DNA from: Acidobacteriota bacterium
GTDB lineage: Bacteria > Acidobacteriota > Polarisedimenticolia > SMYD01
Length of the DNA: 35,742 nucleotides
Assembly (NCBI GenBank): GCA_004356015.1
Contig: SMYD01000047.1
Coordinates: 1 to 35,742 of the forward strand
Direction: 5' to 3'
Below are positions 1-35,742 of this stretch, piece after piece. Numbering within the stretch: the first letter of the stretch is position 1; each line of letters begins with the position of its first letter. The notes beneath the pieces were generated by a model, which did no database searches, had not been told where the DNA came from, and saw only the letters and a program-made list of their open reading frames with translations. The position numbers were made by a program, and so were the translations under genes.

Positions 1-141
1 AACGGTCGCGCACCCTTCTTCGTGGCCTTCTTCACCCCCGCCTTCTTCCGGGCCAACGGTCGCGCACCCTTCTTCGTGGCCTTCTTCACCCCCGCCTTCT
101 TCCGGGCCAACGGTCGCGCACCCTTCTTCGTGGCCTTCTTC
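1..141. repeat. Exact 54-bp tandem repeat (2 full copies plus a 33-bp partial) inside the histone H1-like gene
   Basis: The unit beginning AACGGTCGCGCACCC starts at 1, 55 and 109, and the third copy diverges after 141. On the minus strand each unit encodes 18 residues including KKAT, KKGARPLAR and KKAGV. The copies are identical at DNA level as well as protein level, which points to recent slippage or unequal recombination. More copies may lie beyond the left edge. Confidence 0.95.
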
Positions 142-200
142 CTTGCCGTCGAGCGCACAGCTTTCTTAGTGGTCTTTTTCCTGGCCGCCTTCTTCACCAC
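1..200 (-). CDS. Histone H1-like Lys/Ala-rich DNA-binding protein, 5' part only
   Basis: The gene runs off the left edge, so only about the first 66 codons are visible. The reading frame gives a very basic, low-complexity chain of KKA, RKK, KKAT and KKGARPLARKKAG units. This resembles the C-terminal tail of histone H1 and bacterial H1-like or AlgP-like proteins, which coat DNA non-specifically through lysines. I chose a GTG at 200-198 because GGAGGGG (204-210) sits just upstream. A second GTG at 197-195 is equally well spaced, and an in-frame stop at 264-266 limits any longer start. No folded domain is visible in this part, so the C-terminus could hold a different domain. It is divergent from the aminotransferase at 339. 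The basic repeat frame is clear; the cellular role is inferred from composition alone. Confidence 0.75.
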   Translation of the reverse strand, partial: MVKKAARKKTTKKAVRSTARKKATKKGARPLARKKAGVKKATKKGARPLARKKAGVKKATKKGARP

Positions 201-338
201 ATTCCCCTCCCGCAAAAATTGGGCCGCCGCCTTGCACCGGCCGGGACCACGTGAAAACCATCCTTATCATGACAGAACCGACGCCCGCTTTGTAGCGCTC
301 CTTGCCCGATGCCGGAGCGCGTGCTAGCTTCGCCGCCC

Positions 339-1232
339 ATGCCGGAAATCGTCTGGATCAATGGTCATATCCATCCCCGGGAAGAAGCGGTTATCTCGGT
401 GTTTGACCATGGACTCCTGTATGGTGACTCCATTTATGAGACGGTCCGTACCTCCGGTGGACGCCCGTTCCTTCTCCAGCGCCATCTTGTACGCTTGCGG
501 GCCTCCGCAGCGGCCCTCCATCTCGACCTGAACCGCACCCTGGAGGAGGATCGCCTGGCGGTGGACGAGGCCCTGGCGGCCGCCGCAAACCCTGAATCGA
601 TCCTGCGGATCATCGTGACCAGGGGTGAAGGCGATATCGGCTACGGCCGGGATCTCTGCCGGCGACCTGCCACCCTGATCTATGTGCGGCCCATGAAACC
701 CCTCCAGGATCCCGAAACACGGCCGGGGATCAAGGTCGTCATTCTCAGCATCCTGCGCAACGACCCGCGCACCGTCTCCCCGGCCATCAAGTCCGGGAAT
801 CTGCTCAACAATATCCTCGGTGCCCACGAAGCCGAAGAGCGCGGCGTCGAGGAGGGGATCATGCTCAACCCGGCCGGCCAGGTGGCCGAGGGGACCATGA
901 CCAACCTGTTCATCGTGAAGAACGGTGTGGTCCGCACTCCCCCCCTTGAGGATGGCATCCTCCCCGGCATCACCCGGGGGTTCGTCCTTGAGCTGGCCCG
1001 GGAGACCGGGGTGCCGGTTCGGGAAGAAAGTTTTCCGCCGGCGGATCTGCTGGCCGCCGACGAAGCCTTTCTCACCGGGACAACGCGCGCCGTGCAACCC
1101 ATCCTCAGCGTGGATGATGTCCGCCTGGGAGACGGACGGCGCGGCCCCATCACCTACAGGCTCATGAAGGCCTTCGCCGAAGCCGAAACCCGCCTGGTCG
1201 CGGCCGGCGATCACGGCGCCACTTCGTCGTAG
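339..1232 (+). CDS. PLP-dependent class IV aminotransferase (branched-chain / D-amino acid / ADC lyase family)
   Basis: This 297-residue fold-type IV PLP enzyme transfers amino groups; the family includes branched-chain aminotransferase, D-amino acid aminotransferase and aminodeoxychorismate lyase. Visible landmarks are FDHGLLYGDSIYET near residues 22-35, the Schiff-base lysine K151 in AIKSGNLLNNIL, and the cofactor-binding stretch AEGTMTNLFIVKNG at 183-196, followed by GILPGITR. The EGT..N pattern and the text around K151 look closest to small branched-chain-type enzymes, but the substrate cannot be settled by eye. I prefer ATG 339 because family members begin close to the W-x-NG motif; an in-frame ATG at 309 would add ten residues. 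Neither start has a convincing Shine-Dalgarno. Its last 22 bp overlap the convergent phosphoesterase gene. Confidence 0.9.
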   Translation: MPEIVWINGHIHPREEAVISVFDHGLLYGDSIYETVRTSGGRPFLLQRHLVRLRASAAALHLDLNRTLEEDRLAVDEALAAAANPESILRIIVTRGEGDIGYGRDLCRRPATLIYVRPMKPLQDPETRPGIKVVILSILRNDPRTVSPAIKSGNLLNNILGAHEAEERGVEEGIMLNPAGQVAEGTMTNLFIVKNGVVRTPPLEDGILPGITRGFVLELARETGVPVREESFPPADLLAADEAFLTGTTRAVQPILSVDDVRLGDGRRGPITYRLMKAFAEAETRLVAAGDHGATSS

Positions 1233-1936
1233 CTCACGAAACGGCCCCGCCCATCCTGGCCGAAACGCAGATAGCGGCGTCCACTTCGCCAGTCAGGCAG
1301 AACCCACAGCGTCCCCCCACCCACCTGGCGCTCTATCTCGGTATGAAAGTGACCCAGGACAACGCCCTGGCAGCCGTCGGCCACGGCCTGGCGGGTCAAA
1401 GTATCCAGATCAGCCATGGGGAGCTGGGCCTTCCGGCGCAGGTTGGTGCCCCGGAGCCGCCGTTCCAGGCCTTCGGCCAGGCGGCGGCCGGCGGAACCGG
1501 TCAGCAGGGAAAGCAAGGAGCGCACCGGCAGAGAGCGGGACAGAGCCCTCCAGAACCGGTACGGGAGATCGGCCTTGTTCACCTGATCGCCATGGGTCAC
1601 CAGAAGGCGGGTCGGTCCGGCCATGGCCGTCATGCAGCCGCTGGTCACCTGGTCGAAGGCATCACCGCTCCAGTTCTCGGCGACAAAGTAATCCCGATTG
1701 CCTTCCACATATTCGAAGCGCACGCCGTCGGCCGCGACGTCCCGCATGACATCCATGAGCCGCATCTGGCCGGGACTCATGAACCGGCGCCTGGCGATCC
1801 ACACGTTGAACAGATCACCGACAATGATGCAGCGGCTTGTGTTGCCCGCCAGGGAACGCAGAAAACGCATGAACACCGGCGCTTCCTCATCACCTTCCAC
1901 CAGGTGGACATCGGCGACGAAGACCAGATCGGTCAC
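1211..1936 (-). CDS. lpxH: LpxH-like calcineurin-type phosphoesterase (UDP-2,3-diacylglucosamine diphosphatase family)
   Basis: This 241-residue metallophosphoesterase has the full di-metal motif series: D9-x-H11, GD41 in VGDLFN, GN80-RD in EGNRDYF, H115 in THGDQVN, and GHFH at 195-198. The GNRD block and small size match the LpxH branch, which cleaves UDP-2,3-diacylglucosamine to lipid X plus UMP at the inner face of the inner membrane during lipid A synthesis. It starts at GTG 1936, whose GTGA overlaps the upstream lipoprotein stop, so it is probably translationally coupled as the last gene of the minus-strand operon. Its 3' end overlaps the convergent aminotransferase by 22 bp. Another phosphatase in this superfamily is possible, because the LpxH C-terminal GHTHRP is here GHFHTE. 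Confidence 0.75.
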   Translation of the reverse strand: MTDLVFVADVHLVEGDEEAPVFMRFLRSLAGNTSRCIIVGDLFNVWIARRRFMSPGQMRLMDVMRDVAADGVRFEYVEGNRDYFVAENWSGDAFDQVTSGCMTAMAGPTRLLVTHGDQVNKADLPYRFWRALSRSLPVRSLLSLLTGSAGRRLAEGLERRLRGTNLRRKAQLPMADLDTLTRQAVADGCQGVVLGHFHTEIERQVGGGTLWVLPDWRSGRRYLRFGQDGRGRFVSYDEVAP

Positions 1937-2361
1937 TGGGTCGGGGCGTCGCTCGCGCGCATGAGGTCCGGAGTCGGATTGGGGTGCTGGTCCATCAGCT
2001 TTGCGTAGGCCTCGCGGATGAGAAGGTTGGATGCGCGCAGTTCGTTCATCCGGGATTTGCCCTCTTCCGTGCGCAGGCTGCGCATGTAGCTGGATTCCTG
2101 GAGAGCTCTCAAGAGGACGAGATTGAGTTCCTTCATGCCCTTCTCCAGCTCCTCCACCGATGCCGTCTCGGCCCTGGCGACAACGTCGGCAGTCGCACTC
2201 AAGACCTCTTGCTGCCGTTGACGGATATTATTGAAGTTGGCCTCTATCTCGGCCGGGCTCTTGCCCGTGACATCCCCTGCCTCTTCCGGCTCCGCTTCAC
2301 CAGGGCCACAGGCGACCGCCAGGACGGCAATACATAAGGTCAACACGGCGAATTTTCTCAT
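1933..2361 (-). CDS. Small helical lipoprotein of unknown function
   Basis: I do not recognise this family. The 142-residue product opens with a textbook lipoprotein signal, MRKFAVLTLCIAVLAVAC, with the lipobox LAVAC and the acylated Cys at residue 18. The mature part has an acidic linker (GEAEPEEAGD) and then a probably all-helical region of about 100 residues, rich in Glu, Arg and Leu and without further Cys. The segment EIEANFNNIRQRQQEVL suggests a coiled coil or helical bundle. The start at ATG 2361 gives a standard-length signal peptide. An alternative ATG at 2394 would share TGATG with the tgt stop and add eleven residues; neither has a clear Shine-Dalgarno. It lies between tgt and the lpxH-like gene (4-bp overlap), so it may be an envelope protein merely co-transcribed with the queuosine genes. 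Confidence 0.8.
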   Translation of the reverse strand: MRKFAVLTLCIAVLAVACGPGEAEPEEAGDVTGKSPAEIEANFNNIRQRQQEVLSATADVVARAETASVEELEKGMKELNLVLLRALQESSYMRSLRTEEGKSRMNELRASNLLIREAYAKLMDQHPNPTPDLMRASDAPTQ

Positions 2362-2393
2362 GGACCACATGGTACCAGAGGGCCGGCTGACCA

Positions 2394-3509
2394 TCAACGC
2401 GGCCACGGTTCACCGGCCCTGTACGCCGACGCGAAGGCCGCCAGGCTGCCGGCGCCGATGGCCTGGCGGATTCCCGCCATGAGACGCTGATAATGGGTGA
2501 GATTGTGGAGCGTGTTCAGGCGGAGGCCATAGATCTCCCGGCTGACCAGGAGATGCCGCAGATAGGCGCGGCTGTACTCACGACACGCCGGACAGGGGCA
2601 GTCCTCTTCAACCGGCCGCGGGTCTTCCCGCCAGGCGCTGTTGCGCAGATTCAGGCGTCCACCCCGGACAAAAAGGGTGCCGTTGCGCGCATTCCGGGTC
2701 GGCATGACGCAATCGAAGAGATCGATGCCATGACCCACCATTTCAAGAAGATCGTCGGGGGTCCCCATGCCCATGAGATAGCGGGGGCGATCCGCCGGCA
2801 GCAGCGGCGCCGTCGCCTCCACGACTGCGGAAACATGCTCCCGGGCCTCACCCACGCTGACACCGCCTATGGCAAAGCCGTCCAGCGCCAGTGCGCTTGT
2901 TGCCTCCGCGGATTGCCGGCGCAGATCGGGGAAGATGCCACCCTGGATGATGCCGAACAACGCCCCGCCTCCGCGTCTGGCTTCAAGGCTGCGTCGGGCC
3001 CAGGCCAGACTGCGCTCCATGGCCGCTGCAGCCGCCGATCGATCCGACGGCTCGCCGGTACACTCGTCCAGGACCATCATGATGTCGCTGCCCAGATCTT
3101 CCTGGGCCTGGATGCTGCTCTCAGGCGTCAGTTCCATGAGACTGCCATCCACATGGGAGCGGAACACCACACCCTGATCCGTGATCTTGGACAACGCTGC
3201 CAGGCTGAACACCTGGAAACCACCGGAGTCGGTGAGTATGGGACCATCCCAGCCGGAGAATGTGTGCAGGCCGCCCAGCCGGCGCACCACCTGGGAACCG
3301 GGGCGCACCATCAAGTGATACGTGTTGGCCAGGATCATGCGCGCGCCGGAGGTCCGGACCTCCGCCGGGGAGACGGCCTTCACGGTGGCGGCGGTTCCCA
3401 CGGGCATGAAAGCGGGCGTGGCCAGATCACCCCTTGGTGTCACCAGGGTGGCCGTGCGCGCGCCGGTGTCGCCGCCGGCATGCACCTGGAAGCTGAAGCC
3501 TTCCTTCAT
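2394..3509 (-). CDS. tgt: Queuine/preQ1 tRNA-guanine transglycosylase
   Basis: Tgt swaps guanine at wobble position 34 of GUN-anticodon tRNAs (Asp, Asn, His, Tyr) for preQ1. At 371 residues it is the usual bacterial length. The substrate-pocket motif DSGGFQ has its Asp at residue 94, the nucleophile region reads DLFDCVMPTRNARNG near 265-280, and the C-terminal zinc site CPCPAC is followed by a histidine about 25 residues later (TLHNLTH). The ATG at 3509 overlaps the queA stop as ATGA, so the two are translationally coupled. This queA-tgt pair is a common bacterial arrangement. The gene belongs to the minus-strand operon carrying queE and queC. Confidence 0.98.
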   Translation of the reverse strand: MKEGFSFQVHAGGDTGARTATLVTPRGDLATPAFMPVGTAATVKAVSPAEVRTSGARMILANTYHLMVRPGSQVVRRLGGLHTFSGWDGPILTDSGGFQVFSLAALSKITDQGVVFRSHVDGSLMELTPESSIQAQEDLGSDIMMVLDECTGEPSDRSAAAAAMERSLAWARRSLEARRGGGALFGIIQGGIFPDLRRQSAEATSALALDGFAIGGVSVGEAREHVSAVVEATAPLLPADRPRYLMGMGTPDDLLEMVGHGIDLFDCVMPTRNARNGTLFVRGGRLNLRNSAWREDPRPVEEDCPCPACREYSRAYLRHLLVSREIYGLRLNTLHNLTHYQRLMAGIRQAIGAGSLAAFASAYRAGEPWPR

Positions 3510-4588
3510 GCCGGACTGGCGGGTGATGGCGCCACGAACATGGCGTCACCGTAGGAATAAAAACGATAACCAGAGGCCATGGCCTCCCGGTAAGCGTCCA
3601 GGACCCGCTCACGGCCACCCATGGCACTCACCAGCATGAGCAGACTGGAACGCGGCAGGTGAAAATTGGTGAGCAATCCATCCACGATCTTGAAGCGGTA
3701 GCCCGGCAGGATGAACAGTTCACAGAGGCCGGCGCCCGGGCTCACCACGCCGGCGGAATTGCTTCGGCTCTCCAGGGTCCGCACCACCGTGGTGCCGCAG
3801 GCAATGACCCGCCCGCCGCGAGCCCGGGTGGCCGCCACGGCGGCGGCGGTGGCGGGAGGCAGAACAAACTGCTCCGGGTCGAGCCGGTGGTCTTCGGCAC
3901 GGGAAGCCGTCACCGGCCGGAACGTTCCCGGACCAACGTGCAGGGTCACCCAGGCGGTTTCCACACCGCCCGCGGCAAGACGGTCCAGGAGAGCCCGGGT
4001 GAAATGGAGCCCGGCGGTGGGCGCTGCCACTGCACCCTCGCGGCGGGCGAAGACCGTCTGGTAGCGTACTCTGTCCTGCGCTGCCCGGGGGTCGCCAGCC
4101 TTCCTCTTGATGTAGGGAGGCAACGGCACCGACCCATGCCGGGCAAGCAGCCGCGCGGGATGCTGGCCGGTGAACAGCAGACGGGCGCGCCCGTCGCCAT
4201 GATCGACCAGCACCCGGGCGGTGGCGTCATCAGGCAGGAGCAGGGATTCGCCTGGCTTCGGCCGCCGGGAAGCGCGCAGAAAACAGTCCCGTTCCCACTG
4301 CTTCTCCTCCGGGGCGCCTTCCTGTTCTTCCCTCCCCTGCAGGACAAAAATTTCCACCTGCCCACCGCTGGGCCGGCGGCCCTGCAGGCGCGCCGGCACG
4401 ACCCGGGTATCGTTGAGCACAAGGAGGTCCCCGGGCTCAAGCAGGTCCGGGAGGTCCTTGAACACATGATGACTGAGGGGCCCCGGCTCCCGCGGCAGGA
4501 GCAGCAGCCGCGCGGAGTCGCGGCGAGATAGCGGTTCCTGGGCAATCCGCTCCGGCGGCAGCGAATAGTCGAAGAGCCTCACGTCCAT
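3506..4588 (-). CDS. queA: S-adenosylmethionine:tRNA ribosyltransferase-isomerase
   Basis: QueA moves the ribosyl group of S-adenosylmethionine onto tRNA-bound preQ1, forming epoxyqueuosine. The 360-residue protein has the family's N-terminus (FDYSLPPERIAQEPL), the central AAPTAGLHFT near 190-200, HVGPGTF shortly after, and TNFHLPRSSLLMLVSA near 310-325. The length is close to the usual 340-360; a Gln/Glu-rich stretch near residues 85-100 (GREEQEGAPEEKQWE) probably forms a loop insert. The ATG at 4588 lies two bases after the queC stop, and the 3' end overlaps tgt by 4 bp. The product acts after Tgt; the final reductase (QueG or QueH) is not in this window. Confidence 0.97.
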   Translation of the reverse strand: MDVRLFDYSLPPERIAQEPLSRRDSARLLLLPREPGPLSHHVFKDLPDLLEPGDLLVLNDTRVVPARLQGRRPSGGQVEIFVLQGREEQEGAPEEKQWERDCFLRASRRPKPGESLLLPDDATARVLVDHGDGRARLLFTGQHPARLLARHGSVPLPPYIKRKAGDPRAAQDRVRYQTVFARREGAVAAPTAGLHFTRALLDRLAAGGVETAWVTLHVGPGTFRPVTASRAEDHRLDPEQFVLPPATAAAVAATRARGGRVIACGTTVVRTLESRSNSAGVVSPGAGLCELFILPGYRFKIVDGLLTNFHLPRSSLLMLVSAMGGRERVLDAYREAMASGYRFYSYGDAMFVAPSPASPA

Positions 4589-4590
4589 GG

Positions 4591-5397
4591 TCAGGTGCGG
4601 CGCAGGCGGTCCAGGAACGCCGTCAGAACAGCAGTCCGGCGGACCCTGGCGGCGTCGCCGCCACCGGGAGCGGCCGCCGCCGGCCCCGGGCCCGCATCTC
4701 CCGGCATCTCCACATGAGGGGCATACCGGATGGGATCGGGCAGCCCGGCGGCGGCAAAGCCACGCAGGCGCTGGACACAGGAGTCGCAGCGGCCACAGGC
4801 ACGGGCTTCGTCCCTGTAGCAGGACCAGGTGAGGTGGAACGGAGTCCCCAGTTCCTGTCCCCGGCGAACGATCTCGGCCTTGCTCAAGTCAATCACCGGC
4901 ATCACCAGTTGAATGCGGCTCCCTGGACGCGTCCCCAGGCGCACGGCCTCCTGGAAGGCGGCGTAGAACGCCCTGGTGCAATCGGGATAGCCCGATGAAT
5001 CCTCTTCCACCGCACCGATGACCACCAGGTGAGCGCCCAGAACCTCCGCCCACGAGACGGCCATGGCCAGGAGATGGGCGTTGCGGAACGGCACATAGGT
5101 GGCCGGTATCCCGGTGCGGGCCGGATCGGCATCGGCCACCTGCAACCCGGGGTCCGTCAGGGACGAACCTCCCAGGGCGCCCAGTTGTGACATATCCATC
5201 ACGCGCCGGTTCACGGCACCGAGAAACTGGGAAAGGGCACCGAAACAAACTCTTTCCCGATTGGCGGTGCGCTGCCCGTAAGTGCCGTGGAGGCAGGCCA
5301 GACGGTGGGTCCTGGCCGTCATGGTGGCAGCCACGGCTGAATCCATTCCCCCCGAAAGGAGCACCACCGCCAGAGGTTTCTCCTCCGCGGCGGGCAT
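4591..5397 (-). CDS. queC: 7-cyano-7-deazaguanine (preQ0) synthase
   Basis: QueC uses ATP and ammonia to turn 7-carboxy-7-deazaguanine into preQ0, downstream of QueE. The 268-residue protein has the N-type ATP pyrophosphatase loop SGGMDS at 15-20 and the zinc-binding cysteines C193, C201, C204 and C207 in SCYRDEARACGRCDSC. The segment YVPFRNAHLLAMAVSWAEVL (101-120) is also typical. Compared with E. coli QueC (about 231 residues) it carries a roughly 35-residue C-terminal extension from about residue 232, rich in Gly, Ala, Pro and Arg and without obvious motifs. The ATG at 5397 directly abuts the queE stop, and queA follows two bases downstream, consistent with one transcript. Confidence 0.97.
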   Translation of the reverse strand: MPAAEEKPLAVVLLSGGMDSAVAATMTARTHRLACLHGTYGQRTANRERVCFGALSQFLGAVNRRVMDMSQLGALGGSSLTDPGLQVADADPARTGIPATYVPFRNAHLLAMAVSWAEVLGAHLVVIGAVEEDSSGYPDCTRAFYAAFQEAVRLGTRPGSRIQLVMPVIDLSKAEIVRRGQELGTPFHLTWSCYRDEARACGRCDSCVQRLRGFAAAGLPDPIRYAPHVEMPGDAGPGPAAAAPGGGDAARVRRTAVLTAFLDRLRRT

Positions 5398-6123
5398 TCA
5401 CACTCCCCTTTCGGCCGCCGGCCACAGGATGCGATGGAGTTGCAGATTCAGTCGGACCGGCAGGCGGTCTTCCAGAATCCAGCCGGCCAGGAGCGCCGGA
5501 TCGAGCAAGCCCTGAGCCGGCGAAAACAGAACCGTACAGATCCGGGACAGCTTGCGCCCCTGAGGCCGCCGCCGGGCCAGCACCTCCCGTGCCCAGAGAT
5601 AATCCTCACGGGACGTCAGCACGAACTTCACCTCATCAGAAGAGCGCAAGAGTTCCAGGTTTTCCCAGCGATTGTGTTTCTCCATACCACTGCCGGGCGT
5701 CTTCAGATCCAGGATCACCGTGGCGGCTGCAGCCGCCGGCACCACGGAAACGTGCCCGCCGGTCTCCACCATGACCGTTGCCCCCAGGGCGGCAAGAGCT
5801 TCGATGAGGGGGGTGACATTCTTCTGTTCCAGCGGCTCACCACCTGTGATCAGAACCAGATCGGCGCCCAGTTCGCACACTCGTGTCACGATTTCGCTCA
5901 CCGCCAGGCTGTCGCCGCCGCTGAAGGCGTAGGTGGTGTCGCAGTAGCCACAACGCAGCCCGCAGCCGGTGAGGCGAACGAGGGTGCAAGGTGTCCCGGC
6001 CCGGGTGCTCTCTCCCTGCAGGCTGCGATAGATCTCGCTGATGACCAGGGTGGCAACGCTCTGGCCGCCCCCGCGACCGGTCTCATTCGCGGCCACCCGG
6101 CTGCCGGCGAGCACACCGCTCAT
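5398..6123 (-). CDS. queE: 7-carboxy-7-deazaguanine synthase (radical SAM)
   Basis: QueE is a radical SAM enzyme that contracts the ring of 6-carboxy-tetrahydropterin to 7-carboxy-7-deazaguanine. The cluster motif is the short CxxxCxxC form (C54, C58, C61 in GCGLRCGYCDTTYAF), and TGGEPL for SAM binding is at 93-98. SLQGES near the N-terminus and QLHRILWP near the C-terminus are further QueE signatures. The ATG at 6123 overlaps the nfo stop (ATGA), which favours this start even though the first 25 residues (Gly, Ala, Arg-rich) are longer than usual. A later GTG near codon 23 is the alternative. QueD, which makes its substrate, is not in the window. Confidence 0.96.
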   Translation of the reverse strand: MSGVLAGSRVAANETGRGGGQSVATLVISEIYRSLQGESTRAGTPCTLVRLTGCGLRCGYCDTTYAFSGGDSLAVSEIVTRVCELGADLVLITGGEPLEQKNVTPLIEALAALGATVMVETGGHVSVVPAAAAATVILDLKTPGSGMEKHNRWENLELLRSSDEVKFVLTSREDYLWAREVLARRRPQGRKLSRICTVLFSPAQGLLDPALLAGWILEDRLPVRLNLQLHRILWPAAERGV

Positions 6124-7010
6124 GGCCTGTCGCCACCGGCCAGAGAACGCAGGATCCCCAGGTTCACCACATCCTCGGCCAGATCCTCCCCCTTGGGAGT
6201 TTCCAGGACCATGGGCAGATCGCGGGTGCGAGGGTCGTTGACCAGATGCCAGAACGGGAGCAGTCCCATCTCGCCCTGGCCGAGGCCGGCGTGACGATCC
6301 ACGCGGCAGCCGAGCCCTTTTTTTGAATCGTTGACATGAACGCAGGCCAGGCGGTCCAGGCCCACCCGTTCATCGAACGCCTCCAGGGTCTCGTTCCAGC
6401 CCTCGTCGGTGTGAATGGGATAGCCGGCGGCAAAAACGTGGCAGGTGTCAAAGCAGACCGCGGCCCGCTGGGGATTGTTCAGGCCCGCGAGGATGTCCCG
6501 GAGGTGCTCGAAACGGTGGCCCAGAGTGGTGCCCTGCCCTGCATGGGTCTCGAGAGCCGTGGTCACAGGGCAATCAGAGGTCTCGGAGTGTGCCCGGTTC
6601 AGAGCCCGGGAGATGCGTTTGAGACCGGCCCCCTCCCCTGTGTTCTTGTGAGCACCCGGATGCAGGACCAGGACTGGCACGCCCAGATCGGCGCAGCGGC
6701 GAATCTCCAGGATGAACGCCTTGACCGATTTCTCCCACAACTCTTCATCCGGACTGGCCAGATTGATGAGATAGGAATCGTGGGCCACCACGAATCCGAT
6801 GGGACTCTCCTCCACGGCAGCGCGGAAAGCCGCCATCTCCTCTTCCCCCAGCTCTCGAGCCTTCCACTGGTTGGAGGACTTGGTGAAGATCTGCAGCGCC
6901 GTGCAGTCCACTCGCAATCCCCGCTCCACCGCCCGGGGCAGACCGCCGGCGATACTCATATGGGCTCCCAGCAGAGGCCTGCCGTTCTTGCTGGCACGAG
7001 TGAGTTTCAC
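6120..7010 (-). CDS. nfo: Endonuclease IV, AP endonuclease
   Basis: This 296-residue TIM-barrel zinc enzyme nicks DNA 5' of abasic sites in base excision repair. Metal-ligand and active-site motifs appear in order: GAHMSIAGG (15-23), VVAHDSYLINL, LVLHPGAH, LETHAGQGTTLG, CFDTCHVFAAGY, CVHVNDSK, DRHAGLGQGEMG and VLETPK near the end. These match the AP endonuclease family 2 pattern of His, Glu and Asp ligands for three zinc ions. The start is GTG 7010, whose GTGA overlaps the upstream peptidase stop. Its place between a secreted peptidase and the queuosine genes has no obvious functional logic and may reflect operon packing alone. Confidence 0.97.
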   Translation of the reverse strand: MKLTRASKNGRPLLGAHMSIAGGLPRAVERGLRVDCTALQIFTKSSNQWKARELGEEEMAAFRAAVEESPIGFVVAHDSYLINLASPDEELWEKSVKAFILEIRRCADLGVPVLVLHPGAHKNTGEGAGLKRISRALNRAHSETSDCPVTTALETHAGQGTTLGHRFEHLRDILAGLNNPQRAAVCFDTCHVFAAGYPIHTDEGWNETLEAFDERVGLDRLACVHVNDSKKGLGCRVDRHAGLGQGEMGLLPFWHLVNDPRTRDLPMVLETPKGEDLAEDVVNLGILRSLAGGDRP

Positions 7011-9472
7011 TTTTTGCTGTCGGTGACCATCTTGGCCAGCACCGTATGCTCCTCGTCCAGCCAGACGCGCTTGGGGTTGCTCGGCAGCTTTGCCTTGAAG
7101 GTGAAATCGGGTGAGCTCACGGCCTGGCGCTGGATGGACGGCTGCTTGCCCCCCAGGTCGTAGTAGACCGGAACCACCAGTTGCTTCCAGTTATCCTCGT
7201 CCTGGACGATGCGGCCGGTGAGGAGATAACCGCCGTCTTCGCTGCGCTGGGTGGAATAGGAAAACTTCACCGTCGGTATCTCAGCCGTGTAAAACCACTG
7301 ATCGAAGAACCAGCCCAGGGGAATGCCCGCGACCTCTTCCATATCGGTCTTGAGCATCTGGGTGGTCACCATGCCACCGCTGTGGGCTTCCAGGAACGCT
7401 CTCATTCCCTCCAGGAATTTGTCCGGCCCCAGGAGGGTGCGAATCATATGGACCACGTAGGCGCCCTTGTTGTAGATGAGATTGGTCCGATAGTCCCCGG
7501 CGAAGACCGCGGACGGCGCGGACGCGTAAATGGCTCCGGCGATGGGGAAACCCGAACGCTCGCCCATCTTGGCGCCGTCAAGCCAGCGCTTGAGCTTCTC
7601 CTGGAACTTCTTGGATCCGTCAATCTGATCGACATAAATGGCTGAGGCATATTCGGCGAACGCCTCTGAGAGCCACACGTCTTCATCTCGGCCCCAGAGA
7701 ACTTCATGACCGAACCACTGGTGCGCCATCTCATGAGCGAAGAAATCGTGGAAATAAGGACCCCGTGCGGAGCGCGTCATGAGCTCCGCCGCCAGACCTG
7801 CGGACACGAAGGCTTCTCCGGTGAGAAAGAGCAATCCAGGTGGTGCCTGGCCGAAACCCACCCCCACCGCCATCTGGGTGATATCAAGGCGGTCATAGGG
7901 GTAGGGGCCGAAGAACTCCTCGAACAGCTTGAGAATAGCCATGGCCTCCTTGCTCACCGCTTTCATCTTGGTGGTGCCCCGCAGACGTCCCAGGGGCGTG
8001 GCATGGACTCCCACGGTGATCTCCCGCCCGGTCTTCTCACTCTTGTAAATGTCCTCCCGGCTGGAAAATCTCCCGAAGATGAAACTGGGGAAAGCCACCT
8101 CCTGATCCATCACCCAACGCGTGACCTGCATGCCTTTTTCTTCTCTGGTTTCCACCAGCCTGCCCGAGGCGATGGCGCTGAGAGGGCTCTTGACCCGGAT
8201 GGTCCAGTCGATGGCGTACTTCCCCCCCAGGTAACCGTGCTGGGGAAACCATGGATAGGTATTGATGATGTTCCATGAGTAGTCGGTCAGTTGGATGATG
8301 GTCTTCTCATCGGCCTGGAAACGCAGGGTCGTCTCCTGCCCGGGCGCCAGGGGCTCGGACATGCGCACCAGCACGGAGTTCCTCTTGTGGACGAACGGCA
8401 ACTCGTGGCCTTCGGCATCCTGTACCGATTTGAGGGTCACCGGGCGGCCGCCCTTTTCCCACCAGCCGTAGCCAAGGTTGTTGACCAGAGCAAACGGCAC
8501 CACGCTCAACTCCTCGGCAAGGGGCACGAAGGTCACCTTGGCGTCGATGCTGAAGATGATGGTGGTGGGGATATCGATGGTCATCTCGATCTTGCTGATG
8601 TCCAGCAACGGCTTCTGATCCAGGAGCAGGTCCGCGTCCCAGCGCCCTTTGTTGTCGTAATCTTCCGCAAGATCAAACGCGGTCCAGGTGAAGACGCGCT
8701 GGTTGACTCCGGCGCCCTGGCTCGGATGCGTCCCTATCCAGACCTCCTGCCCGCTGGAGTGGGCAAGGGAGTAGGTCAACCACTCGGAGCCGATCTTGAG
8801 CTCCGCCAGGAAAAAGGAAAACCGATCGATGCCGGTGAACTCCTGCAGGATGAAATCCCGCTCCATGTTGGCACCGTCGACGTAGAACGCTTCCTTGTTC
8901 CGTTTCTTGAAGCTGTCCTCTGCCGTGCCGGCATCCGCATCACCGTCCGCCATCAATCCCGCCAGTTCTTCATCCAGGCCGTCGGTGAAGCGGAAGAAGA
9001 CCTCCGTGAACCGCGCCTGGAAAATGTCGAACTTCTTTTCACCAGAGGCAGGTTGCAGGATCACGTCGGCCGGCATCTTGCCCGGGAAGTTGACACCGGA
9101 ATTTTTGCCGCTGAGAGTCGCCTTGAGCATGTTGACCCCGGCGATGCCGTTGGCCCGCATGGAAACAACTCCGTCACCCACGAAATGCGCCCCGGTGACC
9201 CGGCCCAGGAGTGGCTGGGCAAACCAGAGGCGGCCGGATTTGAGTTCGATTTCCAGGCCATCCCGCTCGATCTTGACGTTCTCAACCGCGGCGGAGCGCG
9301 TGCTGTCCAACCCAAGACTGAAGAACGCGTCGAAGACACGGGCAAGTTCGGCGTCTTCCGCTGCCCCTGCCACTGGTGTCAAGACAACCATCACCACCAG
9401 AAGCAGACCCAGAGCAGGCGAGAGAATCAAAGAATACAAGCGGTTCCACGGGCCTTGCAGCATGCGGCACAT
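7007..9472 (-). CDS. Secreted M1-family (gluzincin) metallopeptidase with a large N-terminal region and no GxMEN motif
   Basis: The 821-residue protein begins with a signal or anchor helix (about residues 13-37, ending VAGAAED), so it is probably exported to the periplasm or surface. The zinc site is HEMAH at 580-584 with the third ligand E603 (LSEAFAEY), the HExxH-x18-E spacing of family M1. The aminopeptidase exopeptidase motif GxMEN is not seen; its place is taken by GFGQAPPG at 539-546. Residues 40-300 form a long region I cannot assign before the M1 beta-rich N-domain. The ATG at 9472 has GGAGG six bases upstream. It is the first gene of the operon running to lpxH and overlaps nfo by 4 bp. 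Peptidase class is certain; substrate and aminopeptidase activity are not. Confidence 0.92.
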   Translation of the reverse strand: MCRMLQGPWNRLYSLILSPALGLLLVVMVVLTPVAGAAEDAELARVFDAFFSLGLDSTRSAAVENVKIERDGLEIELKSGRLWFAQPLLGRVTGAHFVGDGVVSMRANGIAGVNMLKATLSGKNSGVNFPGKMPADVILQPASGEKKFDIFQARFTEVFFRFTDGLDEELAGLMADGDADAGTAEDSFKKRNKEAFYVDGANMERDFILQEFTGIDRFSFFLAELKIGSEWLTYSLAHSSGQEVWIGTHPSQGAGVNQRVFTWTAFDLAEDYDNKGRWDADLLLDQKPLLDISKIEMTIDIPTTIIFSIDAKVTFVPLAEELSVVPFALVNNLGYGWWEKGGRPVTLKSVQDAEGHELPFVHKRNSVLVRMSEPLAPGQETTLRFQADEKTIIQLTDYSWNIINTYPWFPQHGYLGGKYAIDWTIRVKSPLSAIASGRLVETREEKGMQVTRWVMDQEVAFPSFIFGRFSSREDIYKSEKTGREITVGVHATPLGRLRGTTKMKAVSKEAMAILKLFEEFFGPYPYDRLDITQMAVGVGFGQAPPGLLFLTGEAFVSAGLAAELMTRSARGPYFHDFFAHEMAHQWFGHEVLWGRDEDVWLSEAFAEYASAIYVDQIDGSKKFQEKLKRWLDGAKMGERSGFPIAGAIYASAPSAVFAGDYRTNLIYNKGAYVVHMIRTLLGPDKFLEGMRAFLEAHSGGMVTTQMLKTDMEEVAGIPLGWFFDQWFYTAEIPTVKFSYSTQRSEDGGYLLTGRIVQDEDNWKQLVVPVYYDLGGKQPSIQRQAVSSPDFTFKAKLPSNPKRVWLDEEHTVLAKMVTDSKK

Positions 9473-9526
9473 TTGAGTCCTCCCCGTGACCCCGGAGGGC
9501 CGGGTGATGATGGGTGCGGCAAAGTC

Positions 9527-9556
9527 ATTCTATCGGCCGCCGCGCCGGGGCCGCAA
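9527..9556 (-). promoter_or_regulatory. Putative sigma70-type promoter for the M1 peptidase-nfo-que-tgt operon
   Basis: Read on the minus strand, TTGCGG (9556-9551) and TAGAAT (9532-9527) are separated by 18 bp. The -10 matches the consensus at five of six positions; the -35 is weaker. Predicted initiation near 9520 gives a leader of roughly 47 nt before the ATG at 9472, with a good Shine-Dalgarno. It is the only candidate I see in the 91-bp gap after the acyl-CoA synthetase gene. Confidence 0.4.
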
Positions 9557-9563
9557 GCGGCCC
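9548..9563 (-). other. GC-rich stem-loop immediately after the acyl-CoA synthetase stop codon
   Basis: GGGCCGC and GCGGCCC form an inverted repeat separated by two bases; allowing a CTTG tetraloop leaves a six-pair stem. It begins at the base next to the TGA stop (9566-9564). There is no T-run after it, so it is not a classical intrinsic terminator. It could protect the mRNA 3' end, pause polymerase, or simply reflect GC-rich sequence. It overlaps the proposed -35 of the next operon. Confidence 0.35.
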
Positions 9564-11474
9564 TCAGGATGACGATCGCTGGAACAGGTCATCGATTTCC
9601 CGCCGGTAAAGGCGGAGAACCGCGGCCCGGCGGACTTTGAGGGTTGGCGTCAGGGTGCCGTCGTCCACCGAGAATTCACGGGGCAGCAGATGAACCTTCT
9701 TGACCACTTCGGCCGGGCGGCAACCACTCCCCGAGCCGGCGCGCCTGGCCACCTGACGGCGCATGAGGTTCTGAATCTCAGGGTCGTCGACCAGGGCGGC
9801 GGGTGCGAGGTCAGGGCGCCCGTGGCGCCGCGCCCAGGAGCGCAGTTCGGCAAAGGCGGGCACCACCAGGACGGCCAGATAGTCCCGATCCTGCCCCACG
9901 GCCATGACCTGGTCCACGTAGCGGCTGGACTTGATGCGTTCCTCGATGAGTTCGGGTTCCACATTCTCCCCGTTGGCGAGGACGATGGTGTCCTTGAGAC
10001 GGCCGGTGAGGACCAGATCGCCACTGGCCAGAAACCGGCCCAGATCGCCCGTATCGAACCATCCCTCCCGGTCCAGGACGGCGGCAGTGGCCTCCGGATC
10101 CCGGTAATACCCGCGCATCACCTGGGGTCCGCGCACCAGAATCCGTCCCTGCCGGCCGGCCGGCCGGTCCCCACCCTTCTCATCCACGATTCGCACCTCG
10201 GTGCCGGGCAGAGGACGCCCCACCGTGCCGGGAAGGTTGTGCGAGAACCGCCGGCAGGTCAGGACGGGCGAGGTCTCGGTCAGGCCATAACCGTTGAGCA
10301 GGCGCAGGCCCACGACCTCGAAGAAGAGATCCAGGTCCATGGAAAGGGTGGCGCCCCCGGAAAGGGCGCCCCGCAAGCGGCCGCCTGTGGCGGCGCGCAC
10401 CCGGCGAAAGACCAGGCGCCGGGTCACCAGGTGCAGGATCGGCGTGAACGCCAGGTATTCCAGGAGCGCCCGCAGCTTGCCGGGGCGCTGAGGGCCGTTT
10501 CCCGGGGCAGGTTCGCCGGCCAGGACGCGGCGGGCCAGAACCGCCCGGGTGCCGGCGCTCCAGGCTGCCAGGGCCAGGCGCCGGCGCAGGGGCGGCGCCT
10601 CGGCGATGGCGGCCATGGCCCGCTCATGAATGCCGGCCCAGAGCCGGGGCACGGAAGCAAAAAAACCGGGCCGCACCTGGCGCAGATCGTCCTTGAGAGT
10701 GCGCAGGGAGGAGTAGACAATCTCCGCCCCGGCTCCCAGGCCGGCATACTCCACGGTCCGTTCGTACATGTGCCAGCTCGGGAGAATGGAGAGCAGGCTC
10801 TCTCCTTCCGGAATCTTGATGATGGTCAGGATGGCGGCGATGTTGGACAGGATGTTGCCGTGGGTCAGCATGACGCCCTTGGGACGACCGGTGGTCCCTG
10901 ACGTGTACACGATGGTCGCCAGGTCGCCCCTGCCCACATTCGGCGCCGGGAAGCCTTCCGGGAGCCGCCCCTGGTCCAGGGCCGTTCGCCCTGCTTCCGA
11001 CAGTTCGCTGAAGCTTCGGACTGTATGCCGGGGGTCCCGGCCATCGGAGAGGTCCACCACTTCCACCAGGCCGGGGAGATGGCGGCGCATCCTCGAAACC
11101 CGTGCCAGCTCCTCGGGTCCTGCCACGAGAATGAACCGGCAACCGGCATGGGCAAGGGTCATGGCCAGTTCTTCACCGGTCAGCCGGGAGGAACAGGGCA
11201 CATCCGCCGCGCCGCAGGCCAGGATGGCCAGGTCGGCCAGCAACCACCGATCCCAGTTCTCGGAAATGAGACCGACCCGGTCGCCGCGCCGGACGCCCAG
11301 CAGGGTCAGCCCGGCAGCAAAACAGCGCACCTGTTCAGCCGCCTCCCGGTAGGTGATAGAGGAGAAGCCACTTCCCTGGCGCCGGCGCTGAACCGGGAGG
11401 GAGGCATGGGCGGCGGCGCTGGCGAAGAAAAAATCAGACAGGTTCTCGGCTCGCAGAGCAGCAGGCGCCAGCAT
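9564..11474 (-). CDS. Long-chain acyl-CoA synthetase (AMP-forming), FadD/ACSL type
   Basis: This 636-residue adenylate-forming enzyme activates fatty acids to acyl-AMP and then acyl-CoA. Diagnostic motifs are the AMP/P-loop signature YTSGTTGRPKG at about 190-200, LPSWHMYERTVEY, GYGLTETSP, GWFDTGDLG in the hinge region, LKDTIVLANGENVEPE, and LTPTLKVRR near the C-terminus carrying the adenylation lysine. The long insertion before GGATLS and the NGENVEPE text match the large ACSL/FAA-like group rather than short-chain synthetases. GTG 11477 directly precedes ATG 11474; I chose the ATG because AGG lies at better spacing. It is divergent from the lipoprotein at 11532 and is probably monocistronic. 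Chain length is not predictable here. Confidence 0.93.
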   Translation of the reverse strand: MLAPAALRAENLSDFFFASAAAHASLPVQRRRQGSGFSSITYREAAEQVRCFAAGLTLLGVRRGDRVGLISENWDRWLLADLAILACGAADVPCSSRLTGEELAMTLAHAGCRFILVAGPEELARVSRMRRHLPGLVEVVDLSDGRDPRHTVRSFSELSEAGRTALDQGRLPEGFPAPNVGRGDLATIVYTSGTTGRPKGVMLTHGNILSNIAAILTIIKIPEGESLLSILPSWHMYERTVEYAGLGAGAEIVYSSLRTLKDDLRQVRPGFFASVPRLWAGIHERAMAAIAEAPPLRRRLALAAWSAGTRAVLARRVLAGEPAPGNGPQRPGKLRALLEYLAFTPILHLVTRRLVFRRVRAATGGRLRGALSGGATLSMDLDLFFEVVGLRLLNGYGLTETSPVLTCRRFSHNLPGTVGRPLPGTEVRIVDEKGGDRPAGRQGRILVRGPQVMRGYYRDPEATAAVLDREGWFDTGDLGRFLASGDLVLTGRLKDTIVLANGENVEPELIEERIKSSRYVDQVMAVGQDRDYLAVLVVPAFAELRSWARRHGRPDLAPAALVDDPEIQNLMRRQVARRAGSGSGCRPAEVVKKVHLLPREFSVDDGTLTPTLKVRRAAVLRLYRREIDDLFQRSSS

Positions 11475-11483
11475 CACCTATCC

Positions 11484-11489
11484 AGTCTA
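11484..11489 (-). promoter_or_regulatory. Putative -10 element TAGACT for the acyl-CoA synthetase gene
   Basis: On the minus strand TAGACT lies six bases before GTG 11477 and nine before ATG 11474. Initiation seven bases downstream would fall on or beside the start codon, giving a leaderless or nearly leaderless mRNA. No good -35 is seen. The same GTAGACT string recurs upstream of two other genes here (12595 and 23755). Confidence 0.35.
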
Positions 11490-11496
11490 CAGCCTC

Positions 11497-11525
11497 TTGA
11501 CGGCCCGAGAAGTGACCGGTACGGT
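11497..11525 (+). promoter_or_regulatory. Putative promoter TTGACG-N17-TACGGT for the lipoprotein at 11532
   Basis: TTGACG (11497-11502) and TACGGT (11520-11525) are exactly 17 bp apart. The -10 ends six bases before ATG 11532, and there is no Shine-Dalgarno between them, the layout of leaderless transcripts with a TANNNT element just upstream of the ATG. The -35 matches the consensus at five of six positions. Confidence 0.5.
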
Positions 11526-11531
11526 CGACCC

Positions 11532-12575
11532 ATGCGCATTTCGTACTCTTTAGGCGCATCCGCCATGGCAGTCGCCCTCTGGGCCTGCGCGGCGGCGCCG
11601 GCTCCCTCCCACTCCGCCCCGGAGGGACGTGAATCCATACCTCGCCTTCCCCTCCTGCGCGCCGGGCGGAGTCTCCATTTTCGCGGCTACAGCAAGACCG
11701 ACATCTCGCAACCGAACCTGGCGCCCGCTCCGCAGGTGGGTTATCTCCTCTCCCGGCTGCTCATCAAGGAAGTGGACGGGCACGGGGGGTTCACCCTGGA
11801 AGAGGAGAACGCCCTCTACTCGGCGGAGGGGAATTCTCTCAGCCGCCTGGGAACGCCTCGCGACCGGCGCACTCGCCTCATCCATATCAATCCGGCAGAG
11901 GGCCGGGTCAGGATGGAGCCCCAGATAACCCGCCCGCCCGCGGACTCGCGCAACCGCGCCCGCGCCCTCACGGTGCGGACCACGGACGATGGTCTTGGTC
12001 TCAACGCCGCCGCACGCAGCGCTGCCGGGCTGGCCTCCCTGGTCCTGCCGCCGGCCACCTTTGCCGCCCTGGCGGCGGGCGAGACGGTCGTTCATGACTT
12101 CGACTTCTGGCTGGTGAAAGACTCCCCGGGAGAGGATCTCGGCATCGTGGCGGCGGAGCCTCAGCCGGCCGCGCCGCCGGCGGACGCCCGAGGCCGGGTA
12201 CGGGGGCACACCGAGTACCGGCCTCTGGGACGGGAACCGTTCAGGGTGACCTGGCGCCAAACCCTTCCCCCCGCCGACGTCGCCATGGAGGCACCGGTGC
12301 AGCAGCCCGATGAGCAGGTCGAACTGTCGGCCCTCGCGGTGGCTGTGAAGATGGATCTGACGGTGGAGTGGCGCCCGGGACCGGACGGGAAGCGGGCCCG
12401 GGGACTGGCCCGCCATGACCGGATGACATGGACCATCCTGGACTCGGTGGACGAGCCCTTGATCCTCGCCAGCGACGGGACCCTGGAACTGGAAATCGGC
12501 GAAGGTGCTGGTTCCAGCAGCCGGAAAGCCTACATGTTCCGCCGTCTCGACCGGGTTGAAGAGGGTTCACCTTGA
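11532..12575 (+). CDS. Exported lipoprotein-like protein, family not recognised
   Basis: I do not recognise this 347-residue protein. It begins MRISYSLGASAMAVALWAC, a signal peptide ending in a plausible but imperfect lipobox (LWAC, Cys at residue 19), followed by a Pro/Ala/Ser-rich linker. The body is Arg/Pro/Glu-rich and looks largely beta-stranded in the second half. Segments such as HDFDFWLVKDSPGEDLG and YRPLGREPFRVTWRQTLPP suggest a substrate-binding or beta-sandwich envelope domain, but there is no catalytic motif. It has no Cys beyond the signal region. ATG 11532 is supported by the promoter just upstream and by the signal peptide. It precedes the Cys-rich secreted protein at 12642, which has its own promoter starting at this gene's last codons. 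Confidence 0.75.
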   Translation: MRISYSLGASAMAVALWACAAAPAPSHSAPEGRESIPRLPLLRAGRSLHFRGYSKTDISQPNLAPAPQVGYLLSRLLIKEVDGHGGFTLEEENALYSAEGNSLSRLGTPRDRRTRLIHINPAEGRVRMEPQITRPPADSRNRARALTVRTTDDGLGLNAAARSAAGLASLVLPPATFAALAAGETVVHDFDFWLVKDSPGEDLGIVAAEPQPAAPPADARGRVRGHTEYRPLGREPFRVTWRQTLPPADVAMEAPVQQPDEQVELSALAVAVKMDLTVEWRPGPDGKRARGLARHDRMTWTILDSVDEPLILASDGTLELEIGEGAGSSSRKAYMFRRLDRVEEGSP

Positions 12576-12600
12576 CGTTGCGACAGCACCACCGTAGACT
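12572..12600 (+). promoter_or_regulatory. Putative promoter TTGACG-N17-TAGACT for the CcmH-like gene
   Basis: TTGACG (12572-12577) and TAGACT (12595-12600) have 17-bp spacing. The -35 overlaps the stop codon of the preceding lipoprotein gene. Initiation near 12607 would give a leader of about 35 nt with GGAG placed seven bases before ATG 12642. Confidence 0.55.
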
Positions 12601-12641
12601 TTTTCCTGTTCCCGCCCCCCTCGAACATGTGGAGTGACAGG

Positions 12642-13178
12642 ATGAAAAGCCGTCTGAAGACCGTTCGCACCCTGGCCCTGACTGTCTTTCTGGGCGCTGC
12701 CGTCTGCCTGGCGCCGGTTCATGGGGAGGGCGAGAAAGCCTCCGGGGAAGACAAGCAACCGGCCGACGCCGAGACGTCCCGCATAGAGGGCACGGACCTG
12801 TTTCTAGCCCCCGCCGAGGTCACGGCCGAAGCCCTGCGCCACTCCGGCAGGATCGTGTCCCAGACCGGCGACCTCAACATCCAGGTCGAGAATCAGTTTT
12901 TCGATGAATTCCCGGGCTACGACATGGATAACCTGAGCGACGGACAGAGGGACTGGCTCCTGAAGAGGGCCAACGGTGTCTACTGCACGTGCGGATGCCG
13001 TGGCGACACGGTGGCACGCTGTGTCGTCCTGGATCCCACCTGCCAGACGGCCCGCAACATGCTGGACAAGATACTGGCGCGCGCGGGCCAGCTCAGCAAG
13101 GAGGAACTGGACGCGGCCAGGATTGCCGCCAAGGCCTCCGCCGCCGAGAATCCAGCCAGGCCGGCACCGTCCAACTGA
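12642..13178 (+). CDS. Secreted Cys-rich protein with a CcmH-like CxCGC motif
   Basis: This 178-residue exported protein has a signal peptide ending near VHGEGE (about residue 28). Its notable part is residues 110-160: YCTCGCRGDTVARC, then C134, giving cysteines at 115, 117, 119, 127 and 134, followed by an ARNMLDKI-x-LSKEEL helical pair. This layout resembles variant CcmH/NrfF thiol domains, in which a CxCGC centre precedes a short helical segment with an EE motif. Those proteins reduce apocytochrome c before haem attachment. Similarity is by motif only, and a metal-binding role is equally possible. I chose ATG 12642 over 12627 because of the GGAG seven bases upstream and the signal peptide. 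No other cytochrome c maturation gene is nearby. Confidence 0.7.
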   Translation: MKSRLKTVRTLALTVFLGAAVCLAPVHGEGEKASGEDKQPADAETSRIEGTDLFLAPAEVTAEALRHSGRIVSQTGDLNIQVENQFFDEFPGYDMDNLSDGQRDWLLKRANGVYCTCGCRGDTVARCVVLDPTCQTARNMLDKILARAGQLSKEELDAARIAAKASAAENPARPAPSN

Positions 13179-13258
13179 AGACGCACCGGGGCGCGAACTA
13201 CCTTCCCCGGACGGCGGAGATGCCGCGCCACCGGCTCTCTCGCCCCTGCCAGAGATGG

Positions 13259-13288
13259 TAGGATCCCGCTTCCTGTGACGAACCACAG
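13259..13288 (+). promoter_or_regulatory. Possible -10 (TAGGAT) and small 5' hairpin before the EF-G-like gene
   Basis: TAGGAT at 13259-13264 could be a -10 element, though no fitting -35 is seen. CTGTG (13273-13277) and CACAG (13284-13288) form a five-pair stem around a six-base loop at the start of the predicted leader. The Shine-Dalgarno AGGGAG lies six bases before ATG 13309. Confidence 0.25.
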
Positions 13289-13308
13289 AAGAAGTCAGGG
13301 AGCTACCC

Positions 13309-15396
13309 ATGAGCGCGATTGACACCGTCCATATCCGGAACGTGGGATTCATCGGGCACGGTTCCTGTGGCAAGACCACCGTGACCTCCGCGCTGCTCTA
13401 TACCGGCGGGGCCGTAAAGCGCCTGGGCCACGTGGACGACGGCAGTGCTGTCACCGACTCCGATCCTGAAGAGATCGAGCGCAAGATGTCCATCGCCGTC
13501 GCCCTGGCCCATTTCCCATGGGATGGCAGGAAGATCAACATTCTTGACCTTCCAGGCGCCGCCGGCTTCGTCCACGAGGCCAAGGCCGCCCTCAAAGTTG
13601 TCGATACGGCCATCTCCGTCATCTGCGGCGTGGCGGGAGTCGAGGTCCAGACCGAGAAGACCTGGCGCTTCGCCACTGACCACGGCCTGGCCCAGGCCGT
13701 GGTGATCAACAAGCTGGACAGGGAGCGATCCGATTTTGACCGGGTACTGGCCAACCTGCAGGACAAGTTCGGCCGGAAAGTCGTCGCCTTTCACCTGCCC
13801 GTGGGGGCGGAAGACGAGTTCAGCGGCGTGATCGATCTGGTCACCATGAAGGCCTACACCTACAGCGACGACTCCGGCAAGGGCGAAGAGGGTGACATCC
13901 CCCCGGCCTTGAACGAGAAAGCCCAGTCGGCGCGGGAGACTCTCATGGAAGCGATCGCCGAGGTCGACGACCACCTCATGGAGTGTTTCTTCGAGAACGG
14001 CGAGTTGACGCCCGACGAGATGACCGAAGGATTACGCCGGGGAATCCGGGAACGCAAGATCGTTCCGGTCCTGGCGGCGTCGGCCCTCAAGAGCATAGGA
14101 AGCGACCGCCTGGCCGGGTTCGTCGCCTCCCTGCTGCCCGACCCCGCCGGCCTCGGCGAGGCCAGGGGCACCGTCCCTGGCGGCCAGGAAGAGAGCACGC
14201 GGCCGGTGGACAGCCAGGAGCCCCTCTCCCTCTTCGTGTTCAAGACCCTGGCGGACCCCTTCTCCGGACGGATCAGCCTCATGCGGGTCATGTCGGGAAC
14301 CGCAAGGCTGGATGGCCCGGTGCACAATTTCTCCAGAGACAGCAACGAGAAGCTGTCCAACATGTCCCTGATGCAGGGGAAGGACCTGAGCAAGGTGCAG
14401 GAACTGAGGGCAGGCGATCTGGGCTGCCTGACCAAGCTCAAGGACACCATCACCGGCAACACTCTGGGCGACGCGGCGGCACCCATCATCTACGCCCCGG
14501 TCGAGCCGCCTGAAGCCGCCATCTCCTTCGCCATCGAACCCAGGAGCCGTGGTGACGAGGACAAGCTGAGCAACGCCATGGCCAGGATCATCGAAGAAGA
14601 CCCGGCGCTCTGCCACTCCCGGGATCCCCGAACCCACGAGATCCTGCTTTCAGGCACCGGCATCACGCATGTGGAAGTGGCCCTCGCCAAGATGAAGAAA
14701 AAATTCGGTGTCGATTGCCTTCTCAGGCCGCCCAAGGTCCCCTACCTGGAGACCATCAAGAAGAGGGCGGAAGCCACTGCGCGCCACAAGAAGCAGACCG
14801 GCGGCCACGGCCAGTTCGCCGAGTGCAGGATCGCGGTGGAGCCCCTGGAGTCCGGCGCCGGGTACGAGTTCGTGGACAAGATCTTCGGCGGATCCATTTC
14901 CCAGGGCTACAGGCCGGCCGTGAACAAGGGTGTCCAGGAGGCCTCCGCCCGCGGCGTGATCGCCGGCTACCCTCTCTCGGATTTCCGCGTGACCCTGCTG
15001 GACGGCAAGGAGCACCCGGTGGACAGCTCCGAGATGGCGTTCAAGATCGCTGCCTCCATGGCCTTCAGAGAATGCATGAAAACGGCCCAGCCCATCCTCA
15101 TGGAACCCATCATGGAGGTCGAGGTGGCCATCTCCGAGGAGTTCATGGGCGACATCATGGGCGACATGAACTCACGCCGGGGCCGCGTGCAGGGCATGGA
15201 CAACAGCGGCGAGAACCAGGTCATCAAGGCCCAGGTGCCCATGGCGGAGATGCTCACCTACTCCCAGACGCTCAAATCGATCACCGGCGGCCGTGGCAGC
15301 TTTCACATGACCCTGAATCACTACGAACAGGTCCCGGCCCACATCCAGAAGAAACTGTTGGCCGAGTTGGCCAAAGAGAAGGAAGGGGCGAGTTAG
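13309..15396 (+). CDS. EF-G-like translational GTPase, EF-G2/FusA2 type
   Basis: This 695-residue protein has the full EF-G architecture: G1 GHGSCGKTT (16-24), G3 DLPGAAGF (80-87), G4 NKLD (134-137), then domains II-V, including KKQTGGHGQFAECRI in domain IV and VPMAEMLTYSQTLKSITGGRGSF in domain V. It differs from the canonical factor in all nucleotide-binding motifs (AHIDAGKTT and DTPGHVDF in the housekeeping enzyme). The catalytic His after the DxPG glycine is Ala84. Such substitutions are typical of the second EF-G group found beside a normal fusA. Its role is not settled: it may be ribosome-linked but is unlikely to be the main translocase. The Shine-Dalgarno is good, and asnS follows after two bases. 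Confidence 0.93.
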   Translation: MSAIDTVHIRNVGFIGHGSCGKTTVTSALLYTGGAVKRLGHVDDGSAVTDSDPEEIERKMSIAVALAHFPWDGRKINILDLPGAAGFVHEAKAALKVVDTAISVICGVAGVEVQTEKTWRFATDHGLAQAVVINKLDRERSDFDRVLANLQDKFGRKVVAFHLPVGAEDEFSGVIDLVTMKAYTYSDDSGKGEEGDIPPALNEKAQSARETLMEAIAEVDDHLMECFFENGELTPDEMTEGLRRGIRERKIVPVLAASALKSIGSDRLAGFVASLLPDPAGLGEARGTVPGGQEESTRPVDSQEPLSLFVFKTLADPFSGRISLMRVMSGTARLDGPVHNFSRDSNEKLSNMSLMQGKDLSKVQELRAGDLGCLTKLKDTITGNTLGDAAAPIIYAPVEPPEAAISFAIEPRSRGDEDKLSNAMARIIEEDPALCHSRDPRTHEILLSGTGITHVEVALAKMKKKFGVDCLLRPPKVPYLETIKKRAEATARHKKQTGGHGQFAECRIAVEPLESGAGYEFVDKIFGGSISQGYRPAVNKGVQEASARGVIAGYPLSDFRVTLLDGKEHPVDSSEMAFKIAASMAFRECMKTAQPILMEPIMEVEVAISEEFMGDIMGDMNSRRGRVQGMDNSGENQVIKAQVPMAEMLTYSQTLKSITGGRGSFHMTLNHYEQVPAHIQKKLLAELAKEKEGAS

Positions 15397-15398
15397 AG

Positions 15399-16718
15399 GT
15401 GGGTGATGCGCCACCAGTTCTCTGGATTGAAGAGGCTGCCGACCATATCGGCCAGGTCGTCACCCTGCGTGGATGGGTCGACCAGAAGCGTTCATCGGGG
15501 AAGATCCGCTTTCTGATCCTGCGGGATGGCACCGGCTACATCCAGGGCGTGGCCTCCATCCAGGACCTGCCTGCAAGAGACTGGGAGAATCTCGACCGTC
15601 TCACCCAGGAATCGTCGGTGCGGATCACCGGTGAAGTGCGCGCCGACAAGCGCGCTGCCGGCGGCTGCGAATTGACCCTGGCCCGGGTCGAACCTCTGTC
15701 CATCGCGCCCGAATTCCCCATTCAGCCCAAGAAACACGGGCCCGAGTTTCTTCTGGACAACCGCCACCTCTGGCTGCGCTCGCGCCGGCAGCATGCCATC
15801 ATGCGCATCCGCAGCGAGGTGGTCCGCGCCTGCCGCGACTATTTTCTCACCCGGGGCTACACCCTCATCGACGCGCCCATCTTCACGCCGACCGCCTGCG
15901 AAGGAACCTCGACCCTCTTCGAGACCGACTACTTCGGCCGGAAAGCCTATCTGACCCAGTCGGGGCAACTCTATCTGGAGCCTGCCTGCATGGCTCTGGG
16001 CAAGGTCTTCTGTTTCGGCCCCACGTTCCGCGCCGAGAAATCCAAGACCCGCCACCACCTCACTGAATTCTGGATGCTGGAGCCGGAGGTCGCGTTCATG
16101 GAACTGGACGGACTGCTGGACCTGGCGGAGGACTTCATCGCCACCGTCATGGCCCGCGTCCTGGAATCCCGTGGCGAAGAATTGAAGACCCTGGAGCGGG
16201 ACATCAGCCGCCTGGAGAAGATCACGCCGCCGTTCCCGCGCATGCGCTACGACGAGGCAGCGCGCATCCTGGCAGAGAAGTCAAAAGAGAGACCGGATCT
16301 GGCTTTCACCTATGGTGACGATTTCGGCGCTCCTCATGAAGCCGCCCTGACCGAAGACCAGGACAAGCCGCTTCTGGTGACTCACTACCCGGCCGCGGTG
16401 AAGGCCTTCTACATGCAGCCGGCGGCGGACGCCCCGGACAAGGCGCTCTGCGTGGATGTCCTGGCTCCGGAAGGCTATGGCGAGATCATCGGTGGCTCAC
16501 AGCGCATCCATGACCTGGAGCTGCTGGAGACGCGCATCCGGGACCACGATCTGCCCCGGGAAGCCTTCAACTGGTACCTGGATATTCGCCGTTACGGCAG
16601 CGTGCCCCACTCGGGCTTCGGTATGGGGCTTGAGAGGTTCGTGGCCTGGGTGAGCGGTGTTCACCATCTGCGGGAGACCATCCCCTACCCGCGCATGATC
16701 CACCGCCTGACCCCCTGA
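15399..16718 (+). CDS. asnS: Asparaginyl-tRNA synthetase
   Basis: AsnRS charges tRNA-Asn with asparagine. The 439-residue class II enzyme has an N-terminal OB-fold anticodon domain (TLRGWVDQKRSSGKIRFLILRDG, about 24-46), motif 1 around RGYTLIDAPIF, the AsnRS-type PTACEGTSTLFETDYFG, motif 2 FRAEKSKTRHHLTEFWMLEPE, and motif 3 GFGMGLERFVAWV. The motif 2 text EFWMLEPE favours AsnRS over archaeal-type AspRS. The start is GTG 15399, three bases after the EF-G-like stop at 15396. No other start lies near, and the Shine-Dalgarno is unclear, so reinitiation after the preceding gene is likely. The gene ends 18 bp from the convergent pgl stop. Confidence 0.95.
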   Translation: MGDAPPVLWIEEAADHIGQVVTLRGWVDQKRSSGKIRFLILRDGTGYIQGVASIQDLPARDWENLDRLTQESSVRITGEVRADKRAAGGCELTLARVEPLSIAPEFPIQPKKHGPEFLLDNRHLWLRSRRQHAIMRIRSEVVRACRDYFLTRGYTLIDAPIFTPTACEGTSTLFETDYFGRKAYLTQSGQLYLEPACMALGKVFCFGPTFRAEKSKTRHHLTEFWMLEPEVAFMELDGLLDLAEDFIATVMARVLESRGEELKTLERDISRLEKITPPFPRMRYDEAARILAEKSKERPDLAFTYGDDFGAPHEAALTEDQDKPLLVTHYPAAVKAFYMQPAADAPDKALCVDVLAPEGYGEIIGGSQRIHDLELLETRIRDHDLPREAFNWYLDIRRYGSVPHSGFGMGLERFVAWVSGVHHLRETIPYPRMIHRLTP

Positions 16719-16736
16719 CCCGGCGCCTGAGGCCGC

Positions 16737-17507
16737 TCACAGGGAGAGGCCGACCGCCGCCGCCGTATCCAGAAACCAGACCGCCCGCCGGGCTCGCCGC
16801 ACCAGGCGCGCCGCCGGCAGCAGATCGTCTTTCCCCTGCAGAACCTGTCGCACCACGCCGGCCTTGGCTCCTCCCTGCACCAGGAAGACAAGGCACCGGG
16901 CGGCGTCCAGAACCGGCAGGGTCAGGGTCAGACGGGGCACCTGAGGCGACCCTCCCGCCGGCGCGGCGGGGCCGGCGACGGGCACCACCCAGCGGGACCG
17001 TTCCGCCAGGGCCGGTGAACCGGGGAACAGGGAGGCGGTGTGGCCATCCTCGCCGAGACCGAGGATGCAGAGGTCCACAACCGGCACACCCAGGCACCGG
17101 GCCGGTGCGACCCTGTCCAGCGTGTGAGCATAGGCTGCGGCAAGCCGGCCGGGGGCCGGCAGAGGGTTCTCAGCCGGTATCATGGGCAGCAGAGGCACCC
17201 GCCCTCCCCACGCCCGCCGGATCATGGCCCCATTACTGCGCGGGTCGCCGGCCGACACAAGACGCTCGTCCACCTGCAGCAGAGCCAGTGAGGCGGCATC
17301 CGGCCGATACCCGGCCAGGCAACGGTAGGTCATCTCCGGGGTGCTGCCCCCGGAGAGAGCCAGCACCGCCTGTCCATTCCGGATGATGGCCGTAGAGATC
17401 CGCGCATCCAGAAAAGCTGCGGCGCGCCGGGCCAGGTCCACGGCGCTGCCTGCCACCACCACCGTCTCGCCCGCCGCCGTGAGACGCGCTCCCGGTGGCA
17501 GAGTCAT
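16737..17507 (-). CDS. pgl: 6-phosphogluconolactonase
   Basis: Pgl hydrolyses 6-phosphogluconolactone, the product of glucose-6-phosphate dehydrogenase. The 256-residue DevB-type protein shows LALSGGSTPEMTYRCL (phosphosugar binding, about 49-64), QVDERLV, and GLGEDGHTASLFPG. It belongs to the NagB/RpiA/Pgl fold. The open frame extends well upstream, but ATG 17507 forms a 4-bp ATGA overlap with the opcA stop and gives the normal family length, so I chose it. It is the last gene of the pentose phosphate operon and ends close to the convergent asnS. Confidence 0.93.
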   Translation of the reverse strand: MTLPPGARLTAAGETVVVAGSAVDLARRAAAFLDARISTAIIRNGQAVLALSGGSTPEMTYRCLAGYRPDAASLALLQVDERLVSAGDPRSNGAMIRRAWGGRVPLLPMIPAENPLPAPGRLAAAYAHTLDRVAPARCLGVPVVDLCILGLGEDGHTASLFPGSPALAERSRWVVPVAGPAAPAGGSPQVPRLTLTLPVLDAARCLVFLVQGGAKAGVVRQVLQGKDDLLPAARLVRRARRAVWFLDTAAAVGLSL

Positions 17508-18691
17508 GGCCGGCCGCCACCGCTCCCGCCGCACTGCGCCCGCCACAGCTTCGCCAGTTCCCCGGCCAGGGCCAGGGCCGCAGCGAAGACCGGATCGGCC
17601 CGGGGAAACTCCAGTTCCCGCGCCAGCAACTGCGCGGTGCCGGTGACCCCGGGCTGTCCTGGCCATCGCCACAGGGGCTGGCCCGGCAGGTTCAATTCCG
17701 CCCATGGCGCCTCTCCCGGCCCGATGCGAGCGGTGGCCGGCGCGTGTCCATGGTCACCCATGACCAGGGAGAGGCTGGGGTCGCCTTCCCCGCCCCGCTG
17801 CACCCTCACCCTCACCACGTGAGTGCCGGCGTCCATCTCAAGACTCAGATCGTCGCCACTGGCGTGGACCGTTGCCGGGCGCGGCCGCCAGCCCAGGCGC
17901 GTCGCCAGCCAGGCGGCCAGGTAAAGGGCCTGACCCCTTCCCGGATGTCCGGACCGGGTGCCCCATCTCAGGTCAAGGCTTTGAACCGCGGTCAGGAGCG
18001 GCCGCCGGGCGGCCGGGTCGAACAGAGACGCCGTGGCTTCCCGCCAGCGGGTCAGCCGCCGCCAGGCCAGGTCGCCCGGCGCCGCCCCGTCCCCGGCGCC
18101 GCCGCTGAACGCCGCCAGATCCACAAGGGTCTCCAGATCGTCGCCGGCCGACGCCGTATCAAGAATCAGGCGGTCCGCCAGGTCGGCCAGCCGTCCCAGG
18201 CGGTGACTGCCGAAAGGAGGCCGCCCCCGCCACCAGAGAAAAACAGGGAGGTCCGCCGCCAGCAGGGCCGCCAGGGTGCCATGAAGGTGGCGCGCCGCCT
18301 CACCATCGGCCCTGAGGGTGATCTGCTCGCAGCAGAGTTGTCGTTCACTGCCCGAGGGACGCCTGCAAAAGGCGGAGAGATAGGCCTGGAGATGCGAGGA
18401 CGGCGCCTCGGGACGGGCATCCACACGGATGACACGGCAGGGATGCTCATGGGTGATGGCCGCCACCAGATCGGTCAGTTCCCGGTCCTCGGGATCGCCG
18501 CCAGGGGAAGGGGGAGATTCATCCTGAACGGCCGTCTTCTCCGACATGATGATCAGGTTCAGCACGCAGGCCCTCATCATGCCCCGGCCGCCGCCACCCT
18601 CACCCATGTCGCGCCACAAGCGACGGAGTTCCTCCTCCATGGCGGCCACATCCACGGTTCGGCCCGCCGCCAGGGGAAGGGGGGTGTTCAC
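17504..18691 (-). CDS. opcA: OpcA-like glucose-6-phosphate dehydrogenase assembly/activator protein
   Basis: OpcA promotes assembly and activity of glucose-6-phosphate dehydrogenase in cyanobacteria and actinobacteria. This 395-residue protein matches the family's pattern: an N-terminal helix (MEEELRRLWRDMG), then RACVLNLII, a HPCRVIRVDARPE segment, CCEQITLRADG, and the LPVFLWWRGRPPF loop (the family's LP-x-x-LWW motif). A C-terminal half without strong motifs follows. GTG 18691 has AAGGA six bases upstream and lies 13 bp after the zwf stop; the open frame continues upstream but only overlaps zwf. The position directly between zwf and pgl supports the call strongly. Confidence 0.85.
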   Translation of the reverse strand: MNTPLPLAAGRTVDVAAMEEELRRLWRDMGEGGGGRGMMRACVLNLIIMSEKTAVQDESPPSPGGDPEDRELTDLVAAITHEHPCRVIRVDARPEAPSSHLQAYLSAFCRRPSGSERQLCCEQITLRADGEAARHLHGTLAALLAADLPVFLWWRGRPPFGSHRLGRLADLADRLILDTASAGDDLETLVDLAAFSGGAGDGAAPGDLAWRRLTRWREATASLFDPAARRPLLTAVQSLDLRWGTRSGHPGRGQALYLAAWLATRLGWRPRPATVHASGDDLSLEMDAGTHVVRVRVQRGGEGDPSLSLVMGDHGHAPATARIGPGEAPWAELNLPGQPLWRWPGQPGVTGTAQLLARELEFPRADPVFAAALALAGELAKLWRAQCGGSGGGRP

Positions 18692-18704
18692 GGGCAGTCC
18701 TTGC

Positions 18705-20240
18705 TCACATCCGCCGCCAGCGGCGGCCGTCGGCCCGCAGCAGGTCATCGGCGGCGGCCGGCCCCCAGGTTCCCGACTCGTAGAATTCCAGTCCTTCCTC
18801 GGTCGCATGATCCCAGGCGTCCAGAACCGGCTGCAGCACGCGCCAGGCGGCCTCGACCTCGTCGCGGCGGGTGAAGAGAGTCGAATCACCCAGCATGCAG
18901 TCCAGCAAGAGGCGTTCGTAAGCGTTGGGCATCTCCAGCAGACCGAAGGCGCTGCCGTAGCTGAAGTCCATCTCCACCGGGCGCATGCGCAGGCTCGTCC
19001 CCGGGCGCTTGGCTTCGAAGCTCAGGGCGATCCCTTCATCGGGCTGGATGCGCAGAGAGATGACATTGGGAACCAGGTCGGCGCGGGCAACACCTCCGAA
19101 GAGAAGATGGGGCACCTGGCGGTAGACCACGGAGATCTCGCTGGTCTTGCGCGCCAGCTGCTTGCCGGAGCGCAGATAGAACGGCACTCCCTGCCAGCGC
19201 CAGTTGTCCACGTGCAGTTTGAGGGCCGCGTAGGTCGGCGTCACCGAAGCCGGGTGAACGCCACCTGCATCGCGATAGGCCCCGGCCGGGCGCCCCAGCA
19301 CCTGGCCGGCGACATACTGGCCCCGGACGGCGTGGACCCGGTGCGCCCCCGCGTCCAGAGAGCGCACAGCGCGCAGAACTTTCACCTTCTCATCCCGCAC
19401 AGCATCAGCCTCGAAGGCAACCGGCGCTTCCATGGCCACCAGGCAGAGAAGCTGCAGGAGATGGTTCTGGAACATATCCCGCAGGACACCCGCCTCCTCG
19501 TAATACCCGCCCCGATCGCCGATGCCTATATCTTCCGCCACACTGATCTGAACGTGGTCGATGAACTGCCGATTCCAGGTCGGCTCCAGGAACGCATTGG
19601 CGAAGCGGAACACCAGAAGGTTCTGAACCGTCTCTTTTCCCAGGTAGTGATCGATCCGGTAGACCTGCGACTCGTCGAACACCCTGTTGACATCCCGGTT
19701 CAGAGCCTGGGCGGAAGCGAGGTCCCGGCCGAACGGCTTCTCGATGATGATACGAGTCCCGGTCCCCGGGCCGGAGCCGAGACCCGCTTCACCCAGCCCG
19801 CCGATGATGGGCGCATACATGCTGGGGGGCATGGCGAGATAGAAGACACGATTCCCGCCGGTCCCGCGGATCCGGTCCAGGTCCGCTAGACGGCGAGCCA
19901 GTTCCCCATAAACATCCGCGCTCCCCAGGTCGGCACACTGGTACATGAGACCGCCGGCGAAAGCCTTCCACTGGTCCCCGGCAGCCAGTTCCCGGTCGGC
20001 GAATTCGGCGACAGCTTCCTGCATGGCCTGGCGAAACTGTTCATCGGACCAGGAGGTGCGGCCAACACCCAGCACGGTGAATTCGGGCGGCAGAAGGCGG
20101 CGGGCGGAGAGGCTCGCCAGGGCCGGCATGAGCTTGCGGCGGGACAGATCGCCGCTGGCCCCGAAGATGACCATGATGCAGGGCTCCGCGATGCGCTCCC
20201 GGCGCATGCCGAGGCGCAGCGGGTTTTCATCGGGTGCCAT
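18705..20240 (-). CDS. zwf: Glucose-6-phosphate 1-dehydrogenase
   Basis: Zwf oxidises glucose 6-phosphate to 6-phosphogluconolactone, normally producing NADPH, and is the entry step of the oxidative pentose phosphate pathway. The 511-residue product has the dinucleotide-binding GASGDLSRRK (27-36), EKPFGRD, and the substrate/catalytic signature RIDHYLGKE. A WRWQGVPFYLRSGK segment in the C-terminal part is also typical. I chose ATG 20240: it gives a normal N-terminus (MAPDENPL) and a 14-bp overlap with gnd. Starts at 20255 and further upstream in the open frame are possible but would push further into gnd. The Shine-Dalgarno is weak (GGTGG). Confidence 0.95.
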   Translation of the reverse strand: MAPDENPLRLGMRRERIAEPCIMVIFGASGDLSRRKLMPALASLSARRLLPPEFTVLGVGRTSWSDEQFRQAMQEAVAEFADRELAAGDQWKAFAGGLMYQCADLGSADVYGELARRLADLDRIRGTGGNRVFYLAMPPSMYAPIIGGLGEAGLGSGPGTGTRIIIEKPFGRDLASAQALNRDVNRVFDESQVYRIDHYLGKETVQNLLVFRFANAFLEPTWNRQFIDHVQISVAEDIGIGDRGGYYEEAGVLRDMFQNHLLQLLCLVAMEAPVAFEADAVRDEKVKVLRAVRSLDAGAHRVHAVRGQYVAGQVLGRPAGAYRDAGGVHPASVTPTYAALKLHVDNWRWQGVPFYLRSGKQLARKTSEISVVYRQVPHLLFGGVARADLVPNVISLRIQPDEGIALSFEAKRPGTSLRMRPVEMDFSYGSAFGLLEMPNAYERLLLDCMLGDSTLFTRRDEVEAAWRVLQPVLDAWDHATEEGLEFYESGTWGPAAADDLLRADGRRWRRM

Positions 20241-21120
20241 GGCCACCGAACTCATCGCGCAAGGCCGCCACCAGCCGCAGTGAGAACGCATCGTGCCGGC
20301 GCGAGGCGAAGCGCGCGAACAGGGCCTGAGTGATGGCCGGCGCCGCCACGGAACGTTCGATGGCTTCCTCCACCGTCCAGCGGCCCTCACCCGAATCGGC
20401 GACCCAGGCCTCGACACCGGCCAGTTCAGGGTTCTTCTCCAGGGCGGAAGCCACCAGGTCCAGTAGCCAGGAACGGATCACGGACCCATGGCCCCAGAGC
20501 CTGGCCACGCCGGGCAGATCCAGCGGGAACGGCCCCTCCTTGAGCAGCTCAAACCCTTCCGCATATCCCTGCATCATGGCGTACTCGATGCCGTTGTGAA
20601 TCATCTTGGTGTAGTGGCCCGCTCCCACCGGTCCCACACGGGCATATCCCGCCGGCGGCGCCAGTGTCCGGAAGATCGGCTCCACCTGCTGGAACGCCTT
20701 CTTGGCGCCCCCCACCATGAGGCAATACCCTTCTTCCAGGCCCCAGATTCCACCTGAGGTACCTGCGTCCAGCAGATGGATCCCCTTGCGCTCCAGCATC
20801 CCGGCGCGGAGGAGCGTGTCCTTGTACCGGGAGTTGCCGCCGTCCACGACCAGATCCCCCTCCTGAAGGATCTCACCCAGTTTTTCCAGGGTGATCCGGG
20901 TGGGCTCTCCGGCCGGCACCATGACCCAGACGATACGCGGGCCCTGGAGACGGCTGCACAGGTCGTCCAGGTCCGCCGCCGCATGGGCGCCCGTCTCACC
21001 GGCGACGGTCGCCACCTGCCCGGCGTCAAGATCCCACACCACCACCTCATGATGGTCGCGGCGCAAACGTTTCACCATGTTGGCGCCCATCTTGCCCAGA
21101 CCCACCAGACCCAGTTTCAT
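20227..21120 (-). CDS. gnd: 6-phosphogluconate dehydrogenase, short (about 300-residue) type
   Basis: Gnd oxidatively decarboxylates 6-phosphogluconate to ribulose 5-phosphate. This 297-residue form begins MKLGLVGLGKMGANM, a Rossmann NAD(P) loop, then has VVDGGNSRYKDT, the GTSGGIWGLEEGYCLMVGG region, and the catalytic-lysine motif GHYTKMIHNGIEYAMMQ. It lacks the extra C-terminal helical half of the roughly 470-residue enteric enzyme; short forms are often NAD-dependent, which I cannot confirm here. ATG 21120 has AAAGGG about six bases upstream and lies ten bases after the tkt stop. Confidence 0.95.
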   Translation of the reverse strand: MKLGLVGLGKMGANMVKRLRRDHHEVVVWDLDAGQVATVAGETGAHAAADLDDLCSRLQGPRIVWVMVPAGEPTRITLEKLGEILQEGDLVVDGGNSRYKDTLLRAGMLERKGIHLLDAGTSGGIWGLEEGYCLMVGGAKKAFQQVEPIFRTLAPPAGYARVGPVGAGHYTKMIHNGIEYAMMQGYAEGFELLKEGPFPLDLPGVARLWGHGSVIRSWLLDLVASALEKNPELAGVEAWVADSGEGRWTVEEAIERSVAAPAITQALFARFASRRHDAFSLRLVAALRDEFGGHGTR

Positions 21121-21130
21121 GGCTTCCCTT

Positions 21131-23140
21131 TCAGCCCAGCAGGTCCCGCGCCCGGGAGACGATATGGCCCGGGACGAACCCGAACTTCTCGAACAGCACA
21201 GGCGCCGGCGCCGACGCGCCGAATCGGTCCAGGGCCACACAGGCACCCCTCGCTCCAACCCATCGATCCCATCCCAGGGAGGCCCCCGCCTCCACCGACA
21301 GGCGTGCGGTCACCGCGGAGGGTAGAACTTCCTCGCGGTACGACTCGGGTTGCCCGGCGAAGATCTCCCAGCAGGGAAACGACACGACGCGGGTGGGGAC
21401 TCCCTCACCCTGCAACAGGTCACGGGCCGCCATGACCAGGCCGACTTCGGAGCCCGAGGCCAGGAGAATCAGATCCGGGCTGCCGCCCCTGGCCTCGGCG
21501 AGGATATAGGCGCCGCGGGCCAGCCCGGCGGCGGGCGCCTGCCCGGCGCCCGCCTGTAAAGGAAGTTTCTGGCGGCTCAGAACCAGGACGGTGGGACCGT
21601 CCCGGCGAGCAAGAGCCACCCGCCAGGCAGCCACCGTCTCATTGGCATCGGCGGGCCGGATGACATGGAGATTGGGCATGGCGCGCAGGGAGGCGAGATG
21701 TTCCACCGGCTGGTGGGTGGGGCCGTCCTCCCCCAGCCCGATGGAATCATGGGTGAACACCCAGATCACCGGCAGGCGGGTGAGGGCCGCCATCCTGATG
21801 GCGGGGCGGGCGTAATCGGAGAAGATGAGGAAGGTCGCCCCGAAGGGACGGAGGCCGCCATGCAGGCTCATCCCGTTCATGAGAGCGCCCATGGCGTGTT
21901 CCCTCACACCGAACCGGAGGACACGGCCGCCGTACTCTCCCGCCGCCACGTCCGAACTATCCGGGATATGGGTGTTGTTGGATCCCGCCAGGTCGGCGGA
22001 GCCGCCGACCAGTTCCGGAATCACCGGTGCCAGAGCGGCAAGAACCTTGCCCGAGGCGGCGCGAGAGGCGAGATCGCCCGTCTCCCCGGTGAAGACAGGC
22101 AGATGGTCTTCCCAGCCGGCCGGCAGATCGCCGGCCATGCGGCGGCCATATTCGGCAGCGGCGGCGGCGTCATGCTCCCGCATTTCCTCCATCCTGGTCC
22201 GCCAGGCGGCGTGCAACGCCGCACCGGCCGCCGCTCTCTCCCTGAGAGGTGCAGCGGCGCCCTCCGGCACCAGAAACCGAGCCTGGGGGTCCCAACCGTA
22301 GGCTTCCTTGGCGGCGCGCACCTCATCCTCCCCGAGCGGTGCACCATGGGAGGAAGACTTGCCCTCCTTGGTCGGTGAGCCGAACCCGATGCGGGTGCGA
22401 GCTGCGATCATGCTGGGGCGTTGGGTCTCGGCCACGGCGGCTGCCAGCGCCGTGGCCACAGCATGCGGGTCCATACCGTCCACGGCCTGCACATGCCATC
22501 CCAGAGCGGCGTAGCGCGCCATCACATCCTCGCTGAAGCTGAGATCCGTCCCGCCGTCGATGGTGACCTTGTTGTCATCATAGATGAGACAGAGGCGATC
22601 CAGCCCCAGGTGGCCGGCCAGCGAGGAAGCCTCGGCGGCCACGCCCTCCATGAGGTCGCCGTCGGAAGCCAGCACCCAGGTGCGATGGTCCACGACACGT
22701 CGGTCGCTCCTGTTGAACCGGGACGCGAGCATGCGCTCGGAGAGGGCCATCCCCACCGCGTTGCCCACGCCCTGGCCCAGGGGGCCGGTGGTGGCCTCCA
22801 CGCCGGGAGTCTCGCCACGCTCCGGGTGCCCCGGGGTTCTGGCTCCCCACTGGCGGAAGTTCTTCAGGTCGTCCAGGCTGAGGTCATATCCCGAGAGGTG
22901 CAGCAGCCCGTAAAGCAGCAGTGAGGCATGTCCGCAGCTCAGCACAAATCGATCCCGATCCGGCCAGTCAGGGTGCCTGGGGTCGAATTTCAGAAATCGC
23001 GACCACAATACATGGCCGACCACCGCCAGGCCCATGGGGGCTCCGGGATGTCCCGAGTTGGCCTTCTGGACCGCGTCCATGGCCAGAGTGCGAAGGGTGT
23101 TGATACAGAGTTCATCGGTGTCCGAAAAGGTGAAAGCCAT
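21131..23140 (-). CDS. tkt: Transketolase
   Basis: Transketolase moves two-carbon ketol units between pentose and other sugar phosphates with thiamine diphosphate. The 669-residue protein has the N-terminal substrate segment [12 protein letters not shown], the cofactor motif [20 protein letters not shown] (GDG-like, ending before the conserved NK in [10 protein letters not shown]), [10 protein letters not shown] in the pyrimidine domain, and [20 protein letters not shown]. Length and order are standard. I chose ATG 23140 (MAFTFSDTD) because it lies four bases past the stop of the upstream sensor gene; the in-frame ATG 23170 would overlap that gene by 26 bp. GAGG sits very close to the chosen start. 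Confidence 0.96.
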
Positions 23141-23144
23141 GACC

Positions 23145-23726
23145 TCAGGTGTCTCCCTCGATGGACTCAAGGTTCCACGAGATCAGATACTCGCACACCG
23201 CATCGCCCCTCGCCCGGCAGCGAGGGTGTTGGATGGACACGTCGCGGCCAGCGCACATCTCCACGGCCCGCTCATGCCATCCCATCACGGTCAGACAATC
23301 ACCATCGGAGAAGGCCTCACTGTTGGACGTGATCAGGCGGCACGAATTCTCCCCCGTCTTCTCATAGGTCCGGGAACCGGTGTCGTAATAGAGCTGGTAG
23401 ATAGCCGGCGCCCTCGACAGCAGGTGATGGGGATCGCCCGCACGCACAAAAACCTTGTGAACGCCGGCGAGGTTGTACGTGGCCGACCGCCGTCCCAGCT
23501 CCATGAAAATGGAACGCCCTTCCTCCCCGAGAACCTGGAGAATGGCCTTCTCAAGCCGTTCTCCCAGGGCAAAGGGATACCACTGGGCGGGCAGCAGCCC
23601 GCGCTCGAGAGTGTACCGGTCCTTTTTGGAGAAGCTCCCCAGGACCTGGTCCAGTTGCTCACGCCCGAACTTTTTCTCCACAAAGTCCACGCGCGAGCGC
23701 AAAACGCTTCCCTTGACGTTGGCCAT
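23145..23726 (-). CDS. V4R-like sensor protein (TIGR02265/DUF2378-like), first gene of the pentose phosphate operon
   Basis: This 193-residue soluble protein resembles the V4R-like sensory proteins known from myxobacteria and acidobacteria. The signature is in the C-terminal half: [23 protein letters not shown], then [17 protein letters not shown], then [18 protein letters not shown], where the spaced cysteines and final W match the V4R small-ligand or metal-binding pattern. I see no DNA-binding or kinase output domain. ATG 23726 has GAGG five bases upstream and a -10-like TAGACT at 23755-23750. The longer frame from 23783 has no such support. Its place four bases before tkt suggests it senses a ligand linked to sugar or redox metabolism; that is inference. 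The family call is by motif memory. Confidence 0.75.
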
Positions 23727-23749
23727 GCAGACCTCGATGGAAGCAAACC

Positions 23750-23755
23750 AGTCTA
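23750..23755 (-). promoter_or_regulatory. Putative -10 element TAGACT for the sensor-tkt-gnd-zwf-opcA-pgl operon
   Basis: On the minus strand TAGACT lies 24 bases before ATG 23726, which would give a leader near 17 nt that includes the GAGG Shine-Dalgarno. No convincing -35 is present. It matches the GTAGACT seen at 12594-12600 and 11490-11484. Confidence 0.4.
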
Positions 23756-23894
23756 CGGGCGACAAGAGCCCCGTGGGCGGCACCTTACCGGGATCCCGGC
23801 GGGCCGGTCAAGCGTCCCGGCCAAAGCCGCTGCTATCATGCGCCAGCGCGCGGGCAGGTACCCTGCAGGCGCCTCGCCCTCCGGGAGACCCATC

Positions 23895-24470
23895 TTGCCA
23901 ACTGAAGCCACAACCGGCCGCGGAGAAGGCCGTCTGATCCAGAGCCGGACGGTCCACCGGGGCCGGGTGGTGGAGATCACGGTGGACCGGGTCGAGCTCC
24001 CCAACGGCCACCAGGTGGATCTGGATATGGTGCGCCATCCCGGCGCTTCCGCGGTGGTGCCGTTCATCAGTGAAACCGAGATCCTGCTGGTGCGCCAGTA
24101 CCGCTGGGCCGCCGGCGGTTTCATCTATGAAATTCCCGCCGGAAAACTGGACCACCGAGGAGAAGACCCTCTGGCCTGTGCCCGCCGTGAACTGCTCGAA
24201 GAGGTGGGCCAGCACGCCACTGACTTCCAGCCCCTGGGATCCATCGTCACCGCCCCGGGCTTCACCGACGAGGTAATTCACCTCTTTCTGGCGACCGGGC
24301 TCGAAGAAGGCCGGCAGAACCTGGAAGAGGATGAAATCCTGGAGATCGTCCGCATGCCCTTCGACCAGGCCATGGACTGGGCCCTGTCCGGACGTATTCG
24401 CGATGCCAAGACCCTCTGCGGTCTCTTTCGGGCCCATCTCTTCCGCCAGCAGCGCGTGGAGGCCGGATGA
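23895..24470 (+). CDS. Nudix hydrolase, ADP-ribose pyrophosphatase-like
   Basis: The 191-residue protein resembles NudF-type ADP-ribose pyrophosphatases, which cleave ADP-sugars. The Nudix box reads GKLDHRGEDPLACARRELLEEVGQ (the pattern G-x-E-x7-REUxEExGU), with six instead of five residues between the first G and E. Around it are VELPNGHQVDLDMVRH and LLVRQYRWAAGGFIYEIPAG, both typical of this group. I chose TTG 23895 because GGGAG lies seven bases upstream and it gives a normal N-terminus. The in-frame ATG 23838 has no Shine-Dalgarno and sits on a possible -10 (TATCAT, 23834-23839). It overlaps the next gene by 4 bp and heads the nudix-yheT-rimO-pgpA-ribF operon. Confidence 0.85.
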   Translation: MPTEATTGRGEGRLIQSRTVHRGRVVEITVDRVELPNGHQVDLDMVRHPGASAVVPFISETEILLVRQYRWAAGGFIYEIPAGKLDHRGEDPLACARRELLEEVGQHATDFQPLGSIVTAPGFTDEVIHLFLATGLEEGRQNLEEDEILEIVRMPFDQAMDWALSGRIRDAKTLCGLFRAHLFRQQRVEAG

Positions 24471-25492
24471 ATATCACGCTGCCTCTCTTCCGCCCGTTCC
24501 CCCTCCTGCGGGGGACGGCGGCCCAGACCATCAGTGGCGCCCTCCTGCCCGGACCGGCCAGGCGCTCGCTGCCGGCAGGCGAGACCTTCACGGTGGAGGT
24601 CGAGCCGGGTGAGCGGGTACTGCTGGAACGCACCGCGGCTCCGGGTCCGCCCCGGGGACGCCTGGTGCTGTTTCATGGGCTGGGCGGCTCCGCCAATTCC
24701 CGTTACCTGCGGCTCACTCTTCTGGCCGCCCATGTCCGCGGCTGGGAAGTGGCCCGGGTCAATGCTCGCGGGGCGGGCGGCCATGAACACCTTGCCCGGC
24801 GGCTGCCCCATGCCGGGCGCTGGCCCGATCTGGCCCCGATTCTTTCGGCCGATATCTGGACGCCGGCCGCGTTGAAGACACCCCTGGCGGCGGTGGGGTT
24901 CTCCCTGGGGGGCTCCATTCTCCTGCGTCATCTGGGCGAGACCGGCACGAGTTCAGGGCTGGATGTCGCCATCGCCGTCAACCCGCCCACCGATCTGACA
25001 AGATCCATCATCGAGCTCGAAAAGCCCGCCAACCGGCTTTACCAGGCCTACTACGTCCGCAAGCTCGCGTCCGGACTGCGCCGCATGGCACGGCTGTACC
25101 CGGATCTCTACAAGCGCCCCGACCCCCGCCGCCACCGTTCTGTCCGTGCCATCGATGAGGACTACATCGCTCCCGACGCCGGCTATTCCTCGGCGTACGA
25201 CTACTGGGTCGGAGCATCCGCCATCCGTGCCATGGAGGGCGTACGCACTCCCACACTGGTCATCTCCTCCCAGGACGACCCGTTTGTGCCGGCGGACATG
25301 TTGCGCCGGGACATCCAGGGACGGCCGTTTCTGCAACTGGCCCTGGTGCCCCGGGGTGGCCACATGGGCTACCTGGAATGGTCCCGGGGACGCCTCAGGT
25401 TCTGGGCCGGCGACACCGCCATCGAGGCGCTGGAAGAACACCTGCGCAAGACACAGATCCATCTGCGCAGAGCCGTTTCGGTGACGGGGTGA
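24467..25492 (+). CDS. YheT-like alpha/beta hydrolase
   Basis: This 341-residue protein belongs to the YheT/ABHD1-3 group of alpha/beta hydrolases, whose substrates are poorly known (esters or acylglycerols in related enzymes). The nucleophile elbow is GFSLGGS with Ser146. The family's N-terminal FRPFPLLRGTAAQTI text, LVLFHGLGGSANSRYLR around the oxyanion hole, and RVNARGAGGHE are present. Later SSQDDPFVP and RGGHMGYLE supply the likely Asp and His of the triad. It has no signal peptide. ATGA at 24467-24470 couples it to the Nudix gene. Confidence 0.9.
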   Translation: MNITLPLFRPFPLLRGTAAQTISGALLPGPARRSLPAGETFTVEVEPGERVLLERTAAPGPPRGRLVLFHGLGGSANSRYLRLTLLAAHVRGWEVARVNARGAGGHEHLARRLPHAGRWPDLAPILSADIWTPAALKTPLAAVGFSLGGSILLRHLGETGTSSGLDVAIAVNPPTDLTRSIIELEKPANRLYQAYYVRKLASGLRRMARLYPDLYKRPDPRRHRSVRAIDEDYIAPDAGYSSAYDYWVGASAIRAMEGVRTPTLVISSQDDPFVPADMLRRDIQGRPFLQLALVPRGGHMGYLEWSRGRLRFWAGDTAIEALEEHLRKTQIHLRRAVSVTG

Positions 25493-25512
25493 GCCATGGA
25501 GACAAGGGGCCG

Positions 25513-26865
25513 GTGAAGGTCGGCATCGTCTCGCTGGGTTGTCCCAAGAACACAGTGGACAGCGAAGTGATGCTGGGGCATCTGGGCGAGGCGGGGGCCA
25601 CGCTCATCGGTAACCCCGACGAGGCCGACGTGGTGATCATCAATACCTGCGGCTTCATCGATGCCGCCAGGGAAGAATCGGTGGACACCATCCTGGCAGC
25701 GGTGCGGCGCAAGGAAGAAGGCCTCTGCAAGCGGGTCGTGGTGACCGGTTGCATGGTTCAGCGCTATGGCGAGGAACTGCGCCGCGAGATCCCCGAGATC
25801 GATGCCTTTGTGGATCTCGACGGGCTGGGTGGAATTGCCCGGGCCGCGGGCATGGATGCGGACGCCGCCAACAACAAGGCGGCCACGCCCCTGCCTGCCG
25901 CGCCCAGGGGACTCCATCCCGCCACTTACCTCTATGATGCGGCGACGCCTCGCACCCTCTCGGGGCCATCCTTTTCGACGTATCTCAAGATTGCCGAGGG
26001 GTGCGACAACACCTGTTCCTTCTGCGCCATCCCGCGCTTCCGCGGCGCCTTCCGTTCCCGGCCTCTGGATGACATCCTGCGCGAGGCGCGGAATCTGGCG
26101 GCGGCAGGCACAGTGGAACTGAATCTCATTGCCCAGGATTCCACGGCCTACGGCGGCGACCTCGGCCTCAAGGAGGGACCGACCCGCCTGGTGGAGGCGC
26201 TGGCCGGCATCCAGGAACTCAGATGGATCCGCCTCTTCTACGTTTACCCCAACAAGATCGACGACTCACTCCTGCGCACCATGGGTGAGCGCAGCAACAT
26301 CGCCGCCTATATCGACATCCCTCTCCAGCATGCCGCACGAAAGGTTCTCGCCCGTATGCGCCGGGGCGGTTCGGCGTCGGGACATCTGCGGCTGCTGGAA
26401 CGGATCCGGCGCTTCATCCCCGGTGTCGCCATCCGCTCCACGGTCATCGTCGGCTTCCCCGGTGAGACCGAGACCGATTTTCAGGAGTTGCTGGCGTTCA
26501 TCCGGGAAGCCCGGTTCGACCATCTGGGCGCCTTCACCTACAGCCATGAAGACCACACCACGGCCGCCGCCCTGGAGGACGATGTCCCCGCCCAGTTGAA
26601 AGAAGATCGCCGGGGGCTGGTCATGGCGGAGCAGGAAACCATCGCGGCGGCACGCAACGAGGAGCGGGTGGGAAGCCGTCTCACCGTTCTCTGTGAAGGG
26701 ATCTGCCCCGAGACGGAATACCTCCTGCAGGGCCGCCTGGAAGGCCAGGCCCCTGAAGTCGACGGCAGGGTGCTCATCCAGGAGGGTATCGCGGCAGCCG
26801 GTGAGTTCGTTCAGGTGGAGATCACCGAGGCACATCCCTTTGATCTGGTGGGCCGGGTGGTATGA
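25513..26865 (+). CDS. rimO: Ribosomal protein S12 methylthiotransferase
   Basis: RimO methylthiolates a conserved Asp of ribosomal protein S12 using two iron-sulphur clusters and SAM. The 450-residue product has N-terminal MTTase cysteines C10, C46 and C80 (LGCPKN, NTCGF, TGCM), the radical SAM triad C164, C168 and C171 in EGCDNTCSFCAIP, and IDIPLQHAARKVLARMRRG. The C-terminal TRAM region covers about the last 70 residues. The linker near residues 115-150 (Ala/Pro-rich) is long. GTG 25513 gives the classical N-terminus MKVGIVSLGCPKN, with AAGGGG just upstream. An in-frame GTG at 25489 would overlap the yheT stop by 4 bp and add eight residues. It overlaps pgpA by 4 bp. Confidence 0.95.
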   Translation: MKVGIVSLGCPKNTVDSEVMLGHLGEAGATLIGNPDEADVVIINTCGFIDAAREESVDTILAAVRRKEEGLCKRVVVTGCMVQRYGEELRREIPEIDAFVDLDGLGGIARAAGMDADAANNKAATPLPAAPRGLHPATYLYDAATPRTLSGPSFSTYLKIAEGCDNTCSFCAIPRFRGAFRSRPLDDILREARNLAAAGTVELNLIAQDSTAYGGDLGLKEGPTRLVEALAGIQELRWIRLFYVYPNKIDDSLLRTMGERSNIAAYIDIPLQHAARKVLARMRRGGSASGHLRLLERIRRFIPGVAIRSTVIVGFPGETETDFQELLAFIREARFDHLGAFTYSHEDHTTAAALEDDVPAQLKEDRRGLVMAEQETIAAARNEERVGSRLTVLCEGICPETEYLLQGRLEGQAPEVDGRVLIQEGIAAAGEFVQVEITEAHPFDLVGRVV

Positions 26866-27335
26866 GAGCCCTGAACGGCTTTCTCTTCCTCCTGGCCACG
26901 GGGTTCGGCTCCGGACGCTCACCCCTGGCATCGGGCACCACCGGCACCCTGGCGGCGATTCCCGTTTATATCGCCGCCGTCTGGCTGCTGGGACCGGCGG
27001 CTTTCGCGGTGGCTGCCGTCCTCTTCGTGCCTCTGGCCATTGTCGCGGCCAACGTCGCCTGCGCGCGTCTGCAGGTGAAAGACCCGGGGCTGATTGTCGT
27101 GGACGAGTGGGCCGGCTACTTCCTGACCGTCGCCCTGCATCCTCTCCACTGGCAGACCATTGCTGCAGGATTTTTCATTTTCCGTATCCTGGATGTGACC
27201 AAACCCTTCCCGGCCCGGTGGCTGGAGCACCTCCCCGGCGGCACCGGCGTGGTTCTCGACGATGTCATGGTCGGCCTTTACGGCAACTTGATCCTGTGGT
27301 TGATCCTCAGTCCACTGAGGACATTCCTGGCATGA
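26862..27335 (+). CDS. pgpA: Phosphatidylglycerophosphatase A
   Basis: PgpA removes phosphate from phosphatidylglycerophosphate to make phosphatidylglycerol at the inner membrane. The 157-residue protein shows the family signatures GSGRSPLASGTTGTL near the N-terminus, VVDEWAGYFLT, FRILDVTKPFPARWLE and GTGVVLDDVMVGLYGN. There are hydrophobic segments around 30-65, 90-110 and 135-152, consistent with a small membrane protein. It overlaps rimO (26862-26865) and ribF (27332-27335) by 4 bp on each side. Confidence 0.94.
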   Translation: MRALNGFLFLLATGFGSGRSPLASGTTGTLAAIPVYIAAVWLLGPAAFAVAAVLFVPLAIVAANVACARLQVKDPGLIVVDEWAGYFLTVALHPLHWQTIAAGFFIFRILDVTKPFPARWLEHLPGGTGVVLDDVMVGLYGNLILWLILSPLRTFLA

Positions 27336-28255
27336 AAATCGTCTACTCCACCGATGACCTGGACGGCAGCCTGCCCTACCCGGTGGCGGCGGTGGGAAAT
27401 TTCGACGGTGTTCACCTGGGCCACCAGCGCATCCTTGCAACCCTGAAGGAGAGGGCGATGCCCCACGGCGGGACAGTGGTGGTCATCAGCTTCGATCCCC
27501 ATCCCCAGAGAGTTCTTCATCCCGACACAGCACCCAGGCTCATCGCCACCCACAAGCAAAAGGTGGCCTGGCTGGAGGAGGCCGGTGTCGACCTGATGCT
27601 GGAACTCCCGTTCACCCGCGAGCTCGCGGCCCTCACGCCTGCGGCCTTCGTCGAGCGAGTCCTGCTGCGCGGCCTGCAGGTGGCGGAGATTCATATCGGG
27701 CGCAACTTCCGTTTCGGGCACGACCGCGCAGGCAACTTTGAAACCCTTGAAGAACTCGGGCGCCGTCACGGCTTCACCGCCATGGCCGTGGCCGGCGTGA
27801 GACAGGACGGGATGCGGATAAGTTCCAGCCGCGTCCGCACGGCTCTGGGCGCCGGCGACGTGGAACTGGCAGCGGAACTCCTGGGGAGAGATGAAGAACT
27901 GGTGGGGCAGGTGGTGCCCGGTAATGCCCGGGGCCGCATCCTGGGCTTTCCCACCGCCAACCTGACCGTGGAGAACGAACTGGTTCCCTTCACCGGTGTC
28001 TACGCCACCCATCTCCTGGTGGACGACGAGCCGTTGCCGGCGGTGACCAACATCGGCTCGCGGCCCACCTTCCCGGGCGCGGGTCCGGCGGTGGAAACGC
28101 ATATCCTGGATTACCAGGGCGACCTTTACGGCCAGAGGATCAGGTTGCGCTTCACCCGCCGCCTCCGCGATGAGCAGCGCTTTGCCGGTCTTGAGGAACT
28201 CAAGGCCCAGATCGCCAGGGACGTGACTGCGGCCCGCAAGGTCCTCGGCGCCTGA
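27332..28255 (+). CDS. ribF: Bifunctional riboflavin kinase / FAD synthetase
   Basis: RibF phosphorylates riboflavin to FMN and adenylates FMN to FAD. The 307-residue protein has the nucleotidyltransferase motif VGNFDGVHLGHQR (21-33), SFDPHPQRVLHP, and ISSSRVR closing the N-terminal half. The flavokinase half follows, with VVPGNARGRILGFPTANL, TGVYATHL, TNIGSRPTF and ETHILDY. ATG 27332 overlaps the pgpA stop. It is the last gene of the plus-strand operon and is followed by a 288-bp spacer and convergent leuS. Confidence 0.97.
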   Translation: MKIVYSTDDLDGSLPYPVAAVGNFDGVHLGHQRILATLKERAMPHGGTVVVISFDPHPQRVLHPDTAPRLIATHKQKVAWLEEAGVDLMLELPFTRELAALTPAAFVERVLLRGLQVAEIHIGRNFRFGHDRAGNFETLEELGRRHGFTAMAVAGVRQDGMRISSSRVRTALGAGDVELAAELLGRDEELVGQVVPGNARGRILGFPTANLTVENELVPFTGVYATHLLVDDEPLPAVTNIGSRPTFPGAGPAVETHILDYQGDLYGQRIRLRFTRRLRDEQRFAGLEELKAQIARDVTAARKVLGA

Positions 28256-28339
28256 GGCACTTACCCATCCGATGTACAGTATCCGGTCAGTCTGCTTGAA
28301 TTACATATGTGTATTATGAGATTTTAATATTGATTTAAC

Positions 28340-28368
28340 TTGACTTCACATATACGTCGACGTACGTT
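28340..28368 (+). promoter_or_regulatory. Orphan promoter-like element TTGACT-N17-TACGTT
   Basis: TTGACT (28340-28345) and TACGTT (28363-28368) are 17 bp apart, the same architecture as TTGACG-N17-TACGGT at 11497-11525. It points rightward into the convergent spacer, where no gene follows before the leuS 3' end. Predicted initiation is near 28375. Confidence 0.4.
28353..28364. repeat. 12-bp perfect palindrome TACGTCGACGTA
   Basis: The sequence equals its own reverse complement. It lies in the spacer of the orphan promoter-like element and touches its -10, the usual position of a repressor operator. No regulator gene is adjacent. Confidence 0.6.
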
Positions 28369-28517
28369 ACCTGCGAACGGAAACAGGAAACCAGAACCCG
28401 AAAGGAGGCGCCACAGACAAACTTCTCTCCCCCACCCCTCAGCCGCGCTCATCATCCGGGTCGCGGCCACAGTATGAAGGACCTCCCCCCCCTGACCCCC
28501 CGGCACTCCCCCGGCCG

Positions 28518-28533
28518 AGGGGTCACCCTTTTT
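28518..28533 (+). terminator. Weak intrinsic terminator-like stem in the ribF/leuS spacer
   Basis: AGGG (28518-28521), loop GTCA, CCCT (28526-28529), then TTTT (28530-28533). The stem is only four pairs, so this is a weak candidate. It could end ribF read-through or a short transcript from the promoter-like element at 28340. Confidence 0.3.
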
Positions 28534-28543
28534 GAACCCACCG

Positions 28544-31111
28544 TTAGACCACCACGTTGACGAGGCGCCCGGGGACGACGATGACCTTCCTCGGCTCGCG
28601 GCCGTCCAGGATCTTGACGATTCGTTCGTGGGCGAGAGCCAGATCCTGTACCTGCTCCCTTGTGGCATCGACCGGTACGCTGATATTGGCTCGCAGCTTC
28701 CCGTTCACCGTGACGGCGAGCTCGACCACATCCAGAGCCAGGGCCGACTCGTCCCATTCCGGCCAGCCGCCGGCAAGGACCGAGTCGCGTTCTCCCAGAT
28801 CGCGCCAGAGCTCCTCGGTGATGTGGGGAGCGAACGGGTGCAGAAGCTGGACCAGGATCTTGAGGGCCCGGGCCACTCCCGGCCGATCCCATTTTCCCCT
28901 TGCTGTCTTCTGCAGGTAATCCGCCAGGAAATTGCTGAACTCCATGAGAGCCGCCACCGCGGTGTTGAAGTGCAGATCCTGCCCCAGGTCCTCTGTCACC
29001 TTCCTGGTGACGGCATGTGTCCTGCGGCGCAGCTCGGCGTCACCTGATGTCGCATCCGCAGCACCCTGCTCACTGCCCAGCTCCGCGGAGGTCTCCTGAA
29101 CAAGCTTCCAGATCCGGTTGAGAAAACGAGATGCTCCCCGGACCCCCTCGTCGGACCATTCACACTCCCGTTCCGGAGGTGCCATGAACAGGGTGAACAG
29201 GCGCTCGGTGTCGGCGCCGAACCGATCGATGATGGAGGCCGGCGCCACCACGTTGTATTTCGACTTGGCCATCTTCTGCAGGGAGATCTCCACGGTCTCC
29301 TCGCACTGGGGACAGGTTTGCTCCTTGACCTGGGCGATGGGCACCCAGCCGTGGCGCGCACAACGCGCCGCCGGGTAGGTGATCATCCCCTGGGTGAACA
29401 GGCGGGCGAACGGCTCCTCGAATTCGGTCCAGCCGATGTCGTGAAGAAACTTGGTCACGAAGCGGGCATAGAGAAGATGCAGGATGGCATGCTCGATACC
29501 GCCGATGTACTGGCCCACCGGCAACCAGCGATTGACCTCCTCCCGGTCGAACGGCGCGCTGGTGAGCCGTGGCGAGATGAAGCGCAGGAAGTACCAGGAG
29601 GAATCGACGAACGTATCCATGGTGTCGGTCTCGCGCCGGGCCGGGGCACCGCAGGCGGGACAGGGCGTGTTCACGAATTCCGGACAGGCGGCCAGGGGAG
29701 AGTCGCCCGTGGGACGGAACTCCACATCGCGGGGGAGTTCCACCGGCAACTGATCATCAGGGACCGGCACCTCGCCGCAGGCATCACAGTGGACGATGGG
29801 AATGGGTGCGCCCCAGTAGCGCTGCCTGGAGATGAGCCAGTCCCGCAGCCGGAAGTTGACCGTCCCCTGCCCGAACCCTTCCTTCTCGGCATGGGCGATC
29901 ATCTCGGCGATCCCCTGGCGATTGTTCCTGCCGCTCCAGGGCCCGCTGTCGACCATGACGCCGTCAGCGGTGAACGCCTCGGTCATGGCCGCCGGGTCCA
30001 GGGGACCTTCGGGTCCTGCGATGACAACTCTCACCGGGAGGCCGGCGGCGCGGGCAAATTCAAAATCTCTCTGATCATGGGCCGGAACGGCCATGATGGC
30101 CCCGGTGCCATAGCCGGGCAGCACGAAATTCGCCGCCCAGATGGGCACCTTCTCGCCACTGTAGGGATTGATGGCGTGGCGGCCGGTGAACAGACCCCGT
30201 TTCTCCACCAGGCCCGCCCCGCGCGCGAAGGCCGACTCACGCCGGACCTCGGCAGCGAACGCCAGCACCGCCTTCTCCTCGGGCCGGCCGGCGACCAGGC
30301 CAGCCAGCCGGGGATGCTCCGGCGCCATGGCCATGAAGGTCGCGCCATAGATCGTATCCGGACGGGTTGTGTAGACCCGCAGGCTCTGGTCGTCCGACTC
30401 ACCCTCCACCTTGAAATCGAGTTCCACACCCTCCGAGCGGCCGATCCAGTTGGCCTGCATGACCTTGACCCGCTCCGGCCACTCTTCGAGGGTGCCCAGG
30501 TCATCCAGAAGGCGATCCGCGTAGCGGGTGATGCGCAGAAACCACTGCTCAAGATCCCGCTGGTCCACCGGGTTGCCGCAGCGCTCACAGGCGCCTTCCA
30601 CCACCTGCTCGTTGGCCAGGACGGTCTTGCATGAATCGCACCAGTTCACGTCGGCGCGGCGGCGGTAGGCGAGGCCTTTCTCATGCATGCGCAGGAAGAG
30701 CCACTGGGTCCAGCGGTAAAACCCGGGATGGCAGGAAGCCAGTTCCCTCTCCCAGTCGTAGACGATGCCCCACTCCTTGAACTGACGGCGCATCTTGTCG
30801 ATGTTGTCGCGGGTGGAGTCGGCCGGATGGACCCCCTGGCGGATGGCGAAGTTCTCCGCCGGCAGGCCGAAGGCGTCCCAGCCCATGGGAGAGAGGACAT
30901 TATAGCCGCGCATTTTCATGAACCGGCAGAGAGCATCACCGATGATGTAGTTGCGTCCGTGACCGACGTGGAGGGTCCCCGACGGGTACGGAAACATCAT
31001 GAGCATGTAAAAATCCCGGCCGCCACCGGCGGGCTTGGCCGTGAACAGGTGCTCCCGTTGCCAGAATTCCTGCCAGTGAGGCTCGATCTTCTTGAAATCG
31101 TAGGACTTCAT
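28544..31111 (-). CDS. leuS: Leucyl-tRNA synthetase
   Basis: LeuRS charges tRNA-Leu with leucine. The 855-residue class I enzyme has the HIGH-type motif HVGH (48-51 in GTLHVGHGRNY), the CP1 editing domain with TTRPDTIYGATF, GTGAIMAVPAHDQRD and the WGAPIPIVHCDACGEVPVP zinc-like insert. The KMSKS-type motif is KMAKSK at 613-618, with Ala in place of the usual first Ser. Further cysteine pairs (CDSC/CERC, CPAC, CPQC) suggest zinc-binding inserts. ATG 31111 is a clear start, but there is no Shine-Dalgarno; a GATAAT lies 12 bases upstream. It is divergent from pilT. Confidence 0.97.
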   Translation of the reverse strand: MKSYDFKKIEPHWQEFWQREHLFTAKPAGGGRDFYMLMMFPYPSGTLHVGHGRNYIIGDALCRFMKMRGYNVLSPMGWDAFGLPAENFAIRQGVHPADSTRDNIDKMRRQFKEWGIVYDWERELASCHPGFYRWTQWLFLRMHEKGLAYRRRADVNWCDSCKTVLANEQVVEGACERCGNPVDQRDLEQWFLRITRYADRLLDDLGTLEEWPERVKVMQANWIGRSEGVELDFKVEGESDDQSLRVYTTRPDTIYGATFMAMAPEHPRLAGLVAGRPEEKAVLAFAAEVRRESAFARGAGLVEKRGLFTGRHAINPYSGEKVPIWAANFVLPGYGTGAIMAVPAHDQRDFEFARAAGLPVRVVIAGPEGPLDPAAMTEAFTADGVMVDSGPWSGRNNRQGIAEMIAHAEKEGFGQGTVNFRLRDWLISRQRYWGAPIPIVHCDACGEVPVPDDQLPVELPRDVEFRPTGDSPLAACPEFVNTPCPACGAPARRETDTMDTFVDSSWYFLRFISPRLTSAPFDREEVNRWLPVGQYIGGIEHAILHLLYARFVTKFLHDIGWTEFEEPFARLFTQGMITYPAARCARHGWVPIAQVKEQTCPQCEETVEISLQKMAKSKYNVVAPASIIDRFGADTERLFTLFMAPPERECEWSDEGVRGASRFLNRIWKLVQETSAELGSEQGAADATSGDAELRRRTHAVTRKVTEDLGQDLHFNTAVAALMEFSNFLADYLQKTARGKWDRPGVARALKILVQLLHPFAPHITEELWRDLGERDSVLAGGWPEWDESALALDVVELAVTVNGKLRANISVPVDATREQVQDLALAHERIVKILDGREPRKVIVVPGRLVNVVV

Positions 31112-31122
31112 GGATGTTGCAG

Positions 31123-31128
31123 ATTATC
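31123..31128 (-). promoter_or_regulatory. Putative -10 element GATAAT for leuS
   Basis: On the minus strand GATAAT (31128-31123) matches TATAAT at five of six positions and lies 11 bases before ATG 31111. Initiation seven bases downstream would leave a leader of only about four bases, which fits the absence of a Shine-Dalgarno. No clear -35 is seen. Confidence 0.4.
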
Positions 31129-31254
31129 ACCGGGAAGGGACCTCGGCCAGAGAGAGCGCGACCATCAGCTACTGCACACTCCTGCCGGATGTAGCCAACA
31201 CACGTTCAGGAAGTGGACATCTCCCTCTCCGCACCCAATATTCGGTTGTGGACC

Positions 31255-32703
31255 ATGGACATCCAGGAACTTCTACGCTTCATGGTGGCCCGTGAGGCCT
31301 CCGACCTGCATCTGAAAGCGATGCGGCCGCCCCTCCTGCGCCTGGACCAGAAACTGGTTCAGGCCGGGGAGAAACCCCTCACACCCGATCAGATCGAGAA
31401 GATGGTCCTGTCGATCCTGTCGCCCAAGCACAAACAGAAACTGGACGAACAATTATGGGTCGATCTGGGCTATTCCCTGCCCGGTGTGTCCCGCTTCCGT
31501 GTCTCCGTCACCTATCAGCGCGGCACGCTGGCGGCGGTCTTCCGCCGCATCCCCTTCAAGTTCCCCTCCCTCGACGAATGGGGCTTGCCCGAGGTCCTCC
31601 AGGAACTGACGCACCTCAAGAACGGCCTCGTGCTGGTCACCGGCCCGACCGGTTCGGGCAAGTCGTCCACGCTGGCCGCCCTCCTGCGGCTCATCTGCGA
31701 GACACGCCCTGTCCATATCGTCACCATTGAAGACCCCATCGAGTTTCTCATCACCGACTCCATGGGCGCCATCAGCCAGCGGGAGGTCGGCACCGACACC
31801 TGGAGCTTCACCGATGCCCTGCGCAACGTTCTGCGCCAGGACCCCGATGTCATCGCCGTGGGTGAGATGCGCGACCTGGAAACCATGGCCACGGCCTTGA
31901 CCGCCGCCGAGACCGGCCACCTGGTCTTCTCGACGCTGCACACCAACTCGGCCGCCCAGTCCATTGACCGCGTGATGGACATGTTCCCCGCCAAGCAGCA
32001 ACCACAGATCCGCAGCCAGATGGCCCAGGTTCTCAAGGCGATCATCTCCCTCAACCTGGTCAAGCGGAAGGACGGCAAGGGGCTGGTGGCCGCTGTTGAA
32101 ATCCTGATCATGACTCCTCGTATCAGCAAGCTCATCGAGGAGAACAATATTCCGGAGATCCATCTCGAGATTGAGAAGTCGGTCTCGTTCTTCAAGATGC
32201 AGACCATGAACCAGTCCCTGATGGCTCTGGTCCTCAATGGCGTCGTGGATGCCGGTGTGGCCCAGGCGGCCTCGTTGAACCCGGAAGATTTCGACAGGGA
32301 CATGCGCAAGGTTCTGTTCGCCTCGGCGAATGGAGAGATTGCGCCGGGAGAAGAAATGACCGACTCAAGCGCCGATTTCTCGAAGATCGCCGAATTGCAG
32401 GAGATCAAGCGTCTCTACGATGAAAGTCAGGAGCGTTTCACGCAGGAACTGAATCAGAAAGAGACCACCATCCAGGATCTCAACGAGCAACTCCAGTGCA
32501 AGGAGGTGGAGATTCGGCAGATCCAGGATGCCACAGCAGACAGCAGCACTGGGATCGAAAAAGCCCGCAAGGAGACGGCGTTCGTCAAGAAAGACCTGGA
32601 AGGACGCCTGGCCAAACTCCAGATCCGGGTCAAGGAACTCACTGGCAATGCAAACCCGGACCCTGGCCCAGGCACCACCAAGCGCGGCTTCTTTTCGCGC
32701 TGA
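31255..32703 (+). CDS. pilT: PilT-type twitching-motility ATPase with a C-terminal coiled-coil extension
   Basis: PilT powers retraction of type IV pili at the inner membrane. The ATPase core is complete: ASDLHL near 15-20, Walker A GPTGSGKSST (130-139), TIEDPIEF, a Walker B region DPDVIAVGEMRDLET (196-210), and the His box TGHLVFSTLHTNSA. From about residue 374 to 463 there is a charged, heptad-like stretch (LQEIKRLYDESQERF, then LNEQLQCKEVEIRQIQ) predicted to be coiled coil, followed by a Gly/Pro tail. Typical PilT ends near residue 345-370, so this 482-residue protein has about 115 extra residues. I chose ATG 31255 because family members start this way; an in-frame GTG at 31213 is possible. 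PilT and PilU cannot be told apart with certainty. No other pilus genes are present. Confidence 0.9.
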   Translation: MDIQELLRFMVAREASDLHLKAMRPPLLRLDQKLVQAGEKPLTPDQIEKMVLSILSPKHKQKLDEQLWVDLGYSLPGVSRFRVSVTYQRGTLAAVFRRIPFKFPSLDEWGLPEVLQELTHLKNGLVLVTGPTGSGKSSTLAALLRLICETRPVHIVTIEDPIEFLITDSMGAISQREVGTDTWSFTDALRNVLRQDPDVIAVGEMRDLETMATALTAAETGHLVFSTLHTNSAAQSIDRVMDMFPAKQQPQIRSQMAQVLKAIISLNLVKRKDGKGLVAAVEILIMTPRISKLIEENNIPEIHLEIEKSVSFFKMQTMNQSLMALVLNGVVDAGVAQAASLNPEDFDRDMRKVLFASANGEIAPGEEMTDSSADFSKIAELQEIKRLYDESQERFTQELNQKETTIQDLNEQLQCKEVEIRQIQDATADSSTGIEKARKETAFVKKDLEGRLAKLQIRVKELTGNANPDPGPGTTKRGFFSR

Positions 32704-32744
32704 TTCCTTTGAATCCAGGCCTGCCGGTGCCCTCCCGCCCTGAG

Positions 32745-32777
32745 AGTGGCCACTGCCGCCCTTCCTGCGTATATACT
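32745..32777 (+). promoter_or_regulatory. Palindrome AGTGGCCACT and -10-like TATACT upstream of the DsbA-like gene
   Basis: AGTGGCCACT (32745-32754) is a perfect 10-bp palindrome, placed where a -35 would be for TATACT (32772-32777), leaving 17 bp between them. No TTGACA-like sequence is present, so an activator or repressor site is possible. Initiation near 32784 would give a leader of about 45 nt with AGGAG before ATG 32830. Confidence 0.35.
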
Positions 32778-32829
32778 TCGCAGATGCGGCTGGCCTGAGC
32801 TTTGCTCGCACAACCATGACAGGAGCACT

Positions 32830-34158
32830 ATGAAGAAGAAGAGAGCGAAGACCCCGACTCCCAAGGCCGGCGCCAGCCGCTGGCTCCTTCCTGCGGGACT
32901 CCTGGCCGCCGCCATCACCGCCGGAGTCGTTCTGGGCGGACTGACTTCGGAATCCAGCAGCAAGGCTGCAGCCAAACCAGCGGCAGTTCCCCAGGCCGCC
33001 GCAAAGCCTGCCGCCGCCCGGCCCACCCCTCAGGCCACGACCATTTCCCGCGTCAAGCTGGACCTTGAGGGCGCGCCGGCCTTCGGTGCGGCGGATGCAC
33101 CTGTGACTCTGGTGGAGTTCACCGACTACCAGTGTGCCTTCTGCCGCAAAGCCCACGCCACCCTCAACCAGGTCAAGGAGAAGTACGGCGACAAGGTCCG
33201 GCTGGTTTACCTGCAGAATCCCCTGGCCTTCCACAAGGATGCGCCCATGGCGGCCAAGGCCGCCCTGGCCGCCGGTGAGCAGGGGCACTTCCGGGAGATG
33301 CATGATCTGCTGCTCACCAGCGCCGACCTGAAACAGGGCGCTCTGCTGGCCCATGCCCGGTCTCTGGATCTGGATATATCGGCCTTCACCACGGCCATGA
33401 CCAGCGATAAGTTCAACGACAGGATCCAGCAGGATCAGGCCCAGGCCGTCCGCGTGGGCGCCTCCGCCACGCCGTTCTTCTTCATCAATGGGCGCAGTGT
33501 CCGTGGCGCTCAACCCATGACCGCTTTCGAGGCCATCATCGACGAGGAACTGGCGGGCGATCTGCTGCCCACCAAGTGGGTTGCCAGTGCTGCTACCCGC
33601 TCCCGGCGCCCGGCGGAGGATCCCAACAAGATCTACAAGGTGGACATGGCCAACTCCATCAGCCGCGGGCCCAAGGATGCCCCCATCACCCTGGTGGAGA
33701 TCACCGCCTTTCAGTGCGGCTTCTGCAAGCGCAGCCAGGCCACCATTCAGCAGATCATGGAGACCTATCCCGGCAAGGTGCGGCACGTGGTCATGTACAA
33801 ACCCTTGCGCGCCCCCACCGGTGCCATCGCCTCGCTGGCGGCGGACCGGCAGGGCAAGTACTGGGAATACCGCAAGCTTCTCTTCGACAATCAGAGAGCC
33901 ATGACGGACCAGAACCTGCAGCTCTGGGCCCAGCAGGTGGGCATGGATGTGGAGAAGTTCGAGAAGGACCGCCAGGACCCGGCGCTGGCCCAGTTCGTCC
34001 AGAACAACGTGCGCCAGGCCTCCAGCCTGGGAGTGAACGGCACCCCGACCTTTTTCATCAATGGGAAAAAACTGGTGGGTGCTCAACCCTTCGCCGCGTT
34101 CCAGAAGATCATCGACCAGGAGTTGAACTCTCCCGACCAGGCGGCCGCGGCGAGTTGA
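32830..34158 (+). CDS. Membrane-anchored protein with two tandem DsbA/thioredoxin-fold domains
   Basis: The 442-residue protein has a single N-terminal membrane segment (about 18-38) and an Ala/Pro/Lys-rich linker, then two DsbA-like thioredoxin-fold domains facing the periplasm. Domain 1 has CAFC (102-105) and cis-Pro in ATPFFFING (Pro215). Domain 2 has CGFC (296-299) and cis-Pro in GTPTFFING (Pro406). Both CxxC pairs and both cis-prolines are intact, so each could act in thiol oxidation or isomerisation. The two domains are alike in layout (LVEFTDYQCAFC and LVEITAFQCGFC), pointing to an internal duplication. ATG 32830 has AGGAG a few bases upstream. It stands 14 bp before the transporter gene. 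Confidence 0.88.
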   Translation: MKKKRAKTPTPKAGASRWLLPAGLLAAAITAGVVLGGLTSESSSKAAAKPAAVPQAAAKPAAARPTPQATTISRVKLDLEGAPAFGAADAPVTLVEFTDYQCAFCRKAHATLNQVKEKYGDKVRLVYLQNPLAFHKDAPMAAKAALAAGEQGHFREMHDLLLTSADLKQGALLAHARSLDLDISAFTTAMTSDKFNDRIQQDQAQAVRVGASATPFFFINGRSVRGAQPMTAFEAIIDEELAGDLLPTKWVASAATRSRRPAEDPNKIYKVDMANSISRGPKDAPITLVEITAFQCGFCKRSQATIQQIMETYPGKVRHVVMYKPLRAPTGAIASLAADRQGKYWEYRKLLFDNQRAMTDQNLQLWAQQVGMDVEKFEKDRQDPALAQFVQNNVRQASSLGVNGTPTFFINGKKLVGAQPFAAFQKIIDQELNSPDQAAAAS

Positions 34159-34172
34159 CCCGCATCTGACAC

Positions 34173-35642
34173 GTGAAGTTTCCTCCTGCCCGCCTGCTGG
34201 GGATCGCTCTGGGGCCGGCGCTGTTCTCACTGGCCGCGTTCCTCCCCTGGCCGGGACTCGATAAGCCTGCGGCCCAGGCCGCGGGGATCGTGGCATGGAT
34301 GGCCGTCTGGTGGATGGCTGAAGTTGTCCCCCTGGCCGTCACCGCCATGCTGCCCCTGGTTCTCTTCCCGGCGTGCGGCATCCTCGAGGCCGCCGCCGTG
34401 GCGTCTCCGTACGCCAACCATTACGTCTTCCTGATGATGGGCGGCTTCTTCCTGGCCGAGGCCCTGCAGCGCCACGGGCTGCACAAGCGCATGGCCCTGT
34501 CCATCGTCACCACCGTGGGTGGCGGGCCACGGCGCCTGGTTCTGGGTTTCATGATCGCGGCGGCATTCCTCTCGTTGTGGCTCTCCAACACCGCCACAGC
34601 CGCCATGCTCTTCCCCATCGCCCTGGCGGTCGGCGGCCGTATTCACGCCCGGGGATTCACCGCCGCCCTCATGCTGGGCACGGCCTATGCCTGCAACATC
34701 GGCGGCATGGGCACTCTGGTGGGAACCTTTCCCAACATCGTCCTGGCCGGCATGCTGCCGGATCTGATTCCCGGGGCCCAGGCACCCGACTTCTTCGCCT
34801 GGATGCTCCTGGGCATCCCCCTGGTCGTGGTGCTCATTCCCATGGGCTGGCTGCTGTTGACAGTGGTTGCCTATCCCCTCCCCGCTCGGGCCGAGACCGG
34901 GGTCGCAGAGATCCGCGCTGAGTTGCGCGCGCTGGGTCCCATGTCCACCGGCGAACTGCGGACCGCCATGGTCTTCACCCTCACCGCCCTGGCCTGGATC
35001 GGCCGGCGCGGCATCGACCTGGGACAGATGGGGCACCTCCCCGGCTGGGCCGAGCTGCTGGGGCTGCAGGGCATGGTTCATGATTCCACCGTGGCTGTCG
35101 CCGCGACCGTGGCCCTCTTTCTGATCCCTGCGGGAAACGGCCAGCCCCCAGGGGCACGCCTGCTGGAGAGTGACGCTCTGCGGCGCATCCCGTGGCATAT
35201 TCTCCTTCTGTTCGGGGGCGGGTTCGCTCTGGCCCGCGGGTTCACAGCCTCGGGCCTCGACCAGGCCCTGGGCCAAGGGCTGGCGGGCATGGGTGCCCTG
35301 CCGTTGCCCCTGGTCCTTTACGGAGTCTGCCTGGGAGTGAGCCTGCTCACCGAGGTGAACTCCAACACGGCCACCGTCACCACCCTGTTGCCCCTGGCGG
35401 CGGCAGCGGCGCCGGCCCTGGGGGTTCCCACGGCCCCGCTGCTGCTGGCCGTCACCCTCTCGGCATCGTGCGCCTTCATGCTCCCCACGGCCACGCCTCC
35501 CAATGCCATCGTCTTTGCCGCCGGCGCCTTCACCTTGCGGCGCATGGCCTCCGTCGGCATCGTCATGAACCTGCTGGCGGCCGTGGTCATCGCCATCGCA
35601 GTGTGGTTCGCACGAGGGCTGATCGCAGGGGTGGTATCCTGA
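34173..35642 (+). CDS. DASS/SLC13-family anion (dicarboxylate or sulphate) transporter
   Basis: This 489-residue inner-membrane protein has about a dozen hydrophobic segments. It carries both hallmark SNT motifs of the divalent anion:sodium symporter family: LSNTATAAMLFPIA in the first half and NSNTATVTTLLPLA in the second. Each has an accompanying hairpin signature (IGGMGTLVGTFPNIV and PTATPPNAIVFAA). This inverted-repeat layout is typical. The substrate (C4-dicarboxylates, citrate, sulphate) is not predictable from these motifs. The start is GTG 34173 with no visible Shine-Dalgarno, 14 bp after the DsbA-like stop. Its stop codon pairs in a hairpin with the tmk Shine-Dalgarno. Confidence 0.9.
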   Translation: MKFPPARLLGIALGPALFSLAAFLPWPGLDKPAAQAAGIVAWMAVWWMAEVVPLAVTAMLPLVLFPACGILEAAAVASPYANHYVFLMMGGFFLAEALQRHGLHKRMALSIVTTVGGGPRRLVLGFMIAAAFLSLWLSNTATAAMLFPIALAVGGRIHARGFTAALMLGTAYACNIGGMGTLVGTFPNIVLAGMLPDLIPGAQAPDFFAWMLLGIPLVVVLIPMGWLLLTVVAYPLPARAETGVAEIRAELRALGPMSTGELRTAMVFTLTALAWIGRRGIDLGQMGHLPGWAELLGLQGMVHDSTVAVAATVALFLIPAGNGQPPGARLLESDALRRIPWHILLLFGGGFALARGFTASGLDQALGQGLAGMGALPLPLVLYGVCLGVSLLTEVNSNTATVTTLLPLAAAAAPALGVPTAPLLLAVTLSASCAFMLPTATPPNAIVFAAGAFTLRRMASVGIVMNLLAAVVIAIAVWFARGLIAGVVS

Positions 35643-35660
35643 CCTCTTTCCGGAGGTCAG
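35639..35660 (+). promoter_or_regulatory. Eight-pair hairpin joining the transporter stop codon to the tmk Shine-Dalgarno
   Basis: CTGACCTC (35639-35646) pairs perfectly with GAGGTCAG (35653-35660) around the loop TTTCCG. The left arm includes the transporter's TGA (35640-35642), and the right arm contains most of GGAGG (35652-35656), the tmk ribosome binding site. A ribosome terminating on the transporter would melt the stem and free the site. There is no T-run, so it is not a normal terminator. Confidence 0.6.
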
Positions 35661-35663
35661 ACC

Positions 35664-35742
35664 GTGCCCGTCAGCCGGCCCTTGTTCGTGACCCTCGAAG
35701 GGATCGAGGGTTGCGGAAAAACCACGCAGTTGAGCCGCCTCT
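35664..35742 (+). CDS. tmk: Thymidylate kinase, N-terminal fragment (cut by window edge)
   Basis: Tmk phosphorylates dTMP to dTDP. Only about 26 codons are visible, but FVTLEGIEGCGKTTQLSRL includes the bacterial thymidylate kinase P-loop (EGxEGxGKTTQ form). GTG 35664 has GGAGG (35652-35656) at a seven-base spacing and yields MPVSRPLFVTLEG. The gene continues beyond the right edge. Its Shine-Dalgarno is buried in the hairpin at 35639-35660. Confidence 0.85.
   Translation, partial: MPVSRPLFVTLEGIEGCGKTTQLSRL

Follow-up and report, generated by a model that had tools for sequence, protein, structure and literature searches.

In Xanthomonas, the small RNA sX13, which maps to the polA locus, is described as folding into three stems with a run of four or five C in each loop, and the repression that it exerts is reported to depend on motifs in both partners, C-rich in the RNA and G-rich in the mRNA (PMC3771888). 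The 6C RNA (RF01066) is described as having two hairpins, both of which carry some six consecutive C (PMC4046766). In Sinorhizobium, the published account of intergenic small RNA predictions describes a promoter and a terminator 40 to 500 bp apart, together with conservation in relatives (PMC2573895).

Here, we compare with these systems a spacer between two genes of an Acidobacteriota bacterium. The DNA analysed, hereafter the window, is a stretch of 35,742 nucleotides that makes up one of the 196 contigs of a 2.73 Mb genome. From comparison with the second genome of the genus, we believe, with somewhat more confidence than doubt, that this spacer carries a gene of its own, for a small non-coding RNA of approximately 160 nt that is C-rich, acts in trans and is restricted to the genus.

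Results

The ribF-leuS locus

The candidate element lies in a 288 bp spacer on which two genes converge: ribF, encoding riboflavin kinase / FAD synthetase (27332-28255, plus strand, Pfam PF06574 and PF01687), and leuS, encoding leucyl-tRNA synthetase (28544-31111, minus strand, recognized from its relatives). The ends of the two genes, at 28255 for ribF and at 28544 for the 3' end of leuS, bear out the convergence that the sequence-only reading had described. With gene ends set by a home-made gene caller, as for all spacers compared in this work, this spacer is the third longest among 40 convergent spacers, for which the median length is 22 bp. The longer convergent spacers, of 466 bp (L155 4290-4755) and 364 bp (L163 3183-3546), have no Rfam match, and may likewise hold RNA genes not yet listed, or ORFs that escaped the gene caller.

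Among 110 leuS loci, ribF was found beside leuS only in the two genomes of the genus. This sample consisted of 30 leuS loci from genomes of the class, both genus members included, with flanks of about 1.5 kb, and of 80 named leuS loci with flanks of up to 4 kb; in either set, a distant ribF could have escaped. In the congener (G001), approximately 880 bp containing two ORFs separate the element from ribF. It has thus remained on the leuS side, and is independent of ribF. The two ORFs (L004 604-1529), located between ribF and the islet described below, are absent from the window. One looks lipoprotein-like by eye, and the other encodes a protein with a Rieske domain (PF00355) and a hydrophobic N-terminal stretch; the stop codon of this second ORF lies within the conserved islet. 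The genome under study, which is 92% complete, gave no match to the Rieske protein.

An AT-rich islet containing a promoter match

The spacer had been singled out for an AT-rich islet having 15 G/C in the 60 bases 28291-28350. We obtained the same count, and the islet is a true outlier: its lowest 60-mer, starting at 28295, has 13 G/C, and no other site in the window falls below 25. Sampling of 20 other stretches of the same genome (301,646 bases) yielded three sites with 20 G/C or fewer per 60-mer. One of them reads as coding by eye and is absent from the list of low-GC spacers, and the two others, which are extreme non-coding islets (L147 1797-1938 and L153 19072-19189), lie between divergent genes. 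The extreme non-coding AT-rich islets seen in this sequence thus lie at places where one expects promoters, and such islets may mark strong promoters in this genome. Unlike these two, the ribF-leuS islet has no gene downstream.

Alignment and promoter scoring place a -35 box TTGACT at 28340-28345 and a -10 box TACGTT at 28363-28368, both on the plus strand and 17 bases apart, exactly as first proposed. The -10 box matches TATAAT at three of six positions, T1, A2 and T6 being kept. The score was a weighted one, covering the -35 hexamer, the spacing and the -10 hexamer. The site at 28340 on the plus strand reached 8.3 bits, the highest value of the spacer and the fifth highest among the 71,424 positions of the window. 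In the congener, where the boxes read TTGACA and TACTTT, the aligned promoter is again the best of its spacer, with 10.12 bits versus 6.86 for the runner-up. Three rival promoter-like sites score nearly as high in the window spacer, one on the plus strand (8.23) and two on the minus strand (8.16 and 7.91); their strength is not maintained in the congener. A cruder scan based on 9 of 12 matches listed no promoter in 27500-29500. No co-directional gene is present downstream of 28340-28368, so the promoter was rightly said to have no coding target. At the sequence level, the candidate RNA has in both species its own promoter match, serving no protein gene.

An A/T tract just 5' of the -35 box (28316-28337, plus strand) is placed like an UP element, and could act as one. 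Further upstream, a block at 28268-28311 (plus strand) aligns with the congener at 40 of 44 positions. Its counterpart there consists of the last codons of the Rieske ORF, and its conservation may have this other cause; the block would be a remnant of coding sequence, or else a control site upstream of the promoter.

An operator-like character had been attributed to the perfect 12-bp palindrome TACGTCGACGTA (28353-28364). The sequence is present, but 14 perfect palindromes of this length were counted in the window, no more than chance would give. When aligned with the congener, it shows changes at 28354 and 28356, in the same arm, with nothing to match them in the opposite arm. The palindrome being common in the window and its changes uncompensated, we rejected TACGTCGACGTA as an operator.

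Layout and folding of the predicted transcript

A transcript read from this promoter would start near 28375, about seven bases past the -10 box, and, given the terminator, would span approximately 160 nt of the plus strand (28375-28533). Alignment, composition and folds divide the region as follows, all on the plus strand. A purine-rich 5' stretch (28373-28408), for which the folds predict little structure, ends in AAAGGAGG and leads into a first C-rich linker (28409-28440, 18 C and 2 G in 32 bases). Hairpin 1 (28442-28467) pairs GCCGCG with CGCGGC around a loop containing AUCAUCC. A second C-rich linker (28468-28493, 12 C and 4 G in 26 bases) is followed by a terminator-like hairpin with a C-rich loop (28493-28525), and a T5 tract (28529-28533) lies three bases past the stem.

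Hairpin 1 folds with -14.6 kcal/mol, and none of 200 shuffled sequences folded as well. For the terminator-like hairpin, the values were -21.1 kcal/mol, a z-score of -3.69, and again none of 200 shuffles as good. In the congener, hairpin 1 reached -11.7 kcal/mol (12 of 200 shuffles as good), and the terminator-like hairpin, a perfect 11-bp stem, -24.6 kcal/mol (0 of 200). Both hairpins are present in separate single-sequence folds of each species. The fold energy of the whole transcript is unexceptional for the 162-nt window RNA (z -0.22); that of the congener RNA is slightly low (z -1.81).

The sequence-only reading had reported a weak stem and T-run at 28518-28533. A terminator-like signal is indeed present, but at another place and with a stronger stem; the stem had been misplaced and underrated, what had been seen being only the right arm of the 28493-28525 hairpin. 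Among the features of an intrinsic terminator, the hairpin is strong and kept, the T5 tract is three bases off, and the strict scan was negative, CCC between stem and T5 having failed its pattern. The position of the T-tract is kept in the congener, but it reads TTTGT there.

Hairpin and T-tract face the plus strand approximately 240 bases past ribF, and the congener Rieske ORF ends inside the islet. They could simply be the plain terminator of the genes on this strand (ribF here, the Rieske gene in the congener), the remainder being 3' UTR and any small RNA a by-product. This leaves unexplained why the best promoter match of the spacer occurs at the same place in both species, the extreme AT-rich tract, and the invariant first hairpin; moreover, convergent spacers of this genome are mostly much shorter, with a median of 22 bp for the 40 compared. 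We consider it unlikely. One may also ask whether the transcript stops at all. The T-tract is imperfect and the end of leuS is 10 bases past T5, so that transcription could continue past a leaky terminator into the 3' end of leuS and exert antisense control of this gene. With a terminator hairpin whose stem is strong and fully kept, such a role seems most improbable.

The AAAGGAGG motif at the end of the 5' stretch had been noted as a complement of the anti-Shine-Dalgarno sequence without a start codon. It is present at 28401-28408, with seven of its eight bases kept, and may or may not serve as such a complement. It occurs twice on the plus strand of the window and is absent from the minus strand. 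The congener counterpart is AAAGGAGA, the shared part being AAAGGAG, and no start codon was found at Shine-Dalgarno distance after AAAGGAG in either species. In the consensus fold, the kept GGAG can pair with the first linker, and in the fold of the window sequence alone, with CCUCC of the second. From these predicted pairings, it may be structural, pairing with the RNA's own C-rich linkers, rather than an anti-SD decoy.

The succession of promoter, purine-rich leader and AAAGGAGG resembles a normal 5' UTR. The element might then be the remnant of a lost gene, of which promoter and leader were left with an orphaned Shine-Dalgarno sequence when the coding part was deleted, as would fit the missing start codon. 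We find this quite improbable, as the same remnant must have survived in both species next to linkers at 42-46% identity, with AAAGGAG kept although neither species has a start codon.

Conservation within the spacer

The whole spacer is 77.7% identical to that of the congener over 282 aligned bases, and other spacers range from 64 to 87%. An initial impression of higher conservation in the islet than in other spacers was given up once more spacers had been measured. Because whole-spacer identity is ordinary, the argument from conservation rests on the contrast inside the spacer. In the upstream part, 121 of 145 bases are identical over 28268-28412, 81 of 101 over 28312-28412, and 37 of 44 over 28369-28412. 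Identity amounts to 13/28 and 11/26 in the linkers (28413-28440 and 28468-28493), and to 22/27 and 30/33 in the hairpin segments (28441-28467 and 28494-28526). The linkers are still C-rich in the congener, with 19 C for 2 G and 9 C for 4 G. In the window, the excess of C over G of 28409-28493 is reached at 26 of 35,657 positions, and in the genome sample at 133 of 299,946, on either strand.

Over alignment columns 40-165, none of the 32 paired positions of the two hairpins is changed, versus 43 of the 94 other columns of this 3' part changed or gapped (Fisher, 1.6e-7), a contrast to be read with the bias toward kept positions that comes from drawing the stems from a consensus fold of the two compared sequences. 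If the one mismatched column pair is assigned to the stems, the figures become 1 of 34 versus 42 of 92. Covariation, proposed as a check of the sequence-only reading, is nearly nil in this two-sequence comparison: one of 23 pairs changed on both sides, in a weak 3-bp helix.

The extreme composition of the islet could suggest that no gene is present, and that the spacer holds a site acting at the DNA level, such as an operator or a nucleoid-protein binding site, or has simply drifted toward A+T. This we find hardly credible, as the palindrome is neither conserved nor rare, drift toward A+T would not leave such C-rich linkers, and the linkers have diverged more than the promoter and the stems.

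Coding potential and distribution

No small ORF common to both species was found in the element. The indels that distinguish the two copies, of 1, 2 and 4 bases, are frame-breaking, and both observations are evidence against coding.

The element is present in both of the genomes of the genus that were compared, and in each of them the promoter core and the upstream block occur in one copy per genome. A multi-copy element was thus rejected, the islet DNA being single in its own genome. Matches of 23-27 bp on two other contigs of this genome (C147 and C117) lie inside long ORFs and were taken as chance. A DNA search of 41 genomes of the class (E <= 0.001) returned only the two genus members and a 27-bp match in one further genome (G031), likewise taken as chance; when relaxed to E <= 0.5, some short match appeared in 21 of the 41. 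Covariance-model searches were run with Infernal's stricter filters. In 396 genomes of the phylum (E <= 0.1 per genome), no homologue outside the genus rose above chance: the two genus members scored 182-188 bits, and four others 18-20 bits, which is chance level. In the 41 genomes of the class (E <= 1), two others were found at about 15 bits.

No Rfam family matched the window element at gathering level, and a permissive search gave nothing credible, with no 6C RNA match in the window. For the congener, the best permissive matches were 6C RNA and Scr3202, at 22.7 bits versus gathering levels of 47 and 52; the weak 6C RNA match extends over the whole model. No tRNA or tmRNA was found in the window. 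A CsrA sponge was considered and set aside: the window copy has three GGA motifs, of which the congener keeps one.

Discussion

That the spacer encodes a small RNA, as the sequence alone had suggested, gains support from one congener, which shares the promoter, the hairpins and the position of the U-tract, with no ORF in common. We infer the transcription of this candidate, its ends, its mode of action and its targets. A housekeeping-type promoter at 28340-28368 within the islet, aided by the upstream A/T tract, would start plus-strand transcription near 28375, and the hairpin with T5 would stop it near 28533. The 5' portion of the product would be purine-rich and mostly open; C-rich linkers would connect it to a short GC hairpin, and the latter to the terminator hairpin, whose loop is C-rich. 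By analogy, it would most likely act in trans, its C-runs pairing with G-rich ribosome-binding sites of target mRNAs.

A more specific proposal, improbable in our eyes, is a new genus-confined family of small RNAs acting as self-masking translational repressors, in which the GGAG box and the C-runs are mutually exclusive partners. The self-folded RNA would hide its C-runs, and a G-rich mRNA, or pairing of the box elsewhere, would free them.

If the small RNA gene is real, it adds a family missing from Rfam, in a genus represented here by two genomes. It also suggests that extreme AT-rich islets mark promoters in this GC-rich genome, making orphan promoters easy to find. C-rich small RNAs being known from distant bacteria, as described for sX13, a further case would bear on how frequently this style of targeting evolves (PMC3771888).

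By its described features, sX13 resembles our candidate in its GC-rich genome, open 5' region and stable hairpins, and in single-stranded C-runs able to pair with G-rich sites near start codons (PMC3771888). Unlike sX13 as described there, the candidate has two stable stems, with a C-rich loop only in the terminator; its other C-runs are in linkers, and its neighbours are ribF and leuS (PMC3771888). The resemblance is one of analogy and not of membership, since three C-rich apical loops are not found. With 6C RNA as described, the candidate shares a short RNA, C-runs and hairpins, but its first hairpin loop has no C6 run, only the terminator loop being C-rich (PMC4046766). Membership in this family was rejected: the congener reaches 22.7 bits versus a gathering level of 47, the window is unmatched, and two hairpins with C-runs are not present. 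The Sinorhizobium predictions, in the account given of them, were followed up by Northern blots and microarrays, whereas our candidate is a prediction from sequence (PMC2573895). It follows the same logic of a promoter plus a terminator (PMC2573895), and would be a plausible small RNA gene of a well-known, ordinary kind.
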